Assembly (NCBI GenBank): GCA_946406115.1
Contig: OX291547.1
Span: 14,699,001-14,763,000 of the forward strand
Length of the DNA stretch: 64,000 bases
Source of the DNA: Apoda limacodes
Taxonomy: Eukaryota > Arthropoda > Insecta > Lepidoptera > Limacodidae
Reading direction: 5' to 3'
Shown here: positions 1 to 64,000 of the stretch, piece after piece
Layout: each line of letters starts with the position of its first letter
How positions within the stretch are numbered: the first letter of the stretch is position 1
Translations under genes and position numbers: made by a program
Notes under the pieces: generated by a model
The model's input: only the letters and a program-made list of their open reading frames with translations
Database searches by the model: none
Told to the model about the DNA's origin: nothing

Positions 1-750
1 TTTTTTTTGTGTTTATTATTTAATGACTATTGTCCGATTTTTTACATTGAAAAATAACCAAAAACTCAATTTATAAAAAAAAAGTTTGGTTTTGTACTTT
101 ATACTATGATGAATAAAATACACGATTTTTGCCATATGCTTACAGGTTACCATTCTTAATAAACAAACTTTATGAGATTAAAAATATTATTTCTTTTATA
201 AATTAGGTATAAGAAATCAAAATCGGGTACACAGAATTCAGGCACCAAATTCGTGTTAACTTGTGTAATATGTCGGGTTGGCCTAAATCGCGTGTAGCTC
301 GCTCGCCTCGCTCAAGGCATGAAGTTATTTTACATTCAAATTTAGTTTTTAGGTTCCGGTATAACATTTTAATGATGAAAATGTAAACAAACAACTTTTG
401 CAGGGTGGCACTATCTTGAGATTTAGAGCGATTGGCCGAGTGTGTGCCTGCAGTACAGATATAAAGAAATTGTCTTGGTGGTGGTGCTATATAATAAAAA
501 AAATAATATATAAATAAATAATAAATATTTTGGAAAGGAGTATATATGCCTGTTCAGTACTAAGCTACATATTTGAGCAACCATTCCATACGAAGACAGC
601 TTAGGTTCTGTGTATGATGACGGCTATTTTTATTTCCGGAAAACCGATGAAGCTATGACTTGCTAAATCAGAGATATAGTCTTATAGTTTTATTTTCGTT
701 CCTGAAAGGAAACTGGCACGAGACATATTTTAGGCATTAGCTAGATGATC
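1..750. other. AT-rich sequence without recognised gene
   Basis: No coding signal was recognised. The only notable point is an AATAAA-type signal on the minus strand (tttatt at 689-694) that probably serves the small gene at 751-930. Confidence 0.5.
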
Positions 751-930
751 TCACTTTGCGGTTGGTGCGTTGCTAGGTCCTCCGCAGTACGGTGCAGCTT
801 CTCTCTGGTAGGGCTGTGGTCTCGGTTGGCCATATCTTGGTCTTTTATAGTAAATACTGTATTCTCCTTTTACACAACCAAACCGAGGACAAGGTCGGTA
901 TGCTTCATATCCACGGGGCAGAACAGACAT
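751..930 (-). CDS. small basic Tyr/Pro/Arg-rich protein, 59 aa
   Basis: A complete single-exon frame on the minus strand begins with MSVLPRGYEAYRPCPRFGC, ends ...NAPTAK and encodes 59 residues. It is rich in Tyr, Pro, Arg and Gly, with three Cys and a YKRPRYGQPRPQPYQ-like basic stretch in the middle. The start codon has A at -3. A canonical AATAAA lies about 57 bases after the stop (plus-strand tttatt at 689-694), which supports a real transcription unit. I do not recognise the family. Its size, simple composition and position at the edge of a cluster of Cys/Pro-rich genes suggest it belongs with them, but it lacks the CGP repeats. It could also be a chance frame, because it is short. Confidence 0.45.
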   Translation of the reverse strand: MSVLPRGYEAYRPCPRFGCVKGEYSIYYKRPRYGQPRPQPYQREAAPYCGGPSNAPTAK

Positions 931-1549
931 GATTATGAATCGTAATAAGAGGTTGAGATACCTGAAACAGTTTTATATTATGGTAGTGTATAACTATTGA
1001 TAGGTAATGGTGTACTTGCATTCTATACTGGATACTTAGAAGAAAAGGTATTCTCTTGCATTTTCGATTGGCATCAATATTAACCTATGTGTTAATACGG
1101 TACACAATTTATCTATGTGGCAAATCTCACGCCGTCCAGATGTTGCGGATTTGTGTGGATAGACACATATTCCTACGTTTTTATATCTAAAACAAAACAA
1201 GCAAGCAGACATCTTCTCGCCTGACGATGAGCAGTTACCTTAGACTATTAATACTTGCAATCCAAGGTTAGTGCTCACGCGTTGTCGACTTTATAAATCT
1301 AATAACTTCCTTCTTGAAGATCCTCTTTGTGGTTCCTAGGGAAAACATGCATATACATAATATATCAAAACTGCTTCTCGTTATTTATTTATTTATATTT
1401 GAGACCAATTTCTCTAAGAAGTGCATAGTTGTCCATAACTAGAGACTTAATCTACTAGTCCCTATAATATATTCCTGTGTATCTGTAGGTATTTATTGTT
1501 ATTAAGTTTTTGTGTTTACTGTATCTATAGTTACTATTGTACTAGATTT

Positions 1550-1832
1550 TGCAAGCGGCTCCGCCCGCCCTAAATAGGTTATCGGCTTGGAATTTCAACT
1601 CCTTAATTATACTAATGAAGTTTGCTATAGAAAGCTATAGTTGTGGCTGTAGTTCGTTGAAGCTCGGTTATGGTTATTCCCACGGAAACGTTTGAATTTT
1701 TCGGGATAAAAACTATCATATGTTTGAATACCCGGGACTCAAACTATCTCCATACAAAATTTATTTGAAATCGGTTCAGTGGTCTAAGCAAACAGACAGT
1801 AACTTTCGCATTTATAATATTAGTATGGATTC
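1550..1832 (+). repeat. dispersed repeat family R (GGCTCCGCCCGCCCTAAAT...ATTAGTATGGA)
   Basis: The sequence starts with a GC-rich 'gcggctccgcccgcccta' block. It continues with 'ctcggttatggttattccc' and ends with 'gcatttataatattagta'. Copies of the same layout recur in this window at about 10.6 kb (-), 28.1-28.5 kb (-), 34.5 kb (+) and 51.85-52.3 kb (+). The layout resembles the 3' part of a common lepidopteran non-LTR or SINE family. It is non-coding. Confidence 0.6.
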
Positions 1833-2052
1833 TTAGTAACTGCGTAATGTAGACAACTACAAGTACATTGTATTTTTAGTTACTATGTAATTTATCAGAC
1901 TACAATAATATGGTATTTTTAGTTACTGTGTAATGTAACCGACTACAATTATATTGTATTTTTAGTTACTGTGTAATGTACCTAAGCGACTACAATTTAC
2001 ATTGTATTTTAAGTTACTGTGTAATATAACCCACTACAATAATATGCTATAT
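1833..2052 (+). repeat. minisatellite, about 43-bp unit, five diverged copies
   Basis: The phrase 'agttactgtgtaatgtaac' followed by 'gactacaataatattgta' recurs about five times with a spacing of roughly 43 bp. One copy carries a small insertion (cctaagcg). No function is apparent. Confidence 0.65.
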
Positions 2053-2384
2053 AGGTACTTACTTATTCCTTTTTATGATTTGCTATAAATTTTCCTTTTT
2101 TTTATGATGTTTACTGATTTTTATAGATTTTTATGATTTTTTGTGTACTTATACCGAAAATGAATTTTACATTACTGTAAAATAACTACAATCTGAATAT
2201 GTCAGAATGATTCTGTCAATTTACTAGAAAAAATATAATAAACAAACAAACTATTTGAGGTTGTACACCGGTATAATAGAGATTAGTGCGCTTTTTAGAG
2301 TTCGGTAGTCAAATATTAAAAACGGAACACATGTAGTTACGTCATGTCAGTAAGTACATTCGTCCGTATTGCATCGATTCTGAT

Positions 2385-2645
2385 GAACCTTCAGTCCACT
2401 CGTTCACCCCATATACGAGGTATCAAAGAGTGCCGGGGCGCTTCTCGCCCCCACTGACTCGCAACCGCAACCGCGTAACGAGGAACCCCCCTCCTGGCAC
2501 CTTTGGGTTCGAGTTTCACGCCGGTCGAAGGGACGACCCCAAGAGCGACAACCCTAGCCGGGAGCCCTTGAGCGTTGGGCGCTATATGGGCTGAGACTCC
2601 CTTATGGTCTCGCCCCAAAACCCCGGTGGGGCTGTAATGGCTGCA
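2385..2645. repeat. GC-rich insert, probable transposon fragment
   Basis: This is a sharply GC-rich block in AT-rich surroundings, open in several frames with no credible protein. The wording (caaccgcaaccgcgtaacg, gaggaacccccctcc) resembles non-coding parts of lepidopteran non-LTR elements. It is treated as a transposon relic. Confidence 0.35.
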
Positions 2646-3499
2646 TCAGGCAACTGCAATAGTCATTCAGAAAAAACGTCTTTAACCTAAGCGTTGGCGA
2701 TAGGAAGCACCTCTTAAATCGAACAGTTCGTAGCTATAATATATAGGTACCTATTAAGGTCAGGATGGAGTGAGAACACTATACCTTGTAAAATATAGCT
2801 GAAGTTCTGCGACAGCTGTCAAAGTAACAGGCCTAGTGCAGGGACGATGTTGATGATTGATCATTAATACCGATTATTGTTGCAATCATTATTTATGTCT
2901 GATAATTTTTTAATTGAAAAATAAAATAACCTCTTCTTCCCGTATCCCTCTTATCCTTGTATCTGCTTTCCGATCTCAATTTAATTATTCAAAAACCTTA
3001 CCGGCACAAAAATTCACCAAAGATTCGTCACATGGGACGAGTACGTACAAAAAAGGGCAACATGCTTGTTTAATATATCTAAACATACTATTTTTCGATT
3101 GATTTTATCTGCAAAATCGAAAACTAAGAGGAAAGCCTTCCTTTTGTGCATGCAGCAATAAAGTATAGCAATGTCACGCATACATTAACCGTCTAAAAAT
3201 ACGAAACTTGATAGACGTGATTCCAATGACAGTTGTCGCAGAGCTCATCCTATATTTTAAGAACTATAGGGTCTGATAGATTCCGGAGTTGGATAGTTGC
3301 ACTGAATTTTAGAATTCGTGGGATAGTCGTAAATTAAACGTCCCCTTGCCACTTATTATCTTGCGCCACAAGGTTCTACCCATGCAGTTATAGTCTATTA
3401 AAAGGGTTTCCGACGTCCACTTGCGCCGCCAAAGGTCATTTATGTTTTCCTATTTGAACAAAGCTTATTTTGAAAATATGCTTCTACAGGAACATATAA

Positions 3500-3665
3500 C
3501 TAATTGCAAGCCTTTTTTGGAAAATTTTGTATTGTTACTAGGATAACTCTTTGAGTTGTAGATAGCATGTCTTTCAAAAACGGTCACTTTAAGCAGATAT
3601 GCTATTTACAACTTAAAGAGTTATACTAGAAACAATAAAAAGCGTTCTAAAAATAGCTTATAACC
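3500..3665. repeat. hairpin MITE
   Basis: Two arms of about 43 bp (around 3530-3577 and 3594-3641) are inverted copies with about six mismatches. Both carry 'aactctttgagttgtagat' or its complement, around a loop of roughly 20 bases. The outer flanks also pair loosely. A related half-copy occurs near 52,790-52,890. Confidence 0.6.
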
Positions 3666-3767
3666 AATTTAAAAATAATAAAACGGGATTAAACGCGTCA
3701 TTTGGCAAAATACCTTTTTTCCGACGTTTCGGCTGGGTTATAACCAGTTACACATATCTGTAGAAGC

Positions 3768-4200
3768 AAATTTTTAGGGTTCCGTACCCAAAGGGTACAA
3801 ACGGGACCGTACAACTAAGACTTCACTGTCCGTCTGTCCGTCTGTCACCAGGCTGTATCTCATGAACCGTGTTAGTTAGGCAGTTGTAATTCTCACAGAT
3901 GATGTATTTCTGTTGCCGCTATAACGACAAATAGGTACTAAAAAACAGAACACAATAGATACGTGATTTTTTTGCTCGGATTTGCTCGATATTGATAACG
4001 GCAGCAGGTGGACGCTTGAAATATACACAGAATGTTTAGTTATATATTCACTTTAAAAACAAATAATTAAATTAAAATAAAACAAATATTTAAGGGGGGC
4101 TCCCATACAAAAAACGTGATTTTTTTGCCGTTTTATAGATAATGGTACTGAACCCTTCGTGCGCGAGTCCGACTCGCACTTGGCCGGTTTTTTTTTTAAT
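3768..4200. repeat. dispersed repeat family G (AGGGTTCCGTACCC ... GTGCGAGTCCGACTCGCAC)
   Basis: This near-complete copy opens with 'agggttccgtacccaaagg' and closes with 'gtgcgagtccgactcgcac', 'ttggccgg' and a T-run. The closing block contains the near-palindrome gcgagt..actcgc. Partial copies occur at about 4465-4690, 12,400-12,500, 22,245-22,270, 22,860-23,000, 55,230-55,280, 56,640-56,690 and 63,620-63,780. It is a very common type of lepidopteran interspersed repeat and is non-coding. Confidence 0.6.
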
Positions 4201-4464
4201 TTGCTTTGTACGAAAAATATTAATTGGTGGCGATAGTTATTAGGGGTCACGCTTTAAGTCGTGGGATATATATAGTATATGTCTAAGTTTTGGCGCAAAC
4301 AAAAAATCACAAACAAGATTTCTAAGTACCGATAAACCCACCGAAATGCTGCGTTGAAATTAATTTAAGTAGAACATTGGTATATAAATTAGAATAAACT
4401 TTAATAATACTTAGTTCTTTTTATCAAGGTAGCAATAAGTGAAAAGACAACACAAAATAAAATT

Positions 4465-4690
4465 AGTGAAGTGCGAGTAGGACTCGCACCCCATGGGTTT
4501 CGTACCACCATTTATGTAATTTACAAATACAAACAAAAACAAAGTGCGTCGCTATGCTGTCACACATGCAATTATTGGCCAAGCCCGACGTTAGTTAACT
4601 TTAAATATCGGTTTTCAATAAACCAATGTTTAACTGTTACTCTTAATATTCTAAACTATTTTATCTAGCCCGTCTCACACTTGGCCTGTT
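4465..4690 (-). repeat. repeat family G, partial copy
   Basis: It contains 'gtgcgagtaggactcgcac' followed by 'gggtttcgtaccaccattta' and ends near 'cacttggcctg'. It lies in the opposite orientation to the copy at 3.77-4.20 kb. Confidence 0.5.
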
Positions 4691-5061
4691 ATTAATATTT
4701 TAACGAGAATTTGAGAAACCTATACAACAAATGTTTTAGTTCGTGCACGAGTTTTTGATTAACAAATTAAATAAGTACAAACCTACATGAACAGTTTGTT
4801 GCTTGTCTAATAAGTAACTATAGCAAAATATAATATGATTATTGTGATGTTATTAAACAGTGCCTAAAGATTTTAGTAACTCACTTTCAAATAAAGACAA
4901 AGGGTCACAAAAATGTGACACGAAAGCATACACGTACACACGACGCGCATTTTTAAATCTAATTAGGCGAACTAATTTTAGTTATAAATAGAATAATAAA
5001 AGGTTAGCATTTAAGTTATTCCTATTTTCCTCTTTTGAACACACATTAAAAACTTCTGCCT

Positions 5062-5185
5062 TACAATGTCTAGTGTCCTGAAAAGTCCAGTGTCCCATAA
5101 TGTCAAGTCCCAAAACGTCCAGTGTGTCGAAATGTCCAGTGTTCCCGCATCGTCCAGTGAAACTTACAAATGTCTAGTCGTTTAG
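5062..5185. repeat. degenerate short tandem repeat (..GTCCAGT..)
   Basis: The phrase 'aaatgtccagtgt' or close variants is repeated about every 17-19 bp roughly six times. A similar loose pattern built on 'aaaacggcccg' is seen at 40,755-40,850. Confidence 0.5.
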
Positions 5186-5360
5186 GCTCTTCCGGCTTAC
5201 AGTGTGGGCCTTGGTTTGATCCATACTTATTATAAATAAAAAGAAACGGTCAAGTACGAATCGAACTTGCAGACCAAGGGTTCCGTAACTTCATCGTCGT
5301 AGATTTAACAACAATTGTAGCAAATGGTAGATTTCATTCCGGACCCCTGGAGGACACCCC

Positions 5361-5404
5361 TGGGGGTGCCACGGGAACTTGAATTTGGACCCGTGGCACC
5401 CCCA
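5361..5404. repeat. 15-bp perfect inverted repeat (hairpin)
   Basis: The arm tgggggtgccacggg (5361-5375) and its exact complement (5390-5404) enclose a 14-base loop. It is GC-rich against an AT-rich background and is probably the core of a hairpin transposon. Similar 'cccatggacccaatg' hairpins occur at about 22,415-22,485. Confidence 0.7.
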
Positions 5405-6111
5405 GGTCCTGAAATTCATACAACGGTGTACCAGTGGTATCACGGGTTCTATTAACTAGTTCCCATGAATCCCCCAATCCACACTGGATTTTTCAGGATA
5501 CTCATTGTGAGCGAGAAAGCATTAAAAACTTCAAGAGCCGCCTCTGCTTGCAAGAAGTCTGTTTACAATAAATTATAGCTCCATTGAGATTTCTTATTTC
5601 GCTCAAAAGGCTTTATAACTATCAGTCAAATTAAATCATTGTGTAAAAGTTGCTCATAAAGCTATTTTACTTTATCCAGAACGTCTCTGAATTAAATCAA
5701 ACAATACAGAAAGCTTGTTCCTGCCCCTGATGGTGTATAACAATATACTAAATGACATATATATCATTAATTGTAGAAATGAAAAAAAAATCTATAACTG
5801 ATTTCGAAGAAAAAGTTGCAAAATCCATACGGGTTATATGTGACTCATCACCCGCAATCACGGCAGCAGAAAAAAGTCGCTACTTTTGTCGCAATTTTAT
5901 TGTCTGAAAGTTATAATAATTCATTGAATGAATTGGTAACTGTGTTGCTCAAAGAAACAATATAATAAAAAAAACTTAAAATTTATTTAAGTCACAAAAC
6001 TACAAATATCAAATAAAAACCACCTAAGACTCACTGAACCCACTTACTGTAGCACACACTTCTAGTTCATTTCAAGGCAATTTAAATTTGATGTTTTGCT
6101 AGCACAGTGGA

Positions 6112-6625
6112 TTAACATATCTTCGTACAACATGATCGAATTGTTATTTTCGGACAGCAAGGCCCACAGCACGAAGGAGCGCAGCATGGTGAACAGCATG
6201 GTCCGCAACATGGCGCACAGCATGGTCCACAGCATGGCCCGCACGGAGGGCATGGCCCACACGGAGGGCAAGGCCCGCACGGAGGGCAAGGCCCGCACGG
6301 AGGGCAAGGCCCGCATGGAGGGCATGGGCCACAGGGTCCACAACAAGCCCTAAAAAATCACAAAAATGCCGTTAACCATCAATTCGAATTAAAAATTTAA
6401 ATAAAATAAAATAAATTTAAAAAAGAGCCCATAAGTTAACGCTGACGTAGCCGTAGATGTTTTTAAGAGCGACAAAACGGGAAGTATTGTGAGGATAGTT
6501 TGGAAAATAAAGTGTTATCGAAAGAAATGTCACGTTTATCTTTAAGCTGTAGAACTCCCCACTGCAGGGACAACAGTAAGCAACTGTACATTACCTAAAG
6601 CATGAAATGTTCAGTTTACTTACAT
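6112..6625 (-). CDS. Cys-Gly-Pro repeat protein, Mst(3)CGP-like, 79 aa, split start codon
   Basis: The coding exon at 6112-6349 reads on the minus strand, after the acceptor gattttttag, as G|GCT TGT TGT GGA CCC. The protein is then a run of CGPCPP units (five, encoded by near-identical 18-base repeats) followed by [18 protein letters not shown] units, and it ends CCTKIC. The upstream intron (6350-6623, 274 bp) starts GTAAGT and is preceded by ...AAACAT. Splicing therefore joins AT to G and creates the start codon (MACCGPCGP). Composition and repeat match the Drosophila Mst(3)CGP sperm-tail proteins, which are small Cys-Gly-Pro proteins made in the male germ line; function here is by analogy. 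The last residues ([11 protein letters not shown]) match those of the gene at 40.1-40.5 kb (ITIYTCCTKIC), so the two are paralogues. An AATAAA signal lies about 125 bp downstream (plus-strand 5982-5987). Confidence 0.75.
6618..6625 (-). promoter_or_regulatory. start codon split by intron, AT|GTAAGT
   Basis: The minus strand reads AAACATGTAAGT. Unspliced RNA presents AUG directly followed by UAA. Splicing at GTAAGT replaces UAA with GGCUUGU... and opens the CGP reading frame. Confidence 0.65.
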
Positions 6626-7194
6626 GTTTATTTTTCACGAAGAAATATGTTCAATATAAGAAAAGGAAATAGGTAAAAGTAAAATACTTTTACAAAATTT
6701 TGTCTTAAAACTAGAATTTTTATTGTAAAATTTTGATCACAATTTTTGTATATTTTTTTGTAAATTTTGTTATATTATTCTTAAAAGGCTTAGGAAAAAG
6801 TGATGCAATGCGACAAATGAATAAACCCGTGGAACAAAATTTAAATAAAGTGCTGCAAAAAGCTTTTTTATGCCTGATATATAATTAAAGAAGTGGAATT
6901 AGCAAATAGATATAGGCATACTTGAATTTTTACTATGTAAAAAACCAAGAAATTACAGCGTGATTCTCTGCTGATAGGGTTACCAAAAGTCAGCATTTGC
7001 CAGGACTTGTCAGGATTCCAGTCCAGTCATGGAAAATTAATTTTTTTTTTAGAAATGAGCACTAGTAACACTAATAAAAATGTACCTATGTATATATTTC
7101 CATTGTATGTATTTAAAGGAACTACTCTCTCATTTAAGAAAAAAACATTTCTAAAAATATTTATCTTTTTCTTGGGCCAATAATCCGTTTATTG

Positions 7195-7250
7195 TAAACG
7201 GCACTACAATTGGTCTGGTAGTGCCGTTTACAATGCTTGAGGTATAGGCG
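7195..7250. repeat. palindromic 'GTAGTGCCGTTTACAA' repeat
   Basis: 'taaacggcactac' is followed by its inverted copy 'gtagtgccgttta'. Related fragments occur at 9365-9420, 22,090-22,220 and 25,500-25,620, so this is a small hairpin-repeat family. Confidence 0.5.
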
Positions 7251-7461
7251 AGGGGGGGGGGGGGGCAGCTGCCCCCCCTAAGTGCCCATAACCTGAAGGA
7301 ATTGGCTCAAATTGAACATGTTTACTATATAAAAATGACATTTTCTATCAGGTTTGCTCCCCCCTAGCCAAGTCTGCCCGCCCTAATCCAAAAGCTGGCT
7401 ACGCCCATGAAAAACTACATGTTCTTTGTACTACTCTGAAAACTTTTTAAAGCCCACCCTG

Positions 7462-9370
7462 ATGTCTACCTCGTATGCACTTCCGGGCTACGTGTTAATC
7501 TGGAATGACCGCACAGGCAAAGGCGGAGGTGGTGTGTCAATATATCTAAGATCAGATCTACAATGTAATTCAACAATCCTCATCTAATTATTCTGCTTCA
7601 ATGGAATTTATTTTCATAGAAATTAATATACGTTCCACCCTATTCTTTCTTGGTGTGATATACGCACCCTCCACTATCAACTATTTTGACCAACTAGAAA
7701 AATTACTTGAAATACATTTACCTAGTTCCGATTACTTTTTATTTATGGGTGACTGTAATACCTGCTTGTTACGAAATGACACAAGGTCTAATAAATTGAA
7801 AACCTTCTGTTACTCAACTAATACGAATATCCTCAAATTAAGCCCCAACTTTCATGTCAATGATTCTCACACTCTACTAGATCTTATCCTCACTCTCCAA
7901 CCCGAACGTATTTCTTCCCATGGACAGCTTGCTGCGCCTGGCTTCTCTCACCATGACCTAATATTTGCTGCATACAAACTCAAAACACCAAAACTTAAAC
8001 CTAATGTAATTTTTCAGCGTAACCTAAGCTCTATTGATCAAACAAAATGAGACTCTGATACTGGTTGTATCAACTGGAAACAAATCGAATCTTTGGATTC
8101 TGATGACAACAAATTAGAATTATTCAATCGGTATATCACATAATATAAGACAATCACGCGCCAATAAAGCCAGTACGCATGAAACGTTCCCCTGCCCCAT
8201 GGCTTACAAATGAAATACGAGCTATTATGGCTCGTAGAGATCGTGTGAAACGTAAGCATAAAAAATTTCCTACTCAAGAGTATTGGCAAGAATTTAAAGC
8301 AGCTAGAAATCATTGCAACAAGATGGTAAGGAACGCAGCCGTTTTATACATAATATTGAAAACTGTTCTTCTCCCGGTTTGTGGAAATTTCTTCCATCTT
8401 TAGGTCTTGGGAACAATAACATAGAAATAAATATGCTTAACCAACACTTCTCATCACTTACACATGTTGTCGACCCAAAAACCAGGGATTCTACTATCAA
8501 CCAAATTTCTTCAATTCCGATTCCAAATAACACCTCTTTTACATTTGAACCTGTCTCTGACTGTAATATAAAAACGATAATCCTATCTCTAAAAACTAAA
8601 GCAGTGGGTAATTACGGCTTAGGTCGAGACCAGATATTGCCAATCCTTGATAATATTTTGCCTAATATTACCCATATTATTAACTAGTCTTTGTACACTG
8701 ATTGCTTTCCAACTTCATGGAAAATGGCACACATAATACCCATCACTAAAAAAACTGTCCCTACTGACTACGAACATTATAGACCTATATCAATTTTGCC
8801 CTTTTTGTCCAAAGTTTTAGAATCACCAGTTCTCAATTTTCATAAATCGCAACAATCTTTTAAATAGATTCCAGTCATGATTTCTTCCAGCACAAAGTAC
8901 GTCCAAGGCCCTAATTAATATCACTCATGACATTCGACGAGCCATGGAAGACCGAAAACTGACAGTATTTGTTCTTTTAGATTTCAGTAATGCATTCAAT
9001 TGCATCAACCATGATATTATCATGTCTATCATACGCTCCCTAAATATATCACAATCAGCGGCACAATGGTTCCAATCGTATCTTCAGGGGCGTCAACAAC
9101 GACTACGAATAGACGAGTATTACTCTGATTGGTGCAATTTTGACTCTGGCGTACCTCAAGGCGGCGTGCTATCTCCTTTATTATTCTCAGTGTTTATAAA
9201 CACTTCTGTCTCAGTAATCAATTTCAGCCATTACCATCTTTATCCTGATGATCTTCAGCTCTACAAGTCTTTTAGGGTAGACGAAGTTATAGAGTGTATA
9301 AACATGATTAATAAAGATCTTGAATCTATAAAAAACTGGACTGAACAACTTTCTCACACAAATCATAATG
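7462..9370 (+). pseudogene. non-LTR retrotransposon ORF2 remnant (endonuclease + reverse transcriptase, CR1/jockey type)
   Basis: Frames in order resemble an apurinic-type endonuclease (GKGGGGVSIYLRSDL near 7510; VIYAPST and FMGDCNT at 7650-7760; DLILTL and PGFSHHDLIF at 7880-7970). A linker (APWLTNEIRAIMARRDRVKR, 8190-8255) follows, then reverse transcriptase (HYRPISILPFLSKVLE near 8775-8820; LLDFSNAFNCINHDI at 8970; SGVPQGGVLSPLLFSVFI at 9145-9200). The catalytic box reads YPDD instead of YADD near 9240. Several frameshifts and stops separate the pieces, and the frame is cut at about 9370, where a hairpin-repeat fragment begins. It is inactive. The clade assignment is by eye. Confidence 0.8.
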
Positions 9371-9529
9371 GTAGGTTACCAGTACTGCCGCTGGTATTGC
9401 CGTTAACAATAAACGCAATTATCTATTTTAACCAAAACAAAAATACATTAAATAAATACATGCGATATAGAAAGGAGCCCGGTGGCAAAAGTCAGGACCT
9501 TTACTTACTTTTGTAGAAATCAGGACTTT

Positions 9530-10585
9530 TAAATTTTTCATCTGGTAAATTTATCTGATACATGTTATAAACAGCTGAGCGTTGATCGTTAATGTATACG
9601 TGCTCAAATTAAAAACCAACGAAACTGAATTCCTATGTGTACTCATTTAATTTTGGTGGTTACTAAATTTACTCATTTAGTAACCACGATATTTGCCTTT
9701 ATCGAAAACCAGTTTTCACAGGGGGGTACGGGGAAACGGAAATAAAATCTATCCGACCCAATTGTCAACTCCACCTGCACGCGCCGGATACCGGCGGAAA
9801 CCAAATGGTTACCGTGGTGCCTCCTGTTAGACAACAGACGGGGCTCTGGCGACTGAGTAAATGGTGGTATAATCTAACTGGAATATCAGTTGGAAGGAGC
9901 TAAGCTGGTTTTAGTTGATTGAATGAAAAGTAAATTGCGATTGACGATTTATGACGTATTATATACTATAGTATTATATATAAAAAAACTACTTACTAGA
10001 TCTCGTTCAAACCAATTTTCGGTGGAAGTTTGCATGGTAATGTACATGTATTTTTTTTAGTTTTATCATTCACATTTTACCACTTTGGAAGTGTATCTCG
10101 CGCAAATTATTCAGTTTAGAAAAAAATGATATTAGAAACCTCAATATCATTTTTGAAGACCTATCCATAAATACCCCACACGTAAGGGTTTGATAAAAAA
10201 AAAAATTTGAGTTTCAGTTCTAAGTATGGGGAACCCCCAAAATTTATTGTTTTTTTTTCTATTTTTGTGTGAAAATCTTAATGCGGTTCACAGAATACAT
10301 CTACTTATCAAGTGTCAATTTTTACTACTATACTATAAGTAATAGGTAATATCAGTACTGATAGTTTTATATCGTTATACAGTATAGTCTTAAATGACAT
10401 CTTCAAAATAAAATTAACCTCTCTCACCTCCAAATTTCGAATTTCTATCCTTAGCGGTTTTGGCTGAGAAATGACGAGTCAATCACGACATTGCATTTTA
10501 TATACTTAGTAAATAACAAATCTGAAATAATTAAAAGGAACTCGCAAGATGCTGCTTGGCAAGAAATAGCTAAACATTTTAATAC
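9530..10585. other. intergenic, nothing recognised
   Basis: AT-rich sequence with no convincing frame, splice-framed exon or repeat structure that I could identify. Confidence 0.5.
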
Positions 10586-10589
10586 ATCA

Positions 10590-10740
10590 ACAAACTAATA
10601 TTTATAAAGTTTGTGAGTGTGTTTGTTACTTCTTCACGCTCAAACGGCTGGACCAATTTTGATGAAATTTGGTATGGAGGTAGATGTGTCACCTAGATTA
10701 ACACATAGGGTATTTCAATCGCCTGTTATCCTAGCTTAAT
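10590..10740 (-). repeat. repeat family R, partial minus copy
   Basis: 'gtgagtgtgtttgttacttc' and 'ggaccaattttgatgaaatt' match the complementary part of the copy at 28.13-28.49 kb. Confidence 0.45.
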
Positions 10741-13080
10741 TTAGGATCGATGACAAGTAGCACTTAACTCTATTTCATTCTAATCATAACTTTTATCTCA
10801 GCGTAAAGTCCTTCATAAACTGCCCTAAGATAAGCAACGGATTTCTTTGACTTAAGTAACGATCCCGGATCCCGGCAGATGTTGTCTCTTTGAAATATTG
10901 ATAGTTAACTGTTCGTTTGTTTACCTATAAGTACGTAAGTATTATTTTTATATATTTTAAAAATATTATGGTTTTGTGAAAAAATGTTTAACAGTTTACA
11001 TCATTATTTAATGCTGAGCAGAACTTAAAAAAAATATTTTGTTATTATCAAGTTTGGTTTCAAGAAAATTATAACTAGGTCATTAGGGCTTGTACGCTCC
11101 TTCCTTAGGAAAAAAATTAAAATTATTTAAAATTTATTAATTTTATACACTCATTAAAGTTATAATAACCACACATATTAGATTTTAATTGTTAGGTATA
11201 GATAGATATAATAAACCTCGCTACTAATGTACAATGCAATTCCCAAAAAGTACCTAGCTAATGGTCTATTCTTTATAAATCATTGCATTCAGTTCTTCCT
11301 AACTTACTAACTTTGTCCTTATTTTGCTAGTTAATGGTTACCGAGATATTTTAAGAGACGTAAAAAGACATAGGTCTAGATTTTGTGGGAACTTGACTAA
11401 CCAAATTACACTTCAGTGAACTATAGCTACTAATCGAGGAGTTGCCGTAGGAACCCCACGCCGATTATTTATCAAATCGCTGGCAAAAAAGCAAGTCCGC
11501 TATAATTATTTTCCTACAGAACCCTTATTTTATGCGTGTAAAGTGTATGTATGTACAACTCGCATTTAGCCAGTCGTCCTTTACTGCCGGTTCTGAATTC
11601 CTCTGAATGAGTTGAGCGTATTCGTATATTAAGACTTACTACATCCAAAATTCAGTGTTGTGCATTCATCAATCTTCTTCTTCCAATTTGGGATCAAGCC
11701 AATTTTAGCTTACACATGCTTTTCGCTTAGTATTTATTGCGAGATATTTGGATCACGAATCATGGTACGTTATAAATATCACGATACGTCATTAAACGAG
11801 ACTACCTCAATATTTATTACAATCCTGGATTTCTATCTAAATACCGCAACGCATATTAATAAGCGTCTAGCATGCGCCTTACTGTTTGTTTTATTATTTC
11901 ACCACTAAATCCATTAAGATAAAACTAAATCTCAACTTATAGGCATGGTTTTTCTGTGTCCTGGTTAATGTAAGCTAGTCATGTCAAACTCCCAGCCCGC
12001 GGGCCGCATTCGGCCGTCTATGCATCGGGCTTTTTAAAATTAGTTTATTTAATTGTCCTTCGAGGAAAAAGGCTTAAAATAGGTCCAGTATAGGCACTGT
12101 TTAGAACTGGCACTGTATGAAATATACATTTATTTCAAATATTTACTTAAACAGGCTTGAAACAGTCAATAATGCGCACTAGAAATTCATCACTATGATG
12201 AGTGCAATAAGTATTTTTGAAATGTGCGACCCGTTGATGCTTTGATCTTTATCTAAATGGCCGTAACGGCCGTACGTAATGACCACAATTAACTTATAGT
12301 GTTATTAGTAAGCACTCGCACCAAAGTGTCGTAATACAAACAAGAACATCAATTTTAGAATAACGACACAATCAATTGCTCATGGCACGGCACAATTAAC
12401 AAATAATAAAACCCGTCAAAAGCGAGTCGGGCTCGTGCATTATCTGATGGTGTGGAACCCCTGGTACGCAAATCCGACGCGCACTTAGCCGGTTTCTTTT
12501 TACCAAACATCACTGCATTAAATTCACGAATCTTCATAGTTAGGCAGCTGTAGCTCCAACACCCCCCATCTCCCCTTTTCCTGTTGTCATATGATATCCG
12601 CCTTATTACCGACATTCTGACATCATGAAAATAATATCAGTTGGTTTGATCACTTATCCTGAGATCTGTTTTCCTTAGGGTTATGAGATTTAAATAGACG
12701 TCGCCTTGTGGTTAAAAACAAGTACCTTAGGTGATTCTAAGGAATTGGTTTACCCATTCTTATCCTGGTTCTATTGCGGTTGTATATCAAAACAACATTA
12801 GTGACCCTGGGTCAGAAAAAAGAATTATACTAGTCCCTGAGTAAATAGAGAAGCAGCCGCTCTTGGCGCAGGATGGAAAGGGGTGCCAAATTCAAAACGG
12901 TTGTCATATAATATTAGGTGCCGAAACCATAAAGCGACTAGTTTATATGTGAATGGACTTATACTGATAGTAGTATAACCGATTACATATTATATCTCCT
13001 ATATTCTGTTCCGCTAAAAGTACGTAGGAAAATAAATAAAAAAAAGCCTTTAATTTTAGAAGAAAAGATTTTACAAAATA
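10741..13080. other. intergenic, only repeat fragments
   Basis: No supported gene was found. The stretch holds a family-G fragment at about 12,400-12,500 (gcgagtcgggctcgtgc ... cgacgcgcacttagccgg). A short 82-codon frame at 11,660 has no recognisable features and is not called. Confidence 0.5.
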
Positions 13081-13089
13081 TTAAGTTTG

Positions 13090-13880
13090 TTATTCTAAGC
13101 TACACAACAAAATATCTCTAATTTCGGTCTGTATTTTGGTATAGGCCTCCTCTAACCCTTTGTATTGTACTCTGTTGTGTCTGCTGGCACTCTCATCCAT
13201 TGGGATCCCAGAGTCAGTTGAATGTTGTAAAAAAATCTTATTATTTGGCGTCCTCTCTTTCCATTTTTCTGAGATGTGTGTTACCTGCTTGCTCCACTTA
13301 TCAAGACTACATCTCAATAGGTGTCTAGTCCATCTCAATTTCTGTTGATCAATTCGGGCAAGGATGTCAGTCACTAAAGTTTTAGTTTAGTTACTAAAGC
13401 TTTACTCTTATCATGCTCCTTTCCATTGCGCTTTGGTATTTAGCGAGTTTCTCCCTGTATTACTTTGTTAACGGTAATATTTCGTAGGCATAAGTTATAC
13501 TTGGTAATATACAGGTGTTGAAAACCTTCCTTTTGATTTGTATCTCCAATTCCTTGCCATTTATAAATTTTTTTTGAGGGACCAGTATTTTTTTTAGCCG
13601 TAGACTATTCTTTTGTTGATTTCCTTCAATATCTGGTCCCACAGATTGTTTGCCCTAAATAAACATATTCCGTAAAGTATTCAAAAATGTTACCATTTGT
13701 GATGCGAATATATCGCCTGTTTGGAGTTTGTCATCACCTTCGTTTTGCTCTCATTTATTTTCAGTCCATCTGCTGCGCTTTTTCATCTAGGTTATCCATC
13801 GTGATTTCCAGATTTTTTGGATCCTCTTCAAATAAAACTAAGTCATCAGCAATACTAAGGTGATTTAGGCGGCTATATAC
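13090..13880 (-). pseudogene. RTE-like non-LTR retrotransposon, C-terminal RT fragment
   Basis: On the minus strand the first recognisable motif is the catalytic box IADDLVLFEEDP (about 13,815-13,855). It is followed by a broken thumb region containing LKKILVPQKKFINGKELEIQ (13,560-13,640) and CILPSITYAYE. The typical C-terminal segment IDQQKLRWTRHLLRC with a tail ending GLEEAYTKIQ lies at 13,090-13,374. Stops and frameshifts separate the segments. The order and motifs match the RT end of RTE-type elements of insects. It is inactive. Confidence 0.75.
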
Positions 13881-14174
13881 CATTGATGTTTAGGCCAAAA
13901 GTGTCCCAGTCCAGTTTCCTGAAGAAACTTTCCAATACTACTGTAAACAGCTTCGGAGATCAAAATATACGTTATTCCTTATTTCGAACAATAAGTCCAA
14001 ATACCAATTTAGACCAGCTAGCACAATCAGAGTGCGATAGTCAATACTATAAGTTTCTACCTAAATAAAAATTATCTTTTTTTTTTGCAAATACATTGAA
14101 TGTGTGCATTGTCAAAAGAAAAACAACAGACAATTGCACATCTATGCAGGGCGCATCTTTAATTTTTTTGAGGA

Positions 14175-14270
14175 TTCTTATCAAAATTTTAATCACTTCC
14201 TTCTTGAAGAACCTCATGCTGTAATTACTGGACAAAAATAGGCAGGGAGCTCATCTCAGCAGTACCTCCA
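14175..14270 (-). repeat. 3' fragment of a lepidopteran non-LTR element
   Basis: The minus strand encodes a decayed version of the FFKKEV and ELP C-terminal tail seen better at 38.5-39.1 kb. Confidence 0.45.
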
Positions 14271-14632
14271 AAATTCTACAGTGCCTGACCATTTAAGATA
14301 ATATTCGAATCTAATTCAGAGTATTGGCAGCCCTAAGTCTCTCTCTTTCTATGTACCATTCTCTCTCTGGTAGAGTGAGGGAGCATCACAGAACATAATT
14401 AGAGTTCTGTGGGGAGCATATTACTGGCAAATGTCTGCCCAATTAAAATTTTGACAGAAAATAAAAAAGAATAATTGTCAACTATAATGTCATAATTAAA
14501 GACATGAAAAATTTACAAAAAATTACAAATTTATAAATATAATTAATTTCGAACAATAAAATTATCAAGTGGTTAAGAAAAATAAATCTGTATTTGGTTT
14601 CTTCTAATATCATAATTGGTATTATAACAAAA

Positions 14633-17386
14633 ATGTGTAGCCCGGTTTTAAATTTGCCAAGTCTCAAAGAGCCACCACCGTGTATGCCTTGCTATCCCGT
14701 TCAGGTAAAAAAAACATGTTTTTTGGTTTAGTCATTATCATATTTCAACTAGTCAATTACATTTTGTAGATACTTATAACCGTAGGTAGGTAGTAGGTAG
14801 ATATAAACTTATTTCTAATTATTCATATCCTGGATTGAAATTTTTCAGTTAACCCATTTGCGATTACATGAGATATTAAATTTGATATAAAATACTCTTT
14901 ATCCTTTAAACACCTGGGTGAAGGTCGTTCTTTACTCGGATTTTCCTTACTATCATTTTTCATATTTTTATATGTCAATTACATTTTGTACTTAAAACTA
15001 TGAAATGTGGAATATTATTAGCTGACCTGGTCCATTAGGTCATTGAGTAATTCATCTCCTTGTTCGGAGATTTTTTCTAAGGATATTACCCCGAACAACG
15101 ATGGTTATGTACAAGGTAATGGCAGTTGGTAGGGTCAGTGGTAAAGGACATATGCCCATGCAAGTCCCCACCCTTTGGCCTACACTGTTCTCATCCTATT
15201 ACTTCCTGTTATTTGTTTCACGGCTGTCCATTCAGTATGCAGTCTCTACTGTAGCACCCATCGATTCCACTCGACCACTGATTCTGCGACATGTAAGCTA
15301 CTCACTTCTACCTTAGCCTAATGATCCTTAGCAATTTTGGTTACTTTGTTATTCGCCTGATGTCTTCATATCAAAATACAGTCATAACTTCCAAACTGAC
15401 GGCAAATTATGACTAGTTTCTCTTACTCTTTCATTCAGTTCATTTCACACTTCTTATTTTCGACAGGGTCCAAAATGTTTCCCGTGTGGCATAGATCCAG
15501 TGACGCTGCGTCGACCGCTGATTGTTGGCGACAGCACGTTTGAGTATCGCCCCACAGCTTGGCCCGGCATGTTACTTAACAACCAGGACAAGAAAATTCG
15601 TTACCAGCTCATTAATTATGAGCGTCCGGTATGTAGGACAACTTTATTAAGTTTAAATAGTTATGTATGTGTGTATCGTGACAATTCGTCAAGATAGTCA
15701 AATAGCTTAGTAGAGGAATTACTCAATGTTCCTCTCCTTATTTAGACCCTTTGACTTGGAACTGCATTAATTGTTGTGTTTTATGCATACCTTCAAAATA
15801 GGAATGAGTGGCGCAGTGACGTTGGGCTGCCATGACAAAAGTCCCTGGTTTGATTTCTGGTGAAGGCAACTAATATTGTTACAATTTCGAAAAAGTAAGG
15901 TTGTCTTGATTTTGGTTTGTTCCCGGTTTGGCGATAGGCTCACCACCTATACGCATATGAGAGGTTTGTAGGACGGAATAATACCGATTGGTGATACGTG
16001 GTTGTTACGAGCATTAACTCATACGTCCCCTCTTAGGGCCGGTCTACTCTAACTTTAGGCGAAGGCAATAGACAATGTATTTGAGAAATTAAGATAAAAA
16101 GCTAGGTCAGGTAGGTACACGCCGGGCTCGAACCTCCCCGCCTCAAAACGCGAGGCCAACACCGAAACCACTAGGACACTACGGACCCACTATAATACCT
16201 TCGTTATATCTCTGGCCACCCCTACGGGGATAAGTGTCATGATTAGGGTTGCCATCTCTAAACCGTGCCACACAGTACCGGAAGCGTAAAAAAGGATTTT
16301 GGAGCCTTGATACATACAATACATTTTACATATATTAAGATGGAATTTTAAGGTTTTTTTCGGATAAAATAGTGTGTTTTACTCGTTATAGCAAGGTGTT
16401 TGTAACTAATAGCTTATTTTTTTTTAATAATAGACGTCTCTGCCTTTTCGGCTAATTTTTTATATTCACAAATACAATAAAAATACAAATATCCTTTATT
16501 GCACTAAACAAAAACACAAAGTTATTGAAAAAAATATATTAAAAACCTGTACAACAGGCGATCTTTTATGGCCAGATGGCGATTTCTACCAGATAACCTA
16601 TGTTGGTATAGATATACAAATTTAAAAGATTGGAATGGTAGGATGTGTAAAAGTTTACAAAAACTGAAATGAAGATATAAGTAACATAGAATACGAATAA
16701 AAACTACATATAACTAAACTACGTATAAATTACCAAATAAATAAATAACTACAAAATACATAAAATATAAAATACATAAATTCCTTACATAAAAATACAT
16801 AAACTACACATAAATAAAACAATCATAACTTAAATATTTAAGTGTCTACATCAGAAGAACAGAGGGAGCAAAACAACAAGGTTATGCGAGATTTAAAAAA
16901 TGCTTTTTCACTTGTGCTCTGAAGGTTGTAAGTGATTGTGCTTTTCGGATATCTACTGGGACAGAGTTCCACAATCGCACTGCTTGTACGGTGAAGGAAT
17001 CATCGTAAAATTTTGAGTTGTGACTCGGTGTATTAAGTAATAAATTAGAGGAGGAACGCAAAGAGGCATAGTAACCAAAACGCTCTTTGAGATAAGAAGG
17101 GTAGCTAGGATTGAACAGCACACAGTAAAGAAGTGAAAGAATATGAGCATTCCGGCGAAAGCGAATTGGGAGCCACTTGAGCTTCACGCGGAAATTGGAA
17201 ATATGGTCATAATTAATAAGCCATATATAAATAATCCGCGCATAAATAGAATACTCGCATGGACTGGAATGGCGCAGAGAACCCGCGGCGCATCCCGAAG
17301 CCTCCACCTACTAATTTTTTTTTTTTTTTTTATTTCAGGTAACATCACACTATCCTTCTTGTTCACCAGCTTATATACGTTGTTAA
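14633..17386 (+). CDS. Cys/Pro-containing small protein, three exons, 93 aa ('DPVT..RRPLIV' family)
   Basis: Exon 1 (14,633-14,704; MCSPVLNLPSLKEPPPCMPC...YPVQ) ends at CAG|GTAAAA, phase 0. Exon 2 (15,467-15,628) follows cgacag and begins GPKCFPCGIDPVTLRRPLIV; it ends LINYERP at CCG|GTATGT, phase 0. Exon 3 (17,339-17,386) follows a T-run and atttcag and reads VTSHYPSCSPAYIRC, then stop. All phases agree. Exon 2 matches exon 2 of the gene at 50.6-52.4 kb (CDNLDPVTRRRPLIVHDG ... QYYRP), including the boundary after RP, so the two genes are paralogues. A candidate extra in-phase exon is at 15,236-15,292. Intron 2 carries SINE-like DNA and a truncated minus-strand retrotransposon. Function is unknown; a male germ-line structural role is suggested only by cluster context. 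Confidence 0.65.
15236..15292 (+). other. candidate optional exon of the 14.6-kb gene
   Basis: A 57-base segment lies between gtccattcag and CAT|GTAAGC. It is in phase 0 at both ends and encodes YAVSTVAPIDSTRPLILRH. IDSTRPLIL resembles IDPVTLRRPLIV of the next exon, as expected from an exon duplication. Inclusion in the mRNA is unproven. Confidence 0.35.
15805..16100 (+). repeat. tRNA-derived SINE-like unit
   Basis: An A-box-like 'tggcgcagtgacgttgg' is followed about 40 bases later by a B-box-like 'ggtttgatttc' and then an AT-rich body. This fits a pol III-type SINE. A separate B-box-like 'gggctcgaacc' lies on the complementary side at 16,115-16,190 and may belong to a second, inverted unit. 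Confidence 0.45.
16440..17310 (-). pseudogene. non-LTR retrotransposon, C-terminal RT fragment and 3' UTR, 5'-truncated
   Basis: The minus frame from about 17,265 to 16,882 carries KLKWLPIRFRRNAHILSLLY, a YLKERF segment, AVRLWNSVPVDIRK and a C-terminus QVKKHFLNLA. This is the typical end of jockey/BS/CR1-type reverse transcriptases. An AT-rich 3' UTR with aataaa-like words extends to about 16,440. The element inserted in intron 2 of the 14.6-kb gene. Its truncated 5' edge lies directly against the T-run that precedes exon 3. Confidence 0.7.
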
Positions 17387-18235
17387 AAATGTAGGTAAGA
17401 ATTTCATTTTTTATTTATCACTATCATCCAATAATCTTCACGTAGAAGATTATTGGTATCAGCCAACATGTTTACTCAAATTAAAATATTTTGCCCAAAG
17501 TCTTTGTATTAACTCAGGTTTTAATCATGTAAGAGAAGCCTGCTTCTCCAAGAAGAGGCCTCGGATTTTGCAGTCGGGCGTATAATGGCTGGGGCAAGAA
17601 AAAAAACCAAATTGACGTGAAGAACAAAAAACCAAAGCAGTTTTCAGCTTTTGCTTTTTAAGCCTTAAAATTTTAGTTTTAAATAAGCCCGGAAAAGTAT
17701 CGTTTTTATTATGAATCTAACCAAAGAAGTTACAGTTTCGCCATCATATCTAGTGCAGCGCCTTCTGGTGGCCTACAACCGTATAACATGACGGACGACC
17801 TGCTGTAAGGTGATAACTATGCAATAACCGCATCAAAATTAGTTCTGTATTTTATTCAAAAAAACATCCACCATAGCTCCCTCTGGTGCCCTATATCCCC
17901 AAAACAAGACTACGCGCCTAAATTGGACCAGTAGTTTCTTCAAAACATGGTAATAGAATTACATACACACAAATAAACTTTCACCCTAAACGCACATACC
18001 GTCTCCATTGGTTTCTTCGACTTTGGTAAAAACTTGTTATAATCGATGGGATATGGAATGGATCGAAAAAGAAAAGGTTCATTTAAAATCTTTTCGTTTT
18101 GGGAAGTAGAAATGTCATAAAAAAAAACTGCAATGTCATACTGACAAGTCATGTTTCAAGTTTCAAAATTACTAAATCCACATCTCAAAAGTAAAAATTT
18201 ATAGTTTTGTACGTTTTGTAAATAGAAAAATCAAA

Positions 18236-19841
18236 ATGTGCGACCGGATGAATATAATCAGCCAACTGCAAACAATCATGTCGACAATTCAGTAAGTTAT
18301 GAAAGCTGTTTATTAAGATTTTATAACGTAAGTTTGTCTTTAGATTCTTAAATCCATAGTCACAATTTAATCAATTTATATATTTCTATATCAGCCTAAT
18401 AATAATTTAAATAATATAACATACTGTCTTTGACTATTTATGTGTTATTACAAAGATTTGTACAGGGTCTGCCACCGGGTTTAATAAAAACGTGTCGTCG
18501 TCATCGTCTCAACCAGAAGACGTCCACTGCTGAACGTAGGCCTCTCATATGTCGTAGCATGGCCGGTCCTGAACCGCCTGAATCCAATGGCTGTCTGCGG
18601 CTTTAACCAGAGTGGTTTCACTGGGAGTCAGAATCGGTTTTTAATTTTTTTTCACAATTTAACTGCAACTACCTACTTCAAACTTAGTAGATCCATTATC
18701 CAGATCCGAGGTATCAGAGATATTTTTTTTTTCAGTAGATTCATTTTTGAAAGTGTGTATCTACTTAGATGTTTTTTCTCGCTAGATCCGTTAACCAGAT
18801 CCAGATTCGAAGGTGTGGGTCTACTGAGGAATTTCTTTTTCACTAGATTCAGTTATTTCTATTGCAGTAGATCCATCATATAGATCATAGAGATTTTGCT
18901 ATAAAAACTATTAGAGGTTTTCGTATTTTTTTATTTACTTTTGTTGTAGACTTTGCTTCTTCCCAAATTCTTCATTCTAAGACAATGGAAGGCATTCTTT
19001 ATGTTTTGATGACTTTAAGTTTGCGAGTATCAACCTAATATGTGGCATAAATAGTCATATCTTTTTCGTAGGTGCGTTGATTTAAAAGTTTGAAATTTCT
19101 CTCTCCCAAGTACCTACCTACCGCAACCGCAGACCACAGATATTAATTTTTACTTGATATTTTGTCCTCCCGTTCCAGATAAAAAGGATTTTGTCAAACT
19201 GGCGTTCGGAATACAAACTAATCCTATTACGATTCGCCTTTCCTTTTGTGATACGGAACCTCAAAAAATGTTTTTATTTATTGTCACACAGTTTTTCTTA
19301 TTTTCACTTTTTTTTTACTCGAAAGTCTTTATATGTGTTCAATATTTCTAATTTACACAGAAAAAACATCTCAGTTATCAATATTCTATTTTTTAGGCTT
19401 CAGCCACGATTCAAGTTTCAATAAAAAAATATTTTTTGATTCTATAAATTTTTACTTGACCAAAAAGCTTAAGCGAATGCATTGAGCTATATATTATATT
19501 TAAATAATGAAGGAGATGCTGTAAACAAACGTCACGTGCCACACGCGATAAGGCTGGTCCCAGTCAGTGAATAGGTGAACTGCAGCTCATACCCTACAAT
19601 ATTTAAGACTGAGGCGGCAAGCGTAGAATCTCGACTAGCAAGTAGCACATAATAGATTAATGAGCTTCTATTTTACAGAGGAGGCTGCGCTGGCTGTACT
19701 CAACCTCAATGCTGTCAGCCGTGCTGCCCGCCAGCGCCAGCAGCATGCTGTCCGTCAGCGGCAGCACCGTGCTGTGCTGGGGCTGCCGGCGGCGGTGGCT
19801 CGCTGGTCACAGTATACAGTCAAGTAGCACATATCCAGTGA
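18236..19841 (+). CDS. Cys/Ala/Pro-rich small protein, two exons, 72 aa
   Basis: Exon 1 (18,236-18,291) encodes MCDRMNIISQLQTIMSTI and ends in CA|GTAAGT, phase 2. Exon 2 (19,679-19,841) follows gcttctattttacag and starts with A, completing CAA (Gln). It continues GGCAGCTQPQCCQPCCPP, then alternating Ala/Pro and Cys-Cys units, a GGGGS run and ends VAHIQ. All three frames of exon 2 are open for some distance, but only this one fits the donor phase and gives the Cys-Pro pattern of neighbouring genes. It is probably a small structural protein of the cluster. A second similar terminal exon lies at 21,378-21,426 in the same phase. The 1.4-kb intron holds repeat family 'CAGTAGATCC'. Confidence 0.6.
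18490..18615 (+). repeat. dispersed non-LTR 3' fragment
   Basis: 'ccagaagacgtccactgctg' and 'aacgtaggcctctcatatg' match a very common lepidopteran retrotransposon-derived repeat, as I recall it. It is non-coding and intronic to the 18.2-19.8-kb gene. Confidence 0.5.
18680..18900 (+). repeat. 'CAGTAGATCC' repeat array
   Basis: The word 'agtagatccatta' or 'ctagatccgtta', usually followed by 'ccagatcc' or similar, recurs about five times. The same word occurs at 40,870-40,890 and as a perfect inverted pair at about 41,268-41,310. Confidence 0.5.
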
Positions 19842-21377
19842 CGCGCCGCCACGGCGCTCACACTTCAAATTACTAAGTCATATACCTATCTACATTCAAA
19901 TTACATAATTGAAAATTCGTACTTGTAGTAAATTTGCATTGTTTTGAATTTTCAAAACTCAGTCACATAAGTTAGCTATACTTTAGTTTTGCTCTTATTC
20001 GGACACTAACGTATTTGTTTTATTTTTTATATACTGTAGTAGTATGGGATTCTTCAAGAAAGAAAAGAATATATTTCTATGTTACTACTTCAGAACGAGC
20101 GTTAAAGTGATGCACCACCTATCGCGCGCAGTTTTATTTTTAGTAATTCCTATTTAGTCCCGTATACGTGCAAGTAATGTCCCTGGTGTTGCAAGTGTCC
20201 ATAGCTATGGTGACTGCCAAACATCTAGTGGGCCGTATCTGGCGGGCTTATTTGCCTCCTTAGTGGTATAAAAAAACTGATAGCTCCGTAGGAGTACATT
20301 CATTCAAATGTCTTTTAGTAATATAGTGCTTTTAGTTCAATACTTTTGGACTCCCTGGTCTCACAAATGTTTAACAATTACTTACAGATTTAAAAGGACG
20401 AAAATTTCAAGCGTTTATGCTATTCGTTTAAATACTTGATTTTACTTATGGTCCCGCCCGCGTGGATTTTGATTCTTTTTTGGAGTCTGTAAAAACAGTT
20501 CAAATTTTTTATTCAGTACCTACCTATGTATGAAATCCTCAGTGCGCTAATACTTATACTTGACGTTTTTTATGTAGCTATTATGTCCTTCCCCAAGCTT
20601 TCAGGTATCCCTAATCCGAATTCCTATCAATCCTATTTGCGTTGACGTTTTTTTCAGTATTGAGTTGGTAAAAAGCTTTGAAATATTTATTTATTAAATT
20701 CAAATACCTTAGTGTACTATTTCGACTCACACTTGACATTTTTTTAGGTAACTATGTTATTTGCCTTCCTAAATGACTATTACTAAATTTTATTAAATAC
20801 CTATGCAAGTGCCTATTTCGTATGTAAGGCGTCTGTAGACTACGAAAAGGCTTCATCAAAACCTTGGCCATTCTAGATACCCTGTAGAGATGTTGTATAG
20901 ACTGGCAATGCTTAAAGGGGCTAATATATCTTTACAACGCTGCCACGATTATCGTTCAGTTTTAAAATTATAAAAATCCCCCCCCCCCCCCCTGCCCCCC
21001 GCACGTTGAGTTAGCTACGCTTCGTATGGAAATGTAGGCAGAATCATCTACAGTGATCCACGGCCACGCTACACATGGATGCGTGGCTTCATGACGCATT
21101 CAACACAAATTATCCCACGCATATGTGTAGGCCTTCGTGCACATCTATGCAGTGGGACTACGAGAAATTAGTTTCCCTAGTGGGAACCAATTACATAATT
21201 GGACAATTTAATGGGTCCAAATGAAAACACCTACGCAGCAGTGGATTCGCAGCTTTATTTGCAATACCGGTTACAAAACATCTTTCAATAAAAAAAAAAA
21301 ATGATAAAAATATTAATATAAAAAATAATAATAATGACAAAAAAAGTAATTAACAAATATTATCCCTTTTATTACAG
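19842..21377. other. intergenic or intronic, repeat fragments only
   Basis: It contains a degenerate 3' end of the non-LTR family at about 20,045-20,275 (atgggattcttcaagaaaga ... gcaagtgtccatagctatgg) and a C-run at 20,976-20,992. I saw no exon 1 candidate for the exon at 21,378. Confidence 0.45.
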
Positions 21378-21426
21378 ATGCCGTACTGGCGGTGGGTCAG
21401 CCACCTGTACCTGTAGCTGCATTTGA
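21378..21426 (+). CDS. terminal exon of a Cys-rich small protein (alternative 3' exon or separate gene)
   Basis: After ttttattacag the plus strand reads A|TGC CGT ACT GGC and so on, encoding CRTGGGSATCTCSCI and then TGA. Like exon 2 of the 18.2-19.8-kb gene it accepts a phase-2 donor through an initial A, and its GGGS...T segment echoes the end of that exon (GGGGSLVTV). It may therefore be an alternative last exon of that gene, or the remnant or terminal exon of a tandem duplicate whose first exon I could not find. Confidence 0.4.
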
Positions 21427-22089
21427 CAAGGCTACAATTGCAATTGGCTGCCATGGTCCAAATTGTGTATAAATTTATTGTTTCTTTGATTTTAAAATAC
21501 GTTGTAATTGCACAAAATGTCTCCGGAATATGTAATTTTTTTTGTGCAGTCCTGTTATGATTTGTTTTGTTAAAGGTGACATGAATATATAACAAAATAT
21601 TATTTTTTTATTATTTCATTGTTATTCTCAATTCGTTTGGTAAATAGAAACGTGTAGTAAGGGAACAGCGGCATTTCGTAAAATGACAGCTAACAATTCT
21701 CGTTTGAAATCCATAAAAATAAGATATACATTGCGCATTTGAAATGATGTATGAAATTCATCGATTTTCGCGAAACCCCAATGAATATCTTATTTCTTCA
21801 AAAAGGTTAGCAATCTTTTTACGGAATCGACCCGCAGATACTCCTTTCACAGATCGTAGCTATTAATTTTAATTATTAGTCTAGAGCTGTCAACAATGAT
21901 TATTTGTGTCAAAATGAGGCTTTACCACTATGAGGTGAGATCTTGATAAGGAAAAAATATCCCGCTGTTTTTTTCATGCAAACCGCCTATAATCCAAGAA
22001 CCATCAGAAGACCAAAAGTGCACAAATCAAGCCTGGCACAATTTGTATACTAAGTATTTTTGTTTACGATTGTACTATAAAATATTTGA

Positions 22090-22220
22090 ATGTCTGGTAG
22101 TGCCGTTTGTTGTAAACAGCACTACCTGAGGTGCGGCTGGTAGTGCTACTAGCGGGAATGACCCGTGCTGTTCACAAATTTTTCAAATGATATCACTACC
22201 ATGGCACCGTTCAAATGTTT
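22090..22220. repeat. 'GTAGTGCCGTTT' hairpin-repeat copy
   Basis: 'ggtagtgccgtttgttgtaa' is followed by the inverted 'acagcactacc'. It is related to the copies at 7.2, 9.4 and 25.55 kb. Confidence 0.45.
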
Positions 22221-22529
22221 TATAGTACAAAAACACACAAATACTACAAAAAAAAAACCGGCCAAGTGCGCCCCCCACTTTGTCCCCACCGACTAACTAA
22301 ACAGCACAAGTGGTTGGTCGGTGGGAAATCTCTAGCGTCTATAGTCCCTCTTTTTTTATTTTTATTTTTTTATTTTTTGTAAATATTATGTCAAATTAGT
22401 AAAATTATCCGGCGTTTCCCCATGGACCCAATGAATTGACCCATTCATGGGTCCACGAGGACAACCTATTCCTCGTGGTACCAGTGGCTTATATTTTCAA
22501 ATTATATACCCCCTGTACAACCTTTAGAT

Positions 22530-24300
22530 CCTATTTTGGATGACAGTTGTAAAACGACGAAGGCCTATATCTCCGTAACTATAGATCTTAGACTAGCAGT
22601 TTCCTTATCGAAATGATACATCTCATCAAGATCTTTATTTCTTATGACAGCTGTCAAACTAGAAAGAGCTATATCTTTGTAACTGTTTATCTTAGACCAA
22701 CAGTTTTTTTTGCAGAAATTATAGATCTCAACAAGATCTTTATTTCGGATGAGAGCTGTTAATTTAGAAAGAGATATATCCGTAACTATTGATCTTAGAC
22801 TAGCAGTTTTCTTACATGAAATGATAGATGCAAAAAAGTCGGATGTCGAAATAAATCAGTCAAGGACTCGCGCATCATGGGTTTCGTAGCACCATTTACG
22901 TACTTTACGAACACAGACAAAAATAAAAAGTGCGGCGGTTACCCACCCAATGTATGACCAATACCAACGTTGCTTAATTTTAAACATTGTTTTCAACAAA
23001 CAAATGTGTTACGGTGCGGTTTTAAAAGTACTGTCCTGGAGAGACATCGGAACTTGTTTTCTAATAATTTTTAGGGACTTGTATCCCTCCTGTCATATTC
23101 ATATTATTACCGACTTCAATGTATTGTCATAAAAACATTAATTTGACAATATATTTTATTTTGATTTTGACAATATAGGTTCCACTATAGTTGTAAAGAT
23201 GGGTTTTTCCCGTTGGTCCGTAGCTAATATGTCCAACTGGTTTTTTTCCCCGTGGACCAACTAAATAGTTGAACTTTAGAAAATCGAAAGTTACATGGCC
23301 CTTCGTACAACTACATATATCAAAGCTTTTAAACCAAGTTTGAAAAGAGTTTCTCAAATTATATATAAAAGGTTTTCTTTTTTAAAACAACTTTGAGTCG
23401 GATAAACGCAATGAAGGTTTCATACTGAACAAAATATCATCCCTCTTTAACCCGTCGGACAAGCACACTGAGTGTTTAATATGGAGTATATATACCGAAG
23501 CTTTTTAACAAAGTTCAATTGCCGGTTTTGCACTAAAACTCTTAAAGCTTTACTCCAGCTTTAAAACGACTACTTTTATCTCCAAAACTATTGCCTATTG
23601 TAAATCAGTTGTTTCTGTACAGAAGTGATGTCATCAAGATCTTCATTTTAGATTACAGCTGTCAATCTAGAAAGAACTATATCTCCGTCCCTATTGGTTG
23701 TTGACTAGTAGTTTCTTTACACAAGTGATAGATCTCAAAATCTTCGTTTCGAATGACACTTGTCAAACTAAAAAGGACTATATCACCATAACTATTGATT
23801 GTAGACCAGAAGTTTCTTTACAAAAGTGATAGAACTCAAGATCTTTCTTTGGATGACAGCTGTCAAAATAGAAAGAGCTATATCTCCGTTACTATTGATG
23901 GTAGAGAAGTAGTTTTGGTACAGAAGTGATATATGTCAAGATCTTTATTTTGGATGACAGCTGTCAAATTAGAAAGGGCTATATCTTCATAACTATTGAT
24001 CATAGACTAGTAGCATCTTACCAGTAAAGATAGATCTCAAGATCTTTGTAATGGATGACATTTAAATTAGAAAGGGCTATATCTCTGAAACTTTACAAAA
24101 AAATGACTCTTCCAGACATTCAAATGTGACATTGTAGATAGCCTATATAGATAGATATAAATAGCTCTTTCTAGCTAGACAGCTGTCATTCAAAATAAAG
24201 ATATTAATATGATCTATAATTTAGCCTACGATCAATAGTTACGGAGATATAGCCCTTTCTAGTTTGACAGCTGTCATCTGAATTCTGTCACTTCTGTAAA
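22530..24300. repeat. tandem array of a diverged ~104-130-bp unit (GACAGCTGTCAAACTAGAAA)
   Basis: Units carry 'atgacagctgtcaaactag', then 'agggctatatctccgtaac', 'gatcgtagactagtagttt' and 'cagaagtgatagatctca'. Copies are diverged and interrupted between about 22,840 and 23,560 by family-G and unrelated sequence. From about 24,150 the units run in the opposite orientation, ending in the complement of the same words. The same unit forms the array at 41.35-42.04 kb. Each unit contains the palindrome gacagctgtc. Confidence 0.75.
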
Positions 24301-24639
24301 CTACTTTACTATTTCCATTTCTTTATTTTCTCGTTGACAGCTCCTGTGATTACTTGAACTAGCGTCTTTTTAAAATTATGTATACATTATTTAATAAAAA
24401 TATGACGCTTACGCACGTACAAGGACATAGCAGAGTCGAAGAAATTGAAAGGGATGGAGCTATCGATAAACGTAACACGATAACAGACCCGATATTTTTT
24501 TACAAAATGTAAGAAACTAAACTAATTGCCGGATAATTTTGTACAAATTTATTTACTAATATTACATTTCATTACAAGATGTTATTATATTATGTTCATT
24601 CTTTATTTATTTTAATCAAAATCTGATGAATCGTCACTG

Positions 24640-25430
24640 TCACTCGATGAGCTCTCTCTAACATTTATTATAAGTAACTGTACTTCTATATTATCGAATG
24701 CCTCATGAATTTCCGCTATAATATTTTGGGTTCTTCTCAATTTTTTTTTCTTGTTTGCCGTAAAAGAGGAATGGGCATTGTTTCGAGCGGCGTGTCCTTT
24801 GATTTGTGCCCATATTAGTTCTATAGCATTGTACTGGCAATGATATGGCGGAAGTCGAAGAACCCAATTACCACATTCGGCAGCTATTTCGTCGGTAATA
24901 TATCTTATAGGGAGGCTTTTTTTTCGATTTTAAAATATCCACTAAATGTACTTTTAATAAAGTATTATCCACATTTTCGCCATGACGTTGGAGCCACGCA
25001 ATTATCTCTTGTTTTTTATTGGCCTGCGTCGGCATTTTATCAATTTGTCTGGAGTGATATGTAGCGTGTCCATAATAATTATCGACGGTTCTTCCAGAGA
25101 TTGCACCATTTCTTTAAACCATCCTTCGTAAATCTCCACGTTCATTTCTTTGTGGTAGTTCACTGTGTTCTTGGCTTTAAAGGCCAGTAAAGCATCTGAC
25201 ACGAATCCTTTCGTAGACCCTGCATAGCATATGATAAGGCGTTCACCTTTTCCCATTGGCACTGAACTAGTAGATGCGGTGGTGTCCAGTTCTTAGATAC
25301 TGTGTGGTTTGCATTTCACAAAGTCTCGTCAGTGAAAATAACATTTGACCAATCTGATATCTTATTGGCTTCGCTCAAAAATTTGCAGCGAACTATATAG
25401 CAACGTCGTGACGCTCCATCAATATTTTAA
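24640..25430 (-). pseudogene. DDE transposase remnant (DDE_3 / Tc1-IS630-like)
   Basis: On the minus strand the order is PMGKGERLIICYAGSTKGFV and SDALLAFKAKN, then a catalytic-Asp-like IIIMDTLHIT (about 25,060-25,090). Further on comes LRLPPYHCQYNAIELIWAQI (24,780-24,870), where the Glu fits the third acidic residue. It ends with an acidic Ser/Asp tail (SSSSDSDDSSDFD) and a stop near 24,616. Frameshifts and stops interrupt it, for example near 24,900-25,000 and before 25,262. It resembles insect DDE_3 transposases and is clearly inactive. Confidence 0.7.
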
Positions 25431-25499
25431 GTTAGTCCGATTATTTATAAGTTGTAGTACCATGGGAAAAATGAAAAGGACTTGACACACTGGTGTGGC

Positions 25500-25625
25500 C
25501 ACACGATTGCATGTAGTATTTTTGTTCATGATTGTACTATAAAACATTTGAACATTTTTGTAAACAGTACCACCAGTAGAACTAAATAGACCAGGAAAAA
25601 AAATCGGTGGTACAACCAGTACTGC
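25500..25625. repeat. 'GTAGTGCC/GGTACTGCC' hairpin-repeat copy
   Basis: 'attgtactataaaacatttg' and 'gtaaacagtaccaccagtag' with the inverted 'ggtggtacaaccagtactgc' match the hairpin family seen at 22.1 kb. Confidence 0.4.
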
Positions 25626-25831
25626 CCCAAGTCGCACAACAACAAAAACCCACCGAAAATCAATCTCATGGTTCGGTTGGACTACGAGGCAATATTATTC
25701 CCCAGGGTTGAAGGGTAATATTTTAAAGCAAGCAAATAAGCAGTAAATATACAGATACAACATTTATTAGGTAACATGGATACATTTTTCACTTTTTCTT
25801 AAGCTTTTCGAAGATTTACACACCGGAACGT

Positions 25832-26837
25832 CTAGCAAAGCTTCATCACCATCACCGGAAACCCTGGAACAGGTCCACCTCCAGCAGCGGGTGCACCACG
25901 TTCCTTGCTTCCAGAACAACCTGCGTTAAAAATCAGGTGTCAGTACTTTAATTTTCTGACCTGTTTGGCACCTATCTGTTGACCCAGCGATATTGGGCAA
26001 GCCACCGCTCTTTGTCAACGGGTTTCGGCCAGGTCTAACATTCACATGAGTTTCGAAACAGTCTGCTTTACAGGATGCATCCCAAACACAGGGTGGCGGT
26101 GGCTTCCAGTGAACACAGCCTGGTCTAGTACAAGGCTCTTCTTTACTTGTAGTTTTAGTTAAACCCCGGCTACTTTTGTCTTTCGATTTTGATTTAGACT
26201 CTTCAGTCTCGAAACGCTGAAGAATGTTATTTATAGTTTGTTCGTCAATAACATACGACGAAGACTCATCGACTTTAGGTCCAAATGTGAAGACAAAAGG
26301 AGATTTTGAAGTTGATTTAGACGCAGTTTGCTTCTTTACAGAGGAACAAACGCATGAGTCACGTTTATCAGCATTATTAACATAATTTTTCGTAGGAACA
26401 TTAATTATTTGATTTGTACACTTACAGCATTTTCCGGACTTGTCTGCCGAAACGTCTGGAACTATACCAGTCAGTTCACAAACTATAAATCGCTTGCATC
26501 CACCACCTGAAGCAGCCTTAGCAGGTCCAGGAGATCCACCACTCTTTTGAGCTTGCATATGTTTTGCCAGAGGTGCAGGATCTGCAAGACCCCGAGCCCG
26601 TGCCAGTTGACTTGGCGCACATAAAGGATCCGGTAACAAAAGGCAAGGTGGCTCTCCACAGCATCCAGTTCGTCGACAATCGTGTTGCAGGCCGTTACGT
26701 TTAATACAGTGACAGCTGTAATACATTACTCCGCCACGCAGCTCACGACTCTTCGTTCTTTTTAGCTGTTTGTCTGTATGTTTTTTTTCTACGCCACCCT
26801 CCTCTGCTCTAGAAGTTCCAAAAGGTGTATTTCTTTG
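25832..26837 (-). CDS. Cys-containing protein of the 'RNGLQHDC' family, about 300 aa (exon limits uncertain)
   Basis: A long minus-strand frame contains KSRELRGG, then CIKRNGLQHDCRRTGCCGEP, a Cys-poor Lys/Ser-rich middle with an amphipathic stretch (VIDEQTINNILQRFETEES), and a C-terminal part with CTRPGCVHWKPPPPCVWD. The frame stays open upstream of its first Met to an acceptor-like cctcag (exon edge about 26,837), so the start probably lies in an unseen upstream exon; an internal Met is at 26,724-26,726. Downstream it either stops at 25,926-25,928 or splices from ACAG|GTCAGA into gcag|GTTGTTC, reading CSGSKERGAPAAGGGPVPG and ending MKLC at 25,832. That intron would be only 40 bp. AATAAA lies at plus-strand 25,763-25,768. 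It is related to the gene at 35.4-35.8 kb. Function is unknown. Confidence 0.6.
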
Positions 26838-26971
26838 CTGAGGACAATGAGAAATTTTATTAAATTAAATTCCATAAGCGGCACCTTTCAAGCCTTATCC
26901 GCTCGTACCGTAAAGGTCATCAAGAAGTTGGATTTTACCTAGAACTAGAGTGGCCAGACGAAGATCTGTCG

Positions 26972-27211
26972 CTACCACTGCGACACGAGATCAAAGTCGC
27001 TGAAGCGTGTAACGTAGGTCTTGCCAGGAGGTGGGAGACGGACGCATGGTGGACAGCACGGCGGACAGGGCTTCGGACAGCAGGGCCCTGACCGACATAG
27101 GTAACGGATCGAGCCCTGCTGGAAGAACTGGCAATCCTGAAGCCCATTGCGCTTGAAAGCAGACCGCGGTAAGCACTGCAGCTGTACATAAATAATAGAC
27201 GATTTTATCAT
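26972..27211 (-). CDS. Cys/Pro-rich small protein, 'RNGLQ' family
   Basis: The minus frame reads SAFKRNGLQDCQFFQQGS, then CRSGPCCPKPCPPCCPPC and ends FSDFDLVSQW. The KRNGLQ.DC core matches the genes at 25.8-26.8 and 35.4-35.8 kb, which selects this frame among three open ones. Translation could start at an internal ATG (27,209-27,211, poor context). More likely an upstream exon splices in at tttatgtacag|CTGCAG (exon edge 27,181). It has a dense Cys-Pro segment of the cluster type. It lies just upstream of, and in the same direction as, the 25.8-kb gene. Confidence 0.5.
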   Translation of the reverse strand: MIKSSIIYVQLQCLPRSAFKRNGLQDCQFFQQGSIRYLCRSGPCCPKPCPPCCPPCVRLPPPGKTYVTRFSDFDLVSQW

Positions 27212-27229
27212 TCATTTCAACAAACAATT

Positions 27230-28120
27230 TTCAGAAACTATTATTACTGGATAATGGCAGGTACATTATCAGTTGACGCATAAAAAACGCTTAAGTTTTA
27301 CCAGCCTTAAACTAAGGTGAAACGCTCTATTTGCCCTATCGCTATATCAATAAAAATAAAATGCTAATCGTTGGTAAGCGCTTATATTGTGATCAGATGG
27401 ACCGAATTCCCTTATTTTTTTCCAGAGTACGACATAATAAGATACTTAGAGAAATAAAAAATAGAAACTTAGTGGTCATGTTACTAAATTTTATATTTCC
27501 AAAATGTCTCATTCACAATAAAATTTATTGGCTTAGCGCCGAAAAAGATAATCACAAAATATGGTTCTAATAGGTACGTATGTGTTCTAGTTATGTATTA
27601 ATATATATATTTTTATAAACACTCTGATCATTGGCAAACTTGAATAGACGTCTTCTGTCTTAGGCAACTTAACAGTCCTGAATGACTGACGGATCAACAC
27701 AGCCTAAACCGCTGATCGTAGAGACCTGAAACTTGGTAGGTGTGTTCTTTGTATGTATACGTAGGCATTCGATAAGAAAGGATTTTTTGAAATTCTAACC
27801 CTAAGGAGGTGAAAAAGGGGGGCAAAGTTTGTATGGGACAACGTGATTCCTTGGTCCCAATCTACGTCAAATTGAGTATAAACCTTTTTTAACAGAATTG
27901 ATTTAAGACGTGTTTCGTATTTTGTTGAAATTCATCCCTTAACGGGGTTAAAAAGGGGTAGAAAGTTATTTTGGCTGCGATTTGCTTCGAAGTTGATATT
28001 AATACTCCTTAGTGCTTTTGATTTAAATAACATTTTATTTTGACACATTGAAAACTTGATAGACTGGGTACCAAATGTTTTTTTATACGGCAAAAAAGGG
28101 AATTGTAGGCACTTTACTCC
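27230..28120. other. intergenic, repeat-derived
   Basis: No supported gene was found. The stretch 27,720-28,000 ('gtagagacctgaaacttgg ... ccctaaggaggtgaaaaagg') looks like a common interspersed repeat. Confidence 0.4.
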
Positions 28121-28129
28121 AGTATCCTA

Positions 28130-28490
28130 ATACTAATCCCATAAATATATTAAAAAGTGTGAGTGTGTATGTTTGTTACTTCTTCATGCTTCAACCACTG
28201 GACGGATCGGGATGAAACTTGGCGTACATATAGGTTAGGTCCTGGAATAGCATATAGGTTATTTTTTATCCCGAAATTCCCGCGATAATAACTATAACCG
28301 AGCTTAAACGAACTACAGCTATAGCTACAGCTTGACATAGAAAACTTCATTAGTGTAATTAAGGAGTAAAACACAGTCGTCAATAACCGAATTTAGGGCG
28401 GGCTAATTAAGGAGTAAATCACAGTATTAATAGTGTGATTAACTAAAGGAGTCCCAGGCCGATAACCGAATTTAGGGCGGGCGGAGCCAC
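28130..28490 (-). repeat. repeat family R, long minus-strand copy
   Basis: Read on the minus strand it begins 'ggctccgcccgccctaaatt' and ends near 'attagtattagg'. It contains an internal duplication of the 'ggcccgccctaaat..gg' head (around 28,395 and 28,475). Confidence 0.55.
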
Positions 28491-29019
28491 TGGCAAAGCC
28501 AAGTCATTCATATGGTGAAACTCCAGAGGCGTAGAGCTACTGCTGCTCTTGATTCTGATAGCTCTACAGAACAGTCAAACATGACTTATCCAGCTACATA
28601 AAGGAGTGAAACGGTGAAAATGAAAAGGATGTCATGTCCTCAAAACTGTTTACAATCGCACTGGTGTCTTTAAGTCGTGTAACTGGAAAGGACAAGGCAT
28701 AAGGTAATGTTTATAGTCAATAAATTTCACGCCTACAATTTTTTGACGATGATATTGTAGTGCAGTTGGGTAAAAATCATTTCGAAAAGGAAGCCGATAG
28801 GAGGATCCATTTCGGTTGGGCAGGATTTAGAAAGCTTCGTCACGTCTTTACGTCGTCCATACTGCAGTCCTCTTACCTGCTCTTTCTGGGACAAGTAATC
28901 CATACTAATATTATAAATGAGAAATTAGCTGTTTTTTTTCTGACATAGGCTACTTGAAATCTTCAAGTGTGAGTCGGTTTTTTTTCCAAAATTGAGGAGT
29001 TGCCATTGAAATCCTACAC

Positions 29020-29470
29020 AGATAACTGAATTTAGGGCGGGTGGAACCGCGAGCAAATGCTAGTAAATAATTAGTAAAGCGATGGCGTGTCAAAACTACC
29101 TAAAATCATCAAATACTGAGGAACTACCTCTGTACTCGAGAAAGGTTGGCCGAACAGTTGACTGTTAATGTTGGTTAAATAATTGAAACACCAATATAGT
29201 CATGTAAACTACAAAATCCAACGGCTCCATGGCATGCGCGCTTAATACTGCAGGGATTGGCCGTGTTAAGGCACACACCGTACACGCGGACCGTCCACAT
29301 ACTTTCGTATTGCATTGGATTTCGTGCTGCAAATAATCTGTACGCACCTTTAGCCGATCCTTCAGTGGCGACCGTACAAAATCACTACTTAAGCAATGGG
29401 GCGCCAACTCGACTTAAGCAGTAAAAAATGCGCCCGATCCGAAAATGTACATTTTAAATGATTAAATTAT
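29020..29470. repeat. dispersed repeat, copy 1 of a pair
   Basis: 'gaggaactacctctgtactc', 'gagaaaggttggccgaacag' and 'ttgactgtt' followed by 'catggcatgcgcgctt' recur with few changes about 1.15 kb downstream at 30,130-30,670. A segmental or transposon duplication is likely. Confidence 0.6.
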
Positions 29471-30129
29471 CCCGAAAATATGCCATAAGTCGTCCATACT
29501 GCCTAGTATTATATAATCTGTAATATTGCAGTGCTCTTACCTGCTCTTTCTGGGACAAATAGTCCATACTAATATCATAAATGCGAAAGTATCTCTGTCT
29601 GTCTGTCTATTTTTCTGACATAGGCTACTTGAAAACGTCAAGAGTGAGTAGGTTTTTGTAAAGTAATAATTTTTGGCGCGGGGTAGATTTTGGTGCGAGG
29701 GAATGAAACTATGGAAAATATGTACACAACTTATAATGTGACAACAGTACAGTAGACTAATTTAACACCACAGAGGAGAGATGATGCCTTGTGCGTGAAT
29801 CGCGTAGAACTGCCGCCCTTTGGTCCAGGGCCTCTTTCTGACAACATCTGCACAAGATATCTTTCCTCTCACCCCGCACGTTCCCCGCTTGCACATGTAG
29901 GCTTAAGACACTTTCTAATGGAATGTACAAGCAAAAAACGTGCCCTTACTTTGTATTTAACGATGCAATACATTTTACTTATTAATACGTATTATTAATA
30001 TTTACGAACCTACAGAACATGAGACAAAATTATTTATACAATACAAACCTTATAACTACTATCAATTGTTTATGCCTACTTATATATTATGTTACGCCGT
30101 TGTGAAGGTGTGCTCCGTAACAGTTTTTT

Positions 30130-30670
30130 TCTATAATCCTTATAGACGATGCCGTTGAAATCCTACACCGATAACCGAATTTCTGGCGAGTGGAACCGCG
30201 GGAAAAATCAAGTAGATAATAATGTAAAGATAATATATAAAGCGCTGGCGTGTCAATACGAACTAAAATTATCAAATACTGAGGAACTACCTCTTTACTC
30301 GAGAAAGGTTGGACGAACAGTTGACTGTTCAGGTGGGTTAAATAATTGAAACACTAATATTCATGTACACTTCAAAATCGAACGGCTGCATGGCGTGCGC
30401 GCTGAACACTGCCGGGAATGCCCGTTGTTGAGGTGTCCATAAACGTTCATGTTGCATTGCATGTTGTGCTGCAAATATTCTGTACAAAATCGCTTCTGAA
30501 GCAATGGCGCGCCAACACGACAACATCAAAACACTCACGAACTGCCTCCCTACATGTGAAAGGTTGAACGAACGACTGTTGGAAGATGGTGTAGTGTAGT
30601 AGCAGTAAAAAATGAGGACGATCCGAATAGGTACATTTTTAAATGATTAAATGAAAATATGCCAACCCAT
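30130..30670. repeat. dispersed repeat, copy 2 of a pair
   Basis: It matches the copy at 29,020-29,470 in the same orientation, including 'gaggaactacctctttactc' and 'catggcgtgcgcgctgaac'. It begins within a family-R-like segment (ataaccgaatttctggcgag). Confidence 0.6.
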
Positions 30671-31160
30671 GCCCGGTTATGGGGCAACTAACAGAGTAAC
30701 TAAAGTGGTGCAAGGGAAAACAACTGGACTTAGAATATTTTTACGTTTTTTTCTTTGTTTTGGTTACGGTTAGGGTGTACAAATGGAGGCGCTGAAAAAT
30801 AGCAAGTTAACTATTTTTTTCCTAATTTTGTATGGAAATTTGTGGTGTCCCCAAAACCATATATTTTGATGATAGAAATCAATAGAGTAATAGAGTATAG
30901 TTTTTGATTATGCAAATCGGCAGAGTGCATTGTTGTTTTATCATATCGATGGTACATTGTCGTCAGCACTGTTCGTTTGTAGCACTTTTCTTTGTGATCG
31001 CTCCACGGACCGCTGGATGGTTAAAAATATTTTTCTAAAGGGAGTGTGGCCCTATGATGGACCATTTTTTTTTTAAAGAACATATCGGCAGAAGCAACGT
31101 TAACTTGGGCGAGTTTACCTAACACCTGGCCGCGTGAAGTCCATTCAATGTAGTGTGCAA

Positions 31161-31502
31161 AAAAAATACACTATAAAAATTTTGTTTTTGTTTTTTCGAA
31201 AAATATTTCGATGGTTGTTTTTAGTGACCTTGTTATTTATATTAAATAAAAGCTTTAATCCGCGACTTTGTTTTCATAGAATTTATAAAAAAAAAATATT
31301 TAAACAAAAAGATAATATTATGTAAAGATTAAAAAAATACACTATAAAAATTTTGTTTTTGTTTTTTCGAAAAATATTTCGATGGTTGTTTTTAGTGACC
31401 TTGTCATTTATATTAAATAAAAGCTTTAATCCGCGACTTTGTTTTCATAGAATTTATAAAAAAAAAATATTTAAACAAAAAGATAATATTATGTAAAGAT
31501 TA
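31161..31502 (+). repeat. 171-bp direct tandem duplication
   Basis: Two adjacent units, each starting around 'aaaaaatacactataaaaat' and ending 'aatattatgtaaagatta', have a period of 171 bp. They differ at one position that I noticed (ttgttattta versus ttgtcattta). The near-identity indicates a recent duplication or recent expansion. Confidence 0.85.
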
Positions 31503-31799
31503 GCACGTAAGTAGATTAGGAAATAAAATCATAAGCAGAATTGCAAGGCCTGCCTGCAACCTTCACTATTGTATCACAAACAAAAATATGCACGTAGTGA
31601 GAGGAAAACACGCACGAATATCTATGTATTTAAGCTACAATTAATTTATTATTTCGTCCTTAAACTCCCAGTTAAGAAAAGCGGTTACGTCGGAAGACGA
31701 CCAATCTATCGTTAACAGTGAGACCGTGAAAAAGATGCAATTTTTACCTACACTACAGCAAGGAGTCGAGCAGAAAACCAGCAAATGTGAAAACCGGTA

Positions 31800-32035
31800 G
31801 CAATGAAGAAAACCTAGCAGCAATATCATTAACAGCTAGGATACTGGAATTCCGGGCAAACCAGTTTAAGGTCTGGTTTATCAGTGCGGAGGCAGCATTA
31901 ATCCTGTAGAAGCTGAGCGACAAACAGCAGTTCCAAATTCCCATAGCCAAGCTGGGAAAAGATGCCATACAGCAAGTGACAGTCATCCTCATCAGACCGC
32001 CTAAGACCAAGAAATACGACACAATGACAAAATAA
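31800..32035 (+). pseudogene. Ty3/Gypsy-type gag remnant
   Basis: The plus strand reads NLAAISLTARILEF, then FKVWFISAEAALIL, a stop, and AKLGKDAIQQVTVILIRPPK followed by KYDT. This is the typical insect Gypsy-like gag segment around a 'PKVWF' box. It is broken by a stop. Confidence 0.65.
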
Positions 32036-32799
32036 TAGACTATTGTCAGTAGGTAGTATTTCATAAAACTACCTCGGTAGTAAAGCATTACGAACCTTCC
32101 AATCTTCTCCTCTTATATTTTGTTCCTTTACTACACACATTGTAACTAGTACAATCAAGGTTTTATTGGAGTTGCTTGAGTGTGTCATGCTCTCTCAAAG
32201 TGTCTCTGCGGTGGTGGCGTGTGTGTTGGGTCGTTACGTTTCCTAAAACTAGTTGAGCGAAGCGATGGCTGATTCATGTGTCATACTCGTGAACGGGTGC
32301 CGCCTGTGGAGGCTGGTCTGCTCTTGCAAACTTCTTTGTATTCTTAGTATTTAGTCTTACTTTTTTGTTTTGTTAATTAATACTGTAAGACATTGATTAT
32401 TCCTTAGTGATGAATACATAAACTGTCTTTTGTTTATATAAGATACTTTATGTTGTGCTTGTGCTTTATATTTCATGTTTTTTTATGTTTGTAATGGAAA
32501 GTGTCCTTTTATGATAGGGAGGACATTTTCCAATATTTTAATTGGACGCTGTAAGAGAAAGGGAGAAAAGAAATGCCCTTGCTGAGTTTCTTGCCGGTTC
32601 TTCTCAGTACAAGCTCTCCCGCCCTGTAGACTTACGAACCGATGGCGTAGTGACATTCATAAGTGCTCAATTATTGTAGCCTAAACTGAATAAATTAAAT
32701 TGAATTTGAATTTGAATTTGAATTATAATTTTAGTAGTCAACTTAGCAAATCCGAAGCTCATTGATCAAGAAACTAGCTAACAGGTAGCAGCTAATATT

Positions 32800-33095
32800 G
32801 TAAAATGGAATGGATCTTCAACAAGTACGGTATCCGGGGACCATCCCTATTTTGATTTACTTAGTTCGTTACCCTGATATAACCAAACCGGTATGCTTTA
32901 AGGAACCGTCGCGTAATTCGGTAGTACATCACATAGTAACCGACACGGTGCACCAGTTTTTGCGAAAGCCAGAGCCAGGCCACTCCTACACACATAAAGC
33001 AGTAAAAAAGGATTTCCAATTAGAATATGTAGACCTAGAGCACAGACATGAATACAGGGAAATGGACCGAAACAAGTATTCCGTGCCAAAAAAGT
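32800..33095 (+). pseudogene. Ty3/Gypsy-type pol remnant (region before reverse transcriptase)
   Basis: The plus frame contains YPDITKPVCFKEPSRNSVVH and HIVTDT. A frameshift after HIVTDT separates an alternative continuation (APVFAKARARP) before KAVKKDFQ. This is the linker preceding RT in Gypsy-like pol. It probably belongs to the same element as the gag fragment at 31.8-32.0 kb. Confidence 0.6.
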
Positions 33096-33429
33096 AAAGT
33101 ATACATGCATAATAGATTTATTATGGACTACTAACTAGGAAAGTTTCCACCGTTTTATAGGTGGAAACACATACATACTGACATAGTACGCCCGCTACCC
33201 ACTTCTTAGGATGAATATAGATACCTGCCCACAAAAGTTGATAGAGCAACGGGGTAGCTAGAAGCGATTCCAATGAAGGACATCAAGGCCTGTACTCTAC
33301 CGATTTGCATCATTAAAACAGTAGGTTGTAGGACAGCCCACAGGTAGCACACCCCCTTTTGAAAAAAAAAATTAACCCCCCCCCCCCCCACACCGGGTCG
33401 CAAGCTAGAAATTCAACTTAATTTAAGAA

Positions 33430-34145
33430 ATTTAGCTTAATTTTATAGCGGCTTTAAATGTTATCAGCGATTTTATCCACCTTCGGTCACATGAAGCTAA
33501 TTTTCGCTGGTGGAAAATATCGCTACGCGTGACTGAGGTTTCAGTCAATCAAAAATAGCGAAACGATAAATAGCTACATGTAACAGGACATTTGCTTAAA
33601 TTAACGTGAGCAGTCAAAAACCATTCCTGGCTAGTTCTTTTTTTTATACCAATAAAGTGGCAAACAAGCTGAAGCCTCAACTGAAGTCAAGTCTTAGTCA
33701 CACGTAGCGATATATAGCTACTATTTTCAGCTTGCGATTACTAGCAGCTATAAATCGCCGCTACCGTGTGACCGTCTACGCCTACTGTAGACTACATGCT
33801 GTTTATAGCAGCTAAAAATCTTGTCAATTGGTGCGGTGTACTCAAAATATTTGCGCTTAAAAATTTAATATGTTTGGTTTTTGACTACCTGCCGAATTTA
33901 AGCAACTGTCCTGTCACACATAGCTTTTTTCGTTAAACTTTTTATCGCAAGCTAAAAAACTAAAATGCTTAATTAAAATAGCGGCTCTAAGTTTGATCAG
34001 CGATTTTTAGGTCGTGCACGGTTACATGATGCTAATTTTCGCTGGCGGAAAATAGCAGCTATATATTGCTACGTGTAACTAAGGTTTCACATGATGCTAA
34101 TTATCGCGGGCGGAAACTAGCAGCTATATATCGCTACTGACTGAG
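33430..34145. repeat. repeat cluster with direct and inverted copies ('TAGCAGCTATATATCGCTAC')
   Basis: 'gctaattttcgctggtgg' and 'gctaattttcgctggcgg' recur at 33,495, 34,030 and 34,095, with inverted forms such as 'gtagcgatatatagctac' near 33,705. It is probably one or more nested MITEs. Confidence 0.5.
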
Positions 34146-34149
34146 CCTT

Positions 34150-34375
34150 AAGAGAAATTAGAAATCAGTGACTGAGTGAGACTTAGTGTTATAACACTAA
34201 GGTGGCAAACAAGCTTACGGTTGGCAAATAAGCGGTCACCGTAGGCTATGGACACTTGCATTGTAACACCTGGGGTGTTACTTGCGCGTTGCCGACCCTT
34301 GAAAAATCTAATTACATCTTTCTTTAAGAACCCCATATTCCTTAAAGAAAATCTTGGCAGGGAGCTCATGTCTTT
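34150..34375 (-). repeat. 3' end of lepidopteran non-LTR element, minus copy
   Basis: On the minus strand it reads ELPAKI with a frameshifted FFK..., then GRQRASNTPGV and the 3' UTR word 'gcttgtttgccacctta'. It is the same family as the copies at 38.5-39.1, 42.7, 49.2 and 51.7 kb. Confidence 0.6.
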
Positions 34376-34504
34376 TTACTCTTTGGTTAGTGTTGTGATA
34401 GTTTGTAAACATATTTTATTGTCTTGCGACCAAATGGCGGATCCGCTGGTTAAAGAAACTTGGGAAGTTCTAAAGTAATTACGCGTTTGGTCATTTATAG
34501 AAAA

Positions 34505-34680
34505 CTAGCTTTTGCCAGCGGCTCCGGCCGCCCTTAATTTGTTTATCAGCCTGGGATTCTTAAGTCAACTACTCGACTTTACTCTGTATATAGCAAGCTA
34601 TAGTTCGTTTAAGCTCGGTTATAATTATTTCCGTGGGAAATTTTGAATTTTTCAGGATAAATATTATATGAAAACTCTGC
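34505..34680 (+). repeat. repeat family R, partial plus copy
   Basis: 'ttgccagcggctccggccg', 'cttaatttgtttatcagcct' and 'taagctcggttataattatt' match the copy at 1.55 kb. Confidence 0.55.
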
Positions 34681-34975
34681 CCGGCAAATCACCTTAATGA
34701 GTTGTGTTTGCACGCTTTGTGTTCATAAACTTCCGTTTGTACGTTTATACCAATAGGTAAATACGCACGCAGTTCTATGCAGTGTAATAGCTAAGTAATT
34801 CACGTGAATTTCATGTACTTATTGCTCTCATGTATGAATATTAAGCCTCATAGATATGCTACTCTGGGTTCTATTTGCTTCTAAGTACGGGGCTTTATAA
34901 AGATGTCCTACCTATAATTCTATATGAAAATATGCAAATACAATAAAGAATGAAGATATTGTGATACACATGTAT

Positions 34976-35276
34976 CTAATCAGTCTCGGGGTTTCTTGGG
35001 CCTTCTTCCACTAAGTATAGGTAGGTAGGTAGGACCTATAGGGAAATTTAAAGGATTTTTTTACCATATCAGTACTTACAGATCGTCATGTTACGTACAC
35101 ACAAACAACATTATAATGAGAAATATTTCAAAAAAACTTACTGAAGGACCACAGTCTTCATATTTGTAGCAAACCATAGGACCGCAGGGGCTACACCTGA
35201 AAACAAAGCGATAGGTTACCTACTTACACTTCACTAATCACAGTTTAAAACGTGTCTCACATTTCAATACTTACAT
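34976..35276 (-). CDS. Cys-rich mini-protein with split start codon, about 38 aa
   Basis: The minus strand has an AT|GTAAGT donor (AT at 35,275-35,276) and a 78-bp intron. Exon 2 (35,142-35,196) follows ctttgttttcag and reads G|TGT AGC CCC TGC. Splicing creates ATG TGT... (MCSPCGPMVCYKYEDCGPS). Exon 2 ends in phase 0 at TCA|GTAAGT. A possible last exon (34,976-35,035) follows aatttccctatag and reads VLPTYLYLVEEGPRNPETD; it includes a simple CCTA repeat and is the weak part of the model. Both intron-1 sites are strong. The layout is the same as in the CGP genes at 6.1 and 40.4 kb, except that the intron is shorter. Function is inferred only from membership of the Cys-rich cluster. Confidence 0.5.
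35269..35276 (-). promoter_or_regulatory. start codon split by intron, AT|GTAAGT
   Basis: Third instance of the ATGTAAGT start/donor overlap. The unspliced reading is AUG-UAA. Confidence 0.55.
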
Positions 35277-35420
35277 TTTTGGAAATTTCGATAGAGATAG
35301 ATAGGTTTATATAAGTAAATAATTAAAAATGTAAGGAGGAGGCTATTTTTACTTTATTTTTAGATAAGTTTTACAATATTTCTATTTAACACTGGATAAT
35401 TTTGATTTTTTTATAAAATA

Positions 35421-35573
35421 TTACAATTTTTTTATTAAAACATGAAGTAAATTTAAGACTGAATCTTTTGACAGTTCTGCCATACCATCTAAAAAGCGAC
35501 TTCCATTTTTAAATTTTCTTTTTCTGCCAGAGCTATAGAAAGACATCACACACTGCATTTTCTTTTTCGCTTT
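35421..35573 (-). other. in-frame open continuation beyond the TAA of the 35.6-kb gene
   Basis: Fifty codons without a stop in the same frame follow directly after TAA. The segment is Lys/Arg-rich first and then amphipathic. It is listed separately because translation of this part is not established. Confidence 0.4.
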
Positions 35574-35825
35574 TTATCGAATATTGCATATGGCTTGCAG
35601 TGCTTCAGCATGGGGATTTGTACTGTGTTTGCAACACGCAACATGAGCTGGTTGACATAAAGGTGCCGGTAGTAATTGACAACATGGGGAGTTTTGGCAA
35701 CCAGTTCTACGGCAGTCGTGTTGCAGTCCATTGCGCCGTAAGCAGGCGCAGTCCGAGTAAAGTATTCCGCCTTTCAGTTCGCGACTTTTGCATGATCGAA
35801 CCGAGGTTGACTTACAACAATTCAT
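35574..35825 (-). CDS. Cys-rich protein of the 'RNGLQHDC' family, 83 aa, with in-frame continuation after the stop
   Basis: The frame MNCCKSTSVRSCKSRELKGG continues with CACLRRNGLQHDCRRTGCQN and a Cys/Pro segment (CCQLLPAPLCQPAHVACC), and ends ICNIR at a TAA. The ATG has A residues at -3 to -1. KSREL.GG and RNGLQHDCRRTGC align with the gene at 25.8-26.8 kb. After the TAA (35,574-35,576) the same frame stays open for 50 more codons to 35,421. That part is basic (GRKRKFKNGSRF) and then has a helical-looking MAELSKDSVLNLLHVLIKK. It may correspond to the amphipathic segment of the larger relative. The stop may therefore be a recent truncation, a polymorphism or a leaky stop. An AATAAA-type signal is present at plus-strand 35,431-35,436. 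Function is unknown. Confidence 0.6.
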   Translation of the reverse strand: MNCCKSTSVRSCKSRELKGGILYSDCACLRRNGLQHDCRRTGCQNSPCCQLLPAPLCQPAHVACCKHSTNPHAEALQAICNIR

Positions 35826-35899
35826 TTTTTTCTTGTTTTCAGAGATTGCTCTTGATTTTCAGATAGTTATCTATTATTCAAGAGGAAGATCATTCGGAA

Positions 35900-36400
35900 A
35901 TGCACTTTTTGTAATATTTTTGAATATTTTATACTAATTTTTAATATCTAAGGGAAATTCACGATAATTTTGTAAAATGGCTACGAAACAAAAAAAAATA
36001 TGCTACTAGTCTTAAAATTCGTTTTAATATGGATTTTCAAGTAGGCTATGCATGTAACAAGTCACAATACGAATACAAAAAATACCCGTCTCTATGGCCT
36101 TATGAGATACCTATGTACGCTACTGAAATTTTTGGTCACTACCTTCGAATGCATTGCTCTATTTAGGGATTTCTAACTTAGCTTAGCTCACGTTGTATTG
36201 TTGTCCTTCTCGTCACTGGTTTGTACTGAGTCCTTCTAGCTCATTTCGATGTGAACGCGTTACGGTGCTGTGACAGTATGGAACAGGCATATCCTGTTGT
36301 ATCGATGGCCTTATACAAAGACATATAGCCCAACGCAAAGCCCCAACTAATTCTGCAATCCTGTAAAAAAAAGCAACTCATTACAGGGATCGTCCAAACA
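35900..36400. other. intergenic, nothing recognised
   Basis: I see no frame, exon or clear repeat here. Confidence 0.4.
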
Positions 36401-37140
36401 TCCCTCGTTTGGTTGTGGTGGTAAACTACAGAGAACTTGTGTCGAAATTCAAGACCACTCTGCCTAAGGTCTCCTGGGATGGGAAAACTTGGTTGAATTT
36501 AAGTCAACGAAGACACAAGTTTGCGCATTCAACGCTAAGTAAACCCCATTCACTAAGATCTCATAATCCCAGAAAATATCCTTTATCATCTTCAAGAGCA
36601 TTGAGATCCTTGGCGTTACCATCATCAGCGACGTTCAGTTCCAAGATCGTGTGGAAGGCGGAAGACAAGGTAACTAGCGTCCAAAATAACTTTACTTAAC
36701 TTAACCTTAACATACTCATCATAGTAACAAAGAAGTACTTAAAACAGTACTTCACCTACAAAGATTCTGCTTTACAAGTTGCAAGTCCGGACCCACATGG
36801 AGTACTGCCATCTCTAGGCGAGTGCAGACGGATACCATCTAGGCGTTTTTGGCTAGCTTCAACAAGCTGATAAAGAATTCGAAACTCACAAATATAGAAT
36901 GTACTTAAGGAAGTCTGAAAAGAGAGTTTGCCTCCCTGTGTGTGCTCTACTACTTTTGTAATGGGCTGTGCTATGAGAAATTGTTCGAAATGATTCCAAC
37001 AGCTATTTTTTACTATGGCACCTTTCTCCATCGGCAGGGAATTTATTTTCATACCTAAGGACCTGAATAGTCACGGATAGTAAGGTTTCAAAGGAACTTG
37101 CTCGCGCGGACGCTCAAGTTGTGGAAAGAATTTAACTTAA
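36400..37140 (+). pseudogene. non-LTR retrotransposon, RT C-terminal end (decayed copy)
   Basis: Decayed frames on the plus strand resemble the region between RT and the C-terminus of a lepidopteran CR1/jockey-like element. Recognisable pieces are STKTQVCAFNAK, an ILGVT-like box, LPPCVCSTTFVMGCAM and PRDLNSH-like endings. Several stops and frameshifts are present. Confidence 0.5.
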
Positions 37141-37149
37141 GAACGTATG

Positions 37150-37895
37150 TTAAAAATATTATGTTTCTTATTTCTGTAGCTTTATATCGACGTTAATGAG
37201 TCAGTCAGACCATGTTCTGATATACAATTAAACCCCGCTTAATAAGATCACGCTTAAAACGCATTCCCGCATAATACGCCATTTTGCGACAAACCCTGCA
37301 AATTGAGGCATGTTTTCATACATTTAATACGTCAAAACGATTTATCAACCATGTAATACGACATTGATTAACGTGTTTAATCTCATGCGGCAGCGGCTAC
37401 TGAAATAATAATTGTATTAAACGTTTTGGATGAAAATCACAAATTTTAAGTAATATTATTATATAAAGGTATGTAAGAATACTATAATGTTATGCAATTA
37501 GAAAATTAAACACCCAGCTTTTATTTTTTCTATTCCCGCTTTCGCGCTTCAGACACATTTTTGGCTGGGTCTGAAATGTCCTTAAGTAGGTTTTATTTTG
37601 ATGAAATAAAAAAAGGGTAATAATACCTTTAACTCCAATATCAATTGCAGAACAAGTATTCACAATTGATTCACAAAAATCACATTTAAACACAAAAATA
37701 AATGTAGCAAATAACTGCAATACTTTTTTGTATGACCGATAGTAAGTAAGTAGACGAGGTATCATAACATAACCAGCAACTGTAAACTGAATAGAGATTC
37801 TAAACTTTTTATCAAAGTAATATAATAATTTTATACAGTTTATCCAATCCAAATCCAAACTATAAGAATAAAATGAGGTATGTTATGTTTTTTGT
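37150..37895. other. intergenic, no supported gene
   Basis: A 122-codon minus frame at 37,490-37,858 (YFDKKFRISIQFTVAGY...) has no motif, signal or exon framing I can defend, so it is not called. Confidence 0.35.
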
Positions 37896-37899
37896 GATG

Positions 37900-38485
37900 T
37901 AAGAAGAAATTGACAGTTTTAAGATTTTTTCCGCTATGTGTACTACATGGCATTGCTTTCTGCCAAATTTCGTGATTCTAGGTCAACGAGAAGTACCCCA
38001 TAGGTTTTGATTTATTTTTGTCACAATATGCGACCAAAATAACCGATTTTTTTTATTGCATTGTCGTAGAAGCTCGATTTCTTTTCAGCTTTAGATCTTA
38101 GTATTCGTTAATCATTTCAACTTAATACTTACAAACCTTTTTTTTAATGTGATAATTTCAAATGACCGAATTTCGGTTTTTTTCTTATATTTGTGATGTT
38201 AGACGTTGCTTCGTGTGTAATTTCATGCTTCTGGGACACCAGGAAGTATCCCATAGGTTTTGATTTATTTGTGAATGTCAAAATATGTGACAAAAATGGC
38301 CGTATTTTGACTGTAGTTTATTATTGTGTTGACTTAGAAGCTTGATTGTTTTACAGCTTCGAGGGACCGTAGACTTAAGTATTTGACATTAATTTCAGAT
38401 TGATACCTTCACGCTTTCCGGACAGACGCACAACAAAGTGATCCTATACGGGTTCCTTTTTTCCTTTTGAGGTACGGAACCCTAA
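37900..38485 (+). repeat. tandemly arranged ~270-bp repeat, two diverged units
   Basis: 'ccataggttttgatttattt' occurs at about 38,000 and 38,252 with matching flanks ('gaagtaccc' / 'gaagtatcc' before, 'gcgaccaaaat' / 'gtgacaaaaat' after). The second unit ends with 'gaggtacggaaccctaaaaa', a family-G-like end. Confidence 0.55.
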
Positions 38486-38518
38486 AAATTAAAGTAATAA
38501 AAAATAAAACATTGTTTA

Positions 38519-39095
38519 ATGACTTTTAGGGTCGACTCAGACCGAGACGAGACGCGAATTTTAGAGATAGCAACACATTATGGGCCTTGTTTACTACACA
38601 AAAAGATACGCGCTTTTGACTCGGTTCAACGACGGGCTGTGAGAATTTTCGACGATTCCAAACTCACTTGCGGTATCGAGCCCTTAAGTCTGAGGGAAAC
38701 TTTGCCTCCCTGTGTGTGTTCTACCGCTTGTACAATGGGTTGTGTTCTGAGGAATGGTTCGAAATGATGCCCACGGCTACTTTCTACCATCGTACCGCTC
38801 GCCATCGACAGGGAATTCATTCTCACACTTTAGAACCGAAATGGTCGCGTACAGTGCGGTTTCAAAGAAACTTCCTCCCGCGAACGCTTAAGTAGTGGAA
38901 TGAGCTCCCTGCCAAGGTTTTCTCCAAGGACTACAGTATGGAGTTCTTCAAGAAAGAAGTTATTAGATTTCTGAAGGGTCGGCAACGCGCGAGTGATATC
39001 CCTGGTGTTGCAAGCGTCCACAGGCTACGGTGACCGCTTACCATCAGGCGGACCGTAAGCTTGTTTGTCACCTTAGTGGAATAAAAAAAAAAAAA
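38519..39095 (+). pseudogene. non-LTR retrotransposon, RT C-terminus and 3' UTR
   Basis: This is the best-preserved copy in the window of a recurrent 3' end. It carries FDSVQRRAVRIFDDSKLTCG, EPLSLRE, then after a frameshift VFYRLYNGLCSEEWFEMMP, HRTARHRQGIHSHTLEP, VRFQRNFLPRTLK, ELPAKVFSKDYSMEFFKKE, GRQRASD and PGVASVHRLR. The 3' UTR 'accatcaggcggaccgtaag' and 'cttgtttgtcaccttagtgg' precedes an A-run. 5'-truncated and frameshifted, it is inactive. Confidence 0.75.
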
Positions 39096-39299
39096 AAATA
39101 CGCGTCGTGTATTGGTCTGAGCTGACCCTTACAGTAAATTATTTATTGTAAAATTATTGCAATGAGCAGATGTTTTTAGAAAGTGATTATGGGATTAGAA
39201 ATTCCTTTTAATTAAAATGGTCTTTTAAGGATGCAGTAGCCGACAGATTTAACATACTCTTATAGTTGTACAGAAGTGAAAGGACATGCATATTCCGAA

Positions 39300-39640
39300 T
39301 AATATTAATGCCTCCCTGTGTGTGTTCTACCCCCTGTGTAATGCGTTTTGTTTAAAATGATGGCCCCGATTACTTTCTACCGTCGCATTATTCACCATTA
39401 GCACAGGGCTTCCCCCCACGAATGCTGAGGATGATTGTCGAGGTTTTCCCCGGGTAAAACAGTATGGTGTTCTCAAAAAAAGAAGTTATGAGGTTATTTT
39501 CCACTTTAGTTTTATTAGAAAAAGAACTTCTGGGATTGCTACGACTCCAGAATCGAGGTGTGCTCACTTCAGGATATGCCCTGGGTGTGTGCTGTACGCC
39601 AGAATCGCTCTGCACTATTTTGTGTAAGTACTTTATGCCC
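39300..39640 (+). pseudogene. second decayed non-LTR C-terminal fragment
   Basis: 'gcctccctgtgtgtgttcta' followed by TTALFTISTG- and FPRVKQYGVLKK-like segments repeats the preceding element in weaker form. Confidence 0.45.
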
Positions 39641-39699
39641 ATTTGAAGTTTGAAGATCTGTTTAGTCTGCACGTCTAATTAAGGAAAATGGCAGATAAC

Positions 39700-40090
39700 G
39701 GCGGCATATTTAATTCAGCATATTGCGTTTCAAGTGATACTTACTTCCAGTAGAAGAATAAGATAGAGAACGTAAAAACGGACACATTTAGATTCATTGA
39801 ATCATTTATTACATTTTATTGGGCTTGGACGCAATCAAAAACTACCATGACATAAAGAAATGACTTCATATTTTCTAAAGTTCTGTCCATTACAGCCGTT
39901 GCGATAAAAACAATATTCCGTTTTCAAAAACGACACACGAGTCTTCGATAAAATATTGTCACAAGAAATTATCAGTACTTTAAAATCTTTCGCGTGAGAA
40001 ACAAGTAAAAAAAAGTCAAAAAAATACAACTTTCTGCACCGCCATCGCTTTTATCAATAGTAAATTAATTTTTTGGCAATTTTAAGTACT
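39700..40090. other. intergenic upstream of the 40.1-kb CGP gene
   Basis: Presumed promoter and 5' leader region of the CGP gene. No clear TATA element could be assigned. Confidence 0.35.
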
Positions 40091-40095
40091 CAAAC

Positions 40096-40103
40096 ATGTA
40101 AGT
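40096..40103 (+). promoter_or_regulatory. start codon split by intron, AT|GTAAGT
   Basis: Same 8-mer ATGTAAGT as in the genes at 6.6 and 35.27 kb. Unspliced RNA gives AUG-UAA. Confidence 0.65.
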
Positions 40104-40490
40104 ACTGTGTTAATTAATATTGCCTTACGGCAGTCACTGTTTTGGCTCGATGTAATATTTCTCCATGGCTATCGGGCTGCTTTTTTGCTTTTGATTTTTT
40201 TTTGTGTAATGTAACGGCGGGTCACAGAACACGGTGATACTTTCCCACGTTGCTTTTTATAGCAGCGGTATTTGCTATACGGGTCTTACCTACATCCGCT
40301 GAAATGTGAAACAAAGGCTTTATACGGTCCCAAATTAATGGTTATTAGAAAATCTTATTAATATTATCTTTTCAGGTGTTGCGGACCATGTGGAGGATGC
40401 GGGCCATGCTGCGGGCCATGCGGCGGGGGATGCTGCGGCCCCTGTTGCCCGTGCATAACGATCTACACATGCTGCACGAAGATATGCTAG
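40096..40490 (+). CDS. Cys-Gly-Pro repeat protein, Mst(3)CGP-like, 38 aa, split start codon
   Basis: The plus strand reads ...CAAACAT|GTAAGT (AT at 40,096-40,097). A 278-bp intron ends atcttttcag, and the exon (40,376-40,490) starts G|TGT TGC GGA CCA. Splicing makes ATG TGT TGC GGA, giving [20 protein letters not shown] and ending CITIYTCCTKIC. Cys is over 40% of residues. Composition and the CCGPC units match Drosophila Mst(3)CGP sperm-tail proteins; expression and localisation here are inference. The intron is almost the same length as that of the 6.1-kb paralogue (274 bp), and the C-terminal TCCTKIC is shared. AATAAA lies at 40,568-40,573, 78 bases after the stop. No other frame of this exon makes a comparable pattern. 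Confidence 0.75.
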
Positions 40491-41265
40491 TGTCCATTGG
40501 CGTCGGATTTCTCCCGCCATTCATCAAATACCAAGTGCCGTTTTGTGGAAATGCAATAACCTTGTTGAATAAAATATGAATTAAGTGTATTATTTTGTAT
40601 TATTTTCTGGGGTTCTGTTAGGTGCAGTATTAGGATTTGGGTGTTTCTAGGATATGGTTAGGGTTTTGGTTCTGTTAAGGTGCTTTTAGATAATGGGATT
40701 TGGGTTAACGGTATAAGAGGGAGACTATTTCCGATTCGGACGGTAACGTTCCTTTCTCAAAATGGCCCGCGCTCTCAATGTCCCATTCGCAAAACGGCCC
40801 GTTCTCAACTCTGCCCTCTTAATACCTGGCCACTAATAATACTTGGCCACTTGAAATTTCCGATCATTCTCAGTAGATCCATTGTCTAGATTCATCATGA
40901 ATCTTGTTCGTTCAAAAAGTAAATAATAACATAATAGTTGGTTCGGTTGTGACGAAGAACCGAAACAGTCCGGTTACTTAATAATTTAAACAAAATATAT
41001 TTACAAACTATTTTATATCAAAAAAACATTTTGTTAAGAAAATTAACGTTATCTGAAAAAAAACAGTGTCGAAAAACAAATGAATGTCAATTTTTTTTAT
41101 CATAAACACCCTTTTTTGGAAACTTATTACCAATTTTTAATCATAAGTAAAAAAAATATATTTTTTTGCGGTAAAGTTAGTATTAATCGTTAAAACCATA
41201 TATTTTATTTTCACACTTGCTCGTAAACAGTGTCATTACGGGCAGGCAAAACCTTAAATAATATC

Positions 41266-41310
41266 TCACTAGATCCATTATATGGATCTGGACAATGGAT
41301 CTAGTGAGAA
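41266..41310. repeat. 15-bp inverted pair of the CAGTAGATCC family
   Basis: 'ctcactagatccatt' and its exact complement 'aatggatctagtgag' flank a 15-base spacer (atatggatctggac...). It is related to the array at 18.68-18.90 kb. Confidence 0.6.
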
Positions 41311-41344
41311 TGATCCGCTCACACGGGCTCTTATTTTGTAAATT

Positions 41345-42040
41345 TTACTTTTCAAAAGTGATAGATTTCATCAAGCTCTTCGTTTCGAACGACAGCTGTC
41401 AAACTAAATAGGCCCATATCTCAGAAACTGTTTTCAAAAGTGATAGATTTCATCAAGCTCTTCGTTTCGAACGACAGCTGTCAAACTAAATAGGCCCATA
41501 TCTCAGAAACTGTTTCATCATTGACCAGTTGTTTTTTACAGAAGTGATAGATCTTATCAAGATCTTCATTTCGTATGACAGCTGTCAAACTAAAAAGCCT
41601 CATATCTGGGAAACTATTGATCATAGACCAGTTGTTTGTTTACAGAAGTAATAGATCTCATGAAGAGCTTTATTTCGGATGATAGCTGTCAAACTAAAAC
41701 CGGCTGTATCTCTGTAACTATCGATCGTAGACTAGTCACTTCTGTACAGAAGTGTTAGACCTTATCAAGACCTTTATTTCGATGACAGCTGTCAAACAAG
41801 AAAGGGCTGTATCTTCAAAACCATTGTTCGTAGACAAGTTGTTTCCTTACAAAAGTGATAGACCTTAACAAGACCTTTATTGCGGATGACAGCTGTCAAA
41901 TTAGAAAGGGTTGTATCTTCAAAACCATTGTTCGTAGACTAGTTGTTTCCTTACAAAAGTGATAGGCCTTATCAAAATCTTTATTTCGGATGATAGCTGT
42001 CAAACTAAAAATAGTTATAATACCTTAACTATGATACAAA
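41345..42040 (+). repeat. tandem array, about seven units of ~104 bp
   Basis: Units run 'agtgatagatctcatcaaga', 'tctttatttcggatgacagc', 'tgtcaaactaaa' and so on to 'gatcgtagactagttgtttc'. The first two units are almost identical to each other. The same unit makes up the 22.5-24.3-kb array. Confidence 0.8.
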
Positions 42041-42286
42041 GCACCCCTTTAGTACCAAAAAGCCGGATAATTAATAATTTAAATAAAATATTTTCACAAA
42101 CTATCTTATATTTTAAAAAGAAAACGTAAAAAGAGCTTTTTGGTTTAAAAATATTTGTGTTGAAATTTCTCCAAAAGTTAATTGTAACTGTGCATATCTA
42201 ATAAATTGTATTATTCGACTTGGAATTTTGAGAGAGTAATATCATCTTTCAAAACGTGTAAAATTTGTAGCATGGTTGGATTTTTT

Positions 42287-42480
42287 TTAATAAGGCTGTT
42301 TATTTTGAAATTCCATCCTTCCACAATATTTGTTGTGGCGTTCGGAAAATACTGACCAAACGTTAATGAAATCGGGCTTCATCCAAAACTTTTCAAAGTA
42401 TTTAATAAATTTAATAATTTTTGTATCATCAGAAGATATTTCATTAGATTTTATGAAGTCCCAGCCCTCATTTATTGAAT
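42287..42480 (-). pseudogene. transposase C-terminal fragment (MULE-type)
   Basis: The minus frame WDFIKSNEISSDD, then IIKFIKYFEKFWMKPDFINV and WSVF, resembles the 'YFE.TW....W...' segment of insect MULE-type transposases. It lies inside the inverted-repeat element and is only a fragment. Confidence 0.4.
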
Positions 42481-42734
42481 GCACAGGTAACAAAGGTAAC
42501 ATATTTGTTTTTCGACATTCATTTGTTTTTTTTCGGATAACGTTAATTTTCTTAACAAAATGTTTTTTTGATATAAAATAGTTTGTAAATATATTTTGTT
42601 TAAATTATTAAGTAACCGGACTGTTGCTACTAAAAAGGTATCAATAGTTCGGTTCTCCGTCACAACCGAACTATTGCAACTTAAAAGTTTCAGTCGTTCG
42701 GTCAACCGGACTAACGACTGGACTACTGCTACTA

Positions 42735-42895
42735 GAGGTATAATCTGGGGTTCTTCAAGAAGGAAGAGTTTTTAAAGGGTCAGCAACGCGCCAGTGACGC
42801 CCCTGGTGTTGTAAACGTCCATAGGCTTCCTTCGCTGTCCAACCGCTTACCATGAGGCGGATCGTTAGCTTATTTGCCACCTTAGTGGCATAAAA
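42735..42895 (+). repeat. 3' end of lepidopteran non-LTR element
   Basis: 'ggggttcttcaagaaggaag', 'ggtcagcaacgcgccagtga' and 'gcttatttgccaccttagtgg' followed by an A-rich tail. Same family as at 38.5-39.1 kb. Confidence 0.6.
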
Positions 42896-43070
42896 AAAGA
42901 GAAAATAATAGTAAGAAAAAAAAAATAACTAAGTAAGAAAATTTTTATACAATTAAATAAACGTACCTAATATGCATACATACATCCCATAGCAATTTGA
43001 CAACTAAAATTTTATGGTAAAGGCACGGAATTTTAAATTTCTGTCCTTGACATTGGATTGGCAGCTTTCT

Positions 43071-45972
43071 TCACCAGACAGGCATGCAAGGACCACAGCA
43101 ACCGCAGCATATGGGGACTCCAGGATAGCTACACCGCTTTGGAGAGCAAATTCCAGGCTCAGTACAGCAGTAGCAAGGACATGGCCTGCAGCGGTTTGGT
43201 CGGCAGCAAGGAATAGCCACTGTGTTGCATATAGGTGTAGGAGGCAGAACCGGTGTGCGAGGCTAAAAAACAACAAAACATGCTTGAATTATCTTCAAAG
43301 TCCTTGGAATTTAGTATAAACATAGTTGAGAAGGATTATTTAAAACCATGGACAACTAGGATACTTTGTGGTTTTGGAGTCAGTTTCTGGCATTTCGTCA
43401 ATCCTGTCAGTCCTAAGGAATTCTTACAATGAAGTGCGTCGTCTGGTTAACCTTAATCACAACCCTATCCCATTTATCAGAGTGAAAATAAAACTTTATT
43501 AGGGTTCCGAAGCTTAAATGCGAAATGGAACGCTATCCTATTTTAAAAACAGAAAAAATATTGCAAATGTTTCGCTCGAAAATTATTTTGACAAAATAGG
43601 TTATGAAGTTTTGCGAATATCGGCAATAATTGTAATTCTACGGAACCCTACTTGGTCGGTTTTCGTTAGTTAAAAGACAGTACCTGGAGGACCGAGCAAA
43701 TGGTCGGTTTTTTTAAACAGCGCCATCTATTGTCAAGTAGCTTAAGCGTTGCTCAATAACGTCACCTATTGTCAAATAGCTTTAGTGTTGCTTATTACTA
43801 CTCACCAATAGATTTCAGGAAGAGTCATACTTTTCAGTTTATCACTGCTTTATAAACACGGATAAAACGAAGTTTTCTAAAAATGAAACCTAGCTAGATC
43901 AATTTATCGACCCCGAAAACCCCTACATACTAAATTTCATGAAAATCGATGGAGCCGTTTCCGAGATTCAGATTATAAATATATATAATAAATAATATTT
44001 ATATAATATATATAAATATAAATATATATAATTGCTCGTTTAAAGGTATTAGATATGTCCACGACGTCACTTGTGGTGAGTTTCCCATAACAAGTTTTAA
44101 CGCACACATACAAACTTCATATATGAGCGTAACACAGGATGTGTTGAAACGAAAAAATTGTAGAATGTGTGGTTTGACCTATGTTATCATGGCTTTCGTT
44201 ACCAGCCATAAGGGCACATTCCAGACGTTATTGGGGTACCTCACAATATTCTGTGATCTGTGGTTTAAGCTATAGACTTTCACGTGGGCTCAGTGCAGAT
44301 TGTGAACCTTACATAACACTTTTTGATGGATGCATACGACGACTTCCTCACGACTTTTTCCTTTACCAAAAAAAAAGTGTTATAAGAAAGAAGAAAGAAA
44401 GAAAAATATTTATTTGGATTAAACAACACAATAAGGCCAAAAATAAACAATGAATATACATAATGTCTCTATGTGCTGCTTGTCACCAAAAAAAGTCTCC
44501 CACTCAGCATAAAAGCTGTGGCCAACACCACAGCACTGATTTTCAGTGGGAGCTTTCAGGCTGGCATCGGTGCACTGAGACGGATATTTACATATTCCTT
44601 AACCTATAACTTATTTAAAAACAAAGAACACTACAATAACGAATTACAAAAGATGAAGTAAAACTAAAAAACATGGTAAAAAGGTAAAAAACAAACAAAA
44701 AAAAAAAAAAGAGAGAAGCTATACTATTATTATTATTTGTTTTAGAAGGCAGGGCAGCATGGTCTAAGACATGGTTTAATCAATAAAGACTTATTGGTAC
44801 ATACTGGGTTCGAACGCCCGACCATCATAGATTTTTTATTCAATGTAGAAGAATTTGACATCAGCGATCAACCAATAATACACAATCAGCGCCAACGGTC
44901 ATATGGGCCAAAAGTCATGAACTTGTGGTTCTTTTTTATTGCGAAAATGGCTCCCACTGGTCCCAAAATTAACTATATTTTTTGCTGTTTTTATTTATTT
45001 ATTTATCCCATCCTTTTTGAGGTGTATAGTTAAAGATACACTGGTCTGGGAATGAAGTTTTAGAGAAACTTCGTTTCCAGGCCAGGTGTATCGTAACTAA
45101 TACACCAAACCATTATCCCCAAAAATCAAAATATACCCTGATAACTTATTTATTTCAATCGTGACAGTTGTTTGAAGATGGTAGAAAATGCAAGAAGAGA
45201 CAAAAAGGAAAAGTTATTAAAAGAAATTTATTTCTTTAATTTTTCCTTTTTTTTATTGTTACAGTAAAGTTATTGATAAAAGTATTATGGATTTCTCTAG
45301 TGATTATTTACTAGACGACCCCAATTACGAACCTGGTAATTCAAGTTCCGAGCTTTAGATTTAGCTCATAAGTAAATTGTACTGACGTCATCGACAAAAA
45401 TAAACGATTTTAATTTTTTGGCACATTTTTTTGTTTTTGAACATATTTCCAACCCAGAAATATTGGCGTATTCTCCAGGGCCAGCCCTATTGAATCGTCT
45501 TATAAAATGTATGAAACGGTGTATACTGAACTATACACCGGCCTGTGAACGTAAGGTGTCTGGGTGTATCATTAACGATACACCGGCCTGGGAGAAAAGG
45601 TGTCTCGGTGTATAGTTAAGTATACACCGGCGCTTAGTGTGTTATTCGATCAGGTGCAGGTTTTTGATCCGTATGTCCGTCGCCATAGGCCACCTGCATT
45701 TCCTTCCTAATACTCTGTCTACTATTTATAATAATTACCTTGTCACATGGCGGACACGGTGGCAAGCACGGTAGCACTGGAAGGGCTGGACACGGCTCTG
45801 GGCACGGTCGGACTGGTGCCGGGCACGGTGAGCAGCCTCCACCAGGGCAAATAGAGCAACGGGTCAACTTGTTGTAGGACGCAACGCAGGGCTTCGTAGT
45901 ATACGGGTAGCAAGCCCCACAAGGCAGCCCCGTGCAAACACAAGGATCGAAACTGTAAAATGGTGCACTCAT
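43071..45972 (-). CDS. Cys/Pro-rich protein, two exons, 141 aa
   Basis: Exon 1 (45,739-45,972) starts at ATG with A at -3 (MSAPFYSFDPCVCTGLPCGA) and ends LPPCPPCDK at AAG|GTAATT, phase 0. Exon 2 (43,071-43,262) follows tgttgttttttag and is in phase 0. It reads PRTPVLPPTPICNTVAIPCC, CRPCPCYCC, CCGCCGPCMPVW and stop. Matching phases and Cys-Pro pattern across a 2.48-kb intron, with no competing partner for either exon, support joining them. The protein has about 30 Cys and many CP and PC steps. It is presumably a structural protein of the cluster. The intron contains a hairpin transposon (45.0-45.6 kb) and other repeats. I saw no clear AATAAA within about 100 bp of the stop. Confidence 0.65.
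43500..44035. repeat. interspersed repeat with AT-rich microsatellite end
   Basis: It starts 'agggttccgaagcttaaatg' and includes 'aatcgatggagccgtttccg' and 'agattcagattataaat'. It ends in an (AT)-rich run at 43,979-44,032, typical of a 3'-anchored microsatellite of an insect SINE or LINE. It is intronic to the 43-46-kb gene. Confidence 0.5.
45018..45632. repeat. MITE-like element with 'GGTGTATAGTTAA..ATACACC' ends
   Basis: The left side carries 'aggtgtatagttaaagatac' with an inverted partner 'gtgtatcgtaactaatacac' at 45,085. The right side has three further palindromic copies ('ggtgtatactgaactatac', 'ggtgtatcattaacgatac', 'ggtgtatagttaagtatac', each followed by 'accgg'). It lies in the intron of the 43-46-kb gene. 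Confidence 0.5.
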
Positions 45973-45999
45973 ATTTGGTTTTTCTATTTTTTTATACGG

Positions 46000-47560
46000 A
46001 ATTTTTAAATTATGGTTAAAAAAATTAAAATTATATGAATTTATTTTTTGACATGTGTAGTTTTTATTCTTATTTTAATTTTATGAAAAAGGTGTTATCT
46101 ATTTTCAGAAGAAAATTTATGATTTTTTTTTTCGTCTTCTATCTTATGCATGGATAAGAATGGTAGCACAAGACAGGTTGCTGCTTCAGGTTAACCTGAA
46201 AATTTTATTTTGCAAGATTTTAAAATCAAAGCCTTGTATAGTATAATCTGTATGAAAAATATGACATCCTCATGTCAGGTGTATCAAAGTTGAGAGTCAG
46301 GTCATTTGTGATAGACTGAAGCGGATTGTTCATAAATTTGTTTAAACATTAAATAATTGGTGTATAAATTAAGGGTTGTCCTTTAAAGTAAAAACCTGAC
46401 AATTCACAGTCAAAATGACACAACTTATACTACTACTATTCTAACATCTATCTGTAGCAAACAAAAAACTCTGTAAATAGCCAATTACAAAGCAGCGGCT
46501 AACAGCTAGTTTTTATTTATATCACATTAAGCCACTGTTCCACTTTAAGAGTTACGCATCTAAAACTTCGATAGGATACTTTAGGCTGCGTTCTTATTTC
46601 TCTTATTCGTTACCGATCTTAGCACGCCTACATCCATATCACAAAGTCCATACGTATAACTTAACTATTTGTATGAGAGGGAGGGAGGGAGGAGAGGGTA
46701 TATATAAAAAAAACATGGAGAGAGAGCGCGCTGTAGATATAAGATATATACTTAGGGATCGCAATCCTGCACCCAAATCCCGCGGGATCCACGCACTATT
46801 AAGAAAGTATTTTTTTGTTATAATCGTGTTCAAGTTACACATGTAACAGTGTCAAGAAATTGAAAGCTTTACATTAAAATACAAGTATTTATTACATTGT
46901 TATTATCATATTGAAGTTTTCTGTTTCTGAAAATATTTTCTTAAAAATACACAATGCGTTAATAGTTTGGTCGTTAAAATGATTTCTTACTTCATTGCAT
47001 TTGTGGCCGGCTGCAGAAAACACACGCTCAGACTCTACGTTTATACAAAATCTAAATATTTCCCCCTTTTTCCTGAGTTTGTAATGTACTCACGTGGGCT
47101 TCACTTACTTCCTCGTGCATTTTTACGCAAAATTATGATTTTTTCAGTTTCGCAAATGTCGCGCGGATCACTCACACGTAATGTTCTGTGGGAGTCGCAG
47201 TCCCTATATATATACAGACTAGGCCCATAATTGAAAAACCCATCTCTATACCGTGCCAGTAGTACAGTAACAGTTGTGGAAACCACGTTTTTTGGGTATG
47301 TCGACCCCGCTGAGCACGAATCTACCTGTTGCCAAAGGGAAATTCGGACCGAGAGTCCGGTATCCAAGATGGCGCCCAAAATGCTGTTTCTCTTATATAT
47401 CTCTTGTCTACTGACTTAAAATAATGGTTGAAACGTCTTTTCAGGGGTTTTCTTGGATGCCGAATGCATTGCATTGTTAAAAATTTACAAACCTTAAACC
47501 TGCACTAAGCGTTCTAAGCAGTTGCCGAAACTTTCTTATTCATTTCTCCATGCATTTTAT
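46000..47560. other. intergenic upstream of the 43-46-kb gene, no gene recognised
   Basis: It contains a GGGA-rich simple repeat at 46,676-46,700. A palindrome-like pair spans about 47,190-47,260. Several short frames have no supporting motif. Confidence 0.4.
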
Positions 47561-47569
47561 TGTATTAGG

Positions 47570-48240
47570 GATTTAAAAACCCGTATGGTTCTACAATTTC
47601 TTCGACTATTAACGTTGCAAAACACAATGAGAAAATTTTATGGCTCTATCGCTTTATTGGAGAGGGGAAGTCACTCAACAAACTTTCGCTATGTATAGGC
47701 AAGGCCTATCCAAAACTGGTTAGAAAGATAAACCAGGACGAAGAAATTGAGATAATTCCGACGAAGATGGACTTCTCAAGGTTGGTCTTGAGAAGTCCAA
47801 GGTTATGAAGTCGTTTAACTTGATAAACTTTACAGTTCCCAACTCATGTTTCTGCAACATTGCCACAGAAGACCGAGCAACCAAAGATATTTAGGCATCG
47901 CTTCTCAAAGCTAAAAAGCTTGGCTCAGTTCTGGTTATGAACTTTGTTAATCAGCGACTAGTTTTTAAGATTCATCTGAAAACCATCTGAAAGTTTTCAT
48001 ATACCAAAAAACTCTGGTTTGACTCTTTCAGAGCTATTTTAAGTATAAAGACACTAAGGATCGGACGAAGGTTGAAGAGGCGTTTTACGTCGTCTTATTG
48101 TAGCTTACGAAGCAGGCAGACAAATTGACTTGTCTTCAATTTTGAAACACGAGCTTCTTCCAGTACCTTTATCGTTCTCAAAAAAAAAAATGGCACACTC
48201 AGACCATCGGTGGTAAAACTTGTTTCTAAAGTGTACTGCC
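47570..48240 (+). pseudogene. unclassified transposon-derived frame, broken
   Basis: The plus strand reads PYGSTISSTINVAKHNEKIL, WLYRFIGEGKSLNKLSLCIG and KAYPKLVRKI. After breaks, IVAYEAGRQIDLSSILKHEL and LPVPLSF follow. The wording resembles a repetitive ORF type I have seen in many animal genomes next to transposons, but I cannot name the family. Stops interrupt it. Confidence 0.4.
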
Positions 48241-49214
48241 TACCTAGTAGCTGACTTTTCAGGTACTTGCCGTCAACACTACATCATACGTAATCTGTGC
48301 GTCGACGCGAACTGTGCTCCCGCTTAAAGTAATAAAAATGACGATTTTAAGCAATAAACAACACACACACCATTTTTCAACTAACATCACTTACATACAT
48401 TACATTATTTCAAGTTGATAAAGTATTTATGTATTGATGACCCCTGTGACACATTTATTTATTTTACATAAATTATGTTTGTGGCGATTTTATTTAGGTA
48501 GGTACTCACCGATTCTCATCTTTCTAGGGACAATTGTAAAATTTAATAAGCGATAATGACACGCGACACGCTACTTAGGCAGTACCTGGCGCACTGGTGG
48601 TTGGTCGGAGCGGTCGCCTGCGAAATATGGGGAGGGGGAGTCCCCGCACTGGACCACACCGCACCTCATCAATTTCCTGTCTAGACAGCAGAGTTACCTC
48701 ACTATTAGTAGTTATAACGCTATGGTATCGTGTAAATAACACACATCTCGCCAGTCGCCGTGTTTTTTTTCTAACTTGGCCGGACATACTGCCGTGTTTT
48801 TTTGTAATTCAACTTGCCGCGAATTTTTTTTAAAATTTTGGTATAAAATATATCCATGTCATAATGACACTCCATATTAAAAATCTTTGTGACCTACAAG
48901 AAGCTTGTTCAAATCTTAATCTTAATCTTATTTTTTAAAGGCAATTGTACATTCAGTACATTAAGCCAGCATAGCGTCAGTTTCAATATAACTAGTCCAT
49001 ATTGATCAATATACAAGATGGCGCAATGAAACGTGCATATTGCATCACCTTTTTTGTGGGGTAGAAAGCGCGCGTTGGTACTTAAACCTATTATTATCGT
49101 TGGGTAGGCGGGCTCATGGAATTTTAGTCATCAAGTTTTAGTCACCAAGTTTTAGTCACCTCGACGGGAAGTGTCGCGTATTTTACGAGAACTCTCGTTC
49201 ATACATTGGTTTTC

Positions 49215-49367
49215 TCTAAGGACTCTTCAAGAAAGAAGTTATTGGATTTTTGAAGGGTCGGCAACGCGCGAGTGATACCCCTGGTGTTGCAAGCGTCCAT
49301 AGGCCACGGTGACCGATTACCATTAGGCGGACCGTGTGTTTGTTTGCCACCTTGGTATAAAAAAAAT
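49215..49367 (+). repeat. non-LTR 3' end nested inside the mariner element
   Basis: 'gactcttcaagaaagaagtt', 'gaagggtcggcaacgcgcga' and 'gtttgtttgccaccttggta' followed by an A-run. It matches the copies at 38.9-39.1 and 51.7 kb. Confidence 0.7.
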
Positions 49368-49385
49368 GTTCCTAGGTGACAATAT

Positions 49386-49900
49386 TGTTCTAATTATGTA
49401 ATACGACGAATTAGTGAAGCTCCGAGTGCAAATTTTATTAAAATATGCGTTTTGAAGAGACCGGTTCAATGATTAAACCACAAGAAAAAGGTAGTCAAAG
49501 AACATCTAGGACAAAAGACAATATTCAGAAGATAATGCAGTCTGTACGAGAAGATGCACAAATGTCTACTCGCAAGAGATCGTCTGCCTTTCACTTATCG
49601 GGCCGAAGTTTGCAACGAATTTTGAACTTGGATCTTAAACTGCATCCAGACATGCTGCAATTAACACAAGAATTGCAAAAGTCCGACTTCAGAGCAAGGC
49701 TTTGCTAATGAAATGCTTAAACGATTTTCCAATTTTGACAATATCCTTTTCTCTAATGAGGCACATTTCCATATGAATGCGTTCGTAAACCGTCATAATT
49801 GTCGTTACTGGAACAGTGAGAATCTTAAACTCAAACACCAGGAACCGGAACCGGAACAGGAAGGAGGAATAAAAAGGAAAAAGGAAAAGGATTGGTAAAA
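49386..49900 (+). pseudogene. mariner-like transposase, frameshifted
   Basis: The first frame carries MRFEETGSMIKPQEKGSQRT, VREDAQMSTRKRSSAFHLSG and LKLHPDMLQLTQELQKSDFR. A one-base frameshift near 49,700 shifts the reading to FANEMLKRFSNFDNILFSNE, AHFHMNAFVN and NCRYWNSEN. Related transposases usually have Asp where this copy has Asn (FSNEAHF), and the C-terminal third is missing. It lies within the inverted-repeat element and is inactive. Confidence 0.8.
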
Positions 49901-50591
49901 CGATAGTTTTCAATAATTTCCGGTTGCGGTTAGAGGAGTGCCGTCGTAGAAACGGTCATAATTCAGATGATGTAATCTTTAAAAAATAAACTTCAGTAAT
50001 ACATTACAATTCCTCAGTTTTATTTAAACGATACCTTTTGTATTTATTTTTTTATCTATTGTTTAAATATGCACGTTTTATTGCGCCATCCTGTATAATC
50101 TTCTGGGTAACCTAAAGGAATAAAAATAGTAAAATGTTGGCGTCAGGCACCCAGTTTTCGACCAAAAGAAACATACGATTTCATTCTGATACAGATCCTT
50201 GATGTGCGAGTTCTACTCGCATATTTAGATCTCAAAAGTTCAATAGTCAAATAAGCAATGGTAAATAATTTTCCAAACGTCCACTTGTCAGTCCTTCCGG
50301 CCATCTGTTTGTATCTATTTTAACAAAATCCTACCTCTTGTCCACTTAACTTTTTTTAATTTGTGGAGTTTTATTTTACCGTAATCAGGTATTGCGTTGA
50401 AGTAGTAATAACTTCAGTTACTCAATTCATTGTTCTGTTTAAAAAGGAAAATCTGTCAAAGATGTAAAATAACTGACAAAAATGACATTTATAAAATTTA
50501 AGTGAACATTTCTAAAAAACATAAATATAACAAATTATTTAAAAAAAATTAAAAGTATAGAAAGACGAAAAAATCTTTTTATAATTTGAAA

Positions 50592-52371
50592 ATGTGTTCA
50601 ATGTGTTTCTGCCCGACTTGCCCACCGATTTTACCATGTGGTCTGGGTTCATGCCCTTATTCATGCCCACCTCCTGCGCCTTGTTGCCAACCATGTTGTC
50701 CTCCGCCTTCACCTTGTACCCCATGCCCTCCTTGTATATGCAAGCCTAGGTTTAGACAATGTCCCGCACCAGTCATCCCCGATGTAGTTCCACCGATAGT
50801 GCCAGTACTGCCCCCGTGCCGACCACGTCGGGTTATTTGCCCTGAACCCATACCGTGCCCTCCAAGACCTGTTTGCTGTCCTCCTGTACTACCATGCTGC
50901 CCTCCTCCAGAACCCTGTGAACTACCGCCAGTAAGATTTTACTTTAAGGATTCAAAAGATTTAGAAAAAGTAGAAAGCACAGAGCACTGACAGTATAATT
51001 TAATGAAGATTTGATGCTAGAAATATAAGAAAAAAGTGTATATGTACAAAATAACTATAAATTATATTTTCTTTCAGGTGAGGCCCTGTCCTGAGCCAAC
51101 TCCGTGTTATCAACCAGTACTTCCATGCTGTAACCCGCAATGCCCACCCCCAATAATACCCAAGCAGCGTCCGATTTGCCCAAGAGCGCCACCTGCCCCG
51201 TACCCCTGCCTACCAGTCTGTCGTAGCTGCTGCCCAGAGTGCGACAACTTGGACCCGGTTACCCGGCGCAGGCCATTGATCGTCCACGATGGTGTATACC
51301 AGAACAGACCTACGAATTTCCCTGCAGAATGTTACACTCGTCGTAATCCTAATGTTCGTTACTCTGCACAATACTACAGACCGGTAAGTATTTTATTCGC
51401 AACTCGAAAAAAATTATTTGTCTTGGCCCCACTGCATAATTCTGTTTATAATCTTTTTATTTCGGTGTTGCATAGTGATTAGGTATTCAAATTATATTGA
51501 AGTAAATATGTAACGTGAAATACGATGTATTTACCACGTGTTTATTACTTAACTCTCTTTCTATTTGCAATCGATTTTAACCAACTTCCCGATATGCTAG
51601 AAACTTGAAACTTTTAAAATAGCTCTAAATCCGATGATAATGCTATATTTTTAACAGAGAAATAAAGAAAAATCCTCCCGCGAACGCTTAGGTTGTGGAA
51701 TGAGCTCCCTGCCAAGGTTTTCTCTGACTACAGTATGGGGTTCTTCAAGAAAGAAGTTATTAGATTTTTAAAACAGGTCGGCAACAGGCGAGTGATGCCT
51801 CAGGTTACAATCAGGCGGACCGCAAGCTTGTTTGCGAGCTTAGTGTTATAAAAAAATGGAAGTTGTCAGCGGCTCCGCCCGCGCCTAATTAGGTTATCAG
51901 TGTGGAATATCTACGGCAACTACTTGATTACAGTAAGGAAGTTTGCAAGTTATAGCTGTAGCTATAATTTATCCATGTGAAATTTGGCTATAGTAAAAAT
52001 TTGCCTATTTATTCTCTATCTCTTAAACTATCCCTGTGCCAAATTTCAGCTCAATTGGATGCTCCAGTGCGACGTAAAGAAAGGAGATACAATCAAATGA
52101 GTGTGGATTAGACCAGTTGGACCACTGCCCCGAAAGGGATTATATAGTAGCTCTATCCCGCGGCAACGACTGCGCATCGTTATGGGATTCCTAAATAGTT
52201 AATCCTGCAATAACTTTTAAATATTTGATGATAATAACATATATCCAATTTCAGCTGAAGTGGATAAAGTAGGCAAACAAACAAAACTGACACAGTTTTA
52301 AAATAGTATAAATACTAATTTCATTATTACAGGCATGCGGATACTGCGCTGTTGATGTTCCACTACGGTAG
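50592..52371 (+). CDS. large Cys/Pro-rich protein, three exons, 227 aa ('DPVT..RRPLIV' family)
   Basis: Exon 1 (50,592-50,930) starts MCSMCFCPTCPPILPCGLGS, is dense in CPP/CC units and ends PPEPCELPP at CCA|GTAAGA. Exon 2 (51,078-51,383) follows ttttctttcag and reads VRPCPEPTPCYQPVLPCC, later CDNLDPVTRRRPLIVHDG, ending QYYRP at CCG|GTAAGT. Exon 3 (52,333-52,371) follows attattacag and reads ACGYCAVDVPLR, then stop. All junctions are phase 0. The exon 2 C-terminal half and its boundary match the 14.6-kb gene, which lacks most of the Cys/Pro-rich N-terminus. AATAAA is at 52,390-52,395 and again at 52,467-52,472. Intron 2 has taken in a non-LTR 3' end and a family-R repeat. It is likely a structural protein rich in disulphide or metal-binding Cys; tissue and role are not shown by the sequence. 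Confidence 0.75.
51665..51855 (+). repeat. non-LTR 3' end in intron 2 of the 50.6-kb gene
   Basis: 'ctcccgcgaacgcttaggtt', 'gtggaatgagctccctgcca' and 'gggttcttcaagaaagaag'. Same family as at 38.5-39.1 kb. Confidence 0.65.
51856..52310 (+). repeat. repeat family R in intron 2 of the 50.6-kb gene
   Basis: 'gtcagcggctccgcccgcgc', 'ctaattaggttatcagtgtg' and a later 'caaatttcagctcaattgga'. Probably two family-R fragments in tandem. Confidence 0.55.
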
Positions 52372-52399
52372 CAAATCGTTTCTCAATGAAATAAACAGT

Positions 52400-53370
52400 T
52401 TTGGCGATTTAAAATATTTGTAAACATTATTGTAACCAGTGTTTGTATTAAAATGTAAACGTTTTTAATAAACAATTTTTTTTCATAGATTTTGTCTTTT
52501 AATATTACGTAATATGGGGTTTATAACCTATACATGTATCTGCTGGCACTTTTACGTGGCTAGCATATAAAAGTGCGAAATACAGGCTTACGAATAAGTG
52601 CGACAACGGAAAGCCCACAGAGTAAGGAATACTGGGCGCTGGCGCTACTCGGCTGCGCGCGCCCCGATAGTGGTGAAAGTAATAAAGCATATAGCAGCTA
52701 ACTAGCGCCGCCATTAGATATCCTCCATTTTCTCTTCGTAGAACACGAATTTCTAAAATCCAAATGTAGCAAATATAAAGCTAGTCATAAGCTATTTTTA
52801 GAAGGTTTTATATAGTTTCTAAATAATATCTAAATAATATCTGTGAGTTGTAGTTGGCATTTCTGCTAAACACGGCCACTTTAACTTGTAAGAGGGCCCA
52901 TAATAGTCGTGCCGAACGATGGCGCAAAGCGCATACGCCACTGCACTCGGCTGCCAGTGCAAATTTGACCGTCGTGGAGTGAATTTGTTCAAAAAAAATT
53001 AAAAAATGCCGTTCAAAAAAAATTTGACGTAAAATTCAAAGCTCAAAAGTAAATAAAGCAAATGCTGGTGTAGCATATCACAAGTAAGTATTTAATAAAA
53101 GCAAAATAAGCTTTTATTATATAATGTTGAGGTTTTGTGTTTCAAAGGCGTCTTGGCACAAAAAGGGTGAAAAGGTAATTTAGTAATCTAATTAAAGTTT
53201 AAATCCAAAGCGGTAGCCTGAATGACATAGGTATTATTATATGTTTTCATGTTTATATATCATTTTAGAAGCATTTTGAACCTAGAAATAAAACATCTCT
53301 GAACACAAAACCTCAACTATAACATGACTAAATAAGACAGATGAGAACCTGCCGTCTAGTTCTATATCGA
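52400..53370. other. intergenic with a MITE fragment
   Basis: It contains a half-copy of the 3.5-kb hairpin MITE at about 52,785-52,890 (cataagctatttttagaag ... ctgtgagttgtagttgg). No gene was recognised. Confidence 0.4.
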
Positions 53371-53399
53371 TATGAAATAAGTTGTGACTTGTAAGCGTG

Positions 53400-54308
53400 T
53401 AAAATTTTTTTTTTTTTACAATTATAAGCAAATAACAAATAGAATTTTTCATTTTGTCCATCCGTCTGCCTTTACAAACAAAATTCTTGTGCATATCGAA
53501 CTGAAAGATAGTCACAAGGGTAACTATGTGGCGTTGGAGCAAATTTCGATACTTAATTGTTGGTCGGCAGTAGAGCTAATCAACAAAACTACTGGCAAAC
53601 ATGAACTCGCGAATGAAGTCGAAGATGTTACTGTAGATGAATATTATTTAATGACATACCAGATGACAATAATTTAGTGCACAAATTACTGCATACATTG
53701 CTGGTGTTGCAGTAAATTTCTTGACAAAAAACTTAAATGGGTCGATTGCAATGCAGAATTAAATGAAAGTGAGATTTATACATCTCACAAAATGATAAAA
53801 ATTAAAGAAACAGTAGGGTTAATATATCGCTCTAAAGATGTCATCACAGTTTCTCAAAAAGCAAAAAAAATTGTGTTAAAAAATATCCTGTACAGTAGTA
53901 ACATAAAACCGAAACATACAAAACGATATATAGGTAGTTACGCATGTGTTGAGGCTTTGTGAAGGAGCGAATTTGTTTAAGAATTTACTAATACATCAAT
54001 TTGACCAGGCGCCTTTAAACAATCATTCAATACAATTAATAAAAGCAATACTGGAGATATACGCAGACATCAGATTAAACTACCTTACAAAAGAAGGAAC
54101 ACTAGTGTATCAATACGAAGTCATTTTATCAAAACCGTTTTATTTTTGGGACAATGACTCAAAAAAAAATGTATTTATATGTCAAATTTCTTGGTTTATG
54201 TTATTGTATTCAAATAAGTTATTATTTTTACACTATAAACTGGTAGATAAAGAAAATATTTTACCACTTTTAATTTTGACTGCTGCTTTTGGTGATATTT
54301 TTCTGTAA
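53400..54308 (+). pseudogene. P-element-like transposase C-terminal remnant
   Basis: Three pieces in two frames give a plausible order. First LVHIELKDSHKGNYVALEQI and SILNC (53,490-53,555). Then ITAYIAGVAVNFL shifting to DKKLKWVDCNAELNE with GLIYRSKDVI (53,690-53,850). Last EGANLFKNLLIHQFDQAPLN with IQLIKAILEIYADIRLNYLT (53,960-54,110). This resembles the C-terminal half of P-element or THAP9-type transposases ('YIAG' box, then 'LI..KD..', then the final 'I..Y...RL.YL' helix). Stops and shifts make it non-functional. Assignment is by pattern only. Confidence 0.5.
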
Positions 54309-54523
54309 GTTTTTATTCAATGTAAATAATGAATATAACAATTTAATAAAGCATTACATCATATTTACTAACCTATAGGGTGGCTATATAGATTATATCG
54401 CGCGTGTTTTACATCTTTGCTAAAATGTTGCTGTCCCTATCGAACACGACGCGGGCGCGAGGTATGATTTTGTCGGATGGCACGAGCTTCAGTATTCTGA
54501 TAAGCGATATGATTTTCACCCAA

Positions 54524-54965
54524 AACGCCCATGATAAGCAAGTACAGCAAGATGTCGCTTAGAAATAAGCTGAATCTTTACACAACTTGTATCCGCCCCA
54601 TACTAGCTTATGCTAGCGTAGTTTTGCGTTCTCCAAGCGCACTCTCCATAAACTTCAGCCCTCCAAAACCGCTTTCTCAGAGCGGCCTCCGGAGCCTCCC
54701 GGTACGTCCGCAATGCGGACCTACACAGGGACTTCGAGCTCCCTACGATTCCCCAATATTTCAAAGACCTGACAGTCCGCTTTTTCGAGCGTACACAAAA
54801 TCACCCGAATCGACTATTTGTGTAATCCACAACGTATCATTCCCTCCGACCGACCTCGGCATGGTCGTAAAACTAGGTGGCCTCGGCACGTACTAACGGC
54901 CCAAGATGACGATATCGCTGTCCGGATAGCGAGATTAGTCTCAACGCCGACGTCCCCGGGTACTT
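54524..54965 (+). pseudogene. non-LTR (jockey-type) reverse transcriptase C-terminal fragment
   Basis: The frame MSLRNKLNLYTTCIRPILAY and ASVV, followed by a shifted LRAASGASRYVRNADLHRDF and FFERTQNHPNR, corresponds to the segment after the RT domain in jockey-like elements. Frameshifts and stops are present. Confidence 0.7.
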
Positions 54966-54999
54966 TTAAGCTAAATGTTTCGCAAACGAGGCCCTCAAT

Positions 55000-57350
55000 C
55001 AAAAAATGATCTTAGCATACCGGCAACGTTTTTGGAATTCCTATCCAACGATATCCCACACGATGGGGTAGATGAGAAAATAAACACGTGTAGTGGTACC
55101 CAAAAAAAATTTTTTTTCAAAGATTTTAAACTACCACTCTGTCGGCTTGATCAATGTGTATATATCCCTGCCAATTTGCAGCTTTCTCGGAGTAGTAGTT
55201 TTTGAACTAATGCTCGGACAGATAGACGGACGGACATGGCGAAACTATAAGGGTTCCTTGTTGACTACGAAACCTTAAAATGATAATAGTGGTAAAAGGT
55301 AAATAAAAATATTTACTTACCTTTTACCATTATTAAATACAATTTATATACTGTAGGCACCTATACTTAATGAGTATTTTTAAAAATAATTGTAGGTACG
55401 TTACGAAATTGTTGATGAAGTTAAGTCCTAAGTTGAAACTTTAAAAAAAACGTGTAGGCACACTGCCTACTGATTGACCGAAGAAATTGTTTTGTTTTTC
55501 GACCAGTAGTCGAAATTTCAATTAATATTAAATGAAAATAAGAAGAAAATCTTAAAAAAATAATCTATATCAATAAAAACAATGTCCTGACTGACTCATC
55601 AACGCCAAGCCTTAACCTTAACGGTTTTAATATTATAAAGTGGCCATAGTAGATACTTTTTAAATTCATTAGCCAGCTCAATTCGTTGAAAATAGAGATT
55701 ATAATTTTCGAGAAGAGAGTGATTTTACCGCATTTGCAATTTAACTTTCAACATTCAAACTCTAGAGAGTTCAACTCTAGGGCTACACTTTCAGAATGTT
55801 GAATAAAAATCTATGCAAATCTTAGAGTTTACTCGAGCGAAGCCGCACGCAGAAAGCTAGTATTTTATATATTTCTGCAAAATAAACAGACCATGTTCAT
55901 GCCTAAAACATAAAATTGTTATGGAGCGATGACAAAGATCTTGACGACCGAAAACTGAATTCTCAAGCGGCCGACAAACATATTTTGTGGTCGAGAACCA
56001 AAATCTGTATCTGGCCAAATTTTTTAAATACTGAATTTTTTGGTTTGGTTTTTTGGTTAAAGATGAGAATTAAATAGTGAAAAAGATTCCTTGCTCTACA
56101 GTCACAAAAATCTTTTTTCAAAGTAGTTAAGGTGATAAATTTATTGTCCTGTCGTAAACATTAAGTATAAATTTCAAAACACAAAGTTACTTACGTTATT
56201 AAACTCTTAAACGCAAAACATAATATTATGTACCTATCTATCTTCGTAGGTAATACCAAGAAAATTAAACAGATGGCAATATTTTGATAATTCCAGCGCT
56301 TCTGACGAAACTTTTCAAAACTAAAGGTATGAGGCAGGGAAATGGGGGAAAAATCTGATGTCTACGATCAAGTATATTACTTTAACCAGATTATTTGATG
56401 AAAGACAATAAATAAAGCTTTTTATAATAGAGTCGATCGCTCGCGAAGTCAATATAAACAAGGGAGTATCAGTTTACGTCCATAATTGTTTCATATATTC
56501 AACTACCTATAAACTTCTCTCTCTTACTTTTAAACCCAGTGATCTAAAAAAGTCACGATAATAGCTAATAGGTAAATATTACAAACCAAAATTGTTTTGG
56601 ACCATATCGAAGTTTTTGGTATCGGCTATAATTTTAATTTTACGGAACCCTTACTTATTGCGTGTACGACACACACTAGGCCGGTTTTTTTTTTAATGTT
56701 AGATATTAGGGTTAACATAACAGGAGCAACTTTAAAGAATCTGCTGATAATTATCAACAATAATAGAATATACTCTTTTCATTAGATTTTAGGCTATACG
56801 TTTGTAGCAAAATTTTAAATGCAATTAAGATGTAGTTAAATATTTATACAAAAAAATTGATATGAATTGCAATCAGAAGTACGAATGGTTTTAAAATATT
56901 GTTATATAAATTTTCTTTTTTGTCAAAAAAAGGTTAATGAATTATAATCGACCAATTAAATTATTATGGTACGAAAGCTTGCTTTGATTTACTTTTCTTA
57001 TTTACCTTGACGACACTCACCCCTAAAGTGATGGCTAGACAGAAAACAAACGTCAACTGGTAATATCCACTCTTCACCGATTGTATTTCGTCCCATACGA
57101 GATAGGTAGTGTGCCCCTTACCGTAGCGGGCATAAATCAGACAAGAAACTTAGAAAAACACATATCTATTGTTACAATTTGTTGCCCCTTATCAGTAATT
57201 GAACCCAGGACTTTTGAAACGACAGTCTAACGTACGCTTAAAAACGACAGTTAGTTTGAATTAATATTTATTAGTTATACATATATTATGTCAATACAAA
57301 TACACGAAATTTAAAGCACTTAATTTTCTTTACAAAGACTTCATTCTTCT
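55000..57350. other. intergenic, repeats only
   Basis: It holds a family-G fragment at 55,230-55,280 and another at 56,640-56,690. A 23-bp near-perfect hairpin lies at 55,285-55,334 (ggtaaaaggtaaataaa ... tttacttaccttttacc). No gene was recognised. Confidence 0.45.
55285..55334. repeat. 23-bp inverted repeat with 4-base loop
   Basis: Arms 55,285-55,307 and 55,312-55,334 pair with two mismatches around 'aata'. The stem is too short for a typical microRNA precursor; it is more likely a MITE core. Confidence 0.6.
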
Positions 57351-57354
57351 AGGT

Positions 57355-57507
57355 TTACATTATCTGGGTGTGGCAGCTGTAGATATTAATGCATGGGTTG
57401 ACTGGATAACATCTCTGCGTCGGTGGAATACTGTTCTGGAGGGACAGCCCCTGGGGTCCACAGTTGGAGGCAGGAATACACATACTGGGCACGCAGCAGT
57501 TATTCAT
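57355..57507 (-). CDS. small Cys/Pro protein, 50 aa
   Basis: The minus frame starting MNNCCVPSMCIPASNCGPQG ends CINIYSCHTQIM. The upstream codons in the same frame (down to 57,573) look like leader sequence, and the chosen Met has A at -3 (aaagATG). A TATA-like tatataaag sits only a few bases upstream, too close to be a promoter for this start. AATAAA on the minus strand (plus tttatt 57,267-57,272) lies about 85 bases downstream. The Cys/Pro/Asn composition fits the rest of the cluster. The gene is divergent from the virus-derived block that starts at 57.9 kb. Confidence 0.5.
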   Translation of the reverse strand: MNNCCVPSMCIPASNCGPQGLSLQNSIPPTQRCYPVNPCINIYSCHTQIM

Positions 57508-57613
57508 CTTTATATACTTTTCTGTCTTTACTTTTAAATTTGTTAATTTACGGACTAATGTAGTCCTAATCAAAAAAGTATTGTAAAATGTGAGCAGTAT
57601 TTGTTGTTAGGGC

Positions 57614-57622
57614 TATTTATAA
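57614..57622 (+). promoter_or_regulatory. possible TATA element upstream of the virus-derived block
   Basis: 'tatttataa' about 280 bases before the first start codon (57,900). Weak evidence: the region is AT-rich. Confidence 0.25.
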
Positions 57623-57899
57623 CATGTGTTGAGCCAACCAGATTTTTTGAACTAATCTAGTAGATATCGACCCTAACGAGCTGGTTATGGTGACCATGAA
57701 TTTTTCATTTGTCAATTTACTGAATTAGTGCATAGAATTAAATGATTGAATTCCTAGAATTTAAACGTTTGTGAGTATTTCGTCTTAATGACCATTGCTT
57801 GGTTTCGTACTAGAATGGTACAAACAACCCGATTAGAGCCACATAAAAGCCTTAAACCTAAAAGAAAACTGTCGCTTTCATTATGATAAAGTTTCCCAG

Positions 57900-58310
57900 A
57901 TGGTCTCTGTTCAAATTAACGATAAAAATATATCATCTTTAACGTTATCATCAAAGTTAAGTATTCAACTTGGCTTTGAACCAAAAACTAATTTAATAAC
58001 AAAAAATGTTGGAAGATACCCACCCAATTTACATTTAGGATTACCTTCTCAATTATTTGTTTACTGTGATATAATTGATCCGCAAATAGTTGGAGATGTT
58101 ATGACACCATTGTTAAGAATAATACCTTTAGACCCCGAGAAATATATCTATGGTGCTTATAAGATGCATGTATTTTCACCACCCCACTACTTACCAGTTA
58201 TGCGAAGAGAATTTGATACAATTGAAATAGATATAAGAACAAACACTGGTAATAAAATACCATTTCAATTTGGGACCGCATATGTTAAACTACACTTTAA
58301 GCGATTATAA
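57900..58310 (+). CDS. penton-like minor capsid protein, C-terminal domain (virus-derived), 136 aa
   Basis: Residues 64-136 carry the conserved block seen in Polinton/adintovirus-type elements: QLFVYCDIIDPQIVGDVMTP followed by LLRIIPL, then YLPVMRREFDTIEIDIRTNT and a closing basic strand VKLHFKRL. In related elements I recall this block as the C-terminal part of a longer penton-base-like or minor capsid protein. The present frame is short, and its reading frame is closed by a TAG at 57,834, so the N-terminal part is missing or replaced. The frame itself is intact. Its TAA overlaps the next start as TAATG. No intron is apparent. It probably derives from an endogenous virus, and whether it is expressed cannot be judged. 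Confidence 0.75.
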   Translation: MVSVQINDKNISSLTLSSKLSIQLGFEPKTNLITKNVGRYPPNLHLGLPSQLFVYCDIIDPQIVGDVMTPLLRIIPLDPEKYIYGAYKMHVFSPPHYLPVMRREFDTIEIDIRTNTGNKIPFQFGTAYVKLHFKRL

Positions 58311-58312
58311 TG
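58308..58312 (+). promoter_or_regulatory. TAATG stop-start overlap 1
   Basis: The stop of the penton-like frame (58,308-58,310) and the start of the pX-like frame (58,310-58,312) share one base. This arrangement is known to allow termination-reinitiation in some viruses and in the Bombyx retrotransposon SART1. Confidence 0.7.
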
Positions 58313-58756
58313 CATAATAACAGTATTTGTCCCTATGAGCAATATTATTCACACCAAGCAGGATCAGGAATTGGTGTAATTTATAAAGGTGTACCACATC
58401 AACGTGGTCATGGAATAGGAAGCTTTTTAGGAGGCCTGTTTCGATCAGTACTACCTTTATTATCAAGTGGGGCAAGAGTAATTGGTAAAGAGGCTCTTAA
58501 TGCTGGAGTGGGATTATTAAGCGATATGATAAGCCAGAAACCAATGAATGAATCTGTGCAAACACGGTTAAAAGATGTAAGTAGTAATTTAAAACGAAGA
58601 GCAGATGATAAAATTGAAAGACTAATGAATGGATCAGGTTATATAACGAAACGTCAACGTCGGATTCATTCCATTCCGTCAACAGCTTTGAAAGAGTTGA
58701 GAACTAGAAAGTATAAAATTAATAGAAATACTAAAGATATATTTTCAAACAAATAA
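58310..58756 (+). CDS. pX/pVI-like minor virion protein (virus-derived), 148 aa
   Basis: The N-terminal third carries the Gly-rich, amphipathic segment KGVPHQRGHGIGSFLGGLFR followed by SVLPLLSSGARVIGKEAL (residues 26-62). I recognise this as the hallmark of the adenovirus pX/pVI-related proteins encoded beside the capsid gene in Polinton and adintovirus genomes. The rest is basic (NLKRRADDKIERL, YITKRQRR), fitting a DNA- or capsid-interior-binding role and nuclear localisation. It begins on a TAATG overlap with the upstream frame and ends on an identical overlap with the capsid gene. No stop or frameshift interrupts it. Expected role: membrane-active or core protein inside the virion; activity here is unknown. 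Confidence 0.8.
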   Translation: MHNNSICPYEQYYSHQAGSGIGVIYKGVPHQRGHGIGSFLGGLFRSVLPLLSSGARVIGKEALNAGVGLLSDMISQKPMNESVQTRLKDVSSNLKRRADDKIERLMNGSGYITKRQRRIHSIPSTALKELRTRKYKINRNTKDIFSNK

Positions 58757-58758
58757 TG
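58754..58758 (+). promoter_or_regulatory. TAATG stop-start overlap 2
   Basis: The stop of the pX-like frame (58,754-58,756) overlaps the start of the capsid frame (58,756-58,758). It is the same motif as overlap 1, so three frames are chained. Confidence 0.7.
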
Positions 58759-60066
58759 TCATTCTTACATAATCATTCATGTGAATGTATAAAATCGGAA
58801 TTGGATTTATTTGCTTTACCAACAACTCAGACAAGTATTGAAAATGGACAATGGATACACTACAAACCTATATCATCCCTTACAGACGATGGACCAATTG
58901 AATTTCAAATTCCTGGTACGGGGGATGATTATATCGATTTGTCTCATACATTACTACATTTAAAAGTTAAAATTCGAAACCAAGATGGCACCAACTTAGC
59001 TGCTGCTACAGTAGTAGCCCCAACTAATAACTGGTTACACTCACTGTTCAATCAACTCGATGTGTATTTAAATCAAAAACTAGTATCTCCACCAAACAAC
59101 ACTTATGCTTATAGGGCATTTATAGAAACTTTATTAAACTATGGTCCAGCAGCTAAACAATCTCATCTGACTTGTGGACTATGGTATGAAGACACAGCTG
59201 GAAAAATGAATTCACTAGATGATTCTAATGATGGATTTAAAAAAAGGAATCAATTTGTACGTGAGAGTAAAGAGGTAGAAATGGTAGGACATTTGCATGG
59301 GGATTTGTTTAATCAAGAAAAGTTTCTGATAAATGGTGTTGAAATTAGTCTTAAACTAGTACGATCAAGAGAAAGTTTTAATCTTATGGCTGGTGCTGAT
59401 GCTAAACTGAAAGTTACTTTTACTGACGCTACACTTATAGTTCGTAGAGCAAAAATTAGTCCAAGAGTATTATTAGCACATCAAAAAGTTTTAAGTGCAA
59501 CGACCGCTAAGTATCCTATAACCAGAGCTGAAGTCAAAGTGCTCACAATACCTTCAGGAGTTCAGGGAAAAACGCTTGATAACATATTTATTGGTCAAGT
59601 TCCAAAAAGGTGTATAATAGGTTTTGTAAACAATGCTGCTTTTAATGGAAGTTTTAACAGAAACCCTTTTAACTTTGAAAACTATGGAATAAATACATTT
59701 AGTTTGTATATAGATGGTCAACAAATACCATCAAAAGCTTTACAACCAATGTTTCACAACAATATATTTACCACAGCTTACCATACACTATTTTCCGGGT
59801 CAGGTATTCACTTTTTGAATGATGGTAATGCTATTTCTAGGGAACAATATGCAAATGGATATTGTTTGATGGCATTTGATTTAACTCCAGACTTATCAGC
59901 TAGTTCTACGTCTCATTGGAATCTTATTAGACATGGAAGCGTAAGACTTGAAGTTCGTTTTGAAGCAGCACTCATACAAACAATAAACTGTATAGTGTAT
60001 GCTGAATTTGATAATGTTATTGAAATAGATAAAAATCGTAATGTTTCAGTAGATTACAGTAGCTAA
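58756..60066 (+). CDS. major capsid (hexon-like, 'F54H12.2-like') protein, virus-derived, 436 aa
   Basis: The protein starts MSFLHNHSCECIKSELDLFA, followed by IEFQIPGTGDDYIDLSHTLL and NNWLHSLFNQLDVYLN. Later boxes are GHLHGDLFNQEKFLINGVEI, PRVLLAHQKVLSATTAKYPI and AFDLTPDL, and it ends near YAEFDNVIEIDKNRNV. These boxes are those of the protein often annotated as 'uncharacterized protein F54H12.2-like' in invertebrate genomes, which I take to be the double-jelly-roll-type major capsid protein of Polinton/adintovirus-like elements (family identity from memory; fold inferred). The frame has no stop over 436 codons and looks full length. Composition is AT-rich like the neighbours. It lies between the pX-like and protease genes, the usual morphogenesis neighbourhood. 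Confidence 0.8.
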   Translation: MSFLHNHSCECIKSELDLFALPTTQTSIENGQWIHYKPISSLTDDGPIEFQIPGTGDDYIDLSHTLLHLKVKIRNQDGTNLAAATVVAPTNNWLHSLFNQLDVYLNQKLVSPPNNTYAYRAFIETLLNYGPAAKQSHLTCGLWYEDTAGKMNSLDDSNDGFKKRNQFVRESKEVEMVGHLHGDLFNQEKFLINGVEISLKLVRSRESFNLMAGADAKLKVTFTDATLIVRRAKISPRVLLAHQKVLSATTAKYPITRAEVKVLTIPSGVQGKTLDNIFIGQVPKRCIIGFVNNAAFNGSFNRNPFNFENYGINTFSLYIDGQQIPSKALQPMFHNNIFTTAYHTLFSGSGIHFLNDGNAISREQYANGYCLMAFDLTPDLSASSTSHWNLIRHGSVRLEVRFEAALIQTINCIVYAEFDNVIEIDKNRNVSVDYSS

Positions 60067-60086
60067 AATATAATAATTAGAACTCA

Positions 60087-60134
60087 ATGAAAGGACTTAT
60101 TATACTTTTGACATTCATAATATCAACATTCTGA
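60087..60134 (+). CDS. 15-aa hydrophobic mini-frame before the protease
   Basis: ATG at 60,087 reads MKGLIILLTFIISTF and stops with TGA one base before the protease ATG (TGAAATG). It could be a short membrane peptide, a regulatory upstream frame or chance. Nothing else supports it. Confidence 0.2.
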   Translation: MKGLIILLTFIISTF

Positions 60135-60135
60135 A

Positions 60136-60588
60136 ATGAATACTTTAGATATTCAAAAATGTTTAAAGATAATTTCTCCGAAAATTAAACTAAATGTATT
60201 TGCTGCAAATAGATTACCAGTACTCATGCACCTACCTGCTTTTCTCATTAGTAATTTAGATGTTGACAATCAACCTGGATCGCATTGGGTGGGAATACAT
60301 ATTAATAAAAATGGATTAGGTGAATACTTTGATTCTTATGGTCGTAAACCTAGTAGACATCATTTATATTTCTTAAATAAGAATACTAAGATATGGAGTT
60401 ACAATAATAAAAGAGTTCAAAATGACTTTACAACTGTTTGTGGGGAATATTGTCTTGTTTATTTGTATTTTAAGTTTCATGGTAAATCAATGATTGATTT
60501 TGTAAACCACTTTAGTAATAACACTCTATGTAATGATATTTTATTATATGATATGTTTAAAACAATTTTTGATAATAAAACTTTTTAA
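60136..60588 (+). CDS. adenain-type cysteine protease (virus-derived), 150 aa
   Basis: The catalytic layout of adenovirus-type (C5/Ulp1-like) proteases is visible: His50 in GSHWVGIHI, Asp66 in EYFDSYG, Gln96 as a possible oxyanion-hole residue, and Cys106 in VCGEYCLVYLYFKF. All four are in order with family-like spacing, so the enzyme could be active. In Polinton- and adenovirus-like systems it cleaves virion precursor proteins, such as the pX/pVI-like protein encoded here. It starts 69 bases after the capsid stop, without overlap, and ends at 60,586-60,588, closely followed by AATAAA (60,590-60,595). At 150 aa it is short compared with adenain (about 200 aa), but the core is complete. Confidence 0.8.
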   Translation: MNTLDIQKCLKIISPKIKLNVFAANRLPVLMHLPAFLISNLDVDNQPGSHWVGIHINKNGLGEYFDSYGRKPSRHHLYFLNKNTKIWSYNNKRVQNDFTTVCGEYCLVYLYFKFHGKSMIDFVNHFSNNTLCNDILLYDMFKTIFDNKTF

Positions 60589-60589
60589 A

Positions 60590-60595
60590 AATAAA
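60590..60595 (+). terminator. polyadenylation signal of the virus-derived block
   Basis: AATAAA two bases after the protease stop. The convergent gene on the other strand has its own signals at plus-strand 60,659-60,664 and 60,672-60,677. Confidence 0.5.
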
Positions 60596-60778
60596 AAAAA
60601 TGTTTTTTTCTTATGTGTGTGTTTGTGTAATTAGTGGTTAAAAAACAAAAAAATATTTTTTATTTATATCATTTATTCATTCATTCACAATAAAACTCAA
60701 ACATGATACAATTTGATTCAAAGTTGATTTCGAGTAATACTGAAGCTGGTTCTTATAAATTAATTTAGCTATTAGAGA

Positions 60779-61434
60779 TTACTTTTTAAAAAAGTATTTT
60801 TTACAGTTATTGGTTTCTGCTATTTGCTTCGTGATATCAAATATGATACCCTTCGTTTGCTCATATTTTTCATCTTTTGTATCCGTATAATATTTGATCC
60901 TCACTTCTGAGTGTTTCCAATGTTCATCTACTGGTACTTTTTTCAATTTTATGAGGTCATACACCTCAATTTTTATCAAATGTGTAGCATGAGCCCCATC
61001 ATCATTATTAGTAGACAAGTATGTGACACCAGGGATACCATCTTTTGAAGATCTCGCCACTGTAGAGCTGAGTTTCTTTTTCTTCTGATTGGTCCCCTCA
61101 AAGAATGAGTCGATACTATTTCGACGAGACCGTTTGAGCTTTGTTGTTTCTAAGGCCTTCTCAGTTGATTGCTCATCATCCGATGTAGCGTAGTAGTAAT
61201 GCTTGAACGTGTTTTCTTCCATTACGTTAAATGTTGAATTCTGTAATAAAATAAGCCTATGCTTTAAAAACATATTTGTATAATAATTTGAATCAAAAAT
61301 TTGCCTAAAGTGAAAACCTAAACAAAATTGGTTTAAGTAATAGACATTCAAACAAACACATAGTTTTGAGGGTCTGTAATATATATAATAAATATAGATA
61401 AAGAATTATAAAGCAAAAAAACACATACCTCCAT
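60779..61434 (-). CDS. spliced gene of unknown function, 155 aa
   Basis: Exon 1 is ATGGAG (61,429-61,434) followed by GTATGTGT. The 188-bp intron (61,241-61,428) ends ttattttattacag. Exon 2 (60,779-61,240) continues in phase 0 as NSTFNVMEENTFKHYYYATS. The protein has an acidic start (TSDDEQSTEKALE) and two basic clusters that could be nuclear localisation signals (KLKRSRRNS, NQKKKKLSS). A mixed C-terminal half (HLIKIEVYDLIKLKKVPVDE ... VRIKYYTDTK) may be folded. A TATATATA box (61,532-61,539) lies about 97 bases upstream of the start, and AATAAA signals follow the stop by about 100 bases. It is convergent with the virus-derived block and may be a host gene or an accessory gene of the same element. 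I do not recognise the family. Confidence 0.6.
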
Positions 61435-61531
61435 AGCTTTTTTTGAAGTAAATAGAACCAGCCTCAGTATCACACAGGATGAATTCAATCACTTGATGAT
61501 AAATTGTAACTCGAATACTCTCGACTATCCT

Positions 61532-61539
61532 ATATATAT
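61532..61539 (-). promoter_or_regulatory. TATA box of the spliced gene
   Basis: TATATATA on the minus strand about 97 bases before the ATG, leaving room for a leader of about 65 bases. Confidence 0.45.
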
Positions 61540-61724
61540 ACGATTTATCTTACAAGTACAAATATAATTAAAAAGGTATTAGGAATGTCACCACAAACAT
61601 CATTATCGCACTCACGACATTGTAATTAAATAAGAATAACTAATGAACGGAAAAATACGATAGACCCATTACGATAATGATATAAATACTTAACAAAACT
61701 ACACAGAACCTACAGTGATGTCAC

Positions 61725-62035
61725 GTGGTAGTTCTGGTCAAGCGTGAGTCGACGTATCCCAGACACAGGGGGTGGTTTTGAGAGTGGTCAAGCGCGAGTC
61801 GCCACACCCCAGACACAGGGGTGGTTTTGAGAGTGGTCAAGCGCGAGTCGTGCGGGGGCAGAAAAGTTAGGTTAGTTTAGGCGAGGAGTTGGGGTTGGAG
61901 GGTAGTGTGCCAGAACCAACGATGTATTGAGAGTGGTCAAGCGCGAGTCGTACAAAGCAGAAAATTCTTTGGTGAGCTTTTTTTTAGGCGAGGGGTTGAG
62001 GTTGGGGGGAAGTGCGCCAGAACCAACGAATCCCC
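61725..62035 (+). repeat. tandem repeat 'GAGAGTGGTCAAGCGCGAGTCG'
   Basis: 'gagagtggtcaagcgcgag' occurs at about 61,780, 61,830 and 61,928, with a diverged head at 61,735. Between copies are 'cccagacacaggggtggttt' (twice) and 'aggcgaggagttgggg' (twice). It lies immediately downstream of the virus-derived locus and ends in a non-LTR-tail fragment (62,040-62,110). Confidence 0.65.
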
Positions 62036-62039
62036 TCTA

Positions 62040-62112
62040 CTTGTATGCCCCTGGTGTTGCAAGAGTCCATATACGCTATGGTGACTGCTTAAGATCATGC
62101 TTGTTTGCCACA
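62040..62112 (+). repeat. non-LTR 3' end fragment
   Basis: 'cccctggtgttgcaagagtc' and 'atgcttgtttgccac' match the 3' UTR of the 38.5-39.1-kb family. Confidence 0.45.
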
Positions 62113-62599
62113 ATAGTACAGTTATTTGTAATTTTAGAGTTCCTACTGTAAATACATATAATGTAACATAACAATGCTGGAGGTTTAGAAGTACCCTGCG
62201 TTGCTTCCAGGCAAGCCGCAATCCTTTTGTTTATAGTAATCCTTGAAGTACCTATGTATTAGTGATAGATGACTGGGGGTAATAAAATAGAGGTACCTGT
62301 TATTGGCAGAATAATAATGATAATAATGTCATAGGTCCCTAAATAATAGCCCATTCGGAGTTGAAAGTAAACTTGTATAGCATAGCCATATTCATGGTAA
62401 AATATGGACCTAATATTATAGGCTTGTTTTTTATTCTATGGTTTGGATCTGCATGTCATCGAATCATTATTAATCTGTAGTTTTGGTCAGTGATTCAACA
62501 CTCAATCAAAAAAAATTAAAATGTAAATAATAAATCTAAAAAATGTATATAAATATAGTTTAGGCTAACTAATAAATTTCAAATAAAGTTTAAGATATT

Positions 62600-62700
62600 G
62601 TGCAATTCGGAACAAGTTAAAAACGATGATTTTGGATTTTTAACAATAGAAGAAATACACAAATTAGAATGTTTCTCTGTAAATTATATCGCACAATAAA
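62600..62700 (+). pseudogene. possible second P-element-like transposase fragment
   Basis: One frame reads ILCNSEQVKNDDFGFLTIEE and IHKLECFSVNYIA, ending at a stop where related proteins continue into the 'YIAG' segment. It is very short and the assignment is tentative. Confidence 0.3.
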
Positions 62701-62719
62701 AAACATTAGATGGCTGAAA

Positions 62720-63610
62720 CAAAATTCATGTCGTTTCAAAGGTTCTGATAAGAGTGGTGATAACACAGAAGACAAACCGGATTGTTCAAGTTTTTATGAC
62801 GTACGTAGAGTTTCTAATTTTAACATTAAAGTTCAGAAACGTCAAAAATGTTGAACGGTAAAAAGTTAACTTTAGGTTATCATTTCTTATAATTTTTAAC
62901 ATTTAACACACTCTAGAACTTTTGAGTGAGAATAGCTAAATTGTAATTGACCACTAGGAGATGCTTCCCTCTTCATTTTTTTTTTAATTTCAAAAAAGAA
63001 GGAAGCACATTAAAAGCGCGGATCCGCGGATCCCGCAAATTAAAATTTTTGATAAATTGGCGCTAAAATATTTGCGTAAATGGCGAGTAGCACGAGTGCG
63101 ACGTTTCTGTTGTTCATAAATGGCACTGCGCTGCGCCTGCACACGTCTTTCTGTAGGTTTAAAACAGCGATACAATAAATGCCATTTGCTTCTTAAGGGC
63201 GTATTTTCAAAAGTTGATTATTACACAAAAATCTGTAGTTTTATTTTATTTTATAACATAATTTCAAACATGCGGGATCGCGTGTGATCCCGCGCGGGAT
63301 TGAGTAATCCCGCATATCAATCCCGCGGGATATAATGAGCTGCGGGATTGCAATCGCTATTGCTAAAGCTACAGACTATATAAAACTATACCAGTAAAGC
63401 TGTATAATAAGCAGTGATGAACTTAATAAAAAATGTTATGGTTTCTGTGTATCGTTAGATTATTAAACACATAACATAATTAAAGCCTCTTTTTAAAACG
63501 CTACCGGTCAATGTGCACACACAAAAAATTGCTGAGATTTTATTTAAGCACTGGGCGAGTGATGGTGCTTAATGGTGAACTTCAAATCTTTTTAGGTCGC
63601 CGTAACTCAA
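62720..63610. other. no supported gene
   Basis: It contains a palindrome-rich stretch 63,275-63,350 built on 'gcgggatt' and 'aatcccgc' (at least four alternating copies), probably a small inverted-repeat transposon. Nothing coding is convincing. Confidence 0.4.
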
Positions 63611-63619
63611 AAGGAAAAC

Positions 63620-63790
63620 AAACCGGTCAAGTGCGAGTTGGACTCGCGCACCGAGGGTTCCGTACCTACCACCATTTACCCACACCCACCCATTGACTGA
63701 CAAAGTCCGACCATTTCCAACTAACAAATATGTTACTGTTTCGCTTAATAATTACTAGGTGGCGCTGTAACGTTGATTTAAGATGGTCAA
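63620..63790 (-). repeat. repeat family G, partial copy
   Basis: 'aagtgcgagttggactcgcg' and 'caccgagggttccgtaccta', as in the copies at 4.1-4.7 kb. Confidence 0.55.
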
Positions 63791-64000
63791 TGGCTCGGCT
63801 TTTGGCTTTGGTTTTTTGTAATGTTACAAGGCTCATAAACTTATATATAATACCCGTTTTACACCAGTACCAAATTCATCTAAGTACCTTTTGATGGAAT
63901 TTGTGCGAAATTTTTATTTATCCGACTACATTTTTAAATTGGTCGACTATGTTAAGTCTACTTAGCTATGATAGTTTTCCTTTTCATTTCGTTATATATG

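Follow-up and report, generated by a model that had tools for sequence, protein, structure and literature searches.

Virus-type capsid genes lying together in a moth chromosome may represent a module retained by the host or the remainder of a larger mobile element, and one such block in Apoda limacodes raises the question of which of these it is. The window analyzed here is a 64-kb stretch (C7:14,699,001-14,763,000) of an 800-Mb assembly in 31 contigs, and four plus-strand frames run through the block from stop to stop without interruption (57,837-58,310; 58,301-58,756; 58,735-60,066; and 60,121-60,588). A preliminary description read these frames as intact penton-, pX-, hexon- and protease-like genes, observed that no polymerase B, integrase or ATPase lay within several kb, and proposed a very recent integration, a retained capsid module or a fragment of a larger element. 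We found that the block is almost certainly one copy, truncated at its 5' end, of a young insect Polinton/adintovirus present in high copy number. Judged from its sequence, it is the right-hand 4.2 kb (57,844..62,041, plus strand) of an element of ~12.85 kb, lacks the left ~8.65 kb and is predicted to be defective. The observation on missing genes held for the whole 64-kb window: tblastn with full-copy proteins (E up to 1; the polymerase query consisting of the 740-aa C-terminal part only) found no relatives of the ATPase, integrase or polymerase frame elsewhere in it, and the sole matches outside the block were two to a 255-aa frame of the element (E 0.93 and 0.97). In a sample of the surrounding transposons, a reverse-transcriptase frame was recognized at 8,881-9,516 (Pfam E 7.4e-18).

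The left edge of the block is where the description of four intact frames holds only in part: all four are uninterrupted on the plus strand, but three are complete and the penton lacks the first ~99 of 253 residues. The cut that ends the element at 57,843/57,844 breaks the penton gene (57,844..58,310, plus strand), of which the C-terminal ~154 of 253 residues remain, without the N-terminus and native start. The penton in a full copy in the same genome is 253 aa long, by which measure 39% of the length, including the start, is missing from the window copy. The start previously placed at ~57,900 corresponds to the first in-frame ATG past the junction. Penton relatives numbered 123 among 165 candidates when a padded query was used, and the best 40 span 250-268 aa. 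When the 120 listed relatives were aligned with the window by tblastn, 99 of the 123 alignments in the block began at residues 85-124 of the relative, mostly at window positions 57,843-57,858, and no credible N-terminal piece was detected elsewhere in the window (best outside the block, E 0.077). In alignment A3, the first ~100 penton residues are likewise absent in the window copy. All seven other loci returned with the hexon search begin to resemble the window at 57,844 and show no similarity before it. A 40-mer spanning the junction, with up to 2 mismatches allowed, occurs once genome-wide.

The protein names given earlier were judged correct. The frames themselves lie far beyond chance. 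The hexon, a double jelly-roll major capsid protein of 436 aa, is complete (58,756..60,066, plus strand). Out of 6,562 candidates, 2,099 were its relatives, with identity reaching 82% over the whole length in the best one. The best named relatives are those of Parnassius mnemosyne (82%) and Melitaea cinxia (81%; 'F54H12.2-like'). A structure-based search, as the preliminary description had advised, was made with an AlphaFold2 model (mean pLDDT 76), which matched the double jelly-roll capsid proteins of iridovirus, PBCV-1, Mavirus and Sputnik with E values of 6e-15 to 5e-14. In addition, protein R9XLG5 from the record of Cotesia sesamiae Mombasa bracovirus, a polydnavirus, shares 53% identity with the window hexon (E 3.2e-39). 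The hexon-like label is therefore right. Profile searches were less informative: Pfam returned no useful match for the proteins of the block, and a PDB sequence search with the hexon and penton profiles gave unrelated proteins as best rows (E 0.2 and 0.019, and 0.4 for the penton, whose family is ~255 aa long and lies one gene upstream of the hexon). Searches of viral contigs, prokaryote genome contigs and phage records yielded nothing useful.

The frame between penton and hexon (58,310..58,756, plus strand; 148 aa, complete) presumably encodes a pX-like small virion protein, a name taken from the preliminary description. Of the 12 other copies of the element, 11 carry this frame at full length. 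In Leptosia nina gene model P0024 it is fused ahead of the hexon, and it had no profile match in Pfam or PHROGs. Downstream of the hexon, a complete 150-aa frame (60,136..60,588, plus strand) is likely to encode an adenain-like cysteine protease, with His50, Asp66, Gln95 and Cys102 as putative residues of the active site, which we take to be the catalytic ones. Its alignment with the African swine fever virus protease S273R is weak (E 0.054) and pairs the His, Asp/Asn, Gln and Cys.

The block was first described as ending at 60,588, but the element extends as far as 62,041 and includes a fifth, minus-strand gene as well as a right terminal inverted repeat of ~1.3 kb (60,747..62,041), which contains tandem repeats at 61,719-62,029. 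This repeat matches the left end of a full copy in inverted orientation (96.4% over 1,287 columns; 100% over the outer 53 bases), and other copies also stop at the position equivalent to window 62,041, where the window copy ends in ...ACGAATCCCCTCTACT. Complete copies have ~1.3-kb terminal inverted repeats beginning AGTAGAGGGG. Within the pieces fetched for the 12 other copies, 10 left ends and 6 right ends showed the terminus AGTAGAGGGG...CCCCTCTACT, and all 6 copies in which both ends were read are flanked by a perfect 6-bp target duplication. The bases right after the window terminus, TGTATG (62,042..62,047), constitute the expected duplication; TGTATG was absent at 56,001-58,200, and it has no partner because the left end is gone.

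The fifth gene (60,779..61,273, minus strand) encodes an accessory protein of 164 aa and, since it lies inside the inverted repeat, is present at both ends of the element. The frame was found in the left pieces of 11 of the 12 other copies, the twelfth being without a left end. Accessory relatives numbered 13 among 29 candidates, and the 7 named ones are all from moths and butterflies. One accessory relative and one penton relative both report 7,356 as their longest contig, which suggests that the two genes may be linked in another species as well. The predicted fold of the accessory protein was of low quality (pLDDT 50) and was left unused. Its profile matched a designed protein in the PDB (E 3.6e-8), a hit that was dismissed as chance, as no stretch passes alone.

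Other copies in the same genome provide the missing part. In one full copy, the genes follow the order polymerase-like frame, P-loop ATPase, 109-aa frame, 255-aa frame, integrase, 253-aa penton, pX, hexon and protease. The integrase, absent from the window copy, matched rve (E 2.7e-13) and Chromo (E 3.6e-9) above Pfam cut-offs in full copy L009. The P-loop ATPase (219-233 aa) matched only generic P-loop models, Pox_A32 falling below its cut-off (E 0.012). The polymerase-like frame of 740 aa carries YTDTDS, which we take to be a polymerase motif, and it is named from that motif and its place only; searches of Pfam, NCBIfam and PHROGs gave no polymerase profile for it, and the PDB gave no match. 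Across the 12 other copies, the 5.4-6.6 kb fetched upstream of the hexon were common to all, with some gaps. Because these copies headed the hexon match list, the sample favors good hexons. Within it, the hexon frame was complete in 12, pX and protease in 11 each, the accessory frame in 10 and the penton in 9. The integrase was complete (at least 300 aa) in 10 of 12, with a length of 359 aa in 9 of those 10, and all six frames were complete in 4 of 12 copies, or 5 of 12 if a 326-aa integrase is counted.

A genome-wide census of signatures with up to one mismatch gave 216 places for a hexon 36-mer, 220 for the integrase and 197 for the polymerase frame, and the terminal 27-mer occurred exactly 588 times (294 + 294), with 0 for its reversed control. 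The hexon and integrase counts indicate that capsid genes are not enriched over integration genes. Of 444 first-look hexon candidates, 96 scored matches were 99-100% identical, the window's included, and 94 of these 96 had no internal stop, a proportion that leans high since the 96 are the scored part of the 444. On contigs C1-C8, an integrase site lies within 6.5 kb upstream of 64 of the 73 hexon sites, in 57 cases at a distance of 2,250-2,400 bases; for 11 of the 73, no polymerase site occurs within 12 kb. Just two of the 73 are without both integrase and polymerase sites, and one of these is the window copy. The two earlier proposals of a very recent integration and of a fragment of a larger element are both supported by about 200 near-identical copies, the complete ones of which measure ~12.85 kb.

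The copies are very similar to one another. In the segment equivalent to the window block, 13 copies, the window's included, differ pairwise by 0.297% on average (range, 0.079-0.581), and gap-free columns hold 56 private and 6 shared variants, the window copy contributing 1 private change. Going by these differences, the spread of the family to about 200 places is very recent. The mutation rate in Heliconius is 2.9e-9; with this rate and an assumed 3,650 columns, the window copy would be ~94,000 generations old (2,400-526,000), and the mean age of the 13 copies would be ~407,000 generations. An old fossil was rejected in view of the 0.3% difference between copies. Without selection, the chance that 2,664 coding bases remain unbroken is 0.91 at the divergence of the window copy and 0.67 at the mean divergence, if indels are assumed to amount to 10% of substitutions. 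The frames in the window copy are open because it is too young for them to have decayed. Private coding changes comprise 22 replacements, 1 stop and 15 silent changes, i.e., 23 of 38 altering the protein versus 72.5% expected (p 0.10), which places private changes of the 13 copies near neutral expectation. Shared coding changes comprise 0 replacements and 5 silent changes (Fisher p 0.016, private versus shared). The pattern, drawn from small numbers, fits constraint during replication of the element and little afterwards, and private changes may be under weak constraint.

A host-retained module, in which pX, hexon and protease would be kept because they form particles or hinder infecting relatives, predicts that the block should stand apart from its mobile relatives. 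Three complete frames agree with this reading, as does a slight shortage of replacements among the private changes. Conservation points the same way: in a conserved-site test against the listed relatives that passed length and letter filters (114 of 120 hexons, 89 of 120 pentons), the window hexon deviated at 2 of 97 sites, and 21% of the 114 others deviate equally or more. The penton fragment deviated at 0 of its 36 sites. However, the penton is without 39% of its length and its start, the junction is private to the window copy, and the block does not stand apart from some 200 near-identical young mobile copies. Since most of the 12 other copies likewise have pX, hexon and protease in full, their completeness in the window is not special, and a copy with a single private change is too young to reveal retention. 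The sequence analysis gave no indication of use by the host. We therefore regard retention by the host as very improbable; the suggestion of a retained capsid module finds no support, given the truncated penton, the junction found in a single copy, capsid genes that are no commoner than the integrase and private changes close to neutral expectation.

An assembly artefact, by which misjoined repeat copies or viral contamination would have produced the block, deserves as little credence as retention by the host. About 200 near-identical copies do invite misjoins, but the contigs are chromosome-sized (C7 = 34 Mb), the right terminus of the window copy is regular, and all 6 copies with both ends read show matching target duplications, which makes the Polinton family chromosomal. 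The preferred reading, a 5'-truncated Polinton/adintovirus copy, leaves two routes to the loss of the left ~8.65 kb, which would have occurred by incomplete integration or by later deletion. We give somewhat less than an even chance to truncation at birth, i.e., aberrant integration of a partial viral genome, with which the lack of a TGTATG partner near the left junction and the few bases at most shared by the sequences at the break are consistent. A later deletion that removed the left end together with its flank would yield the same sequence. As for the complete element, it would copy itself via its own protein-primed polymerase, would insert via its own integrase, and may be packaged in virions.

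The same termini also delimit shorter elements. Among the first 100 places of the terminal 27-mer on contigs C1-C4, 29 terminus pairs were chosen by eye, 18 of them less than 9 kb apart and 11 at 12.7-16.0 kb. No short pair (0/18) encloses a hexon or integrase site; a hexon site is enclosed by 10 of the 11 long pairs and an integrase site by 9. Six short elements were fetched, and all 6 have inverted arms of 0.8-3.1 kb with 96.8-99.9% identity, perfect 6-bp duplications being present in 5. Their similarity to the full element, averaging 77-85% identity, is confined to the terminal repeat and parts of the polymerase region, and none of the 6 matches its integrase-to-protease part. These short palindromic elements are probably non-autonomous foldback passengers moved by Polinton enzymes, the movement in trans being inferred from the shared termini and duplications. 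Among open-licence papers, searched by title and abstract opening, no literature was found on the element or on palindromic Polinton derivatives.

The element resembles several known systems. Polinton penton (PX) and major capsid (PY) genes were established in PMC4028283, and the element is like Polintons in its double jelly-roll hexon, its probable penton one gene upstream, its P-loop ATPase and its probable protease; Polintons are given there as 15-20 kb, against ~12.85 kb here. Two Mavericks of Spodoptera frugiperda, Sf Maverick 1 and 2, are reported in PMC5803895 to be transcribed and to encode an ATPase, an integrase with chromodomain and an adenovirus-type protease; their large polymerase gene matches endonuclease VII weakly, the CAP protein matches PLA2 and parvovirus VP1, and ORF7 is 404 aa long. 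The present element is likewise a lepidopteran Maverick with a similar gene set; by description only, it differs from that account in its 436-aa hexon, its order integrase-penton-pX-hexon-protease and its accessory gene in both terminal repeats. Citing Dupuy 2011, the same paper mentions that part of a Maverick lies in a bracovirus circle from C. congregata, a wasp related to C. sesamiae (PMC5803895), and the R9XLG5 relative of the window hexon mentioned above also sits in a polydnavirus record. Adintoviruses are defined by an integrase with chromodomain and by a recognizable hexon and polymerase (PMC11071296), and the element is like them in its integrase with C-terminal chromodomain, hexon, probable penton, probable protease and polymerase-like frame. 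It differs from adintoviruses in being known from ~200 integrated copies alone. Adintoviruses were reportedly described by Starrett et al. in 2021.

With about 200 star-like insertions and their 6-bp duplications, it is a tentative possibility that an animal Polinton virus has been caught during or just after an outbreak, together with its own foldback parasites, which would move in trans and resemble defective snap-back genomes. What was suspected to be a domesticated capsid module becomes a countable and datable event, a very recent high-copy Polinton expansion that comprises complete and partial copies and companion foldback derivatives. The family permits asking whether animal Polintons spread as germ-line transposons or as viruses between individuals.

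The right terminal inverted repeat of the Polinton copy in the window (60,747-62,041) carries a 164-aa accessory gene on the minus strand (60,779-61,273). The same gene is found in the left ends of other copies, so that both terminal inverted repeats contain it; it has 13 relatives, and the seven that are named all come from moths and butterflies. The outermost part of this terminal repeat (61,719-62,041) consists of tandem repeats with units of approximately 50 and 100 bp, and gaps across them distinguish Polinton copies.

Six short elements (L033-L038) with the exact termini of the Polinton were examined in the host genome, at C1:734843-741309, C2:25485977-25490360, C1:6075967-6080050, C3:14520290-14525489, C4:9892752-9899541, and C2:31574464-31583121. 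All six are palindromic, with arms of 0.8-3.1 kb, and contain decayed polymerase-region sequence, with capsid and integrase genes absent; 6-bp duplications were observed in five. Two long terminus pairs departed from the usual pattern: a 16.0-kb pair with a hexon site and no integrase site (C3:36197215-36213242), and a 12.86-kb pair lacking both sites (C3:31260488-31273348).

On the same contig, eight consecutive integrase sites, all on one strand, were found at C3:6336430-6368294, with spacings of 3.9-4.2 kb in five of seven intervals and 6.0 kb in the other two. This region is a tandem array whose repeated unit is an integrase-bearing piece of the Polinton.

To the left of the element, window translations revealed small cysteine- and proline-rich frames (45,634-46,074, 50,553-51,482, and 57,355-57,606), which, judged from sequence, give an impression of likeness to sperm-type structural proteins. 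The Polinton copy starts approximately 240 bases from the last of these.

The closest hexon relative, database protein P0006, stands for a Parnassius mnemosyne cluster; because this cluster has 164 member sequences, a comparable high-copy state may exist in that species.
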